From Magnetococcales bacterium (lineage in GTDB: Bacteria > Pseudomonadota > Magnetococcia > Magnetococcales > Magnetaquicoccaceae), in NCBI GenBank assembly GCA_015232825.1, contig JADFYY010000011.1:1-36039 (forward strand): a stretch of 36,039 nt of DNA, in the 5' to 3' direction. Numbering within the stretch: position 1 is the stretch's first letter; each line of letters starts with the position of its first letter. This document shows positions 1 to 36,039 of the stretch, one piece after another. The position numbers and the translations under genes were made by a program. The notes below the pieces were generated by a model, which was not told where the DNA came from, ran no database searches, and saw nothing but the letters and a program-made list of their open reading frames with translations.

Positions 1-668
1 TCCATGTTTCGATGATCATAATCCCGGTCATAATAAGACGGGTCAAACCAACGCCTTTCCGAGCGTGAGTTTGGTTGTGGTTCATTCATTTCCCAAGGTG
101 CCAATCCAGCACCATAGTAAGAGCGACCCGAATCCCAGTTACGATCAGCGGCCCATCCATATGGACCTGGATCTCGATAGGAACCACGTCGCTGGTATGG
201 GTTTTCGTAAGTACTGTTCCATCCCCCAGAGTCCATCAGTGGATTGCCCCGGTCAGCTCCCCAGGGGTCATAGAGCGGCACATAACGGAGGGTCTCGTTG
301 TGTCCCCTTTGGTCGCCTTCGACATATCGGTCCCGTCTGGAGTCCATTTCGCGATCCCGATAAGAATTGGTCGGTTCTCGCGTCGAACGATAATTGTCAC
401 GTCTGTTGGACTCATCGGAGTCTGTGCGTTCCGAGGGATTTTTCATCTCCCGCATAAAGGAACCCATAAACTTGCCGAACCGTTGTCCCATCTCAACGGA
501 ATCTCCCTGGTCTGCGATTCCCATCATTCCAGGTGACATCATGGTTGGCGACATGGATGTCATGTCCGGGGTCAAACCACCACCAAGCACACGGTTGGGA
601 TGTGCAATCGAGATGGCACCGACTGCCAGAAAGAGAAGAAATGCTCGATCGTACAAGGCTTTCCTCAT
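1..668 (-). CDS. Exported Arg/Tyr/Asp-rich low-complexity protein (partial, C-terminus off window)
   Basis: This reading frame starts at an ATG at 668 and stays open to the left edge, giving at least 222 residues without a stop. It begins with an apparent signal peptide (MRKALYDRAFLLFLAVGAIS). Next comes a methionine-rich stretch with repeated MM pairs (about residues 38-55), then a long Arg/Tyr/Asp/Ser/Pro-rich region with recurring RD, YRD, NWD and SYY motifs, probably disordered. I recognise no named family. Composition resembles the proteins at 1473-2147 and 2144-2713, so it is probably a third paralogue-like member of the pump-associated operon. It is separated from the preceding gene by 188 AT-rich bases and may have its own promoter. 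The overlapping plus-strand frames lack a plausible start context and look like shadows. The exported location is inferred from the signal peptide; the function is unknown. Confidence 0.7.
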   Translation of the reverse strand, partial: MRKALYDRAFLLFLAVGAISIAHPNRVLGGGLTPDMTSMSPTMMSPGMMGIADQGDSVEMGQRFGKFMGSFMREMKNPSERTDSDESNRRDNYRSTREPTNSYRDREMDSRRDRYVEGDQRGHNETLRYVPLYDPWGADRGNPLMDSGGWNSTYENPYQRRGSYRDPGPYGWAADRNWDSGRSYYGAGLAPWEMNEPQPNSRSERRWFDPSYYDRDYDHRNM

Positions 669-835
669 TGGCTCGCCGATTGAAAAAATCCGAAAGCGAA
701 CTTTTTCGGTCAAAAAGATCATTGCGTTATTTTACCAGCTTAATACAAGTAAAAACCAGGAAAGAAATCTTGCTTGATCATTATTTTCTATATTATGATT
801 TCCTTATAAACCAATTTTCGACACGATGCAATAGA

Positions 836-856
836 AATAATGCATGGAGCATCATT
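836..856 (-). terminator. Weak hairpin after the DUF4412-like gene
   Basis: Immediately after the stop codon at 857, the minus strand can form an 8-bp stem (849-856 with 836-843, one G-U pair) around a 5-base loop. There is no clean T-run, so this may be a weak terminator or an mRNA-processing hairpin. Confidence 0.25.
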
Positions 857-1471
857 TTATTGCGTGGCCGTTGGAGAGGCTTCAGACACGGTTATTTTTT
901 TATATTCAGAAGGAATTTCAAATAATTGTGGATCCTGCTTGCCTTCTTTGATGTTGCTTAACTCCATGCTGAGCCCATCCGGGTACTGCTCACGAATGGC
1001 CATTTGCAAGCGCGAATCGACCCAAAGGTGGGCATGGGGGATTTCCCGGTTTTCCTCCCGGATGGCAATGGCCCAGTGAACAACCGACCGACCGTGGAAG
1101 GTTTCCGCACCGATTTGACGGCACAAAAACGCCTTGTTGGTGCGACAGGGACTGCCCGGTTCATCGGGAAGGGGGGGGCGGGAGACCTCGACTCCTGTGC
1201 GCTCTGTATAGCTCTTTTGCCCAGGTAGCAAAGTCAGGACCGTTTTTTGCGCAAGCTTGTGAATCAAGGTAATGGCCGTACCCTCGTGGATGGATTCGCT
1301 GCGAACGCCATCGGGTCCAACAAACAGCTTTCCCGTCGTTGAGGTTTTGCGATCCGCCTGAAAACGGGTCACATCGGCGGAAAATGACACACTCTCTTTG
1401 CTGGCCGCCCATAGAGCCGACGTCAATAGCAATAGAGTCAGTCCGAAAAGGGATGCCACAGTCGTTCTCAT
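857..1471 (-). CDS. Exported DUF4412 / LolA-fold-like protein
   Basis: The product has 204 residues. An N-terminal signal peptide (MRTTVASLFGLTLLLLTSAL, then WAASK) is followed by one beta-rich domain. Its pattern resembles DUF4412-type periplasmic proteins: GKLFVGPDGVRSES near the start, a central LLPGQKSYTE, two cysteines (PC and LC) around residues 110-120, then HLWVDSRLQMAIREQYPDG and a closing LFEIPSEYKKI. These proteins have folds like the lipoprotein carrier LolA, but the ligand is generally unknown. The ATG lies one base after the TGA of the upstream gene (stop 1473-1475), which suggests translational coupling. The frame is open further upstream, but that part overlaps the neighbouring gene antisense to nothing useful and lacks a signal peptide. 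The family call is moderate; the exported location is well supported. Confidence 0.7.
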   Translation of the reverse strand: MRTTVASLFGLTLLLLTSALWAASKESVSFSADVTRFQADRKTSTTGKLFVGPDGVRSESIHEGTAITLIHKLAQKTVLTLLPGQKSYTERTGVEVSRPPLPDEPGSPCRTNKAFLCRQIGAETFHGRSVVHWAIAIREENREIPHAHLWVDSRLQMAIREQYPDGLSMELSNIKEGKQDPQLFEIPSEYKKITVSEASPTATQ

Positions 1472-1472
1472 G

Positions 1473-2147
1473 TCAATAACGTTCCCTCGGTTGATATCGG
1501 TCACTCTCCCAAGGATCCCAGGGAGAAGTGGAGCGATTTCTAGAGCCGCGCCACCAGGGGTCCACCTCGTAACTTGGCTCAGGATAGTCTCGATACCTCT
1601 CCTGGCGCAAAGGCCGATCTCGGTACTCCTCCCTTTGATAGGGGCCATCCCAGTAGGGTGAGGAACGGGAAGGATAAGGGTCTGAATCGCGCGAATATCG
1701 GCGTGGAGTCGTTCGTCTGCGCCAATCATTCTCGATGAATGGGTCATTGTTATCGCTTGGTGGCCCTTCTCGTAGGTCTGCGGGATAATCTTCCAATGCA
1801 GACGGGATCTCTCCCCAAGGACGGTTCTTCTTTCCTGGAAGACGGGTATCTTCGTTATAGTCCCAAATGCGCGGGGTGCGTTGTTCTTGTGTGGGGTATG
1901 GATACCGTTCTTGTTGCCACCATGAATCTCTCCTTTCTTGATCCCTGTAGTCTCGTTGCGGGGGGTCATTTTTGGGTTTTTGAAAGGGGGAGTGGTTGGG
2001 GTCCACTCGGTAGAGTCCAGACGACCAGTTCGGTTCATCCGCTGCATGAATCACGGGAGAGAGGATCCATAACAAACCGATAACGCCAGATCCCATGAGG
2101 CATTTAAAAGTGCGGGACAATGCCGTATGGTGAACCATGATTCTCAT
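1473..2147 (-). CDS. Exported Arg/Tyr/Asp/Pro-rich low-complexity protein
   Basis: The product has 224 residues. The start is chosen at the ATG at 2147 because it overlaps the TGA of the preceding gene as ATGA. Residues 1-35 form a signal peptide ending around IHAADEP. The rest is strongly enriched in Arg, Tyr, Asp, Pro and Trp, with RDYRD, RYPYP, SPYWDG, REEYRDRP and DPWWRGS motifs and no predicted globular core. It shares composition and YWD/RYRD-type motifs with the proteins at 2144-2713 and 1-668. No known family is recognised. Its position between an RND permease and an exported DUF4412-like protein suggests a periplasmic or surface role linked to the pump, which is inference only. Confidence 0.72.
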   Translation of the reverse strand: MRIMVHHTALSRTFKCLMGSGVIGLLWILSPVIHAADEPNWSSGLYRVDPNHSPFQKPKNDPPQRDYRDQERRDSWWQQERYPYPTQEQRTPRIWDYNEDTRLPGKKNRPWGEIPSALEDYPADLREGPPSDNNDPFIENDWRRRTTPRRYSRDSDPYPSRSSPYWDGPYQREEYRDRPLRQERYRDYPEPSYEVDPWWRGSRNRSTSPWDPWESDRYQPRERY

Positions 2148-2713
2148 TGCCAGTGAATGCCGTCGCGACGATACGATTGACCCGATGAAGGCCATTCGCT
2201 GGGTGGTTTTCTGTAATCATCGGATGGACGGGATGGCCTTGTTGGAACACGATCATCCCAATTGTTTTCCACAGGTTGGCGATTCCCTCGTATGGGTCTC
2301 TCCATTTGGTTTGGTTCATAGGTTCCCATGGGACGGGCTGCTGGATAGCGAATCGCCTCCTCATAATCGTTTGGAGGGGTGTCGTAGTCAAAGCGGCTAT
2401 CCCGGCCTTGCGTGCGCGGTTCATCGCTTCGTTCATCCCAATAGCGGGATGAACGAGGAGGGGTCAGTTGACGGTCGAAATTACGCATAGGGGCGCGCTC
2501 AACATTAAAATCGGGCGGTGGATCCCAATAGCGTTGGGAGGATGGCATCAGGGGTTCCTCCGTTCTTGGGCCGGTCCTTTCACGGGAGGGATCCAATGAA
2601 TTCTCCCGTGCGGACCACGTTGGTGAATTTTCAAAGGCCATAACAGGTCTTAAGGCCACCAGTGTCGTGGCCATGGTGATCCAGCAAACCGTTATGTGTG
2701 AACTGCGCTTCAT
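2144..2713 (-). CDS. Exported Arg/Asp/Pro-rich low-complexity protein next to the RND permease
   Basis: The product has 189 residues. The start at 2713 lies four bases after the RND permease stop (2718-2720). The in-frame methionine at 2746 would overlap the permease and precede the signal peptide. Residues 1-27 read as a signal peptide (MKRSSHITVCWITMATTLVA, ending near VMAFENS). The mature part is rich in Arg, Asp, Pro and Ser, with two copies of a RYWD motif (SQRYWDPPPDF and SSRYWDERSDE), RFDYDTPPNDYEE and PTRPSRPSDDYRKPP. It looks disordered. No family is recognised. Tight coupling to the pump gene suggests coexpression. Confidence 0.72.
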   Translation of the reverse strand: MKRSSHITVCWITMATTLVALRPVMAFENSPTWSARENSLDPSRERTGPRTEEPLMPSSQRYWDPPPDFNVERAPMRNFDRQLTPPRSSRYWDERSDEPRTQGRDSRFDYDTPPNDYEEAIRYPAARPMGTYEPNQMERPIRGNRQPVENNWDDRVPTRPSRPSDDYRKPPSEWPSSGQSYRRDGIHWQ

Positions 2714-2717
2714 GCTA

Positions 2718-5700
2718 CTAGGCGTTCCCCTTAGTGTTGGAATCATCCTTGTCGGTTTTCAGACGAATGCCACGTCTGGCCACAGGTGGCTTTGCCTTGA
2801 GATCATCGTTTGACTCTTTCGAGATGGGTGTTTCCGTGGAAGGCGTCACACTGCTCTTTATTGTCAATGGAGCGGGGGTCGCCTCTGCCGTTGTTTGAAC
2901 CACAGGCCTAGGAGGAGCCTTGGGAGTTGTCACCATAGGCTTGGGAGGAGCCTTGGGAGAGGCCACCACAGGCACGGGTGGTGTTACTTCGGTTGCGACA
3001 ACAGGTGCTGGGGCCAATGGTGGGGCCGGTGGTGGTGCTGGAGGAGTCACCGTGACTGTTTTTTTGGCTGGGCTAGAATTATAGCGTTTCAAAAACGCCT
3101 GCACCCCTGCCAAACGTTCCACCTTGCCTTTTTGGGCGACGACCTTTGTCGGGGGGGATGCAATCGGCCCGGTCATGTCGGTTGGGCAGGCGGCTTCTTT
3201 GCTGCCAGACAAGACCAGATGATACCCATCAGGATGGACAAAAGAGGCACTGGCACTGACACAGCCCAAGGGAATGACCAACAGAGTTAGCAACGTGGAG
3301 ACTAGGGAGCCAAACAGCAACGAAATGGCCATACCCTGAAAGATGAAATCTCCCAAAATGACGCTGGATCCGGCTACCAGAGCCAAAGCCGTGATGATAA
3401 TCGGACGGGTTCTGGCCTTGCAGGAGAGAATGACCGCATCTCGTACACTGATTCCTTTAAGGATCTCCTGTTGGGCAAAATCCACGAGCAAGATGGAGTT
3501 GCGCACGATGATGCCAGCCAACGCAATAAAACCAATCATGGAGGTCGCCGTGAATTTGGCTCCCAGTAACCAGTGACCCGGAAGGATCCCCAGCAAAGTC
3601 AATGGAATGGGTGCCATGATCACCGCAGGCAGGACAAAGTTACCAAACTCCCACACCACCAGAATATAAATCAGGATCAAAGCCACGCCAAAGGCCAGTC
3701 CCATATCCCGGAAGGTCTCATAGGTGATGGTCCATTCGCCGGTCCACTCAAAAGCGGATTTCATATAGTTTTTGGGCGGTCCCATCATTTCGCCGCTCAT
3801 TACGACCCCATCGGGCGTGGTATAGGATTTCAACAGGGCATCCACATCCATCATGCCGTAAATGGGGGCATCCAAACGCCCTTCCACCTCGGCGGTGACA
3901 TACTCCACAGGCCGTAGATCCTTGTGAAAAATGATTGGATCATGCGTTTGTTTGATGAATCGACCCAACTCACCCAGAGGAATCGATTTTCCCTGTGGCG
4001 TGACAATGGGCAGATCGCTCAAGCTGGATATATTGGAACGCACCGCCAAAGGAACCTGAATGACAATATAGGTGGGTTCTAAAACACTCCCCCGTTTGAC
4101 ATCACCCAACTGCGCCCCACCCATGGCCATGCCGAGGTTGCGGTTGATGGTGTCCACCGAAATGCCGCGACGAATCGCTTTTTCTGTGTCCACTTCAAAT
4201 CGCCAGATCTCGTAGGGTTCCCGCATATAGTTGTCCACATCCACTAAGGATGGGGATTTTTTGAAAATTTCGGTTACATCCGAGGCCACACGGCGTCTGG
4301 TTTCCGCATCTGGGCCGGTGATTTCTGCGACCACGGATTGCAAAACAGGCGGTCCAGGTGGCATCTCGACCACCTCGATTTTGGCTCCAAGTTCATGAGC
4401 GAGCGGGGTTAAAAGCTTGCGAGCGTTGATGGCGATGTCATGACTGGTCCGTTTGCGTTTGCTTTTGTGGAGCAACTGCACTTGAATGTCGGCATGCCAG
4501 GAGTCTTGACGCAGATAATAATGACGTACCATGCCATTGAAATTAAATGGCGAAGCCGATCCAATATAGGTCTGCATGGCCGTGATTTCTGGAATACTCT
4601 CCTTCAGGGTGTTGGTCATGCGCTGAGCCAGATTGGCGGTTTTGGGCATGGCCGTCCCTTCTGGCATGTTGATGACCACATTGAATTCTGGTTTGTTGTC
4701 TAAGGGCATGATCTTGACCGTCACCCCGGTGGTATAAAACAGGGTCATGGTGAGAAAGAATAGGGCGATCAAACCGCCCAAAAAGCCCCATCCCATGACC
4801 TTGTTGTCCAAAAGACCGGGAATGATCCAACGAAAAAAACGTTCCAACTTTTCGGAAGAGCGATGCTCTCTGTCTGAGTGGTGATGCAGGGAGCGCATGC
4901 TCGGCTTGATGAGTTGAGCCAACCAGGGGGTGAAAATAAAGGCCGCGAACAAAGAAAACAACATGGCCACCGAGCCTAAAGCCGGAATGGGTAGCATGTA
5001 TGGCCCCATCATTCCTCGAACAAATCCCATGGGGAGTAGGGCGGCAATCACGGTGAACGTGGCCAAAATTGTTGGGTTGCCCACCTCGCGTACCGCATCA
5101 ATGGAGATGAGATGGCAACATTTGTCCTCCAGCAACCAGCGGCGATAGATGTTTTCCACCACCACGATGGCGTCATCCACCAAGATGCCAATCGAGAAAA
5201 TCAGTGCAAACAGACTGACGCGGTCAATGGTGTATCCCATGAGCAGAGCGGCAAACACGGTCATTAGAATGACCACCGGAATGACGATAAGGGTCACAAT
5301 GGCCGGTTTGAGTCCCAGTGAATACCAAACCAACAGCGTCACCGCCAGTGTGGCCACCATGAGCTTAAACAGCAGTTCATTGACTTTTTCATTCGCCGTT
5401 TCGCCATAGTTGCGGGTGACGGCAACATGGACGTTGCTTGGGATTAGACGACCTTTGAGTTCCTCGACCTTCGCAAGTACCCCATTGGCCACAGTAACCC
5501 CGTTGGCACCCTTTTTCTTGGCAATGGCAATGGTGACCGACGGAGCATGGTTGGCCTTCACTCCCTCCTTGTCAGAAGCGGCTTGTCCCGTGGTGTAGGT
5601 GACCATGCGTTGGGTCTCTTCTGGGCCGGAAAAGACTTCCGCCACATCCCGTACCCGAATGGGATTGTCCCCGTGTGTCCCCACCATAAGACGGGAAACA

Positions 5701-6488
5701 TCATGGGCATTCTTCAAAAACGAGCCAGAGTAGACCTGAAATCCTTGATCGGCGGATTCAACACTGCCAAGCCCCTTTTCGCTGTTGGCCGTGCGGATGG
5801 TCTGGGCAATTTGGTCTAGGCTAATGCCATATCCCGCGAGTCGTTCTGGGGAGACTTCCACTCGAATCTGTTCTGAGCGGCCTCCCACCACAAAGCTCTG
5901 GCTGGCATTCGCCACTTCATTGAGCTTTTGCAAAACGTCCAAAGCCAGAATGCGCAAGGCCGAATCATCGGCATCCGTGGACCATAAGGTCAGTGTAACC
6001 ACCGGCACATCATCCACCGCCTTGGGTTTGACCAATGGCTTGGTGACATCTGGGGGCATGGAGTCCATGTTGGATTCAAGCTTGTCGTACAGCTTGACGA
6101 GTGAGCTTTCCATGTCCTCGCCCACATTGAACTCAACCGTGACCATGGCCTGACCCCGCAACGACGCAGAGTAGACATGTTTCACCCCTTTGATTTCACT
6201 CATGATGCGTTCCAAGGGTTCAGCCACCAGCGAAGAGACTTGATCCGCTGAGGCCCCTGGATAACGGACAAAAATGTCCACCATGGGCACCGAAATTTGT
6301 GGATCCTCCTGACGCGGGGTGAGCAACAGCCCCATGATACCCATGGCCAGACAGGCAAAAAGCAATAGCGGTGACAAGGGTGAGTGGATGAACACCTTGG
6401 CCATTAACCCCGCAGCACCGAGGTTATGATGGATCGATGTGGTGGTGGGTGGAGGAGGCGTTAGCGATTCATTTTTTGGTGTTGTCAT
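2718..6488 (-). CDS. RND-superfamily efflux permease with proline-rich C-terminal tail
   Basis: The product is a 1256-residue inner-membrane proton-driven transporter of the AcrB/HAE type. The N-terminal transmembrane segment (LLLFACLAMGIMGLLL) precedes the porter entry motif VDIFVRYPGASADQVSSLV. TM4 carries the proton-relay aspartate pair in FSIGILVDDAIVVVENIYRR. The second repeat has the paired motif IALAGIIVRNSILLVDFA and then SCKARTRPIIITALALVAGS. The core ends near residue 1080. An extra tail of about 170 residues follows, rich in Pro, Ala, Val and Lys (APPPAPPLAPAP, PKAPPKPMVTTPKAPPRP), and ends with RRGIRLKTDKDD. The usual family length is about 1020-1100, so the tail is an addition. 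The fusion protein gene lies upstream (6591-7745) and no TolC-like gene is in the window. The substrate cannot be read from the sequence. Confidence 0.93.
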   Translation of the reverse strand: MTTPKNESLTPPPPTTTSIHHNLGAAGLMAKVFIHSPLSPLLLFACLAMGIMGLLLTPRQEDPQISVPMVDIFVRYPGASADQVSSLVAEPLERIMSEIKGVKHVYSASLRGQAMVTVEFNVGEDMESSLVKLYDKLESNMDSMPPDVTKPLVKPKAVDDVPVVTLTLWSTDADDSALRILALDVLQKLNEVANASQSFVVGGRSEQIRVEVSPERLAGYGISLDQIAQTIRTANSEKGLGSVESADQGFQVYSGSFLKNAHDVSRLMVGTHGDNPIRVRDVAEVFSGPEETQRMVTYTTGQAASDKEGVKANHAPSVTIAIAKKKGANGVTVANGVLAKVEELKGRLIPSNVHVAVTRNYGETANEKVNELLFKLMVATLAVTLLVWYSLGLKPAIVTLIVIPVVILMTVFAALLMGYTIDRVSLFALIFSIGILVDDAIVVVENIYRRWLLEDKCCHLISIDAVREVGNPTILATFTVIAALLPMGFVRGMMGPYMLPIPALGSVAMLFSLFAAFIFTPWLAQLIKPSMRSLHHHSDREHRSSEKLERFFRWIIPGLLDNKVMGWGFLGGLIALFFLTMTLFYTTGVTVKIMPLDNKPEFNVVINMPEGTAMPKTANLAQRMTNTLKESIPEITAMQTYIGSASPFNFNGMVRHYYLRQDSWHADIQVQLLHKSKRKRTSHDIAINARKLLTPLAHELGAKIEVVEMPPGPPVLQSVVAEITGPDAETRRRVASDVTEIFKKSPSLVDVDNYMREPYEIWRFEVDTEKAIRRGISVDTINRNLGMAMGGAQLGDVKRGSVLEPTYIVIQVPLAVRSNISSLSDLPIVTPQGKSIPLGELGRFIKQTHDPIIFHKDLRPVEYVTAEVEGRLDAPIYGMMDVDALLKSYTTPDGVVMSGEMMGPPKNYMKSAFEWTGEWTITYETFRDMGLAFGVALILIYILVVWEFGNFVLPAVIMAPIPLTLLGILPGHWLLGAKFTATSMIGFIALAGIIVRNSILLVDFAQQEILKGISVRDAVILSCKARTRPIIITALALVAGSSVILGDFIFQGMAISLLFGSLVSTLLTLLVIPLGCVSASASFVHPDGYHLVLSGSKEAACPTDMTGPIASPPTKVVAQKGKVERLAGVQAFLKRYNSSPAKKTVTVTPPAPPPAPPLAPAPVVATEVTPPVPVVASPKAPPKPMVTTPKAPPRPVVQTTAEATPAPLTIKSSVTPSTETPISKESNDDLKAKPPVARRGIRLKTDKDDSNTKGNA

Positions 6489-6590
6489 GGTCTGCGGTTC
6501 CGAGTCGTTTTTTTAGGTTTGGTTGCGGACGCCGCATCCATCATGCGGACGTCCTTAGAATTTGTTTTTTAATAAGTAACCTAGTCTGCC

Positions 6591-7745
6591 TTATTTGGCG
6601 GCCGGATTCCATTCTGTTGCCATGCCACTCGGCGGCGTAGCCAGAATGCGTTCACCAATGGAGAGCCCAGAAAGAACGCTGACCGATTTGTCATCTACAA
6701 ATCCTCCCAGACGAACCATGCGCAACAGTGGTTCGCCTCCCTTGTCCGCCGCGATCAGTACCGCTGGCAGACTGCCGCGCCAGATGACGGAAGATTTGGG
6801 AATGATGGGCAGGTTTTTGACAGGCGTGCTGACATCGGGAATCATCACTTCGGCATACATGCCCGGTCCACCCGGTGCATCCTTGGGTAGATCGAGTTTG
6901 ACCGTTACCGTGTGCCGTTGTGAATCGGCCATGGGGTAGATCTGGGCCACTTTGGTATCGATTTTGGTGTCCCCCACGTCCAGTTTGGCGGGGATGACCA
7001 TATCTTTTTGAATGCCGGGCATCAGACGGGCGGGTACATCCACTTTGATTTGCAGATGGCGCGTGTCGGCAAAGGTGAGCAAAGGCATGCCGGGTTGTAC
7101 TGTATTGCTTTTTTCAATGTTTTTCGTCACGATCACGCCAGAAAACGGGGCGATAGATTTGGTATCCCGGAGTTTGGCTTCCAGTTCCTGGAGTTTAGCC
7201 AAGGCTTGGGTGCGGGCAAACTGGGCCTGATCGATCTGTGTGCCTTGATTATAAATTTTGGCGCGACGTGAGAGTTCTGGGTTGTCCACCCCCATCATGC
7301 TGGTCATGGGACGAGTGACCATGAAATCCATCATGCGGGGCATACCCATGCCGGTATTCTCGCCACCACCATAATCTGAGCCGCTGTAGACCTGTTTGGT
7401 ATACTGCACGCGGGCATTTTTCCAGTTGACATCTGCCGTATCCAGGGCCGCTTGAGCCGAACGTCGCATGGCGATCAGGTCGTCATTGTCTAAGGCTACC
7501 AGGACTGTGCCGCTTTTGAACCAATCGCCTTCAACCCCTGCGATGAATTCAACCCGACCAGGCATTTGGGCCGTAAAAGCAACTTCTTTGAAGGGAATTA
7601 CCGTGCCACCCAAGGTCGTGGTGGCTCCAATCGCTCCTGCCTCGACCGTGATGATGTTGTTGCCATTGGCGGCACTCATGCCCGATGCGGGCAGCGTCAC
7701 CATGAGAGCCGCAAACACCGCTGTGCGCATTTTCATTCTTGTCAT
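6591..7745 (-). CDS. RND efflux periplasmic adaptor (membrane fusion protein)
   Basis: The product has 384 residues. The start at 7745 has an AGGGG upstream on the minus strand and gives a clean signal peptide (AVFAALMVTLPASGMSAAN). Biotinyl/lipoyl-like halves flank a helical hairpin: VAFTAQMPGRVEFIAGVEGD before it and SIAPFSGVIVTKNIEKSNTV after it. A beta-barrel and a membrane-proximal domain follow, ending near IGERILATPPSGM. The hairpin region carries an unusual insertion rich in Met and Gly (about residues 128-158: GGGENTGMGMPRMMDF, MTSMMGV), atypical for the family and possibly metal-binding. It would link the permease at 2718-6488 to an outer-membrane channel encoded elsewhere. The gap to the permease is 102 bases. 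Confidence 0.9.
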   Translation of the reverse strand: MTRMKMRTAVFAALMVTLPASGMSAANGNNIITVEAGAIGATTTLGGTVIPFKEVAFTAQMPGRVEFIAGVEGDWFKSGTVLVALDNDDLIAMRRSAQAALDTADVNWKNARVQYTKQVYSGSDYGGGENTGMGMPRMMDFMVTRPMTSMMGVDNPELSRRAKIYNQGTQIDQAQFARTQALAKLQELEAKLRDTKSIAPFSGVIVTKNIEKSNTVQPGMPLLTFADTRHLQIKVDVPARLMPGIQKDMVIPAKLDVGDTKIDTKVAQIYPMADSQRHTVTVKLDLPKDAPGGPGMYAEVMIPDVSTPVKNLPIIPKSSVIWRGSLPAVLIAADKGGEPLLRMVRLGGFVDDKSVSVLSGLSIGERILATPPSGMATEWNPAAK

Positions 7746-7776
7746 GATGTAGCCCCTTTGTGACCTTGTTAACACC

Positions 7777-7809
7777 AACATTCCCCGGCACAAAAGGCCG
7801 GGGAATGTT
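7777..7809 (-). terminator. 13-bp perfect hairpin between the SCP-2 gene and the adaptor gene
   Basis: The arms at 7777-7789 and 7797-7809 are perfectly complementary around a 7-base loop, with a CCCCGGC core. The structure lies 12 bases after the SCP-2-like stop and about 30 bases before the adaptor start. The tract after it on the minus strand is only weakly T-rich. It could be a leaky terminator or an mRNA-stabilising hairpin that sets different levels of SCP-2 protein and pump. Confidence 0.6.
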
Positions 7810-7821
7810 ATGTTTGTACTG

Positions 7822-8217
7822 TCAGACCCGTCCCATGACGGTGAACGATTTGATGAATGGTCCGGCCATGCGTGGATCTTTGATCATGGCACCGTAGTCA
7901 CCCACATTGAACTTAAGCTTGCGGGTGGTATAGGCCATACCCAAGCCCATCATGCCCAGTCCTTTTTCGATCCATTTGGACCAGCTCTCTTCGCTGGCGC
8001 GCAGATCCCAGTTCAACTCTTCGCCAGCATAGGCTCCGCTTTTTACCCCTTTGCCGTTCTCGACTACCAGTACGCCACGGGGTGCGTCTTCACCCTCAAT
8101 GCCATAGCCGATGGTGGAGGTGAAGCCAATTTTGGCCAAGGCTTCGCCTAGGTCGGGTTCGTTGTTCCATTCGGTTTGAAAACGGTTCATCCATGCTGCG
8201 GAAAATAGATCAGACAT
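7822..8217 (-). CDS. SCP-2 sterol-transfer-like protein
   Basis: This small soluble protein of 131 residues has no signal peptide. Its layout fits the SCP-2/sterol-binding fold: an N-terminal helix (LFSAAWMNRFQTEWNN), then strands FTSTIGYGIEG and RGVLVVENGKG, a WDLRASEESWSKW segment and a C-terminal amphipathic part (AYTTRKLKFNVGDYGAM, FIKSFTVMGRV). Family members bind hydrophobic or lipid ligands. A GGGAG sits about 9 bases before the ATG. It is the first gene of the pump operon, with a good promoter about 90 bases upstream. Cotranscription with an RND pump suggests that a lipid or hydrophobic ligand is handled by both, but this is inference. Confidence 0.72.
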   Translation of the reverse strand: MSDLFSAAWMNRFQTEWNNEPDLGEALAKIGFTSTIGYGIEGEDAPRGVLVVENGKGVKSGAYAGEELNWDLRASEESWSKWIEKGLGMMGLGMAYTTRKLKFNVGDYGAMIKDPRMAGPFIKSFTVMGRV

Positions 8218-8307
8218 TCACTCATTCTCCCTTGTTTATGTTTGAGTTGGTCGCCTTGCAAGGACGACTTTTAAGCACAGCTTTTTCCTGCTTCAAAATG
8301 GCTAAGA

Positions 8308-8337
8308 ATTATACAAAGATAATTTGCATTCTGCCAA
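8308..8337 (-). promoter_or_regulatory. Sigma70-type promoter of the SCP-2 / pump operon
   Basis: On the minus strand TTGGCA (8337-8332) and a consensus TATAAT (8313-8308) are separated by 18 bases. The predicted transcription start is near 8301, about 85 bases before the SCP-2 ATG. Confidence 0.6.
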
Positions 8338-8480
8338 TGCTTCTTGATTGTGTTGTCTTCGGCATTTTTGGGCAAGGGAATAAAGGAAAAATTTCGGGTT
8401 TTTCAGATGATAAACCGGGACCATTCGGATGGTCGTCATTTTTGCTATTCTCTTTAACGATTATTTTTTAATAATTGGCT

Positions 8481-8486
8481 ATAATG
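8481..8486 (+). promoter_or_regulatory. Candidate -10 box for the SH3b-dapE pair
   Basis: A consensus TATAAT lies about 100 bases before the start at 8590. No good -35 box is visible at the standard distance, so only the -10 element is called. Confidence 0.35.
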
Positions 8487-8589
8487 GATCCGAATAAGGG
8501 GCGAAGCTCGGTTCCGTTGTAAAAAATTGGCATTAAATTTGCAAATAAAACCTGTAACCAATCTGTCTGATCCTTAAGTTAGGAGCGCG

Positions 8590-9504
8590 ATGATGCCATC
8601 CGATTCACCCAAGCTGCCAGATATTCCTGAGCCCTATCTTCAGGCGGTCGCCGCGCTTTCAAAAAATACCACCTATTTATGGAAAGCCTTTGTCTCATTA
8701 AAAGCGGATAAAAATGAGTTTGTTTGCCAAATCCGTCAATCCACATATCAGAGAATCCAGGGGGAACTCAATACCCTTAGTGAGGCCGGATTTTTTGAAT
8801 TTAATATCCTTTACGGTTTGTCTGGTCAGGAAAAGTCGGTCATAAAGCTTGAAATAACAAGGATAAGCAATCCATTCAAGGAAATGATTCGGTTATTCGA
8901 TGTCAAACAAGATGTCAGTCACTCTCCGGTTGCAAATGAGAGACCTCCAAGCGCGAAAGTAACCCCTTTGCTTCAATCCTCTTCGCATCCGCTGGCTAAA
9001 TCGCTCAAATGGTATTTTATTGCAGGAGTCCTGATTTTGATTGGCGGATGGTATCAGATCCAGGAACTATCCGCACCCGCGCCAGTTGTGGTTCAACAAC
9101 AGCCAATGGACTCTTCTCCCAAGCCCGTCATTCAAACCCCGGTTTCCACTCCACCCATTCAATTGCATATTCCGAAAGGGTTCACGCATGCAGTTATGAA
9201 GTTTTCTGATCAAGGGGATCGGGGCCCTGATGAGAGCGAGCCAAGTTTGATCATGACGCAAAACGTTGTGGTGGATATGGAACGTGCCAGCCTTTATGCC
9301 ACGCCTTCCTTTCATGGCCTTTTGTTGAAAGAGTTGACGCAAGGTCAGCTTTTGCGGGTACTTTGGGAGAAAAATGGCTGGCTGCAAGTTACGGATTCGG
9401 CTAATATGAGTGGATGGGTGGCAACCTATGCGACACGAGATGTTGCCACTGGACGTCGTATCACACTTTCCGACCACCTTTCTGCGGTTAATCCTTCGCC
9501 ATGA
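8590..9504 (+). CDS. Single-pass membrane protein with periplasmic SH3b domain
   Basis: The product has 304 residues. AGGAG ends 4 bases before the first ATG; a second ATG follows directly. Residues 1-135 are cytoplasmic with no family I recognise. A single transmembrane segment covers about residues 142-158 (WYFIAGVLILIGGWYQI), then a Pro/Val-rich linker (about 165-195). A C-terminal bacterial SH3 domain spans about residues 226-285: RASLYATPSFHGLLLKELT, GQLLRVLWEKNGWLQVTD and MSGWVATYAT are typical of the fold. Such domains often bind peptidoglycan or proteins. The stop overlaps the dapE start as ATGA, so the two are translationally coupled. A link to cell-wall precursor supply through DapE is plausible but inferred. 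Confidence 0.8.
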   Translation: MMPSDSPKLPDIPEPYLQAVAALSKNTTYLWKAFVSLKADKNEFVCQIRQSTYQRIQGELNTLSEAGFFEFNILYGLSGQEKSVIKLEITRISNPFKEMIRLFDVKQDVSHSPVANERPPSAKVTPLLQSSSHPLAKSLKWYFIAGVLILIGGWYQIQELSAPAPVVVQQQPMDSSPKPVIQTPVSTPPIQLHIPKGFTHAVMKFSDQGDRGPDESEPSLIMTQNVVVDMERASLYATPSFHGLLLKELTQGQLLRVLWEKNGWLQVTDSANMSGWVATYATRDVATGRRITLSDHLSAVNPSP

Positions 9505-10664
9505 ACGAATCCATTTCAGACTTTTCGCCAGCAGCCTTGGCAGCGCAACTGATCCGCATCCCTTCTGTCACCCCTGTGGATGCCGGGTGTCAGGAGATTT
9601 TAATTCAGCGTTTGCAGGCTTTGGGCTTTGAGATTCATCGTCTGCGTTTTGGTGTGGTGGAGAATTTTTATGCCCGGTTGGGGAGTCAGGGGAAAAATTT
9701 CTGCCTTGCAGGGCATACCGATGTGGTGCCTCCAGGCGACCTGACGCAATGGCGGTGCAATCCGTTTGCCGGTTTTATCGAAAATGGACGCTTAATCGGA
9801 CGTGGGGCCGCTGACATGAAAGGGGGAATGGCTGCCATGGTCGTGGCTGTGGAGCGGTTTTTAGCTTTGCATCCTGATTTCTCCCATTATCACAGCCTTT
9901 CATTTCTGGTTACGGGCGATGAAGAGGCCGATGCCTATGATGGAACCGTCAAGGTGCTGGAATGGTTGGCGGAGCGGGGTGAGGTGTTGGATTTCTGTCT
10001 GGTGGGTGAACCCACCAGTGCCGAGACTCTGGGCGATTGTTTTAAAATCGGTCGTCGCGGCTCAGTCAATGGTGTGATTCGGTTTCATGGACGTCAGGGG
10101 CATGTGGCCCATCCCCATCTGGCTGACAATCCGATCCATCGGGCCATGTCGTTGTTGGCGCGTATCGCCTTGCTCCGTTTTGATGAAGGCGATCTCCATT
10201 TTCCTCCCAGTTCTTTACAGATGACCACTCTGCAAGCCGGTGATGGAACCAACAATGTCATTCCCGGTTTGTTGACCGTTCAATTCAATATTCGTTTCAG
10301 TCCAGCCAGCACCCCAGACTCTTTGGAGGCGGTGATTCGCGAGGTTTTGGATGCGGGTGATCTACCGATGGGTTATGAGTTGACCATGAAGGTGTCGGGT
10401 CTGCCTTTCATCACCCAAAGCGGCGTGTTGGGAGCCTGTTTGGATCAGGCGGTGCGTGAGATTTTGGATACGGTTCCGGTTCCCTCCACGGGTGGTGGCA
10501 CTTCAGATGCTCGCTTTATCTCCAAGGTGTGTCCGCAAACCTTGGAGCTTGGTCTGGTGGGTAAAACCATTCACAAGGTCAATGAGTCTGTCTCAGTCGC
10601 TGATTTGGACCGGTTGACCGAGGTATATCAACGGGTGTTGGAGATTCTGTTCTATCGTTCTTAA
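9501..10664 (+). CDS. dapE: Succinyl-diaminopimelate desuccinylase
   Basis: The 387-residue enzyme is an M20-family dinuclear zinc hydrolase. It converts N-succinyl-LL-diaminopimelate to LL-diaminopimelate and succinate in lysine and peptidoglycan synthesis. Metal and catalytic residues are visible: His72 and Asp74 in [10 protein letters not shown], Asp105 in GAADMKGGM, the catalytic Glu pair 141-142 in TGDEEADA, Glu170 in VGEPT, and a late histidine in GKTIHKVNE. The dimerisation-domain signature [20 protein letters not shown] and GTNNVIPG are also present. Length fits the family (about 375-390). The start overlaps the SH3b gene stop. The stop codon overlaps the rimK stop on the opposite strand over four bases (TTAA). 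Confidence 0.96.
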
Positions 10665-11581
10665 GTTGGCTTCTTGAGGAGGCGGTGCCGCGATTTTGCC
10701 GTTTGTTTGTGGTGTTGTACCTCTAAAAATCGGATGATCTTGCCAGCCACATCGATCCCGGTGGCCTTTTCGAGCCCTTCTAGTCCTGGTGAGGAGTTGA
10801 TCTCCATGACCAAAGGGCCACGATTTGAGCGTAGCATATCCACACCCGCCACATTCAACCCCATGAGTCGTGCCGAACGGACGGCTGTTTGACGTTCTTG
10901 GGGCGTGATACGGATCGATCTGGCCTGTCCCCCCCGATGAAGATTGGAACGAAAATCCTCCTCATTGCCTTGCCGCATCATAGCGGCCACCACCCGTTCG
11001 CCGATGACCAAACAACGAATATCCGCAGAGCCAGCCTCTTTGATATACTCTTGTACCAAAATATTGGCGTCCATGCCGCGAAACGCCTCGATCATGCTTT
11101 TGGCTGAACGGTGGGTTTCGGCCAGAACCACCCCGATCCCTTGGGTTCCTTCCAGAAGTTTGATCACCACAGGTGCGCTGCCGACCATGTGGATCAAGTC
11201 ATCGGTGAATTGGGTGGCATGGGCGAATCCTGTCACGGGCAGTCCGATACCATCGCGAGAAAGCAGTTGCAAACAGCGCAGTTTATCACGGGATTTGGCA
11301 ATGGATTCACTGCTGTTGAGTGGATAGACTCCCATCATCTCGAATTGATTCAAGACCGCCAGTCCATAAAAGGTGATGGAGGCCCCGATGCGGGGGATTA
11401 CCGCATCAAAACCGGTGAGATCTTTGCCTCCGTACCGCAGCATGGGTTGGTTGGAGGAGATGTTCATGTAGACCTTCAGCGTGTCGATGATCACCACTTC
11501 GTGACCATGCTGATGGGCCGCTTCCACCAGACGTTGATGTGAATACAAGGATGGATTTCTGGCTAAAATGGCAATTTTCAT
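10661..11581 (-). CDS. rimK: RimK-type ATP-grasp ligase (S6 glutamate ligase)
   Basis: The 306-residue protein matches RimK, which adds glutamates to the C-terminus of ribosomal protein S6. The N-terminal part has [17 protein letters not shown] and [20 protein letters not shown]. The ATP-grasp part has [39 protein letters not shown] and the metal-binding end [18 protein letters not shown]. Length agrees with the family (about 300). The ATG overlaps the stop of the retropepsin-like gene upstream (ATGA), so the two form an operon. The same pairing, with RimB, is known from the rimABK operon of Pseudomonas. The last 15 residues are basic. RimK paralogues can act on other substrates, so the exact target is not proven. 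Confidence 0.93.
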
Positions 11582-12072
11582 TTTCCCTCGGTTTTGCTTC
11601 CCGACAACAGAAACGAGCGTGCCGGGTCTACTAAAAATTTTTTGCGAATGGCTGTCCGTCCCACCAGCATGCGGAACCCCAGAAGTGCGCGGTCGGTTAA
11701 GGTGACTTCGACATTCATCTCTCGCTCTCCCAATAGCAGGCGTGTCAGTATGACGAAACGATATTCCTGCTTGCCACCGGAATTGACCACCATGCGACTG
11801 TCTACCAAGGGAGCTTCACACTGGATTTCCGGTTTGATTTTGTGTTGGAGTGGAAGGATGCGAAAGCGTACATATTGCAACCCTTCTTTGGTAATGATCT
11901 GGGGATCTAGGGCGTGCAGGGCTGAAGTTCTGGCTCCGGTATCAACTTTGACTTTGATCCTGGGCACTCCCAGATCTGGCAGTTCTGCCCACTCCCGCCA
12001 GCCAATGATCGACGGGCGATTTTTTTTGTTGATAACCGAACCGGTTTTCATGTTGACCGCCAAGGATTCCAT
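11578..12072 (-). CDS. Retropepsin-like RimB-type peptidase (Zn_protease family)
   Basis: This is a small protein of the family once named ATP-dependent zinc protease (pfam05618). It is now viewed as aspartic-protease-like because of its DTGA motif, here [14 protein letters not shown]. The conserved entry [14 protein letters not shown] and the end [20 protein letters not shown] are also present. It precedes rimK and overlaps its start, as RimB does in rimABK operons, where it is thought to counteract or tune S6 glutamylation. The start is uncertain. ATG at 12072 is used; a TTG at 12087 has a GGGGG 4 bases upstream, and ATG at 12051 begins close to the conserved domain. The first in-frame ATG (12144) lies upstream of a TATAAT-like box and is unlikely. 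Confidence 0.85.
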
Positions 12073-12127
12073 AAAAAAATTTTTCAAAGATACCCCCTTT
12101 CGTGCTGGACGCAGTATAGTCTGTCCG

Positions 12128-12133
12128 ATTATA
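12128..12133 (-). promoter_or_regulatory. Candidate -10 box for the retropepsin-rimK operon
   Basis: A consensus TATAAT lies on the minus strand about 55-60 bases before the likely start, with an A-rich tract upstream that could act as an UP element. The -35 region does not match well. Confidence 0.35.
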
Positions 12134-12174
12134 TGGACCAACAAGTTTTTTTTTGATTTTTTATTGGAGGGTTT

Positions 12175-12969
12175 ATGTCCATAAGAAAATTAGGGCGGGT
12201 TTTGATTGTGGCCGGTTCCGATCCCGTGGCCGGGGCCGGGTTGCAGGCCGACCTCAAAACCGTGACCGCTCTGGGCGGGTATGGCATGACCGCCGTCACG
12301 GCAATCACCGTGCAGGACACCCAAAACGTCTTCAAGGTTGTGGCATTGGATCCAGACCTCGTGGGTCAACAAATTCGAGTTTGCCTCCAGGATATCGGGG
12401 CCGATTGTATCAAATTGGGAATGTTGGCCACTCAAGAGATTGTCGCCGTTGTGGCAAAAGTGCTGGCAGAGTTTCCTCATATTCCCGTCGTGGCCGATCC
12501 AGTGCTGGCCGGAACCGGTGGTGGCGTTTTGTTGGAAAAGGGGGGATATGATCTCTTCATGACCGCACTTTTGCCTCGCTTGACCCTCTTGACTCCCAAT
12601 CTGCCAGAATCCGCTGCCCTGACCGGGTTGACGGTCGTTTCGTTGCCAGAGATGGAGCAGGCGGCCAGACGGTTGCAAGCATTGGGATCGGGTGCGGTAT
12701 TGGTGACCGGTGGCCACTTAGAGGGCGCGGTGGTGACGGATGTTTTGGTGACAGAGCGAGATGTGGATTATTTCCAGGCATCTCGTTTGCCGGGACCGGG
12801 CTTTCATGGTACAGGCTGTGTGCTGGCCTCTGCCATTGCGACCCATTTGGCTTTTGGTCGCTCCGTGCGTGATGCGGTCATGGCTGCGCGGCTACACGTT
12901 AGAGAGACTATGACCAATAGTTTGGATTTGGGGAAAGGTCAACGGTTGCTGTGGGTTCAAACAAACTAA
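12175..12969 (+). CDS. thiD: Hydroxymethylpyrimidine / phosphomethylpyrimidine kinase
   Basis: The 264-residue enzyme phosphorylates hydroxymethylpyrimidine twice in thiamine synthesis. It belongs to the ribokinase-like fold. Signature residues are present: VLIVAGSDPVAGAGLQADLK with the substrate-binding loop, GGYGMTAVTAITVQDTQ, VVADPVLAGTGGG, LLTPNLPESAAL, and the anion-hole/catalytic stretch LPGPGFHGTGCVLASAIA. A strong GGAGG lies 7-8 bases before the ATG. It is divergent from the retropepsin gene and ends 12 bases before the stop of the convergent glycosylation operon. No thiamine riboswitch was seen upstream, so control by thiamine pyrophosphate through RNA is not supported. A variant motif (DPVAGAG instead of DSGGGAG) is conservative. 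Confidence 0.93.
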   Translation: MSIRKLGRVLIVAGSDPVAGAGLQADLKTVTALGGYGMTAVTAITVQDTQNVFKVVALDPDLVGQQIRVCLQDIGADCIKLGMLATQEIVAVVAKVLAEFPHIPVVADPVLAGTGGGVLLEKGGYDLFMTALLPRLTLLTPNLPESAALTGLTVVSLPEMEQAARRLQALGSGAVLVTGGHLEGAVVTDVLVTERDVDYFQASRLPGPGFHGTGCVLASAIATHLAFGRSVRDAVMAARLHVRETMTNSLDLGKGQRLLWVQTN

Positions 12970-12981
12970 AGGGTAAAACAG

Positions 12982-15849
12982 CTAGTTGGCGTCCAACACA
13001 AACCTGCGCCGGATATAGAGCGCGTCCCCCCACGATGCGTGCCAGGGACAGGTGAGTGCGACACGGATAAAGCCTTGTTCTTCGAGAAAATCATCCATTT
13101 CATCAATCTGCGCACATCCCGTATACAGCTCTTCAAAATTGACTTCTACATTGATGGCCTCGATGTGACGCAATTGTTCGCAAGCCCCGCGTAGTGCCGC
13201 CAGTTCGGCACCTTGGATATCCAGCGAGAGAATCGTATAGTGGGTCGGATCCAAATGAAATTCAGCCATTAGGTCATCCAGAGGGGATGTTTCCACCTCT
13301 ACGCTCCCCACCTCGACAATAGATGGGTAATGGGTGTTGTGTCGGGCTGGGGGCAAAATGGAACTGCTCATGTCCGCAGACATCAAATGCAATGACGTAA
13401 CTCCTGCGCGATCCGATACGGCCCGCAAGATGGTGAAGAGGTCTGGTTGTTGGCCGACCGTGGCGACCAGCCGGGTATATACGGCTGGATTGGCTTCGAT
13501 GAAGACAATGGGTGAGATCCCCATGGCCCGGTAGGTGGCCAGTTCACCCCCTTCATGGGCACCAATATGAATGACCCCCTTGGGAACAATGGCATGCCGT
13601 TTCAATTCGGCGGCAAGATCGATCATGGTTTTGGAATGGTTGAACAAGAGCGGTATCAAACGCCCATGAATGGCCAGACAAAGATCCCCGGTATCCGGTT
13701 CTGTCCCGGTTGATAGATCAATCAAGTTGTTGTTTTTAATTGAAAATAAATAATACCCTTTGCCTGTAAGAAAAGGACGCAGTTTTGGAAATCCCTCTGG
13801 CGTGGCAATCATGGCGATGGTGTCGATTCGGGCGTGTTTGAACAGACGCGCACTCCCTTTCAGTAGATCAAAGGGGTCTTCTTCGGCCCCTAGATGGAGC
13901 AGATTGATATGGGATATTCCTTTGGTTCGATAAAAATGGTCCACATCTGTCAGTGAGCGTGAAAGGGTGTGAATGGTATGGTCTGCATTGGCCTTGAGAA
14001 CCGCGCGGGTCCAGATCACGGAACAGTCGCCAAGATGACAGATAACGGCTTTTTGATGCAGAAAATGGTCAATCAGCCACTGCTCCGAGGCTGATATGGA
14101 TTTCGGTTTGTCTAATAAATTCAATAAAATATCGTTGTTCCACGGGTCAAAGGGAAAGAGACCTCCCGAAGCAAAATCAGGACAAAAGCAACGTACCTTT
14201 GGCGAATAAGCAAGCATGCAGGCCATCATGGAAAAGGTGCTGATCGATATGGCGATGAGATCGGCGTGACGCAACATCTCAAAATCGATTAAGTATTCGG
14301 CCCCCTTGATGGGAGTTGGTGCAATCAGGGTATCGCTGACAGGGTGAAACCGGGCAAAAGCCGTTACCAAGGATGGGTCATCGCTGGCCACGTACAGGAT
14401 GGGATGGTTCAAACTCTCCCAGATGGTGTCTAGCCATGCGAGATACCATTCCGCAGGTGCGATCCGAAACTGTCCATAGCCGTAATCACCGCGACGCAGA
14501 TGGAGCGCGACCAGTGTGGCCCCAGGCACAGAAGTTTGACGCAACCGCCTTAAGGCATCCTCAATGGTGGGGGCCACCCGTTGGCTGAGAGTAAAGCTGG
14601 ATTGCCAAAGGGAACGATAAGGGGCTAATGTCGCTGTGTGACCAATGAAATATCCAAAGATATCCACGTTCACCAAAGGTTCAACCGCTTTTGGTTCCAA
14701 CAGGGCGAACCAATCAACCGCTTTCTCGTCAATGGAACGGCACTCTCGTGATGGCAAAGGATCATCCAAATCAAACAGGTAACGACCAATCCAGATTGGG
14801 GTTTGCACTTCTAGGTTATGTCGGGCGGCATAGCAACGCATGAAACCATACTGAAAAAGTTGGTTGGCAAACCGTCCATAGATGCCCAGTCTTGTGGAGG
14901 TGATGCAATGGCGGTTCATGTCTGGGGAGCGAGGTGGTGGCGGTTCGCCCCAGGCCAGTCGCATCCCTAATAGGCCGTGACGTGTGAACGCTTCCGCACT
15001 GCCCTCATTGAGCTGCATCGCCCGCTTCCAAGATTGCATGGCCATGAGCGGTTGTTGCGTGTTTTCAAACTCTTGGGCAGCGTGTACCGCCGCATTAAAG
15101 GCGTTGGCAATGCCTGAATGGTGGGCCATGGTGAGCGCGTCGGCTAGTTCCGTGTTGCCTGCATCCAAAAGGTTTTGTCTGGTTGTGTCAAAAACCTGTT
15201 TGTCAAGTGTGCCGCTATGGGCTTGCGAGAAGATGGCCGTTAAAATGGAGATCACCCCTTCTGTGTGGAACTCTTGGGTGTTGCGTGCAATATAATGGCT
15301 GTTGGTAAAACTTTCACAGGAGTCCTGATAGTCGGGAATGGGAAGCAGACCGTGGGGGGTGATGCGGTAAAGGAGAAAGCCATGCTGGGTCAACAGAAAA
15401 TATAAATCATGAAAAAAAGTGCGTGTATGGATACTGGTATTGGAAAATTTAAATTGAATCACACGGGTTTTGGCGAGTGCATCGCCAAATCCTTTTAATA
15501 CCGTCCATTCGTCTTCTTTGAGATCGATTTTGACGATGTCAATGTGGCGTTCTGCCAGTTCTTGTCGCCAATAATCGGCAAAGGGTCGTTTCTTGAAGTT
15601 AACCTCGGTGGGTTCAAAAATGTGAATCTCTATGTTGGGGAATTTTTGGCGCAACGGGTGCGCATGGAGCCCAGCCGTCTCCCCAATCGCAATGGCCAGC
15701 ATTGGCGTGACATCGAGTTGACTGGTGAGTATGTCTACCTCTTGTTCAATGTTTTCTGTTTGATATCCTTTGCCAAGTGCGTGGGCAATATTGGTTGCCA
15801 GATTGCTCAACAGATGGCTCAACTCTATGGGGAATAGCCCTTTATCCAT
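12982..15849 (-). CDS. Multi-module FkbM methyltransferase-like / GT11 fucosyltransferase-like protein
   Basis: The product has 955 residues and at least four modules. Module 1 (about 1-190) resembles the C-terminal half of FkbM methyltransferases (IDIVKIDLKEDEWTVLKGF, RVIQFKFSNTSIHTRTFF, YRITPHGLLPIPDY). Its SAM-binding half looks shortened. A helical TPR-like stretch follows (about 220-310). Module 2 (about 315-590) is GT11 alpha-1,2-fucosyltransferase-like: GRFANQLFQYGFMRCYA, the GDP-fucose motif HLRRGDYGYGQF, and ADLIAISISTFSMMACML. Module 3 (about 600-730) is another shortened FkbM-like segment (INLLHLGAEEDPFDLLKGS). Module 4 (about 750-955) is a complete FkbM domain: GVIHIGAHEGGELATYRAMG, VFIEANP, ILSLDIQGAELAALRGA. 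AAGGA precedes the ATG. It is the last gene of the glycosylation operon, 36 bases after the GT41 gene. Probable role: fucosyl transfer and O-methylation of a surface glycan. Confidence 0.82.
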   Translation of the reverse strand: MDKGLFPIELSHLLSNLATNIAHALGKGYQTENIEQEVDILTSQLDVTPMLAIAIGETAGLHAHPLRQKFPNIEIHIFEPTEVNFKKRPFADYWRQELAERHIDIVKIDLKEDEWTVLKGFGDALAKTRVIQFKFSNTSIHTRTFFHDLYFLLTQHGFLLYRITPHGLLPIPDYQDSCESFTNSHYIARNTQEFHTEGVISILTAIFSQAHSGTLDKQVFDTTRQNLLDAGNTELADALTMAHHSGIANAFNAAVHAAQEFENTQQPLMAMQSWKRAMQLNEGSAEAFTRHGLLGMRLAWGEPPPPRSPDMNRHCITSTRLGIYGRFANQLFQYGFMRCYAARHNLEVQTPIWIGRYLFDLDDPLPSRECRSIDEKAVDWFALLEPKAVEPLVNVDIFGYFIGHTATLAPYRSLWQSSFTLSQRVAPTIEDALRRLRQTSVPGATLVALHLRRGDYGYGQFRIAPAEWYLAWLDTIWESLNHPILYVASDDPSLVTAFARFHPVSDTLIAPTPIKGAEYLIDFEMLRHADLIAISISTFSMMACMLAYSPKVRCFCPDFASGGLFPFDPWNNDILLNLLDKPKSISASEQWLIDHFLHQKAVICHLGDCSVIWTRAVLKANADHTIHTLSRSLTDVDHFYRTKGISHINLLHLGAEEDPFDLLKGSARLFKHARIDTIAMIATPEGFPKLRPFLTGKGYYLFSIKNNNLIDLSTGTEPDTGDLCLAIHGRLIPLLFNHSKTMIDLAAELKRHAIVPKGVIHIGAHEGGELATYRAMGISPIVFIEANPAVYTRLVATVGQQPDLFTILRAVSDRAGVTSLHLMSADMSSSILPPARHNTHYPSIVEVGSVEVETSPLDDLMAEFHLDPTHYTILSLDIQGAELAALRGACEQLRHIEAINVEVNFEELYTGCAQIDEMDDFLEEQGFIRVALTCPWHASWGDALYIRRRFVLDAN

Positions 15850-15885
15850 TTTATGGAATCCTTGATACCAACATTGAGTAATGAA

Positions 15886-17799
15886 TCAAGACCACAACCG
15901 ACCATCTCCAGGCATGTATCGCAACCGGTTTTTCTCACTCAACTGTTTTGTGTAGGCCGCAACCAGTTCGTCCACGCTTTTACACCAAACCCCCTCCTGA
16001 TCCAACTCAATGCCGATTTCTTGATAATTTTCAAGGTTGAATAAATTGGGTCGTGGCACCCGATTTTGCCGAAAATCCTCCCGCAATTGTTCAAACAATC
16101 CCTCCAGATGTTTGGCTAAACCCGGCATGTCAAACAATCGGCACGTTTCACGTCCAGCTTGCAAACGCTGACGAAAGCCCTGCAATAACGCCCGATTGGT
16201 GGCAAGTTCCACAGCACGGGCCTCGAACTCTTCAGGAGAGTGACAAACCAGTTCCGCCAAACCAGCCGAACTGACCAGACTGCCGCAAACCCGTGACGCA
16301 AAGCTGAGTCCAGATAAGGTTAAGATCGGCACACCCATCCACAAGGCATCCGAGGCCGTGGTGTGGGCACCATACGGAAAAGAGTCCAATACCAAATCCG
16401 CCAATGGATAACGGGCCAGATGGTCCCAATTCGCAATCATGGGTGCGAAAACCAAACGATGAGAGCCAATCCCCTGTGCCGTGGCCAACTCAAGCAATCG
16501 ATTCCGCGCCGTATCGTTTTCATACAGCAACCACATCACGCTCTCTGGCACTCGATGGAGAATGCGACACCAAATCTCCCAAGTGAACGCCGTGATCTTG
16601 CGCACCCCATTGAAACAACAGAATACCATAGATTCCTCTGGCAAGCCAACGTCTCGTCGAGAGGGACGATGGGAGGAGATTGCACGCCGACGATCATTGG
16701 GCTGATAGCAGGGGAGTCGCAACACCCGTTCCGAATAGAAAATTTCATACCCTTCTGGCACAATAAATCCATCGGCAATGAGGTACTGATGGTACGGGCT
16801 GGCCATGGTCCCTGGATATCCGAGCCAATTGACAATGACCGGTGCAGGACGCATGGCGAGCATTTTCAACCGGGCCGTGTGGGTGTATCCGTTTACATCC
16901 ACTAAAATCTCAATTTGGTCAGCCACAATCCGTGCGGCGGCTTCTTCGTCTGGCAAAAAGGCCAAATCGCACCAATGCTCCGCCACTGCCCGGATTCGAT
17001 GATGAATCGGATCATCGACTGGCTGGCCTGTATAATAAAAAAACAGCTCCACTCGTTCACGGTCGTGCAGTTCAAACAGATCGACCATCAACAGACCAAT
17101 GGCATGCATGCGCAAGTCGGAAGAGAGATACCCAACCCGTGGACGGCGGGTGGCCTGGAGGTGTCGTAACGGCTCATGGGTATCTAGAAAGGTCTTGGAG
17201 GGTTGCTTGAATTCTGTTTTGTTGTACATGCGGGCATTGGCCAGTTGCAACAGTGGGTCATCGCTGTAGGCCGCCAAAGAGAGCGGGGCAAAACCGGTCA
17301 TTAACTGTTTTTTGGGACAGTTGGTAAATGGGGCGATAACCGGCCATTGGCACTGCTGCTGGCGGGAACTGATCCAATGCTCCATCACGTCGTGCTGTCG
17401 GGGAAGTAGCTCTAAACTCTGTTGCAAGGCCGCCTCAACGCGGGTGGCATCCGCAACACGGCCAATTTGTTTGAGTGCGGAGTTTTTGTAATTCAAGTTG
17501 TCTGGGGTGAGTTGCCCCAGTCGCTCTACCAGTTGTCGCCAACAGGCAACCGCCTCATCCTTAGCCCCCAACTGCTCTAGGATACCGCCTAAATTAATCC
17601 TGGCGGCATGAAAATCAGGATGCAGTCGCAGAGCCTCGCTGTAGGCGTGTCGTGCTGCAGGCCAATCTGGAATGGAGCTGAGGGCAACCCCAAGATTATA
17701 CCAAACCAGTTGTTCGTAAGGGTGGCCAACATTGTGCGCCAACCACTCCTGATAGATCTCAACCCTTTGTGGATGATCGGCGGTTAATTCAGGCACCAT
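15886..17799 (-). CDS. TPR-containing GT41 (SPINDLY / O-GlcNAc-transferase-like) glycosyltransferase, third copy
   Basis: The product has 637 residues. The ATG at 17799 lies two bases after the upstream stop, with GGAG 8 bases before it. Upstream in-frame codons would overlap the preceding gene. Two to three TPR-like repeats (about 20-110; YNLGVALSSIPDWPAARHAY) precede the GT41 catalytic domain. Visible motifs are VGYLSSDLRMHAIGLLMVDL with the histidine equivalent to human OGT His498, VDVNGYTHTARL, VNWLGYPGTMASPYHQYLIA, CFNGVRKITAFTW with the conserved catalytic lysine, and HTTASDALWMGVPIL with the HTT nucleotide-binding residues. It is homologous to both halves of the neighbour at 17802-22211. 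GT41 enzymes add a sugar to Ser/Thr of proteins; bacterial members often modify flagellins or surface proteins. The acceptor is unknown. Confidence 0.92.
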   Translation of the reverse strand: MVPELTADHPQRVEIYQEWLAHNVGHPYEQLVWYNLGVALSSIPDWPAARHAYSEALRLHPDFHAARINLGGILEQLGAKDEAVACWRQLVERLGQLTPDNLNYKNSALKQIGRVADATRVEAALQQSLELLPRQHDVMEHWISSRQQQCQWPVIAPFTNCPKKQLMTGFAPLSLAAYSDDPLLQLANARMYNKTEFKQPSKTFLDTHEPLRHLQATRRPRVGYLSSDLRMHAIGLLMVDLFELHDRERVELFFYYTGQPVDDPIHHRIRAVAEHWCDLAFLPDEEAAARIVADQIEILVDVNGYTHTARLKMLAMRPAPVIVNWLGYPGTMASPYHQYLIADGFIVPEGYEIFYSERVLRLPCYQPNDRRRAISSHRPSRRDVGLPEESMVFCCFNGVRKITAFTWEIWCRILHRVPESVMWLLYENDTARNRLLELATAQGIGSHRLVFAPMIANWDHLARYPLADLVLDSFPYGAHTTASDALWMGVPILTLSGLSFASRVCGSLVSSAGLAELVCHSPEEFEARAVELATNRALLQGFRQRLQAGRETCRLFDMPGLAKHLEGLFEQLREDFRQNRVPRPNLFNLENYQEIGIELDQEGVWCKSVDELVAAYTKQLSEKNRLRYMPGDGRLWS

Positions 17800-17801
17800 T
17801 C

Positions 17802-20800
17802 TTAAGGCTCCACAGAGTGCAATCGTTTCAATACCCGCTCTCGATGCTCGGAAGTAAACGATTCGTTTTGCAAAAGGGCGCGTGCTGGGGTAAGGATCCG
17901 TTCGTTCAACCAAGCCCGTTGCTCAAACGGCAATTGTGCGATCTGCGTGACAAGATTTTTGGCTCCCCTAGCCACTTCATCCCCATTGTTGAAAATGACC
18001 CCGCCAAGGCATAAGGCGATAGAGATTATGGCGTGACAATGGCCACCATTGGCAAGCAGCATGGCGACGATATAGGCCGAACGGACGCGACCAGTCGCGA
18101 GCAGTTCAGCAGTGGCAAAGATCTTCTCTTGCGGGTCATGTTGCGCCTGCTCAGTGAATTGCAGCAAAGGCTCCAATGCACCAGCCTCATCCAATTCCAG
18201 TAGGGTTGCCAAAAAGCCGTTTTTGCGGTAGGCATGGCGGCGGCGCATATCTTTGGACCACAACCGTCCATCTTCAGGGATGTGATTCAAGCGGTCGCGT
18301 TCGATCAGTTTTTCTAGATAGGCCTCAGACAAGCGGTCAATCGTTTCAAACCAGACACCATCTTGGTCGAGTTCAATGCCAATCTCTTGGTAGAGTTCAA
18401 GATTGGATAAATCCGGTCGCGGCACTTGGTTTTGCCAGAATGCCTCGCGCATTGCCAAAAACAGCCCCTCCAGACGGGCCACTAGGGCCGGGAGATCAAA
18501 CAAAACACAAGAGTGGCGATTGGCAATCAATCGTTGACGATAGGTCTGTAATAATGGACGGTTGAAGGCCAGCTCCACCGCACGGGCTACAAAAGTCTCT
18601 GGGGTGGTGCAGACCAGTTCTGGCAATCCAGCGGAGGTGACCAGACTGCCACACACCCGCGCAGGAAAGGAGAGTCCTGCCATCGTCAGGATCGGCACCC
18701 CCATCCAAAGGGCATCGGAGGCGGTGGTATGTGCCCCATAGGGGGTGGAGTCCAGCATCAAATCAGCCAAAGGATACCGGGCCAGATGGGCGGGATTGGG
18801 CAGTCGAGAGGAGAAAATCACCCGCTCAGGCGCGATTCCATTGGCGGCGGCCATTTCATGTAAACGTTTTTTAATGGGGTCAAATTCGCAAAGCAGCCAC
18901 AACACACTGTTAGGCACCTGTTGTAGAATCTGCATCCAGAGGTGCCAAGTAAAGGCCGTGATTTTTTTGGGTTCGTTGAAACAACTGTAGACCATTACCC
19001 CTTCTGGCAATCCGGCCTCCAATCGAGTTGGCTGGCGCGGGTCTACCACACGTTGCCGGTCATTGGGCTGATAACAGGGCAGACGGACCACTCGTTCTGA
19101 ATAAAAAATCTCTAGTTCTTCCGGGATGATGAACCCATCGGCCAGGATATAATTGTGATAGGGACTCCCCATGCTCCCTGGATATCCAAGCCAATTGACA
19201 ATGACCGGCGCAGGACGCATCGCCAACAGCTTGGTGCGGGCACTATGGGTGTATCCATTGACATCGATCAGAATCTCGATGCGATCCTCGATGATCAATC
19301 GGGCGGCTTCGATATCCGTCAAGCCAGAGATCTCCCGCCATTGCTCCACTGCGGCCCTGGTTCTAAGCCGGATTGGGTCGTTGGACTCAACCCCAGTGGA
19401 GTAGGCGAAAATCTCGACTTGTTGACGATCATGCAGCTCAAAAAGTTCCGCCATCAGATAGCCGATGGCATGGAGCCGTAGGTCAGAAGAGAGGTACCCA
19501 ACCCTGGGACGAAGGGAAGGGGTGACGCGCAAGGCATGGTGGGTGGCGTGAAACGTCGGTTGCGGCTGACCGATCTCTGCTTGATGATATCGATGGGCAT
19601 TGGCCAATTGTAGCATGGGATCATCGGTATGAATCGCCAAAGACAATGGCGCAAAGCCCTTCATGATGCGCCTCCGGTCACACTGGGCAAAGGGCTCGAT
19701 GACCGGCCATTTGCACAATCCTTGTCGATTGACGATCCAATGCAGCAGGGATTCGGGCTGATGCGGGGTGATCTCTAGGCTTTGCCGCAAGGCCTCCTCG
19801 GCGGCCACTGGATCGCTCACACGGGCAATCTGTTGCAAGGCAGAGATTTTGAGTCCAATGGTTTCGCCCACGACTGCGGAGAGACGGTCAACCAGTTGTT
19901 GCCAACAGGCCACAGCCGCTTGAGTGGAAACCAGTCGTTCCAACACATTGCCTAGATTGATATAGGGAGGATAAAAATCGGGTTGCAAGCGAATCGCTTC
20001 GCTGAAAGCCTGCTTCGCCTCTGCCAGTGCATTGGAATTAAGCAGAAGAACACCATGATTATAATGAATATAATGGGCCTGGGGATGGGCCGGGTTGCTT
20101 GCCAGCCACTGTTGATATAACCGAATGGCCTGATCCATCTGGCCAGCCCCTGTCAGCACGTCCGCATGACCGATCAGATCTGCCAAATTTAAATTCATCG
20201 GTGAAAATCCTTGTTTGGTTTGGGTATGATGGCGACGAATATTCTCATTCCATAGACGCTTGTCTTCGATAAGGCCAGTCAAGCGGTCCCATTCGAGCAA
20301 TTTTTCCAGATAGGCTGAAGTCAGATTTTCTATTGTTCCAAACCAGACCCCTCCTTGGTCCAATTCAATGCCAATCTCTTGGTAAATGTCGAGGTTGGTA
20401 AGGTCGGGTCGTGGAATTCGGTTTTGCTGGAAATCGTTCCACATGGAAAAATACAATTTTTCCAAACAAGAGACCAGGGAAGGGGTGTCAAACAGAACGC
20501 AGGTATCTCGTCCATCGCGCAATCGTTGACGAACCGATTGCAACAGTGTCGGGTTTTTACCGAGTTCCACAGCACGGGCCACGAACGCTTCGCTTGTGGT
20601 ACAGACCAATTCCGCCAATCCAGCGGCCCGAACCAAACTGCCACAGACTCTCGACGCAAAGGAGAGTCCAGCATAAGTCAAAACAGGCACCCCCATCCAT
20701 AGGGCGTCTGAGGCGGTGGTATGGGCTCCATAGGGAGAGGAGTCCAGCATCAGGTCCACTAAGGCATAGCGGGCCATATGTTCTGCATTGTTTAAGCGAG

Positions 20801-22211
20801 GAGCAAACAGGATTCGTTCTGGTGCAACCCCCTGCAAGGCTGCCAGTTCGAGCAGACGCCCCTTGGCCACCTCGTTTTCAAACAGCAGCCACAAAACACT
20901 CTGGGGTACTTGTCGCAATATCTCCATCCAGAGGTGCCAAGTATAGGAGGTGATTTTTTTGACCCCGTTGAAACAGCCATAAACCATAACCGCCTCAGGG
21001 AGTCCAGATTCGCTTCGGGAGGGGTAATGGGGGGCAACAACGCGCTTTCGGTCGTTTGGTTGATAACAAGGTAAACGTACCACCTGTTCTGAATAAAAAA
21101 TTTCATGCCCTTTTGGGATGATGAATTCATCGGCAATGAGGTATTGATGATAGGGTGAGCCCATGGTTCCTGGATAGCCAAGCCAGTTGACAATGACCGG
21201 CGCGGGACGCATGGATAGCAGTTTGGTGCGGGAGCTATGGGTATAGCCATTCACATCAATGAGGATTTCGATGCGGTCTGCAAGAATCTGCGCAGCGGCT
21301 TCTGGGTCGGATAGGGTGGAGAGGTCTTGCCAATGTTCCACGGCATTGCGGATTCTTTGTCGGATCGGATCCTCGAATTGGGGGCCAATGGAGTAGACAA
21401 AAATCTCAACTTGTTGACGGTCATGGAGTTCAAAAAGTTCTACCATTAGATAACCGATGGCATGAATTCTTAAATCCGAGGAGAGATAACCGATCCTGGG
21501 GCGTGCGCCAGGGGTGGCGCGTAAGGGTTCATGGTGATCCAGAAAGGTTGGTTGCGGTTGACCAATCTCGGATTGATGAAAATAGCTGGCGTTGGCCAAC
21601 TGTAGCATTGGATCGTCGGTATAAACCGCCAGTGACAACGGGGCAAATCCTTTCATCAGGTCTCTTTTGTCGCACGAACCAAACGGTTCAATGACTGGCC
21701 ATTTGCACTGCAACTGACGGGCATTGATCCAATGCTCCATGGCTTCATGCTGATGGGGATTGATCTCTAAGCTGTGCTGCAAGGCGGTTTCGGCTTCTGC
21801 CATGCCAAGGACACGGGCAATTTGTTTTAAGGCAGAGGTCTTGTAGCCAATGGCTTCAGCATTCACCGAAGGCAATCGATCTGCAAGACGCTGCCAACAG
21901 GCGGCGGCCTCCATGGGGGAAACCACTCTCTCCAGCACATTCCCAAGATTGATATAGGGGGGATAAAAATCTGGATTCAATCGGATCGATTCCTCAAAAG
22001 CCGCTTTCGCTCCTGGAAGGTCGCTGATATTAAGCAATAAAATTCCATAATTATAATGAACAGCATAGGCAAGCGGCTGGGTTGAGTTGTGTGCCAGCCA
22101 CTGCCGGTACAGCTCAATGGCCACATCCGTCTGACCAGAATTCATCCGTTCACCAGCTTGAATGATCAGGTCCGTTAGACTTAATGCTTGAATTTCATTT
22201 AAATCTGGCAT
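17802..22211 (-). CDS. Double GT41 (SPINDLY / O-GlcNAc-transferase-like) protein with extra C-terminal helical domain
   Basis: The product has 1469 residues. The ATG at 22211 has AAGGAG 6 bases upstream; more upstream in-frame starts run into the divergent gene. Two complete TPR-GT41 modules lie in one chain: about 1-671 and 672-1320. Each has TPRs (YNYGILLLNISDLPGAKAAF; YNHGVLLLNSNALAEAKQAF), the histidine in GYLSSDLRIHAIGYLMVEL or its variant, NWLGYPG, the lysine in CFNGVKKIT or CFNEPKKIT, and HTTASDALWMGVP. Both modules therefore look active. The last 148 residues form an added helical domain of no recognised family. Module 2 begins with an internal ATG at 20198 that still has an AAGGA 9 bases upstream, so the protein probably arose by fusion of tandem duplicates. 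It is the first gene of the glycosylation operon. Confidence 0.92.
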   Translation of the reverse strand: MPDLNEIQALSLTDLIIQAGERMNSGQTDVAIELYRQWLAHNSTQPLAYAVHYNYGILLLNISDLPGAKAAFEESIRLNPDFYPPYINLGNVLERVVSPMEAAACWQRLADRLPSVNAEAIGYKTSALKQIARVLGMAEAETALQHSLEINPHQHEAMEHWINARQLQCKWPVIEPFGSCDKRDLMKGFAPLSLAVYTDDPMLQLANASYFHQSEIGQPQPTFLDHHEPLRATPGARPRIGYLSSDLRIHAIGYLMVELFELHDRQQVEIFVYSIGPQFEDPIRQRIRNAVEHWQDLSTLSDPEAAAQILADRIEILIDVNGYTHSSRTKLLSMRPAPVIVNWLGYPGTMGSPYHQYLIADEFIIPKGHEIFYSEQVVRLPCYQPNDRKRVVAPHYPSRSESGLPEAVMVYGCFNGVKKITSYTWHLWMEILRQVPQSVLWLLFENEVAKGRLLELAALQGVAPERILFAPRLNNAEHMARYALVDLMLDSSPYGAHTTASDALWMGVPVLTYAGLSFASRVCGSLVRAAGLAELVCTTSEAFVARAVELGKNPTLLQSVRQRLRDGRDTCVLFDTPSLVSCLEKLYFSMWNDFQQNRIPRPDLTNLDIYQEIGIELDQGGVWFGTIENLTSAYLEKLLEWDRLTGLIEDKRLWNENIRRHHTQTKQGFSPMNLNLADLIGHADVLTGAGQMDQAIRLYQQWLASNPAHPQAHYIHYNHGVLLLNSNALAEAKQAFSEAIRLQPDFYPPYINLGNVLERLVSTQAAVACWQQLVDRLSAVVGETIGLKISALQQIARVSDPVAAEEALRQSLEITPHQPESLLHWIVNRQGLCKWPVIEPFAQCDRRRIMKGFAPLSLAIHTDDPMLQLANAHRYHQAEIGQPQPTFHATHHALRVTPSLRPRVGYLSSDLRLHAIGYLMAELFELHDRQQVEIFAYSTGVESNDPIRLRTRAAVEQWREISGLTDIEAARLIIEDRIEILIDVNGYTHSARTKLLAMRPAPVIVNWLGYPGSMGSPYHNYILADGFIIPEELEIFYSERVVRLPCYQPNDRQRVVDPRQPTRLEAGLPEGVMVYSCFNEPKKITAFTWHLWMQILQQVPNSVLWLLCEFDPIKKRLHEMAAANGIAPERVIFSSRLPNPAHLARYPLADLMLDSTPYGAHTTASDALWMGVPILTMAGLSFPARVCGSLVTSAGLPELVCTTPETFVARAVELAFNRPLLQTYRQRLIANRHSCVLFDLPALVARLEGLFLAMREAFWQNQVPRPDLSNLELYQEIGIELDQDGVWFETIDRLSEAYLEKLIERDRLNHIPEDGRLWSKDMRRRHAYRKNGFLATLLELDEAGALEPLLQFTEQAQHDPQEKIFATAELLATGRVRSAYIVAMLLANGGHCHAIISIALCLGGVIFNNGDEVARGAKNLVTQIAQLPFEQRAWLNERILTPARALLQNESFTSEHRERVLKRLHSVEP
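20198..20212 (-). promoter_or_regulatory. Relict or active internal ribosome-binding site within the double GT41 gene
   Basis: On the minus strand AAGGA (20212-20208) precedes an in-frame ATG (20198-20196) by 9 bases, exactly where module 2 begins (MNLNLADLIGHADVL). It may still allow separate translation of the second GT41 module. Confidence 0.45.
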
Positions 22212-22259
22212 CCCCGACTCCTTGTTCATAGATTCCCGTTGACTTTTCGTAAAAATCAC

Positions 22260-22288
22260 ATCATGACTTATGCAAATTTCACAGCCAA
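22260..22288 (-). promoter_or_regulatory. Candidate promoter of the GT41 operon
   Basis: On the minus strand TTGGCT (22288-22283) and CATGAT (22265-22260) are spaced by 17 bases, about 50 bases before the ATG at 22211. Both boxes match consensus only at four of six positions. Confidence 0.35.
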
Positions 22289-22368
22289 GTGAGAATCTTT
22301 GCGGTGGAATTCTAAAAAATGAGAATTTAAAAAGTTGGATCAATGGATATGGATAAAGGATAGCGATA

Positions 22369-23499
22369 ATGAATATAAAGGTGGTACTGCTTTTGATGAT
22401 GGTGTTGGCGGGATGCGTGACGGTTGATGAAAAAAACAGTGCCACGACAACGGCTTTCCCACTATTTTGGCCCATGCCTCCAGAGCAACCACGCTATGCA
22501 TGGGAGGGGGTATTCCAAACCGCTAATGACGTGCAATTAAAGAAAAATAACGATGATCTTTTAAAACAGGCTATTGGATATGCCTCGGAAGCCAAAAAAA
22601 TTTTTAAAAAACCGGTTCGTGTGGCCGCAGCCAACGGGCGGGTTTTTGTGACCGATTCCATGACCAAGTCGGTCCATGTTTTTGATGCGGTTCGGCGGCG
22701 TTATTTCATGTTTGGATTTCGATTTCAAGGGGCGTTGGTGCAGCCTTTGGGGGTGGCGGTGGATGGTGCAGGACAGGTTTATGTGGTGGATGCCGGGAGA
22801 AAGGTGATCGTGGTTTATGATGAGATGGGTCTGTGGATGCGTAACATTGGCGATAAGCTTGGGTTGGAGCGTCCTGGCGGGATAGCGGTCAGCCCATCCG
22901 GTGATCGGGTTTATGTGACAGACCGGGATCGCGCGGATTCTGATAATCATCTTTTGTGGATTTTTGACGGCCAGGGAAATCTGTTGCGCAAGGTGGGAAA
23001 ACGTGGAGCAGAAGATGGGGAGTTCAATTATCCCACCGATGTTGCGGTTGGCCCAGATGGCCGGGTGTTTGTGTTAGACGCTGGTAATTTCCGTGTGCAG
23101 ATTTTTGATCGGGAAGGGAAGTTTTTGCATAAATGGGGTCAGGTGGGTCGTTCTTTGGGACAGTTTGCCCGTCCTCGCACCCTTTCGGTGGATAAGGATG
23201 GCCTTATCTATGTGGTGGATGGGGCCTTTGCCAACATCCAAGTTTTCAATGATACGGGGCAACTGCTTTTGCCCATGGGAACGCGCGGCATGGAGGATGG
23301 TCCTGCTCGCTTTTCCTCTCCAGCTGGGATAGCTGTTGATGGTACTGGAAGGATTTTTGTTGTTGATCAATGGCTGCTTAAAGTTGAGGTGTTGCGCAAG
23401 CTGACCGATGCGGAAGGCAAGTCTGTACTGACCAATGGTGGAAAGATGTTACCAAGAGTCGAGAAAAAACCAAACATGGCGCAAGATTTGCAAAAATAA
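22369..23499 (+). CDS. NHL-repeat lipoprotein
   Basis: The product has 376 residues. A lipoprotein signal peptide ends in the lipobox LAGC (Cys16). A beta-propeller of NHL repeats follows from about residue 80. Clear repeats include PLGVAVDGAGQVYVVDAGRK, YPTDVAVGPDGRVFVLDAGN, ARPRTLSVDKDGLIYVVDGA and SPAGIAVDGTGRIFVVDQW. NHL propellers are scaffolds for protein or ligand contact. AAGGA lies about 8 bases before the ATG. The gene is divergent from the GT41 operon and 79 bases upstream of a multiheme cytochrome gene on the same strand, so both are probably cotranscribed. It may hold or present the cytochrome at the outer membrane, which is inference from pairing. Confidence 0.85.
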   Translation: MNIKVVLLLMMVLAGCVTVDEKNSATTTAFPLFWPMPPEQPRYAWEGVFQTANDVQLKKNNDDLLKQAIGYASEAKKIFKKPVRVAAANGRVFVTDSMTKSVHVFDAVRRRYFMFGFRFQGALVQPLGVAVDGAGQVYVVDAGRKVIVVYDEMGLWMRNIGDKLGLERPGGIAVSPSGDRVYVTDRDRADSDNHLLWIFDGQGNLLRKVGKRGAEDGEFNYPTDVAVGPDGRVFVLDAGNFRVQIFDREGKFLHKWGQVGRSLGQFARPRTLSVDKDGLIYVVDGAFANIQVFNDTGQLLLPMGTRGMEDGPARFSSPAGIAVDGTGRIFVVDQWLLKVEVLRKLTDAEGKSVLTNGGKMLPRVEKKPNMAQDLQK

Positions 23500-23578
23500 C
23501 TGTAAGCCCCAACACTACTTTCCATTCAGAAGTGGGTGAACATTTTGATTCACAACCATTTTATGGAGTGATCTTGCC

Positions 23579-24535
23579 ATGACTATCCCTACTTCTCTTC
23601 GTGATTTGTTCTCAAAAATGAGAATGCGCCGCTTTCGCTTCTCCATGGCCCTTGTCGTGGTGGGTGGGGTAGCGTTCGGCATGGCGCAGGCTGCAGATTA
23701 CCCAACCAATTTTAGCAATGTGGGGGGGATTGCCTATACACGGCACAATTTGACCCAATCCACCACGGGCATCAGTTCGGCGATGATGACTGTGCGGAAT
23801 AATTATGGTGAGGTCTGCGTCTATTGCCATACGCCCCATGGGGCCAACGAAAACATTGCGGCCCCATTGTGGAACCGCACCTTTAAAGATACCACCTATC
23901 AAACCTATGATCAGTTGGGGACATCCACTTTGACCGCCACAGTCAATGCCCCAGGATTGAATTCCCTTACTTGTCTCTCTTGTCATGACGGCACGGTGGC
24001 CATCGACTCCATCATCAATATGCCAGGCTCAGGACGATATAATGCCAACAGTCGTACCAGTCATCAGGAGGCGTTTCTCGACTCTTGGGTGGCTGTTCCA
24101 GGACAGACAACGGTTTCTGGCAAGCACCATGCCTTGGCTGAAAATTCACCGGCCACAACCGGTGGCTGCCTCTCCTGTCATAGTGGTCCCAACGGCCCTG
24201 AAGTGGCGACGGATTTCACGGTTGCTGCCATTGGCACCGATTTGCGTAACGACCATCCAGTGGGAATCGATATTCCCACTCCCCGTTTTGGCGTTGATTT
24301 CCGCGAACCAAACGTCAATCTGGATCGCATCTCCTTTTATGACTTGGATGGTGACTCCAAACCCGATGCCAATGAGATTCGTTACTATAAAACCGGTTCA
24401 ACGTATCGGGTGGAGTGTGCCTCCTGCCACGATCCCCATGGCGTCTCTCCTGCGGTTGGATCTCCTGTCCTTCCGACGTTTTTGCGTAAAACGAACGCGA
24501 GTAGCGCACTTTGTCTGACCTGTCATGCCTTGTAG
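23579..24535 (+). CDS. Exported five-heme c-type cytochrome
   Basis: The product has 318 residues. A signal peptide runs to about residue 39 (SMALVVVGGVAFGMAQAAD). Five CXXCH heme-binding motifs are visible: CVYCH (80-84), CLSCH (132-136), CLSCH (197-201), CASCH (280-284) and CLTCH (312-316). The paired arrangement and the CHTPHG and CHDPHG contexts fit the doubled-CXXCH cytochrome families. Further histidines, for example in SHQE, KHHAL and NDHPVG, could be distal ligands. An EF-hand-like loop DLDGDSKPDANE (about 255-266) lies between hemes 3 and 4, suggesting a calcium site. It is an electron carrier in the periplasm or at the outer face. A strong terminator follows. No reductase partner is encoded nearby, so the physiological donor and acceptor are unknown. 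Confidence 0.92.
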   Translation: MTIPTSLRDLFSKMRMRRFRFSMALVVVGGVAFGMAQAADYPTNFSNVGGIAYTRHNLTQSTTGISSAMMTVRNNYGEVCVYCHTPHGANENIAAPLWNRTFKDTTYQTYDQLGTSTLTATVNAPGLNSLTCLSCHDGTVAIDSIINMPGSGRYNANSRTSHQEAFLDSWVAVPGQTTVSGKHHALAENSPATTGGCLSCHSGPNGPEVATDFTVAAIGTDLRNDHPVGIDIPTPRFGVDFREPNVNLDRISFYDLDGDSKPDANEIRYYKTGSTYRVECASCHDPHGVSPAVGSPVLPTFLRKTNASSALCLTCHAL

Positions 24536-24576
24536 CCGATTCTCTTTGGCGATTTTTATAAAAACGTGACAAAATG

Positions 24577-24619
24577 AGCGGATCTGAGAGTTGAATCTCT
24601 TTGGATCCGCTTTTTTTTT
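24577..24619 (+). terminator. Rho-independent terminator of the NHL-cytochrome unit
   Basis: An 8-bp outer stem (24577-24584 with 24604-24611) plus an inner AGAG/CTCT pairing (24587-24590 with 24597-24600) is followed by a run of nine T (24611-24619). It lies about 40 bases after the cytochrome stop. Confidence 0.85.
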
Positions 24620-24639
24620 AGTCAAAAAAGGAGACGTTT

Positions 24640-25191
24640 ATGCCTGTTTATCCCTTTGGGGGAATCATCCCGACCATTGACCCGACAGCCTTTGTCCATC
24701 CCGATGCCATTGTCATCGGCAATGTCCATATCGGTCCTGGTTCTTCAGTTTGGCCCGGAGCGGTCATTCGCGGGGATGTTCATTTTATTCATATCGGGGC
24801 AGGGACCAATGTTCAGGACGGGGCGGTACTCCATGTCAGTCGGGCCACAGCCTTAAAGCCAGACGGTTTGCCCTTGCGTATCGGCGATAACGTGGTTATC
24901 GGTCATAACGTCACCCTTCACGCTTGTACCATTGGCAATGACTGCATGATTGGTATCGGGGCGATTGTACTCGATGGGGCTGTGGTAGAAGCATCGGCCA
25001 TTCTTGGGGCTGGTGCCATGCTTCCTCCCGGAAAAACGGTCATCACCAAAGAACTGTGGGTCGGGGCCCCAGCCAAACGCTTGCGCGAATTAAGCCCAGA
25101 AGAGATCCAGGCCATAGAGGCCACGGCGGAAAGCTATCGACAATTGGCTAAAAGTTACGCTATTGCCTTGACGGCACAGATATTGCATTGA
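24640..25191 (+). CDS. Gamma-class carbonic anhydrase-like hexapeptide protein
   Basis: The product has 183 residues and a left-handed beta-helix of hexapeptide repeats (IGNVHIGPGSSVWPGAVIRG and following), then a C-terminal helix (LSPEEIQAIEATAESYRQLA). The metal-binding histidines of the YrdA/CaiE-type gamma carbonic anhydrase family are visible: DGAVLHVS, and VVIGHNVTLHACTIG with two histidines spaced by five. RGDVHFIHIGAGTNVQDGA is the conserved core. The length is typical (about 175-185). AAGGAG lies close to the ATG, just after the cytochrome terminator, so it has its own promoter. Many such proteins have metal sites but unproven activity, so hydration of CO2 is likely but not certain. 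A kinase gene follows after 49 bases. Confidence 0.9.
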   Translation: MPVYPFGGIIPTIDPTAFVHPDAIVIGNVHIGPGSSVWPGAVIRGDVHFIHIGAGTNVQDGAVLHVSRATALKPDGLPLRIGDNVVIGHNVTLHACTIGNDCMIGIGAIVLDGAVVEASAILGAGAMLPPGKTVITKELWVGAPAKRLRELSPEEIQAIEATAESYRQLAKSYAIALTAQILH

Positions 25192-25240
25192 TTGCATTCT
25201 GTCATCAAGAGAAACTTTAAATTACGCCTCCAAGGAATGG

Positions 25241-26104
25241 GTGCGCATCATGGAACTCCCGGAACAAATTTGTCGCTATCGTATCGATGGCATCCTGGGA
25301 CAAGGGGCAACGGGTATCGTCTATCAAGGATTTGATCCTAAAGAAGCACGCCCAGTGGCCATCAAGACCATTCCGTTCGCCCTATGGAATCAGGAAGCTG
25401 GACGTAACTTGGCAATCCGTCTGCGACGGGAAGCCTTGGTGGTCAAATCCCTCTCGCATGCCAATGTCACACTTGTCTACCTGACGGGAGAAGAAATGGG
25501 GGTTCCTTTTCTTGTCATGGAGTTGCATCATGGACAATCCCTCAAGGAACTGATTTTGACCGGGAGCAGACCATCCCGTATCCGTTGCATGGATATCATG
25601 CTGCAAACTTTGGCCGGACTGGGACATATTCATGCGCAAGGCATTGTTCATGGAGATATCAAACCCGCCAATATCATGCTTTTGATGAATGGTCAGGTCA
25701 AAATTACTGATTTTAGTGCCGCTCATTTTGTCAATGATCCCACACCCTCCATGAACAAAGTAACCGGAACCCATGGATATATGGCTCCTGAGCAACTCAT
25801 GGGACAACGAACCGATTTGCGGGCGGATCTTTTTGCTGCGGGCGTCATCCTCCATGTGTTGCTCACCGGGGTTAAACCTTTTGTCGGGAATGGGGCGCAA
25901 GCCATTACCCGTAATATTTTGACATCCATGCCGTCTGACCCCACATCTTTTGATGACTCCATCCCCGCGCCCTTTTATGCGGTTATAAAAAAGGCACTGG
26001 CCAAACAACCCCGTGATCGTTTCCAGAACGCTGAAACCTTCCAGGATGCCATCAAAATGGCGGATGAGAATCTCTATTCTCACCACACGGGACCGCACCT
26101 TTAA
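25241..26104 (+). CDS. Ser/Thr protein kinase (Hanks type), kinase domain only
   Basis: The product has about 287 residues. Kinase subdomains are clear: glycine-rich loop GILGQGATGIVYQGF (about 18-32), ATP-binding lysine in VAIKTI (about 43), hinge LVMELHHG, catalytic loop IVHGDIKPANIMLL with HGD replacing HRD, DFS in place of the metal-binding DFG (ITDFSAAHF), activation segment GTHGYMAPEQLMG and DLRADLFAAGVILHVLLTG. No transmembrane or sensor domain follows, so it is cytosolic. The start is uncertain: GTG at 25241 (AAGGA 4 bases upstream) or ATG at 25250 (13 bases). It follows the carbonic anhydrase gene and converges with the 684-residue protein, overlapping its stop over four bases (TTAA). 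The substrate is unknown; the neighbour is a candidate. Confidence 0.93.
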   Translation: MRIMELPEQICRYRIDGILGQGATGIVYQGFDPKEARPVAIKTIPFALWNQEAGRNLAIRLRREALVVKSLSHANVTLVYLTGEEMGVPFLVMELHHGQSLKELILTGSRPSRIRCMDIMLQTLAGLGHIHAQGIVHGDIKPANIMLLMNGQVKITDFSAAHFVNDPTPSMNKVTGTHGYMAPEQLMGQRTDLRADLFAAGVILHVLLTGVKPFVGNGAQAITRNILTSMPSDPTSFDDSIPAPFYAVIKKALAKQPRDRFQNAETFQDAIKMADENLYSHHTGPHL

Positions 26105-28155
26105 AGAAATTTTTCTGGTTCCTCCCCAGCAATGGTGCGGGCGGCAATGTGTTTCATGAGAGGTAACTCATGCAATGGACGTCCCCGATAGAGTTCTCGC
26201 GCTAGGATGGCAAAGTTGAAATCCATACCAACCAATTTTTTCTCTTTGGCAGATTGTTCTTGCAACCAAAAGGCGGTCCAGGCAAACCGTTCTGCCCAGG
26301 CCTCCCGATTGGGCTCACAAAACAGATCTAAAACGCGACGAATCAATGTCTCCTTGTTGCGAATGCGGTTGCTTTTTATGAAGGTGACAACTTCTTGGCT
26401 CTCTTCAAACCAAGAGTTTGTTATTAATGGGATTTCCCCCCAAACGCCACTGGTCTGAATGACCATTTTCAAGGTATTGAGATCATCGGTCATGGCCTGG
26501 TTCTCTTGGATCAGTCGCTCGACTAAAACGGTCGCATCAATCCGTTCTGGCATCCATGTGGTCGCGGCCATGGTCTCGGCCAGTTGCAATAAACCAACCA
26601 TCGGGGGATTGCCCTTTTCCAAACCTATGGCAATATGGTGTCTGACTGCGGCATGCATGTAATCTTGGGAGATATCTAGAAATAGCTCTTTTTGTCCAAC
26701 TTGACGAAGGGTTTGTGAGGCCTCTTGTTTGGAGATGGGTGGGGTGATCCATGCATCGGCAATGCCGACGTGTTGTTTTAATAAAATGGCCCCGATGCGG
26801 GATTTTCTCCCTTCCACGGCCATGGAAAACATCATGGATTGCGCCCCAACACCATCAATTTGTGACGATTGCAGGGCACTTAAAGCGGTTCCGGTTGACC
26901 ATTGGGCACATTCAACCCCCTTGATCCGGGCGGACTTGATCAGTGCGTCCAACAGTTTGCGATCTTTTCCCGGTAGCCAGTTGCGAATGACGATCAACCG
27001 TCGCAAAGCAGTCGGTGTCATGAATTGGGCATTTTTTTTCAACCATTGCAAAGCTTCTTGACGCACCGCCTCTTCGGTATTCAAGCATAACAGGACCACG
27101 GCGTCCTTCATGCCGGGAAGATTGGAGTAGGCAAACTCTCCGATCAGGGCAGATTGGGCCTCCAATGGCAAGGCGCGGGTCATTTGCGCCAAGGTCTCGC
27201 TGATGGCAAACGGATCCCCTCCATGCTCATCTACCAAGTTTTCAAACATGGCATCAATCTGCCCACGGGTTGGAACCTCCATGTGTGGGGCATAATGAGT
27301 GAGTTGATATTCATAAATATCCAGTAACTCCTGGATATATTCCAGCTTGGCTTCTGTGATGGATTCCAGGATGCCCATCAATAATTGCGGCGAGATGTTG
27401 TTGGCTTGCGTCTGTTTGACGACCATCAATTGGAATTCGTGGTTGAGTTCTTTGGCCCAATCGAAATGACGTTCGACACCAAAGCGAATGTTTTGCAAGG
27501 ATTGGGAAAGCAGCATGAAATAGGCACTCACCTCATAATCATTCGGGGAGTCGAGAGAGAACTGTTCCATTAAAAGTTGCAAGACATCAAATATTAAAAT
27601 GGGATATTTTTCATAACTTTGCATGGCTTCCCCAGAAATCATCGCGGGTCGCTCCTTGGCGATCTCTTTGGCGATTTGGGCGGCAAACAGGCGCAGTTCG
27701 CTTTGGACGTTTGCGGACTCTGGACCAAAGCGGTCTGTTACTGCTTTTTTACCACGGGGATTGTCGTTGATGGAGACACTCTTGAGGCTTCTCTCTTGCA
27801 CGCGATTCACGGCACGAGTTAACGTCATTCCGTTGTTGATCCGTCCAGTCTCTTCGAGATACCCGAAAAAGGCGACCAGTACGGGTGGCAGTGCTAAGAG
27901 AGTGGGCTCTTTCAGAAGGCCGCTCCTAGGGAGAGTCTCCAAGCAACAGCTCTCCACGGATTGGGCGGTCCATTTTTTTGGAATGCGTCCATGCTGACTG
28001 TACATCATTTTAACGAATAGGATAACAATTTGATTGCATTCTTTTTTTTGTTTATTTGTCAGGCCACCAAAGCGTTGGCTTCCGGCAAACTCCTGGAGCC
28101 ATGTCGCTGTCTGTTGTTGGAGAGACTCTAAATTTTTGTCCGCATACCCATCCAT
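26101..28155 (-). CDS. Large helical protein of unknown function, convergent with the kinase
   Basis: The product is 684 residues from the ATG at 28155, which has AAGGG about 10 bases upstream. Further upstream codons encode an unlikely N-terminus. No signal peptide or transmembrane segment is apparent. The sequence is rich in Leu, Ala, Gln and Glu and looks mostly alpha-helical. The stretch about residues 320-440 (ALIGEFAYSNLPGMKDAVVL, TEEAVRQEALQWLKKNAQF, RLIVIRNWLPGKDRKLLDAL) has a HEAT-repeat-like rhythm. No motif links it to a known enzyme. Its stop overlaps that of the Ser/Thr kinase on the other strand. It could be a scaffold or substrate linked to kinase signalling, but only proximity supports this. 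I do not recognise the family. Confidence 0.75.
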   Translation of the reverse strand: MDGYADKNLESLQQQTATWLQEFAGSQRFGGLTNKQKKECNQIVILFVKMMYSQHGRIPKKWTAQSVESCCLETLPRSGLLKEPTLLALPPVLVAFFGYLEETGRINNGMTLTRAVNRVQERSLKSVSINDNPRGKKAVTDRFGPESANVQSELRLFAAQIAKEIAKERPAMISGEAMQSYEKYPILIFDVLQLLMEQFSLDSPNDYEVSAYFMLLSQSLQNIRFGVERHFDWAKELNHEFQLMVVKQTQANNISPQLLMGILESITEAKLEYIQELLDIYEYQLTHYAPHMEVPTRGQIDAMFENLVDEHGGDPFAISETLAQMTRALPLEAQSALIGEFAYSNLPGMKDAVVLLCLNTEEAVRQEALQWLKKNAQFMTPTALRRLIVIRNWLPGKDRKLLDALIKSARIKGVECAQWSTGTALSALQSSQIDGVGAQSMMFSMAVEGRKSRIGAILLKQHVGIADAWITPPISKQEASQTLRQVGQKELFLDISQDYMHAAVRHHIAIGLEKGNPPMVGLLQLAETMAATTWMPERIDATVLVERLIQENQAMTDDLNTLKMVIQTSGVWGEIPLITNSWFEESQEVVTFIKSNRIRNKETLIRRVLDLFCEPNREAWAERFAWTAFWLQEQSAKEKKLVGMDFNFAILARELYRGRPLHELPLMKHIAARTIAGEEPEKFL

Positions 28156-28397
28156 GACCGCATCACCCTTTGATTGCTGAACTATAAGATCTTTCAAGTT
28201 TATCGTGTTTGGAACTGCTTGGAAATGGCTTCTTTTTTTGGATAGGCATCGAGACGAAATTTGTTGAAAAAAATAAGGTATAAAAATTGCAAACAAATGC
28301 TGAAGCCGTCGATTATGTCAGACAAAATTTTGGCATTTTCTCGTCTGGTGAGTCAATTCAAATTGTTTGGTTTTTTGATCACAACGGACCCTTGAGT

Positions 28398-29072
28398 ATG
28401 ATATCCACCAATTTGACGCGCATTCGTGCAGAAATCGAGGCCGCATGCCAACGAGTGGGGCGAGACCCTGCTTCAGTTCGTCTCGTCGTGGTCTCCAAGA
28501 CCCGGACAGTCGAGGAGATTCGTGAAGTGGTCGCTGGTGGAGAAATGCTTTTTGGGGAAAACCGTGTTCAGGAAGCGCAAGGCAAAATTCCTTTGGTGAA
28601 TCATCCGGCTGTGCAATGGCATCTGATTGGGCCATTGCAGCGTAACAAGGTGAAAATCGCGGTCGAAATGTTCCAGATGATCCACAGTCTGGACTCCTTG
28701 GAATTGGCTGAGGAGGTGTCGAAACGGGCCTTGCTGGTGCGTCCAATGCCGGTTTTGTTGCAGGTCAATGTGGGGCGTGAACCGCAAAAAACGGGGATAA
28801 TGGCTGAAGAGGCTGTTGGCCTAGTCAGAAAATTGGCTCTCTTGCCAGGGATTATTCTTCAGGGACTGATGACCATTCCTCCGATGACGGATCGTGCAGA
28901 AGAGGCTCGTCCGTGGTTTCGTTCCTTGGCCCGTTTGAAAGAAGAGATTCTGGCTGAACAGATCGATGGAATTGGGATGCAAGAGCTTTCGATGGGGATG
29001 AGCCATGATTACGCCGTTGCTGTGGAAGAAGGGGCAACCTTGGTGCGTATTGGTAGCGCGGTGTTTGGTTGA
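28398..29072 (+). CDS. yggS: YggS-family PLP-binding protein
   Basis: The product is 224 residues from the ATG at 28398; the open frame extends upstream to 28287 but that part has no homology-like features. It is a single-domain PLP-binding protein (PLPBP/YggS) of the alanine-racemase-like barrel that balances pyridoxal phosphate and amino-acid pools. The PLP lysine is Lys34 in VVVSKTRTVEEI. Other conserved segments are GGEMLFGENRVQEAQGK, VQWHLIGPLQRNKVK, VLLQVNVGREPQKTG and LSMGMSHDYAVAVEEGATLV with the phosphate-binding RIGSAVFG end. Upstream ribosome-binding signal is weak. The order yggS, then proC and yggT, is conserved in many proteobacteria, here with a TPR-SPOR gene inserted. Confidence 0.94.
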   Translation: MISTNLTRIRAEIEAACQRVGRDPASVRLVVVSKTRTVEEIREVVAGGEMLFGENRVQEAQGKIPLVNHPAVQWHLIGPLQRNKVKIAVEMFQMIHSLDSLELAEEVSKRALLVRPMPVLLQVNVGREPQKTGIMAEEAVGLVRKLALLPGIILQGLMTIPPMTDRAEEARPWFRSLARLKEEILAEQIDGIGMQELSMGMSHDYAVAVEEGATLVRIGSAVFG

Positions 29073-29098
29073 TTTTACTTTGGCTGGAGAAAAAAAAG

Positions 29099-30883
29099 AT
29101 GATAACTGGCACTACCAAACGGATTTATCAGATTTCAGCTTGGTTTGCAGGCTGGACACTCTGTTTGTTTTCAGCTCCCGCATTCAGCGAACCCACCGTT
29201 GAAGAGAGCTTGAAGGCTGGTTCCGAGGCTATGGGGCGGGGATTTTTAGCAGAGGCTGAACAACACTTTACCCAAGTCACCAATCGGACCGAAGCCACGC
29301 GCCTTCAGCGAGCAACCGCTTTTGCGGGTCGGTGTGCTGTCCACTATAAAAACAGCCTCACCACCAACCATTCCGAGCTAATCCCGCAAGCCATCAGCGA
29401 TTGTGATCAAGCCATTTCACTCAAGTCAGACATGCAGCAGGCCTATCGCATACGCGGCGTGGCCATGTTGAGCGCGGGCTTCCCAGATCGGGCCGCCGAA
29501 GATCTCTCTGTGGCCGTTGCCTTAAACCCGGATGATTATCTGTCGTTTCAAAATCGCGCCTTGGCCTTGGTCAAACTGAATCGCGCTCAGGAGGCCATGA
29601 CCGAACTGGATTCCGCCATTCGTTTGAAACCAGAGCATCCCTGGAGCTATTACAGTCGGGGTCGTCTGCGTGTTGCGCAGGGTGATTATGAGGCCTCCAT
29701 AGACGATTTTATCACCTTCATTCGTTTCAAGCGTGATCATGAGGAGGTTTACCGCTTGCGGGGGATTAGTCGTCTGTTGATCGGGCTGCCGCAACAGGCG
29801 GTCGGGGATTTTTATGAATCTTTGCGGCTGCGCCCCAACAATAATCCTGATGCCCTTTTCTTGCGCGGCATGACTTTTTTTCTTCTAGATCGCTTTGTTG
29901 AAGCGGAACAGGATCTTGTTGCAGCCTTGAAGATGCAGCCGAATCACACGGAAAATCGTCTTTGGCTCTACTTGACCCGTGAACGTATTGGTAAACCTGG
30001 CTCAGCGATTTTGACGGATCCCGCTGCCAAAAAGGATGTTGCGAATTGGCCTGAGGCCTTGGTTGCCGTGTTTCTTGGGGAGGCCACCGCCGAACAGGGG
30101 CTTGAGGTTGCCCGTTTGCCTGACAATCCAGTTGAAAGTCAATTGCGAGAGCATCTGACTCTTTTGCTTTTGGGACTCAATGCCCAGATCAAAGGTCATG
30201 GCGATGAGGCTTCCAAATGGCTTGGTATGATCAAAAGCGACACCAAACGGGAAGTTCCCTATTCTCGAATTGCGCAGCAGATCTTGCGTCATGCGGTCCC
30301 TTCCGAGACCAAAGTCGCGGCCCTTCCCACGCCACCTTATCCGCCACAATCCTTGCGTTCTTCTACTGCACAGTCGTCGCTCGCGCCCAAGTCAACGGCA
30401 ACGGCTGAACCGGTCGTATCGCCAGAGAGCAAGCCTCCTGTTTTGCCCAAGGCAGATGAAGCTGTTCGCAAGCCGATTGCTGAGAGTGCGCCCGCGCCCT
30501 CGCCAAAAGCTGTAACCGTGCCAGAGAAGAAGCCCTCCAAGGCTGATCTTAAGGCCGTGACCGCGCCAGAGAGTAAGCCAACCGTTGCCAAGGCCGAGCC
30601 TGTTCAAGCCGCAACGCAACCCAAAACCGTGACGGATCAAGAGATCAAGGGGAAATTTGCCTTCAAGGTCGGCTCGTATTCTCAAATCGAATATGCCAAA
30701 TCAGCTATGGCCCAGTACACCAATATTGGCTTGCCGGTTTTTCTGGAACAGGGTAAAATTCAAGAGAAAATAATGCAGCGAGTTTGGGTTGGTCCCTTTG
30801 ATGACCGGGCAGCGGCTGAAAAGGGTCGTGAACGGGTACGCGGATTACCGAATCAATCCCCCACCGAGATTGTGCAACGATGA
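29099..30883 (+). CDS. Exported TPR protein with C-terminal SPOR domain
   Basis: The product is 594 residues; ATG at 29099 is chosen because GGAG lies 9 bases upstream and a signal peptide follows (YQISAWFAGWTLCLFSAPAF, then SEPTVEE). About residues 30-280 hold TPR repeats, for example AYRIRGVAMLSAGFPDRAAE, SFQNRALALVKLNRAQEAM and WSYYSRGRLRVAQGDYEASI. A Pro/Ala/Lys/Glu-rich spacer (about 400-510) has imperfect repeats of the form APESKP/VPEKKP. A C-terminal SPOR domain (about 518-590; FAFKVGSYSQIEYAKSAMAQ, MQRVWVGPFDDRAAAEKGRE) is the type that binds denuded peptidoglycan at division sites. It probably acts in the periplasm at the septum or cell wall. It lies between yggS and proC with almost no spacing, so it is in the same operon. 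Confidence 0.9.
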   Translation: MITGTTKRIYQISAWFAGWTLCLFSAPAFSEPTVEESLKAGSEAMGRGFLAEAEQHFTQVTNRTEATRLQRATAFAGRCAVHYKNSLTTNHSELIPQAISDCDQAISLKSDMQQAYRIRGVAMLSAGFPDRAAEDLSVAVALNPDDYLSFQNRALALVKLNRAQEAMTELDSAIRLKPEHPWSYYSRGRLRVAQGDYEASIDDFITFIRFKRDHEEVYRLRGISRLLIGLPQQAVGDFYESLRLRPNNNPDALFLRGMTFFLLDRFVEAEQDLVAALKMQPNHTENRLWLYLTRERIGKPGSAILTDPAAKKDVANWPEALVAVFLGEATAEQGLEVARLPDNPVESQLREHLTLLLLGLNAQIKGHGDEASKWLGMIKSDTKREVPYSRIAQQILRHAVPSETKVAALPTPPYPPQSLRSSTAQSSLAPKSTATAEPVVSPESKPPVLPKADEAVRKPIAESAPAPSPKAVTVPEKKPSKADLKAVTAPESKPTVAKAEPVQAATQPKTVTDQEIKGKFAFKVGSYSQIEYAKSAMAQYTNIGLPVFLEQGKIQEKIMQRVWVGPFDDRAAAEKGRERVRGLPNQSPTEIVQR

Positions 30884-30895
30884 ATAGGAATGGTC

Positions 30896-31726
30896 ATGCA
30901 GAATAAGGTTGCTGAACAAAAAAAAGTCATCGCATTTCTAGGGGGCGGTGCCATGGCCGGGGCCATGATTCATGGCTTGTTGCAAGCGGGCCTCCCCATT
31001 GATTGTCTGCGTGTTGCAGAACCGGGTGAGTCTCAGCGGCAGACTCTGATGCGGCAATACGGCATTGTTGCGGTTGCAGCCAATCCAGAAGCCTTGCAAG
31101 GGGCGGATGTGGTGATTCTGGCTGTCAAACCGGGGGTGGTTGCTAGGGTGTTGGATGAAATCTCTCCGCTACTAGGGCCAGAGGTGTTGGTCATCTCCAT
31201 CGCAGCGGGCATAACCCTCTCCGCCTTGGCCTCCCGTCTGCCCTCTGGACAGCCTCTGGTTCGGGTCATGCCCAATACACCGGCCTTGGTGGGGGCTGGC
31301 ATTTCAGCCTTGTTGCCCGCGCCTGAGACTACGGCAGAAAAACGTCTGTTGGCCAGAGAGATCATGATGGCCGTGGGGTTGGTGGAAGAGATCGATAACG
31401 AAGCCCTGATGGATGGTATTACGGCCCTTTCTGGTTCTGGACCTGCTTATGTCTATTTGATGGCCGAGGCCTTGTCCGATGGCGGTGTGGCTTGCGGCTT
31501 GCCCCGTCCCTTGGCGGACAGGTTGGCCCAACGGACCCTGCTTGGATCGGCCAAACTGATGGAAGAGAGTGGTTTGCATCCGGGTGTGTTAAAGAATCAG
31601 GTCACCTCGCCTGGAGGAACCACCATTGCCGGTTTGGAACCTCTGGAGCGCAATGGCGTGCGCGGCGCGCTCATGGCTGCAGTCATGGCCGCATGGCGGC
31701 GTTCTAAAGAACTGAGCGGCTCTTGA
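30896..31726 (+). CDS. proC: Pyrroline-5-carboxylate reductase
   Basis: The product is 276 residues and makes proline from pyrroline-5-carboxylate with NAD(P)H. The start at 30896 has AGGA 6 bases upstream; the ATG at 30890 directly abuts AGGA and is less likely. The dinucleotide-binding motif is FLGGGAMAGAMIHGLL near the N-terminus. Further signatures are DVVILAVKPGVVARVL, VRVMPNTPALVGAGISAL, ALSGSGPAYVYLMAEALSDG and LKNQVTSPGGTTIAGLEPLE. Length is typical (about 270). It follows the TPR-SPOR gene by 12 bases and precedes yggT by 29 bases, in the common yggS-proC-yggT-yggU order. Confidence 0.95.
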   Translation: MQNKVAEQKKVIAFLGGGAMAGAMIHGLLQAGLPIDCLRVAEPGESQRQTLMRQYGIVAVAANPEALQGADVVILAVKPGVVARVLDEISPLLGPEVLVISIAAGITLSALASRLPSGQPLVRVMPNTPALVGAGISALLPAPETTAEKRLLAREIMMAVGLVEEIDNEALMDGITALSGSGPAYVYLMAEALSDGGVACGLPRPLADRLAQRTLLGSAKLMEESGLHPGVLKNQVTSPGGTTIAGLEPLERNGVRGALMAAVMAAWRRSKELSGS

Positions 31727-31755
31727 CATCGATTCCACCACAAGGAGAGTGACTC

Positions 31756-32367
31756 ATGGGAATGTTTGGTTCTATCGGTACGTTATTGAATTTTTTGTTG
31801 GAGATTTACAGTTGGTTGATTCTTGGTCGGGTCTTGCTCTCTTGGATCAATCCTGATCCCTATAACCCCATTGTCCAGTTTTTGATGCAGGCCACTGAGC
31901 CGGTATTGAAGCCATTTCGACAATTCATCCCTTCTATTGCGGGAATGGATCTTTCGCCGATATTTGCTTTATTGGCTGTCCATTTATTGCAACGATTCGT
32001 AGCCATGTTGTTTCATGGGGGGCTTGGGGGTGGCGCGGTTGCATCCATTTTGAACGAATTATTGGGTTTGGTTCACCTGTTATTGACGTTTTATTTCTTG
32101 CTTTTGTTAGCGCGTGGCGGATTTCATATTTATTCTTGGCACTCCTTCCGGCAAAAGAGGATATCGGGTATTGATTTGCGTCAGCCTCTGACTCGATTTA
32201 TTTTTCAGTTCAGTGAGCCGACCATTCGGCCTTTGCGACGTTGGGTTCCCACCTTTTCCGGTATGGATATCACGCCCATGGTTGCAGCTTGCTTGGTGCT
32301 GATCTTGTTATCTCTGATTCAGGATTTGAGTTTGTCTCTGTCTGGTTCTTCAATGCTGCATGGATGA
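31756..32367 (+). CDS. yggT: YggT-family membrane protein
   Basis: The product has 203 residues and two YggT repeats. Each has hydrophobic segments and a loop of the form LSWINPDPYNPIVQFLMQAT, EPVLKPFRQFIPSIAGMDLS and then EPTIRPLRRWVPTFSGMDIT. About four transmembrane segments are apparent. It is an inner-membrane protein; family roles in osmotic balance or envelope and chloroplast-division homologues are known, but the exact role is unclear. AAGGAG lies 7 bases before the ATG. The stop overlaps the start of yggU by 8 bases. Confidence 0.92.
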   Translation: MGMFGSIGTLLNFLLEIYSWLILGRVLLSWINPDPYNPIVQFLMQATEPVLKPFRQFIPSIAGMDLSPIFALLAVHLLQRFVAMLFHGGLGGGAVASILNELLGLVHLLLTFYFLLLLARGGFHIYSWHSFRQKRISGIDLRQPLTRFIFQFSEPTIRPLRRWVPTFSGMDITPMVAACLVLILLSLIQDLSLSLSGSSMLHG

Positions 32368-32674
32368 GATGAGTGAATGCCACTGGGATGGGGATGATCT
32401 GATTGTGGCCATAAGGGTGCAGCCTCGCGCCTCACGAGAAAAAATTCTTGGAACCTATGAGGGGAGGATTAAGGTCGCCTTGACCGCGCCACCGGTTGAT
32501 GGCGCGGCCAATGAGGCTTTGCAGCGGTTTTTGGCCAAGGAATTAGGGGTTGCTTTGGGGTGTGTTCGGATTGTTCAGGGAGAACAAGCCCGCAACAAAC
32601 TCATGCGAATCCTCAAGCCAGACCGATCCAGAGTGACGGATTTTTTTCAAAAGAGTGGTCTGTCCATTCCTTGA
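32360..32674 (+). CDS. yggU: DUF167 (YggU) family protein
   Basis: The product has 104 residues with the DUF167 signature: LIVAIRVQPRASREKILGTY, RIKVALTAPPVDGAANEALQ, and FLAKELGVALGCVRIVQGEQ followed by ARNKLMRI. It is a small soluble alpha/beta protein of unknown biochemical function, often encoded after YggT. The start overlaps the end of yggT. It converges on trxA with a 10-base gap and no clear terminator between. Confidence 0.9.
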   Translation: MDEMSECHWDGDDLIVAIRVQPRASREKILGTYEGRIKVALTAPPVDGAANEALQRFLAKELGVALGCVRIVQGEQARNKLMRILKPDRSRVTDFFQKSGLSIP

Positions 32675-32684
32675 ACCTTGTTAT

Positions 32685-33011
32685 TTACAGAGATTCATCC
32701 ACCCAGGCATAAAGCTTTGATTTGGGCATGGCACCAATTTTGGTAGCATGAATTTTTCCGTCTTTAAAGATCATGAGTGTGGGAATGCCCCGCACGCCAT
32801 ATTTTCCAGGTGTAGCAGGATTGTGATCGATATTCACCTTGGAGACGAGCAGACGGCCTTTGTAATCCACGGCCAAATCCTCCAGAAAGGGTGCAATCTG
32901 CTTGCATGGGCCGCACCATTCAGCCCAGAAATCGACTAAAATGGGCATTGTTGCTTGCAAAACGTCTCGCTCAAAAGCGGCGTCGGAGGTTTGCAGAATG
33001 TTCTCACTCAT
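32685..33011 (-). CDS. trxA: Thioredoxin
   Basis: The product has 108 residues, as in canonical thioredoxin 1. The redox-active motif is WCGPCK (Cys33 and Cys36) in FWAEWCGPCKQIAPFLED; the cis-proline site is GVRGIPTLMIFKDGK, and the NIDHNPATPGKYGVRG loop is conserved. It reduces disulfides in cytosolic proteins with thioredoxin reductase. AAGGAG lies 11 bases before the ATG, and a promoter lies about 80 bases upstream. It converges with yggU. Confidence 0.96.
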   Translation of the reverse strand: MSENILQTSDAAFERDVLQATMPILVDFWAEWCGPCKQIAPFLEDLAVDYKGRLLVSKVNIDHNPATPGKYGVRGIPTLMIFKDGKIHATKIGAMPKSKLYAWVDESL

Positions 33012-33090
33012 GACGCAGAAGGCTCCTTAAAAGGGCAGTGGGCTGAAAAAAGATTTCCAAGGGAACTCTCCCTGGAAGATTAAGAGACAT

Positions 33091-33119
33091 AAGCTAAGAC
33101 TCTGACGAGCAAATGTCAA
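33091..33119 (-). promoter_or_regulatory. Sigma70-type promoter of trxA
   Basis: On the minus strand TTGACA (33119-33114) and TAGCTT (33096-33091) are separated by 17 bases, about 80 bases before the trxA start. Confidence 0.5.
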
Positions 33120-33179
33120 CCGCAAGCAAGATTCTTTTGCGATAAGGGGGTTCTTGATGGGATCATTGACGATCCCCCT

Positions 33180-33209
33180 TTGACAAAACGATTCCATGTG
33201 CCGTATCCT
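33180..33209 (+). promoter_or_regulatory. Promoter of tRNA-Arg
   Basis: A consensus TTGACA (33180-33185) and TATCCT (33204-33209) are spaced by 18 bases and lie 23 bases before the tRNA 5' end. Confidence 0.55.
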
Positions 33210-33232
33210 GCCAACCATTCATTCCCCCTTAT

Positions 33233-33309
33233 GCGCGGTTAGCTCAGCTGGATAGAGTGTTGGCCTCCGAAGCCAAAGGTCATTGGTTCGAATCCAATAC
33301 CGCGTACCA
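33233..33309 (+). tRNA. tRNA-Arg (anticodon CCG), CCA encoded
   Basis: A full cloverleaf is readable. The acceptor stem pairs 33233-33239 with 33299-33305 (first pair G-U). The D-arm has AGCTCAGCTGGATAGAG. The anticodon stem TTGGC/GCCAA frames the loop CTCCGAA with anticodon CCG (33267-33269). The T-arm has ATTGG-TTCGAAT-CCAAT, then discriminator A and genomic CCA. Its 3' half is duplicated at 35786-35852 as the boundary of an integrated element. Confidence 0.95.
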
Positions 33310-33334
33310 GTTAAATCAATGGGTTATGGTCGCC
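33268..33334. repeat. attL-like direct repeat, tRNA-Arg 3' half
   Basis: The 67-base sequence from the second anticodon base to 25 bases past the tRNA recurs at 35786-35852 with one mismatch (33296 A, 35814 G). Overlap with the tRNA 3' end starting at the anticodon loop is typical for tyrosine-integrase attachment sites. Confidence 0.9.
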
Positions 33335-33369
33335 TTCAAGAGTGACGAAAATGGGGGGAATAATAGGAA

Positions 33370-33861
33370 TTATTTACTTGATTTTGAAGGATTTCGTATT
33401 TTTTTTAGAATTAAACCTGCTAAATTCTCAAGTTTTGGTCTGTTTCCTGTTTGAAACGTCGCCGCCGCCGATAAATTGACCTCAATCTGAGCGTCCGTCG
33501 CCTCTCGCAAAATGACAGCCTTCTCATCAGGCAGGCCTACGGATGCATAAATTCGCCTAATCGCTGCGACCACATCGGCTTTTGAATACGGAATGCCAAT
33601 TTCTTTCCATTCTGGGAAAATTTTCAAGATCCAATTCACAGTGTCGGTTACTGCAACTTTACGAGTGGCGGCCTTTTCTTGACGTGCGCGATTAGCACTA
33701 TCTATGCGTGGATTTGCTGGCTTGTTTGTTGTGGAAAGTTTGGATTTCGGCAATAATTTTTTTGATGAATTTGTGATTGAATTAGGGCATGGTGCCACTT
33801 GCAACGCCTTAAGTTCACCCTTAACCTCTGATGCTTTACGAAGACTTTCTATATAAACCAT
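33370..33861 (-). CDS. Hypothetical protein of the integrated element
   Basis: The product has 163 residues and no signal peptide. The N-terminal half is basic and low in order (KKLLPKSKLSTTNKPANPRI). The C-terminal half looks folded: VNWILKIFPEWKEIGIPYSK, ADVVAAIRRIYASVGLPDEK. No family is recognised. The start overlaps the end of the upstream small gene by 13 bases, and no strong ribosome-binding site sits directly before the ATG, so translation may be coupled. Confidence 0.55.
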   Translation of the reverse strand: MVYIESLRKASEVKGELKALQVAPCPNSITNSSKKLLPKSKLSTTNKPANPRIDSANRARQEKAATRKVAVTDTVNWILKIFPEWKEIGIPYSKADVVAAIRRIYASVGLPDEKAVILREATDAQIEVNLSAAATFQTGNRPKLENLAGLILKKIRNPSKSSK

Positions 33862-34115
33862 ATATAAACATCTAACTCCTCTTTCATCTTCTCTAATTTA
33901 CTGCGCCGATCAATAAAACCAAGAAAGATTATACAACGCTCCAGAAAAGAATATGGTTTTTGTAATTGCGATTCCAAATCAATCTTAAGATTAATTACTC
34001 TTTGAATGCCATATTCTGCCCTGTTTTGAATATTATCTGCATGATTTATTTGGGTGTCACATGCGTTAATCACAGCTTTGCAAGGCTTTGCAAGCATTTC
34101 CTGATGTGTGATCAT
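33849..34115 (-). CDS. Hypothetical small protein of the integrated element
   Basis: The product has 88 residues. A strong GGAGG lies 7 bases before the ATG, which supports a real gene. The sequence is helical and charged (NIQNRAEYGIQRVINLKIDL, RRSKLEKMKEELDVYIW) with a short hydrophobic patch (FLERCIIFLGFI). Two cysteines lie in the N-terminal third. No family is recognised. Confidence 0.6.
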   Translation of the reverse strand: MITHQEMLAKPCKAVINACDTQINHADNIQNRAEYGIQRVINLKIDLESQLQKPYSFLERCIIFLGFIDRRSKLEKMKEELDVYIWFI

Positions 34116-34144
34116 GATCTGGCCTCCTTCGTGGCGATGCCTTC

Positions 34145-34208
34145 AAAAATATACCCGGCCAGGAGGTGAAGGTTTCCCCTTTTCGCGCCGTCGCGCTAGG
34201 CCGGGTAT
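34145..34208 (-). terminator. Terminator-like long hairpin after the toxin-antitoxin genes
   Basis: A 10-bp perfect inverted repeat (34151-34160 with 34199-34208) encloses 38 bases; on the minus strand it is followed by ATTTTT (34150-34145). It lies 24 bases after the antitoxin stop. The loop is longer than usual. Confidence 0.5.
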
Positions 34209-34217
34209 TCGGTGATC
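34176..34217. repeat. Toxin-antitoxin-flanking repeat, copy A
   Basis: These 42 bases recur at 35851-35892 with five transition differences. Both copies sit at the 3' side of a minus-strand toxin-antitoxin-type gene. Confidence 0.8.
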
Positions 34218-34231
34218 AGGAAGGTCAAGCA

Positions 34232-34522
34232 TCACATGGCAGGGATCAATTCAACCTTCAATCGCGCCCCCATGGCTAAAGCCGCGCCTTCCATTGTTTG
34301 CAGGGTAATGGATCGATTTGTTGGATCAAGCAATCGTTCTAAGGCTGAACGACTCGTTTTCATGCGTCGTGCCATCTCTGACTTGGAAAGATTATACTCT
34401 GTCATCATGCGTGCCACTTGATAGGCAAACACCCGCTTTACCGCTACAGATTCAACATCGGCTAATATTCCTTCTTCAGCCAAAAAATCATCAAAATCAC
34501 CACCAATATAAGGGTTACTCAT
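34232..34522 (-). CDS. HigA-type antitoxin, XRE-like helix-turn-helix
   Basis: The product has 96 residues. The helix-turn-helix is visible at about residues 44-68: YNLSKSEMARRMKTSRSALE, then RLLDPTNRSITLQTME. The remainder (GAALAMGARLKVELIPAM) is typical of HigA/phage-Cro-like antitoxins. It follows the toxin gene with an ATGA overlap, the toxin-first order seen in higBA systems. It would neutralise the toxin and repress the operon. Confidence 0.88.
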   Translation of the reverse strand: MSNPYIGGDFDDFLAEEGILADVESVAVKRVFAYQVARMMTEYNLSKSEMARRMKTSRSALERLLDPTNRSITLQTMEGAALAMGARLKVELIPAM

Positions 34523-34866
34523 TTTCTTCTCCTCAATAGCGCAAGCCGTTGTTGAGTCAGACTCAAATCCTGGTCTGGGGTCTTTTGGGTTTTCTTGATG
34601 AACCCATGCAAAAGGACCATTTTTCCCTCCTCAACCGTAAATAATATCCGTGCAATTCGACTCACCAGTTGAGAGCGAACCTCCCACAATCCTGGTGCCA
34701 TCTTGCGCACGACTGGCATTCCCAAAAGCCAACCAAACTGAACGGTTTTGATATCCTCGCCGATAATTCTCCGGTCACTCTGCTCAAGGGTCTTCAACCA
34801 GTCCCGAACAGGTTCCACGCCAGTATCAGAACGAAAAAAGGCAACCAGAAGTTTTTCATTTGTCAT
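34519..34866 (-). CDS. HigB/RelE-superfamily toxin (phage Gp49-like)
   Basis: The product has 115 residues. The Gp49/HigB pattern is clear: VRDWLKTLEQSDRRIIGEDI, GMPVVRKMAPGLWEVRSQLV, then ARILFTVEEGKMVLLHGFIK with the KKTQKTP motif. Family members are ribosome-dependent mRNA interferases. The gene overlaps its antitoxin by four bases and has only a weak ribosome-binding signal. It lies 30 bases after the broken integrase and probably stabilises the element. Confidence 0.88.
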   Translation of the reverse strand: MTNEKLLVAFFRSDTGVEPVRDWLKTLEQSDRRIIGEDIKTVQFGWLLGMPVVRKMAPGLWEVRSQLVSRIARILFTVEEGKMVLLHGFIKKTQKTPDQDLSLTQQRLALLRRRK

Positions 34867-34896
34867 AGTCTAAGCGTACCATTTTTGGAACACATG

Positions 34897-35611
34897 TCAA
34901 CCTTTTCGAGCAATGGGAACCACCTCGGCCTTAGATGTGCCATTCAATGCGGCGGCGATGGTTCCACTGATGCGGTCAGCTGCTTGACGTATTGGATCAG
35001 ATGCCAGATGACCATAACGTGCGGTCATGCTTTCACTGGAATGACCAAGTAACGCTCCCACAACGGGCAAACTCAAGCCAGCATTAACGCCCACCGATGC
35101 AAAGGCATGGCGTAATCCATGCAGTGTCACGTCACTTAACCCGGCCAGATTGCGAACCTTTTCCCAGACTTTTGGAACACCCACAAGTGCCATACCTTCT
35201 TTCTCTCCAGTGAAAACGTATGGGTTGCCTTGGATGCGTGGCAGTCCTGCCAAGTGTTGCAGTGCTGGTGCGCCCATCACAACGACCTTTGTTCCCGTTT
35301 TGCTGTCAGGCAGCAACAGGCACCCTTGTTCAAAATTCACATCACTCCAACGCAAGCCCAAAATCTCTCCCTTGCGACACCCGGTCAGAATCAAGGCGCG
35401 GATGACGGCCAAAGCAACCGGATTGCCGCCCTCGGCTTCCACGGTGATCAAGGCCGATCCCAAACGGGTGTCGATATTGGAGAACATAGATTCGTTTCCC
35501 TGCGGGGGTGACTTTTATCCCAAATCCCTTGGTTTCTACGTCCCAAAGTAGCGTGTCGGTTTGGGTAGCGGTCAAAGAGTCCACAAGCCGCTTGTTTATT
35601 TTGCCCTGCAT
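34897..35611 (-). pseudogene. Tyrosine integrase with internal deletion and frameshift
   Basis: An N-terminal fragment begins at ATG 35611 with AGGAGG 9 bases upstream and encodes the arm-binding DUF4102-like start (MQGKINKRLVDSLTATQTDT, ETKGFGIKVTPAGKRIYVLQ, YR). The frame then changes near 35460-35480. The second frame encodes the catalytic domain: Arg in GCRKGEILGLRWSDV, Lys in SKTGTK, HGLRHAFAS, and LLGHSSESMTARYGH with the nucleophilic tyrosine. About 100 residues of the central core-binding domain expected between the two parts are missing. The catalytic residues remain but the protein is probably inactive; a 196-residue fragment could start at the ATG at 35487. Confidence 0.85.
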
Positions 35612-35629
35612 GTTTTAAGCCCTCCTGCC

Positions 35630-35673
35630 AGCAATCAGGCCAACGGTTGATTGCTAGCAATCTTACAGCAATC
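35630..35673. promoter_or_regulatory. Cluster of AGCAATC sites upstream of the integrase
   Basis: AGCAATC occurs at 35630-35636 and 35667-35673, and a perfect 14-base palindrome made of two inverted copies lies at 35649-35662. The cluster is 20-60 bases before the integrase start and near the right att repeat, so it may bind integrase arms, an excisionase or a repressor. Confidence 0.5.
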
Positions 35674-35785
35674 ATTTGGAAGGAAACACGGGGAAATATG
35701 CGGAAACGTCAGAATGCTATCTTATTGATTTTATATGGCATCATAGTGGTATCAGAAATATCAGGAAACGGTTTTGTTTACCATT

Positions 35786-35852
35786 CGAAGCCAAAGGTCA
35801 TTGGTTCGAATCCGATACCGCGTACCAGTTAAATCAATGGGTTATGGTCGCC
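35786..35852. repeat. attR-like direct repeat, tRNA-Arg 3' half remnant
   Basis: This is the second copy of the 67-base repeat. The tRNA 5' half is absent, so it is not a functional tRNA. The single change (35814 G) would form a G-U pair in the T-stem. Confidence 0.9.
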
Positions 35853-35892
35853 CCTTTTCATGCCGTCGCGCTAGATCGGGTATTCGATGATC
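35851..35892. repeat. Toxin-antitoxin-flanking repeat, copy B
   Basis: This copy matches 34176-34217 with five transitions. It abuts the right att repeat and runs into the stop codon of the RelE-type fragment. Confidence 0.8.
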
Positions 35893-36039
35893 ATCGATAG
35901 ACTTCGCGTCTATGGCCGATCTTGATGATCAGGATAACCAGTCGGTCATCCTGGATGGAATAGATGATACGGTAGTTACCTTCGCGAATTCGATAGACAT
36001 TTGGAAGCCCCTTCAACTTTGTTACCCCTGGTGGTCTTG
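35891..36039 (-). CDS. RelE/ParE-type toxin (partial, N-terminus off window)
   Basis: The minus strand encodes 48 C-terminal residues before a TGA at 35891-35893. The pattern GVTKLKGLPNVYRIREGNYR, then IIYSIQDDRLVILIIKIGHR and REVYR is typical of RelE toxins, including the KIGHRREVY end. An antitoxin is expected further upstream, outside the window. It lies just beyond the right att repeat, so it belongs to the chromosome or to an adjacent element. Confidence 0.85.
   Translation of the reverse strand, partial: RPPGVTKLKGLPNVYRIREGNYRIIYSIQDDRLVILIIKIGHRREVYR

Follow-up and report, generated by a model that had tools for sequence, protein, structure and literature searches.

The genes at the start of the window, a 36,039-nucleotide stretch of DNA from a Magnetococcales bacterium, probably constitute a sulfur-globule assembly locus of sulfur-oxidizing bacteria. 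In such a locus, three low-complexity (LC) proteins would provide an envelope or scaffold, and an RND pump, together with SCP2-like (sterol-carrier-protein-like) and LolA-like carriers, would export a hydrophobic component. The link to globules is one that we infer from gene content. On the minus strand, the block reads, 5' to 3', SCP2-fold protein, periplasmic adaptor (MFP), RND permease, LC1, LC2, DUF4412-like protein and LC3 (Table 1). Because the window starts at a contig end, the LC3 frame is open at base 3, and genes beyond LC3 are invisible in the window.

Table 1. Features of the block and its upstream region
Feature	Position	Strand	Description	Basis
LC3	3..668	(-)	exported, disordered, incomplete at contig end; conserved motifs G.RFGKFMGSFM.EM, YDPWGA	motifs read from alignment of 24 sequences
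DUF4412-like protein	857..1471	(-)	exported; LolA/RseB-type lipid-carrier fold	predicted fold and DUF4412 profile
LC2	1473..2147	(-)	exported, disordered, Arg/Tyr/Asp/Trp-rich; conserved motifs NWSSGLYR.DP, RPWGE(I/V)P, YWDGPYQ	
LC1	2144..2713	(-)	exported, disordered, Arg/Asp/Pro/Tyr-rich	
RND permease	2718..6488	(-)	AcrB/HAE type; Pro-rich C-terminal tail of ~180 aa	PF00873
MFP/HlyD	6591..7745	(-)	periplasmic adaptor of the pump	TIGR01730, 137 bits (cut-off 94.9)
SCP2-fold protein	7822..8217	(-)	131 aa, signal peptide absent; first block gene	predicted structure
Sigma-70-like promoter	8308..8337	(-)	upstream of block; 11/12 consensus positions	consensus match alone

The permease matches PF00873 at 488 bits (cut-off 28) over residues 29-1074, that is, over the whole permease. 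Among its proton-relay residues, the Asp pair of TM4 is intact, and TM10 reads VRNSILLVDF, with Arg replacing Lys. The combination of permease and periplasmic adaptor and the retained TM4 pair are reminiscent of the HAE-type RND tripartite pumps (AcrB/MexB, PF00873). Unlike those pumps, however, this one has Arg at the TM10 Lys position and a Pro-rich C-terminal tail, lacks an outer-membrane channel in its block, and is partnered by lipid-carrier-like and disordered proteins. The search for an outer-membrane factor gene covered the block genes of the window and of the relatives inspected, and none was found among them; such a gene may lie elsewhere in the genomes. Within Magnetococcales, the RND orthologues are 66-85% identical; the LC proteins diverge fast.

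Two proteins of the block resemble lipid carriers in predicted fold. The 131-residue protein has no sequence-profile match in Pfam or NCBIfam; its AlphaFold model (pLDDT 89.5) matches 2cx7 with a Z score of 17.0 (2.3 Å over 122 aa), which is the fold of SCP2 lipid carriers. It is 69-89% identical across Magnetococcales, and relatives are found in sulfur oxidizers. The second protein, encoded by a gene that the sequence-only reading overlooked along with the truncation of LC3, shares the fold of the LolA/RseB periplasmic carriers, with structural matches to RseB (Z 13.1, 157 aa, 4.0 Å) and LolA (Z ~11-12). It scores 20.7 bits against PF14371, for which the curated cut-off is 21.6, and half of its orthologues (15/30) match DUF4412 at E<0.01, the best at 1e-7. 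Identity of both carriers to known structures is only about 6-18%, and PDB sequence profiles gave no real match for either, the eL28 matches being weak (E ~0.07). All 31 of the 31 Magnetococcales loci whose downstream sequence extends for 2.3 kb or more have the DUF4412 gene. A DUF4412 paralogue elsewhere in Magnetococcales genomes adjoins the housekeeping genes ndk and rlmN, not a pump.

The LC proteins are as the sequence-only reading described them: low-complexity proteins with signal peptides, rich in Arg, Tyr, Asp, Pro and Trp and following the permease, with all three frames found where it had placed them. These five residues make up 41-56% of mature LC1, LC2 and LC3, with Lys near zero and Cys zero. 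Sec-type signal peptide features (charged n-region, hydrophobic core, AxA-like site) occur in LC1 and LC2 of the window and in LC1-LC3 of relatives, as called by a simple rule rather than a dedicated predictor, and by eye for LC3 of the window. Two checks that the earlier reading had proposed were carried out. Disorder prediction, run on composition, places all three mature proteins on the disordered side (Uversky H 0.27-0.33 against a boundary of 0.42), and a search against Pfam and NCBIfam profiles found no family for any of them. An RPWG-type motif is present in the LC proteins of 26/31 Magnetococcales loci and 7/22 other loci, against 1.1 and 0.3 in shuffled sequences, and the LC3 signature is found in 24/30 Magnetococcales loci and 0/27 others.

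That these frames are spurious products of GC-rich DNA, and not genes, might be suspected from the fast divergence of LC1 and from the lack of a family in Pfam or NCBIfam, and untranslated frames were among the findings that the earlier reading named as counting against it. Codon statistics in close relatives show translation instead. Pairs of close relatives give a pN/pS of 0.28-0.57 when read in the annotated frame, compared with 0.9-1.9 when the frame is shifted, and the excess of third-position changes is confined to the annotated LC frames. When the window is compared with the related locus L041, pN/pS is 0.55 for LC2 and 0.45 for LC3; the value for LC1, 0.87, comes from sequences too diverged to judge. 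Motif conservation far beyond that of shuffled sequences and the conserved position and signal peptides agree with this. By these codon statistics, the LC frames are translated genes, and the spurious-frame reading, now barely conceivable, was rejected because the statistics favor the annotated frames.

The spacing of the genes is tight. RND and LC1 are separated by 4 nt, LC1 and LC2 overlap in an ATGA, and LC2 and the DUF4412-like gene are 1 nt apart, all of which is compatible with translational coupling. Coexpression of the pump with all three LC proteins had been proposed; the spacing fits it for LC1 and LC2, and it is less certain for LC3 because that gene starts 188 nt downstream of the DUF4412-like gene. 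A search of other genomes for the same gene order, also proposed at the outset, found the SCP2/MFP/RND/LC1/LC2/DUF4412 order maintained across Magnetococcales (37 loci), where the usual continuation is a third disordered protein, two exported Gly/Asn/Trp-rich Sgp-like proteins and ParA. An SCP2-MFP-RND-LC1-LC2-Sgp-DUF4412-ParA block also occurs in sulfur-oxidizing Gammaproteobacteria (Thiodiazotropha, Sedimenticola, Thiotrichaceae and Ectothiorhodospiraceae). Nine loci of a further proteobacterial order have RND, DUF4412 and ParA in order, with LC proteins in 9/9 and Sgp-like proteins detected in 7/9. Low-complexity exported proteins are encoded within 2 kb downstream of 51/60 orthologous RND loci, as opposed to 3/18 paralogous ones (Fisher p 1.6e-7). 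This comparison of genomes supports reading the disordered exported proteins as one conserved unit with the pump. There are exceptions: several Beggiatoa-type loci have SCP2-MFP-RND and no LC or Sgp-like proteins detected adjacent.

It may be that the pump is instead a stress or efflux system that removes a hydrophobic toxic product, such as polysulfide, an organic sulfane or damaged lipid, from the inner membrane, and that the LC and Sgp-like proteins share no more than its regulation, both being needed during sulfide oxidation. RND/MFP pairs are classic efflux components, the Beggiatoa-type loci lack adjacent LC and Sgp genes, and the LC proteins evolve fast compared with a pump that is 66-85% identical. 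However, the absence of an outer-membrane channel gene from the block, the two lipid-carrier folds that flank the pump, and the overlapping or abutting of LC1 and LC2 with RND and DUF4412, in a tight order kept in three lineages that exceeds what co-regulation needs, make this model unlikely.

The neighbors of the block in related genomes favor the globule assembly model. Sgp-like proteins, defined here by signal peptide, composition and repeats, have no matching model in Pfam or NCBIfam; they are encoded downstream in 24/30 Magnetococcales loci and 10/26 other loci, and neighbor 33/56 orthologous loci but 0/18 paralogous RND pumps of the same genomes (p 3e-6). These Gly/Asn/Trp/Tyr-rich proteins (for example at L038, L114 and L166) presumably resemble the sulfur globule envelope proteins SgpA, SgpB and SgpC, being likewise short, exported and repetitive in composition. 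LC1-LC3, in contrast, are longer and Arg/Tyr/Asp-rich rather than Gly/Asn-rich, with no sequence family link to SgpA/SgpB/SgpC. In six Magnetococcales loci, of which four belong to a single genus, the LC and DUF4412 genes are present and no Sgp-like gene is nearby. The downstream Sgp-like and ParA genes were not found in the window organism's own assembly, most likely because the assembly has a completeness of 77% and its contig stops within LC3. Of the Magnetococcales genomes, 42/48 have dsrA above cut-off, and in another order dsrA is present in 13/13 carriers of the locus and 15/32 non-carriers (p 6e-4).

The sequence-only reading had suggested that the LC proteins could coat, gate or extend the pump, ideas that the present evidence neither favors nor opposes. 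It had also suggested a surface material. Signal peptides, richness in Arg, Tyr and Trp, and predicted disorder would suit an adhesive, and the LC proteins, exported with or by way of the pump, might build a material at the cell surface or outside the cell that is unconnected to internal sulfur. The regular association with Sgp-like proteins, dsrA and sulfur-oxidizing hosts, and the absence of anchoring or outer-membrane secretion genes from the block, render this improbable. A material or coat role is the best reading, more likely as the coat or scaffold of periplasmic sulfur globules than as a surface material.

Published globule data provide a partial parallel. In Allochromatium vinosum, the most abundant globule protein, SgpD, is exported and Pro-rich and adjoins an exporter of hydrophobic or amphiphilic compounds; it is induced 28-fold by sulfide, and its mCherry fusion co-localizes with globules (PMC10386293). 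The earlier statement that no RND system with such partners is known therefore fails. The likeness extends to an exported low-complexity Pro-containing protein beside an HAE-type exporter (the exporters being likened by description), a dsr sulfur oxidizer and periplasmic sulfur storage (PMC10386293), but the present block has three disordered proteins, two of them abutting pump genes, and it also encodes DUF4412 and SCP2-fold proteins. SgpD (Alvin_2515) reportedly forms a transcription unit of its own and has BLAST relatives nearly exclusively among Chromatiaceae, and its deletion gave no globule phenotype (PMC10386293). Sulfur globules have been reported in magnetotactic cocci (PMC6783814, PMC5088516); micrographs of UR-1, a Magnetococcales member, are without them (PMC6783814). 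A literature search on RND pumps with sulfur globules or ParA, with subscription papers mostly outside its coverage, found no description of the locus.

In the proposed mechanism, the cytoplasmic SCP2-fold carrier would supply the permease and adaptor, which would move a hydrophobic or amphiphilic component, perhaps a lipid or organic sulfane, into the periplasm, where the LolA/DUF4412-type carrier would receive it. LC1, LC2 and LC3, with Arg, Tyr and Trp as "stickers", could then condense with the Sgp-like proteins to form the globule envelope or scaffold, and the neighboring ParA ATPase may position the assembly. More tentatively, these parts (hydrophobe pump, SCP2 and LolA-like carriers, phase-separating envelope proteins and ParA) might represent a dedicated, conserved organelle-building system for periplasmic sulfur globules, common to Magnetococcales and other proteobacterial sulfur oxidizers by vertical descent or transfer.

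The origin of the sulfur globule envelope, the need for it and its possible content of lipid or organic end groups are open questions, and most globule work has concerned a single purple sulfur bacterium and its three or four Sgp proteins. The locus suggests that magnetotactic-type and other sulfur-oxidizing bacteria build their periplasmic sulfur stores with a dedicated machine that has gone largely undescribed. With its order conserved in several lineages, it would offer a list of parts (pump, two carriers, scaffold proteins and positioning ATPase) and an assembly pathway directly testable by gene removal, and an RND pump would gain a physiological job besides drug or metal efflux.

The contig begins inside a minus-strand gene block whose first gene encodes a 131-aa cytoplasmic protein, followed by a membrane fusion-type adaptor (MFP), an RND permease and exported proteins (table). 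Three exported low-complexity proteins rich in Arg, Tyr and Asp (LC1-LC3) had been proposed after the pump by the sequence-only reading, and their frames are present as described; the list had omitted the DUF4412-like gene between LC2 and LC3. The gap between the first gene and the MFP gene contains an inverted repeat with a 13-bp stem (7777-7809). All eight relatives from the same genus that were inspected (L038-L045) have a GC-rich hairpin there, with 7-12 paired bases; the element might serve in attenuation or in stabilising the mRNA. The permease ends in a Pro/Ala-rich tail of about 180 residues (2718-3240), and its orthologues are similarly long (about 1200-1460 aa).

Features of the pump locus, in window positions unless another locus is named
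Feature	Position	Strand	Remark
131-aa cytoplasmic (SCP2-fold) protein	8217-7822	minus	first of block
MFP adaptor	7745-6591	minus	
RND permease	6488-2718	minus	
LC1, exported low-complexity protein	2713-2144	minus	
LC2, exported low-complexity protein	2147-1473	minus	
DUF4412-like exported protein	1471-857	minus	
LC3, third exported low-complexity protein	668-3	minus	frame still open at contig end
ParA to DUF463 (YcjX), including a ZorA/MotA-like protein	L038:170-6884	minus	continuation in a relative; equivalents in other relatives

LC1-LC3 have no match in Pfam or NCBIfam. As had been suggested, they are predicted to be disordered by charge-hydropathy; they are near neutral in charge, lack Cys and use Arg instead of Lys. 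The possibility that these frames are not translated is countered by close-relative Magnetococcales pairs, in which substitutions fall mainly at the third position of codons; the annotated frame gives pN/pS values of 0.28-0.57, shifted frames about 0.9-1.9. The window's own LC2 (0.55) and LC3 (0.45) follow this pattern, and LC1 is undecided at 0.87 against its L041 counterpart, a highly diverged pair. Conserved islands occur in LC2 (NWSSGLYR.DP, RPWGE(I/V)P, YWDGPYQ), and LC3 carries a motif common to the whole order (G.RFGKFMGSFM.EM, then YDPWGA). Among Magnetococcales loci, 26 of 31 encode an LC protein with an RPWG-type motif, as do 7 of 22 other loci; shuffled sequences give 1.1 and 0.3.

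The relatives of the window are Magnetococcales, and permease orthologues occur throughout the order at 66-85% identity, with a second RND class clearly apart at 41-44%. The gene order is kept in these relatives: MFP adjoins the permease in 37/37 loci, and the DUF4412-like gene is present in all 31 whose downstream sequence extends 2.3 kb or more. The 131-aa protein gene is found in 35/37, the remaining two stretches being too short or cut upstream. A longer, two-domain exported DUF4412-like paralogue lies elsewhere in most of these genomes (here G000:C193:4576-5445, L212), adjoining ndk and rlmN in two of three places read. In the region that the window's truncated contig does not reach, most relatives carry two short exported Gly/Asn/Trp-rich proteins resembling sulfur-globule proteins (Sgp-like; for example MKRTARILALAGVLTALGHALPETASAWWGPWDN...). 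At least one is encoded downstream in 24 of 30 loci; none is nearby in one genus (L055, L058, L060, L066) and two further loci. Behind the Sgp-like genes, L038 encodes, in order, a ParA ATPase, a membrane protein with a coiled coil, another ParA, a ZorA-like protein, a further coiled-coil protein and a DUF463 protein.

Scanning GTDB genomes with the 131-aa family gave 352 relatives, the best 80 of which are from Magnetococcales and, judged by record titles, mostly from Gammaproteobacteria; known sulfur oxidisers among these 80 include Halobeggiatoa, Thiomargarita, Thioploca, Thiodiazotropha, Sedimenticola, Thiotrichaceae and Ectothiorhodospiraceae. MFP and RND occur together in 39/39 non-Magnetococcales loci with RND. 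Complete loci (L114, L115, L119, L134, L136, L146, L161, L166) carry, in this order, SCP2-fold, MFP, RND, LC1, LC2, Sgp-like, DUF4412 and ParA genes, except that L161 has a single LC gene and the second LC of L166 was recognised by eye only. The L136 record is titled 'Halobacteria archaeon isolate Site_C19'; since the locus it contains is complete and of bacterial type, the contig probably bears a wrong label or stems from contamination. ParA is a neighbour in gammaproteobacterial loci and in another proteobacterial order (that of genome G290), where nine further loci have RND, DUF4412 and ParA in the same order. Low-complexity exported proteins lie between RND and DUF4412 in all nine, and Sgp-like proteins were detected in seven. 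Several Beggiatoa-type loci have neither LC nor Sgp genes beside the pump. In one proteobacterial genome (L167, G385:C16) the SCP2-fold gene apparently adjoins hydrogenase genes, and no RND permease was found near it.

The same downstream scan was applied to 18 other RND permeases from the order's genomes. With kinship ignored, low-complexity exported proteins occur within 2 kb in 51/60 target loci vs 3/18 controls, and Sgp-like proteins in 33/56 vs 0/18. In the G290 order, dsrA is above the cut-off in 13/13 locus carriers vs 15/32 non-carriers (p 6e-4, kinship likewise ignored); it is above the cut-off in 42/48 Magnetococcales genomes.

The 131-aa protein is predicted to adopt an SCP2 lipid-carrier fold (122 residues aligned to 2cx7 at 2.3 A, Z 17.0), and the DUF4412-like protein a curved sheet of the LolA/RseB type (Z 13, about 155 residues, about 4 A). 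For both folds, many known proteins have lipids or other hydrophobic molecules as ligands.

Sulfur-globule proteins are low-complexity, repetitive and exported, and globule formation stops after loss of SgpB plus SgpC (PMC10386293) or of the Beggiatoa leptomitoformis Sgp (PMC7356093). SgpD of A. vinosum is the most abundant globule protein and is strongly sulfide-induced; its deletion gives no globule phenotype, and its gene adjoins that of a hydrophobic/amphiphilic exporter (PMC10386293). Sulfur globules and rDsr genes are reported in magnetotactic cocci (PMC6783814, PMC5088516). We found no earlier description of this locus in the open-licence literature. Taken with the gene company at this locus, these published findings make a globule-assembly locus the simplest reading. 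A weak point is the putative Sgp identity of the Gly/Asn/Trp-rich proteins, drawn from composition, repeats and signal peptides. What the analysis shows lies at the gene level, and from this reading we infer a location at the globule, a pump substrate, condensation and a role for ParA: the pump and its two carriers (SCP2-fold and DUF4412-like) would supply the periplasm with a hydrophobic component, and there the disordered Arg/Tyr/Trp-rich LC proteins and the Sgp-like proteins may act as envelope or scaffold of the globule.

Follow-up and report, generated by a model that had tools for sequence, protein, structure and literature searches.

The DNA analysed here, referred to as the window, is a stretch of 36,039 nucleotides from a Magnetococcales bacterium (assembly GCA_015232825.1, contig JADFYY010000011.1). 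On its minus strand, two genes of the glycosyltransferase family GT41 precede a long mosaic gene, in which FkbM-like parts are joined to a module related to GT11 fucosyltransferases. The features needed below are the following.

12982..15849, minus strand: 955-residue fusion protein (A, TPR, GT11-like, X, F), a single open reading frame
15274..15804, minus strand: module A, an FkbM relic, residues 16-192, a profile match in which positions 72-142 are absent
14950..15264, minus strand: TPR-like alpha-helical part, residues 196-300, from model and alignment
14080..14919, minus strand: GT11-like fucosyltransferase module, residues 311-590, from alignment and fold
14485..14502, minus strand: HxRRGD of the GT11 module, residues 450-455, conserved in the alignment
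14242..14244, minus strand: Ile536 of the GT11 module, where 86 of 88 alignment rows have Asn
13636..14076, minus strand: module X, an FkbM relic, residues 592-738, a profile match in which positions 64-136 are absent
12985..13635, minus strand: module F, a complete FkbM methyltransferase, residues 739-955, from Pfam, an NCBIfam-type profile and conserved columns
13546..13578, minus strand: SAM motif I of F, GVIHIGAHEGG, residues 758-768, from the alignment
13204..13224, minus strand: DIQGAE motif of F, residues 876-882, from the alignment
15886..17913, minus strand: TPR-GT41 gene, a 675-residue reading frame (Pfam GT41, 253 bits) whose likelier start is the ATG at 17799
17802..22475, minus strand: gene with two TPR-GT41 units, a 1557-residue reading frame (Pfam GT41, 490 bits) with a likely start near 22229

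The fusion gene begins with an ATG at 15849, about 9 nucleotides downstream of an AAGGA sequence, and its genome copy runs through 955 codons in one open frame with zero internal stops. Base composition and codon use are coding-like in all modules, with a positive codon score in each. The chain consists of a shortened FkbM part (A), TPR helices, the GT11-like module, a second shortened FkbM part (X) and a complete FkbM module (F). Reading frame, profile matches and alignment together bear out the four-part FkbM/GT11 mosaic proposed in a preliminary description of this DNA, and the reading frame with its two shortened FkbM parts is confirmed as genuine. All four modules listed in that description are present, but it had missed the alpha-helical TPR part at residues of about 196-300. 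Elsewhere in the window, a 731-residue reading frame (26101-28296, minus strand) with no Pfam or NCBIfam match lies beside a PknB-like kinase gene, a 396-residue reading frame (857-2047, minus strand) with no Pfam match lies downstream of an AcrB-like gene, and a gene for an NHL-repeat lipoprotein-like product and, after it, one for a multihaem cytochrome (22369-24535, plus strand) are divergent from the GT41 operon.

The TPR-GT41 gene sits 36 bases before the fusion gene and starts about where the double-GT41 gene ends, and the fusion gene is probably the third gene of an operon behind the two GT41 genes. Both neighbours pass the Pfam cut-off and have TPR matches, and the two GT41 domains of the 1557-residue reading frame are 72% identical. 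The nearest solved relatives of the 675-residue product in the PDB are OGT and XcOGT, whereas SPY is farther away in sequence. Because of this, an O-GlcNAc-type transfer would be a likelier source of the first sugar than O-fucosylation.

An alignment of the GT11 module was used to scan one genome per species across about 85 thousand species, which returned 80 loci. FkbM, FkbM and GT11 occur in one chain in Okeania and other cyanobacteria, in Geobacteraceae, in a Deltaproteobacterium, in Paracoccaceae and in Phaeobacter. The set is itself known elsewhere, and the window holds a permuted, TPR-containing version of it. For example, chains from Geobacteraceae (L028), Okeania (L031), a proteobacterial MAG (L045) and Deltaproteobacteria (L057) unite the same families with the F subtype of the window, and GT41 is near in the last two; they differ in the order FkbM-FkbM-GT11, in an intact first FkbM and in having neither A nor a TPR part before GT11. 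F is followed by GT11, with no first FkbM, in Verrucomicrobia and Trichodesmium, and a Thiotrichales protein (L024) has GT11 first and then three FkbM-like parts. Proteins from two Magnetococcus-like genomes (G027 and G038) and from Neorhizobium (L016) share with the window a degenerate first FkbM, F and GT11 in one chain, but with GT11 last and with A absent or present as a separate intact gene; F is eroded in G027 and G038. In Neorhizobium sp. EC2-8, an intact A-type FkbM gene lies directly before the X-F-GT11 gene, and the latter (L016, 6466-8588) has a frameshift inside GT11 that marks either a pseudogene or a sequencing error. In Azospirillum, TPR-GT11 adjoins an X-F or FkbM-FkbM gene, and three of these loci (L025, L029 and L046) share with the window both the TPR-GT11 junction and a short X with the same missing stretch, but as two convergent genes rather than one chain. 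Because the same set recurs in Azospirillum, in Neorhizobium and in the FkbM-FkbM-GT11 chains, the window protein gathers co-travelling modules in a new order. A whole-chain alignment that contained mixed fragments showed low identities in the rows of the FkbM pair and was set aside.

The GT11 module was found in three of 48 genomes of the window's taxonomic order, and in a sample of 398 genomes from its phylum only four matched an X-F profile at E < 1e-30, a distribution that suggests horizontal spread of the module set. Two candidate vehicles for the fusion were rejected: phage matches reach FkbM only, and the plasmid matches are relatives on Azospirillum and rhizobial replicons.

The association with GT41 extends well beyond the window. 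GT41 lies in the same chain as GT11 at 10 of the 80 loci and within 6 kb at six more, and Pfam confirms it in the same chain in L030, L032, L040 and L049 and as a neighbour in L024, L045 and L046. The same-chain cases are cyanobacterial and Phycisphaerales proteins, and one of them (L049) joins a shortened FkbM, FkbM, GT11 and GT41. In L045 a double-GT41 gene stands 40 bases before the FkbM-FkbM-GT11 gene, a layout close to that of the window. The preliminary description had placed the mosaic in one pathway with the GT41 genes, and the same-chain fusions and the L045 layout make that link stronger than could be seen from the sequence of the window. Taken as a whole, the interpretation in that description is supported in part. 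FkbM, GT11 and GT41 enzymes are each already known; in the searchable papers, we found no description of chains that join the three, and nothing on FkbM with a fucosyltransferase or with 2-O-methyl fucose.

Several of these loci deserve mention on their own account. Single FkbM-GT11-GT41 chains are encoded at 4876-8610 of L049 (Phycisphaerales, with the shortened first FkbM) and at 3841-8577 of L032 (Laspinema/Oscillatoria group). A single 1895-residue Planktothricoides chain (L030, 1114-6798) combines DUF4915, GT11, Glyco_trans_1_2, TPR and GT41. The window genome also has a DUF4915 gene, with a GT41 gene and HlyD as its neighbours (L135). At 2231-8239 of L136, a 1249-residue GT41 protein is encoded beside a Peptidase_C39 ABC transporter and a 709-residue protein containing Methyltransf_25, possibly for glycosylation of a type I-secreted protein.

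We call the central module GT11-like because its score against PF01531, 14.1 bits, is below the Pfam gathering cut-off of 23.9; its relatives in L028, L030, L049 and L057 exceed that cut-off. Residues 311-590 align with about 85 relatives at identities of up to 46%, and H450, R452 and D455 are kept in 95-99% of 88 rows. The NSSFS motif reads ISTFS in the window, so that the Asn is gone while Ser-Thr-Phe-Ser is retained, and the module also deviates from the alignment at 547 and 556. We do not take Ile536 as proof of inactivity, because a profile alignment, albeit a weak one, puts a Val of POFUT1 at the lost Asn. The TPR and GT11 parts were modelled with confidence mostly above 80-90. The TPR part itself forms six helices (pLDDT about 80-96) and aligns with the Azospirillum TPR-GT11 proteins, and SPY/OGT structures are among the Foldseek matches of the TPR-GT11 model. 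Since the model of the GT11 fold matches FUT8 (E 3e-7), NodZ (TM 0.57 by target length) and POFUT2, the Pfam score understates a real fucosyltransferase-like module. The alignment of relatives, HxRRGD and the fold matches rule out a chance match; the earlier assignment to GT11, which depended on support from an alignment, thus has that support and a fold in addition, with HxRRGD kept and the Pfam score below the cut-off.

Module F has the hallmarks of a complete FkbM methyltransferase. It scores 101.3 bits against PF05050 (cut-off 22.7; a score for the whole protein) and 67.4 bits against TIGR01444 (cut-off 37.7), and it retains HIGAHEG, IEAN and DIQGAE along with 46 of 47 conserved columns. 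An AlphaFold2 model of X and F, built with 28 sequences, has a mean pLDDT of 92.7 and a pTM of 0.91; it predicts a folded X that packs on F. The structure predictions by module that the preliminary description had proposed are thus confident for X-F and for TPR-GT11, and of low confidence for A. The solved folds closest to X-F are those of nematode two-domain methyltransferases and ordinary class I methyltransferases, and a sequence search of the PDB with an X-F profile gave no match. The top fold matches are the phosphoethanolamine methyltransferases PMT-2 (4kri, 4ine), two-domain enzymes in which one half is non-working; they differ from X-F in family and substrate, and the likeness is a structural analogy only. 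In a Magnetococcus-like relative (L017), 17 of the 47 conserved F columns are changed, and because F erodes there, methylation may be dispensable in the Magnetococcus-like group. Two such genomes (L017, 8717-10819, and L018, 174-2147) have an F that is losing conserved residues and a GT11 module that is intact.

The two shortened parts were compared with a profile of 258 positions, made from 10 intact FkbM modules that directly precede an F module in other genomes; A and X were left out, and therefore neither query contributed to it. Against this profile A reaches 55 bits and X 45 bits, compared with 6.6 bits for the best of 2000 shuffles and -1.7 for the fusion protein's own TPR and GT11 parts. 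Going by these matches, A and X share descent with intact FkbM modules. Each matches in two pieces around a common gap of 71-73 profile positions, or about 70 residues (72-142 in A, 64-136 in X), and judged by where it falls in a class I methyltransferase, this gap would cover the side of the SAM pocket formed by strand 3 and the hairpin. Motif I is DVGANxG in intact FkbM; A has AIGETAG at this place and X has HLGDCSV, and the DxEG motif is replaced by DLKE and GAEE, respectively. A complete SAM pocket (motif I, strand 3 region and DxEG) is therefore absent from both, and the profile gap and lost motifs agree with the earlier view that these parts lack much of the SAM-binding half.

A is a relic of another FkbM subtype than X, and its residues 90-188 are 47.5% identical to an intact Neorhizobium FkbM. 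A plasmid search with A alone gave four records only, and the A-type deletion was seen in none of the other genomes in which it was looked for. The predicted structure of A has low confidence, and the alignment used for it held no relatives of A.

In intact modules, 119-128 residues separate motif I from the LLxG helix; in the window X this spacing is 56. It is 52-54 in three Azospirillum loci and in L022, 46 in the Phycisphaerales protein L049, whose sequence holds an unknown residue, and 85-95, with motifs lost, in Neorhizobium, G027 and Arenibaculum. A tree was made from 36 F modules, with nine shortened cases labelled. The shortened cases need at least four changes as against intact, the label must have been gained or lost three times or more if only branches with good support are counted, and the AU test rejects one common origin of the shortened X (p 9.5e-5). 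The tree has several long branches, and module swapping between genes could mimic repeated loss; for these reasons we say only that shortening of the first FkbM of the tandem pair more than once is supported by these sequences.

Neutral decay is the main rival to a role for X as a half-domain. A and X could be mere leftovers of fusion in a chain that works through GT11 and F, kept since their removal would break the frame or a linker. The deletions and lost motifs would fit such decay, as would the erosion of F in the Magnetococcus-like relatives and the restriction of the shortened A to the window genome. However, A and X lie in an open frame with coding-like base composition, X retains a foldable core in a confident joint model with F, and several lineages keep the shortened half instead of losing it, although the Verrucomicrobia F-GT11 proteins show that a first FkbM can be wholly absent. 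We consider this explanation unlikely, but it is the most serious of the competitors.

The reading that we prefer, to which we give an even chance of being correct, is that the fusion is a cytoplasmic glycan-tailoring enzyme, in which GT41 makes the start, GT11 adds a deoxysugar, F methylates, and X, perhaps with A, acts as a partner. GT41 would place the first sugar on a protein, and the TPR part of the fusion would hold the acceptor or the GT41 partner. The GT11-like module, by its family and fold, might then add a fucose-like deoxysugar from a GDP donor, and F, by its family and intact SAM motifs, might O-methylate the newly added sugar. X would be a folded half-methyltransferase that has no SAM pocket and serves F as a built-in partner packed against it, and the lost pocket of X and the joint model are consistent with a part in shaping the acceptor site or the stability of F. 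A would be a second relic, of the other FkbM subtype and probably of the same kind as X. This reading is based on the intact F, the pocketless A and X, the confident X-F model and the FUT8/NodZ-like fold of GT11, and also on the recurrence of the module set, the company of GT41, the distribution of the donor gene, the repeated shortening and the precedents described below. Counting against it are the want of a donor gene above the cut-off, Ile536 and the changes at 547 and 556, the eroding F of L017, a module A modelled at low confidence with no relatives, and the fact that no acceptor was recognised beside the cluster.

A GDP-mannose 4,6-dehydratase (gmd) above the curated cut-off was not found in the window genome, which is 77% complete. 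Among 16 genomes that carry the GT11 module, 14 have a true gmd, versus 6 of 14 control genomes, a comparison that may be biased by genomes rich in surface sugars. An acceptor protein was not recognised beside the fusion cluster. The window genome has several flagellin genes, and its two other GT41 genes lie in type I secretion-like surroundings, one beside HlyD and one beside a C39-domain ABC transporter; in Magnetococcus strain MO-1, the flagellins are heavily glycosylated and the flagellar sheath has a glycoprotein of more than 350 kDa (PMC7175107). For these reasons, our guess for the acceptor is either a flagellin or a large surface protein that is secreted. Separately, a 786-residue flagellin with a long insert between conserved ends is encoded near FlgK at 8886-11246 of L138.

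There are precedents for parts of this scheme. In rhizobia, noeI methylates the fucose added by nodZ (PMC3557214), a fucosyl transfer followed by fucose methylation as proposed for the fusion, and the NodZ fold matches the GT11 model; the rhizobial case differs in that the enzymes are separate, the sugar goes onto a Nod factor and NodZ falls in a different GT family. In flagellin glycosylation islands, GT41 occurs together with methyltransferase domains and FkbM (PMC4875605), and FlmG binds flagellin through its TPR part (PMC7591256). FlmG and the enterobacterial flagellin islands thus share TPR or GT41 enzymes with the window, and the islands have methyltransferase domains and FkbM partners; in the accounts covered, they have neither a GT11 fusion nor a shortened FkbM.

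Alternatively, the target may be a polysaccharide (LPS, capsule or EPS) or a lipid-linked oligosaccharide, and the neighbouring GT41 genes would then do something else. Gene clusters for polysaccharides often contain FkbM and GT11 enzymes, and the A. ramasamyi relatives sit among other glycosyltransferase and methyltransferase genes. However, GT41, a family of protein glycosyltransferases, is fused to GT11 and FkbM in several phyla, and a TPR part adjoins GT11, so that a polysaccharide target seems to us rather improbable.

It is less probable still, and by our estimate quite unlikely, that A and X bind a cofactor or aid catalysis otherwise (one way would be to complete the SAM site of F): X does pack against F in the model, but F has its own complete motif I and DIQGAE, and F-GT11 relatives manage with no first FkbM at all. 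That an assembly or binning artefact fused separate genes or removed sequence is highly improbable, since, although the fusion is known from a single contig of a 77%-complete MAG and nine of the ten other genomes of the genus have no match (the tenth has a distant FkbM only), all junctions are in frame and stop-free, which also disposes of the frameshift or assembly error considered in the preliminary description, the X deletion is found again in other genomes, and the GT11-first order recurs in the Thiotrichales protein.

The same-chain GT41 fusions are a concrete hint that, in bacteria, further sugars and a methyl cap can be added to a GT41 glycan. A broader and more tentative proposal, for which we put the chances somewhat below even, is that removal of the SAM pocket was both repeated and selected, and that it yields a cofactor-free half-domain that acts on the adjacent FkbM by shaping its acceptor site or its activity, with two subtypes of such a half-domain in the window. 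If this is true, there would be a whole class of glycan methyltransferases that consist of an enzyme and a built-in pseudo-enzyme. The tandem pairs give a natural series in which the first FkbM is intact, partly shortened, fully shortened or absent. Such a series lets the role of a pseudo-methyltransferase be tested directly, and it bears on whether 'dead' domains play any part in the decoration of surface glycans.

Follow-up and report, generated by a model that had tools for sequence, protein, structure and literature searches.

The DNA examined here raises the question of whether two complete GT41 enzymes have been joined in a single working polypeptide and, if so, how the join arose and what it might be for. 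The window, by which is meant the whole stretch of 36,039 nucleotides that was analysed, comes from a Magnetococcales bacterium, a relative of the magnetotactic cocci, whose assembly is 77% complete and consists of 270 contigs. Enzymes of family GT41, among them OGT, XcOGT and SPY, are inverting glycosyltransferases that use a nucleotide sugar, with a TPR array aiding acceptor binding. The earlier note on this DNA, made from the sequence alone, had described two TPR-GT41 modules in one chain of 1469 residues with a third module as a separate gene behind it, and both descriptions were borne out, in that searches with Pfam and GT41 profiles gave two complete units for the long protein, and GT41 and TPR matches for the 637-aa open reading frame (ORF) that follows.

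The fusion gene occupies 17802..22211 on the minus strand, as do all features described below, and encodes two TPR-GT41 modules joined in frame. Module 1 comprises a TPR region with linker (residues 1-238; 21498..22211, placed by Pfam TPR matches and alignment), a GT41 catalytic region (residues 239-600; 20412..21497) and a tail that carries the fusion junction and the remnant of a C-terminal domain (residues 641-671; 20199..20291, placed by alignment). Module 2 has a TPR region (residues 672-902; 19506..20198), supported by Pfam and by helices in the predicted model, a GT41 catalytic region (residues 903-1264; 18420..19505) and a C-terminal domain (residues 1313-1469 plus the stop codon; 17802..18275). 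The ATG at 22211 has AAGGAG in front of it, making an alternative longer frame up to 22475 less likely. The third TPR-GT41 module (15886..17799, 637 aa) starts 2 nt past the stop of the fusion gene, so that its translation is probably coupled to that gene, and a 955-aa gene (12982..15849) beginning 36 nt beyond it is possibly part of the same transcription unit. The product of this last gene appears to be another multi-enzyme chain, with an FkbM methyltransferase match in its C-terminal part, a weaker FkbM match in its N-terminal part and a GT11-like match below the Pfam cut-off in the middle. Elsewhere in the window (26101-28296), a 731-aa protein with no Pfam match has relatives in the same-genus loci L011, L012, L013 and L043, and its gene adjoins a gene judged by eye to be Ser/Thr kinase-like, both in the window and in L011-L013.

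Family membership was clear for both proteins. Pfam profile PF13844 matched the 1469-aa protein at 5.7e-147 (490.7 bits) and the 637-aa protein at 4.8e-75 (253.3 bits), against a curated cut-off of 25, with GT41 in four stretches (two units) plus TPR in the former and GT41 plus TPR in the latter; two further profiles, one derived from the three modules and the other broader in scope, each gave two full GT41 units plus one. The cut-off of 1000 bits for the HMW1C/NGT N-glucosyltransferases (NCBIfam NF049992) was missed by both, at 34.3 and 19.1 bits respectively. A FlmG-type layout, with an N-terminal TPR domain and a C-terminal GT-B domain, is present according to Pfam and the predicted model. 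The solved relatives identified by sequence were XcOGT, human and fly OGT, TtOGT and SPY, and the fold predicted for module 2 is a GT-B fold like that of OGT. An AlphaFold model of residues 672-1469, built from a 17-row alignment, had a mean pLDDT of 86.5 and a pTM of 0.73 and aligned in VIA-align with XcOGT (2jlb) at Z 40.2 and an rmsd of 2.2 over 449 residues, followed by TtOGT (Z 34.4), SPY (33.9), human OGT (about 32) and an N-glucosyltransferase (25.3).

In alignment with XcOGT and fly OGT, equivalents of His558, Lys842, His901, Arg904, His920-Thr921-Thr922 and Asp925 are kept in all three modules. These equivalents are given in human OGT numbering, and their placement rests in part on the residue roles set out in PMC3660302. 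The earlier claim that the catalytic His, Lys and HTT residues persist throughout therefore stands, with H250, K419 and H497-T498-T499 (and D502) in module 1, H914, K1083 and H1161-T1162-T1163 (and D1166) in module 2, and H232, K401 and H479-T480-T481 (and D484) in module 3; loss of the named residues, which was looked for in a closer alignment, was seen in none of the three modules.

Other positions of the OGT active site differ. In the same alignment Thr560 is replaced by Ile and Lys898 by Asn, Gln839 is absent (Gly, Glu and Gly in modules 1, 2 and 3) and Tyr841 is likewise absent (Lys, Lys and Arg). Tyr841 of the acetamide pocket and the phosphate contact Gln839, both expected of a UDP-GlcNAc:protein O-GlcNAc transferase, are missing from all window modules. 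PMC3660302 describes Tyr841 as helping to line the acetamide pocket of OGT, and because this residue is Lys, Lys and Arg here, the donor of the window modules may not be simply UDP-GlcNAc. The substitution extends across the subfamily: an equivalent of Tyr841 was found in none of the 17 other Magnetococcales subfamily units (Lys in eight, Arg in five, Gln in four) and in none of the seven from loci outside Magnetococcales (Gln in five, His in two), against 39 of the 56 OGT-type units in the fetched loci. Four loci that duplicate others (L031, L033, L038 and L058, copies of L013, L012, L011 and L014) were left out of this alignment and of the 27-unit tree described below.

Module 2 shows a further peculiarity, an unusual Glu-Pro (E1080-P1081) in its phosphate loop, a place occupied in the other subfamily units by Gly, Ser or Ala and then by one of Val, Ala, Ser, Thr, Met and Leu. 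An acidic residue at the Gln839 position occurs in module 2 only (0/17 and 0/7 among the two groups of subfamily units and 0/56 among OGT-type units), and this Glu might weaken module 2 or alter it. One reading of these differences is that module 1 is the sole active unit and that module 2 is a regulatory or scaffolding pseudoenzyme which supplies the C-terminal domain, a domain that only module 2 has kept among the three modules of the window. This is considered distinctly unlikely, since, the E1080-P1081 substitution aside, module 2 retains K1083, H914, the HTT motif and D1166 together with 91 of 93 otherwise invariant columns. The two departures refer to columns that do not vary among the 26 remaining subfamily units, and within Magnetococcales there are four departures in 134 invariant columns; in this comparison a masked stretch in L011_10393 inflates that unit's own departure count. 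With 91 of the 93 columns kept, the idea that module 2 is a decayed copy was likewise not supported. Hints of the processive or hetero-specific protein glycosylation that the earlier note had suggested are confined to two: the paralogs have diverged, and the phosphate loop of module 2 has changed from Gly-Val to Glu-Pro.

The fusion itself could in principle be an assembly or sequencing artefact that joined two adjacent genes: the genes are separate in relatives, the junction is known from a single fragmented assembly, and a Shine-Dalgarno-like site still stands before Met672. This explanation is nevertheless very improbable. DNA identity is 68.6% between modules 1 and 2, 63.2% between modules 1 and 3 and 63.3% between modules 2 and 3, so that the DNA of every pair differs by more than 30%, and the 150-nt stretches that flank the fusion point have at most a 6-nt word in common. 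Further, the frame passes through a remnant that resembles the domain retained by module 2, and other assemblies from the class also contain GT41 ORFs with chained units. A collapsed repeat, named in the earlier note among the findings that would undo the claim, was ruled out by this 63-69% identity and the absence of homology at the junction. At the comparison of modules, module 2 is 69 and 60% identical to modules 1 and 3, while modules 1 and 2 differ at 27.1, 18.5 and 49.4% of first, second and third codon positions, and purifying selection on the modules is visible at this sequence level. The site before Met672 is an AAGGA (20208..20212) lying 9 nt ahead of the ATG at 20198, within the preceding 14 nt, and is a consensus match only, with a spacing equal to that before the 955-aa gene; module 2 may therefore also be made alone, by internal initiation at Met672.

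The origin of the fusion was approached through its relatives. Searching with the protein gave 11 named loci, of which the four from Magnetococcales assemblies were the closest. Orthologs are adjacent separate genes in the same-genus loci L011, L012, L013 and L032 and carry a C-terminal domain of about 150 residues. The domain belonging to the second L011 gene is in a different frame, with masked sequence intervening; a module 3-type gene of 694 aa from the same genus (L034) gave no match to this domain. Module 1 lacks the domain save for its remnant, and module 3 lacks the C-terminal domain of most orthologs and has an N-terminus shortened relative to theirs, the start of the TPR region being gone. 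The tree of the three modules that had been proposed as a check was built with 27 units, and it placed module 3 with the second genes of the ortholog pairs (support 100/99) and modules 1 and 2 with the first genes (98/97), L013 having a separate duplication of its own. The distance between modules 1 and 2 is about 0.6 changes per site, as great as that to other species of the genus. In a larger quick tree the partner of module 2 is a G014 gene and not module 1 (SH-aLRT 91). A recent tandem duplication giving rise to modules 1 and 2 was ruled out on these two grounds. Of the C-terminal domain, module 1 retains only the initial residues, after which it continues straight into Met672, a natural start of module 2, and the simplest account would be that an in-frame deletion joined two paralogs and removed most of the module 1 C-terminal domain. 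The same fusion was not found in any relative examined. Tandem arrays of GT41 genes were observed elsewhere in the genus, with GT41 ORFs lying side by side on a single strand: six of them, holding seven GT41 units, in L049 (G014:C133) and three in L050 (G008:C92).

The C-terminal domain retained by module 2 has no Pfam or NCBIfam match. Modelled alone from eight rows (pLDDT 83.4, pTM 0.78), it is predicted to be all helical, with no Foldseek match under an E value of 0.001, and its best VIA match is the TPR protein MamA (Z 9.0, rmsd 3.8 over 100 residues). On this model the domain would be weakly TPR-like, although the match to MamA may reflect a mere common helical arrangement. The same helical domain of about 150 aa recurs at GT41 C-termini and also in proteins of different types encoded nearby in the same loci, with occurrences in the window (17802-18275) and at L012:12961-15627, L032:9182-11932, L053:12139-13629, L056:1727-3223, L051:2441-3961, L055:12806-13999 and L090:4910-6223. 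Given its presence in neighbours of other kinds, a role in docking the enzymes of one glycan pathway to each other is a fair guess.

The earlier note had called two active sites in one chain unusual, and this holds in part. Within the class it does not: GT41 matches were present in all 18 family genomes, in 47 of 48 class genomes and in 66 of 150 genomes of a phylum sample that includes class members, and in the fetched regions 16 of 98 GT41 ORFs contained between two and four complete units each, together 41 of the 123 units. These regions represent 28 of the 48 class genomes plus L015-L021 and were picked non-randomly, from the top-scoring matches listed and in some cases for their long frames, so 16 of 98 cannot be taken as an unbiased rate. 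The count took in the window, L014-L021 and L031-L090 without L058, with L031, L033 and L038 representing L013, L012 and L011; L022-L030 are short pieces around matches. Three of the 16 multi-unit ORFs are cut by the end of a contig (L051, L071 and L072). Multi-unit ORFs were present in at least 12 genomes (G000, G001-G007, G014, G027, G032 and G035), a lower bound given how the regions were chosen, and in all seven genomes (G001-G007) of the sister genus g2. The largest chain, in L056, has four units in 3767 aa, while that of L014, from G006, has three in 2509 aa. Outside the class the description may still apply, since no frame with two sets of GT41 matches was seen there among the rows listed for the 150-genome sample, and none of the eight GT41 ORFs of L015-L021, from outside Magnetococcales, was multiple.

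In a tree of the 123 units, the label ‘multi’ requires 15 changes, at least 12 of them on well-supported branches, a count that lumps gains with losses and treats the units of one ORF separately. All that this count shows is that chaining originated on more than one occasion. The first two units of the g2 chains belong to another subfamily than that of the window, and the window pair is separate from them; the third unit of L014, L052 and L054 does belong to the window's subfamily. Several of the long multi-GT41 proteins (L053, L051, L055, L056, L057, L059 and L064) have a common C-terminal part extending some 530-1080 aa past the last unit. No paper on chained GT41 enzymes was found, judging by the titles listed, in the open-access library searched, which does not show absence from print, and nothing relevant to donor specificity was found there among the matches listed. 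What a specialist would find new is the altered donor pocket and the chaining of GT41 units across the class.

The reading preferred here, with a probability of roughly 0.55, is that the window encodes two paralogous cytoplasmic GT41 protein glycosyltransferases covalently joined through an in-frame deletion, with a third paralog directly behind; its activity, protein acceptor, cytoplasmic site, deletion and effect of joining are what we infer. The locus would be a cytoplasmic OGT/SPINDLY-like (GT41) glycosyltransferase system, in which the anciently duplicated paralogs were joined by loss in frame of most of the module 1 C-terminal domain and the third paralog would be translated directly downstream of the fused pair. 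The short TPR array of each module would hold the acceptor, and each module would transfer a sugar, probably not simply from UDP-GlcNAc, from a nucleotide sugar by the inverting GT41 mechanism, with the Lys842 equivalent handling the phosphates and the equivalents of His558, HTT and Asp925 also used. The fusion would fix two active sites at 1:1 on one molecule, as a covalent version of the dimers of OGT and SPY. According to PMC10027727, OGT and SPY are dimers of chains that each bear a single catalytic unit, and disruption of the SPY dimer lowers activity; the covalent pair may therefore be viewed as a natural variation on this arrangement.

The genomic neighbourhood admits a different acceptor, in that the modules, instead of glycosylating proteins, might be the glycosyltransferases of a locus for surface polysaccharide or glycolipid. 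Orthologs lie near RmlA-, RmlB- and RmlD-type genes in L013 and L014 (names read from Pfam matches), an RmlC-type gene is about 7 kb away in L011, methyltransferases are found near orthologs, and the next gene in the window is the one that combines FkbM with weak GT11-like parts. The best-matching solved family members, however, are protein glycosyltransferases with TPR-like arrays, FlmG is a TPR-GT-B enzyme described as acting on flagellin in PMC7591256, and dTDP-sugars can also feed protein glycans. The polysaccharide or glycolipid role is considered rather unlikely.

A narrower proposal, that the system is a flagellin glycosyltransferase equivalent to FlmG and working with nonulosonic acid, takes its appeal from the shared TPR-GT architecture, from flagellin matches in 18 of 18 family genomes and NeuB matches in 17 of 18, the source genome included, and from four sister-genus contigs (G001:C379, G002:C141, G003:C17 and G004:C92), each carrying a multi-GT41 ORF, on which a NeuB match lies some 6-13 kb from the GT41 matches of that ORF. 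It is nonetheless judged quite improbable. The units on those four contigs mostly belong to another subfamily than the window's, the NeuB matches of the source genome are on C41 and C191, away from GT41, and among the listed matches flagellin and GT41 share a contig only in the case of G012:C4, at a distance of about 85 kb. The contig of the window has no flagellin match, although the assemblies are fragmented and such linkage is therefore uninformative. There are also other candidates for the role, namely a Maf/MptE-like match (16 of 18 genomes) and GT41 proteins of about 600 aa. The NeuB linkage in g2 hints that some of the chained enzymes there use nonulosonic acids; it adds no weight for the window because those chains are mostly of another subfamily.

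On the preferred reading of joined protein glycosyltransferases, the genus shows both states, separate genes and a fused gene, and a clade with chained units and unfused same-genus orthologs makes the effect of joining on acceptor choice, order and processivity a question that can be asked. The change of Tyr841 to Lys, Arg, Gln or His marks a subfamily with a possibly different donor sugar, which bears on the naming of bacterial GT41 proteins. A broader and rather doubtful extension is that the Magnetococcia repeatedly built GT41 assembly lines of two to four units for multi-sugar or multi-site protein patterns, some with an altered donor pocket, with the window representing a stage of two paralogs.

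Compared with known systems, module 2 is closest in predicted fold to XcOGT (XCC0866; PDB 2jlb), at 34% identity, and the window modules share with it a helical repeat region, the absence in the alignment of an insert between the two catalytic halves, and the phosphate-site Lys and HTT. XcOGT is, however, a single module of 568 residues without the C-terminal helical domain, and it retains the Tyr that is Lys or Arg in the window modules, though it too lacks Gln839 (Asn). Human and fly OGT share the TPR-GT41 arrangement and the equivalents of His558, Lys842, His901, Arg904, His920-Thr-Thr and Asp925, but have one catalytic unit and extra residues between the catalytic halves, whereas the window modules are without Gln839, Tyr841, Lys898 and Thr560. 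Arabidopsis SPINDLY also combines TPR with GT41 in one unit per chain; it is dimeric and uses GDP-fucose in the account of PMC10027727, so GT41 donors do vary. Caulobacter FlmG, compared by its description in PMC7591256, resembles the window modules in having an N-terminal TPR acceptor-binding domain and a C-terminal GT-B domain, but is a protein of 596 aa with one unit that transfers pseudaminic acid to flagellin. The multi-GT41 ORFs of the class, such as those of L014 and L056, have several units per chain as in the window, but those of L014, L052 and L054 combine units from different subfamilies, whereas the window joins two close paralogs. The dual-module Kdo transferase KpsC, as described in PMC10148158, likewise places two glycosyltransferase modules in one polypeptide, but belongs to another glycosyltransferase family and serves another acceptor, in capsule biosynthesis.
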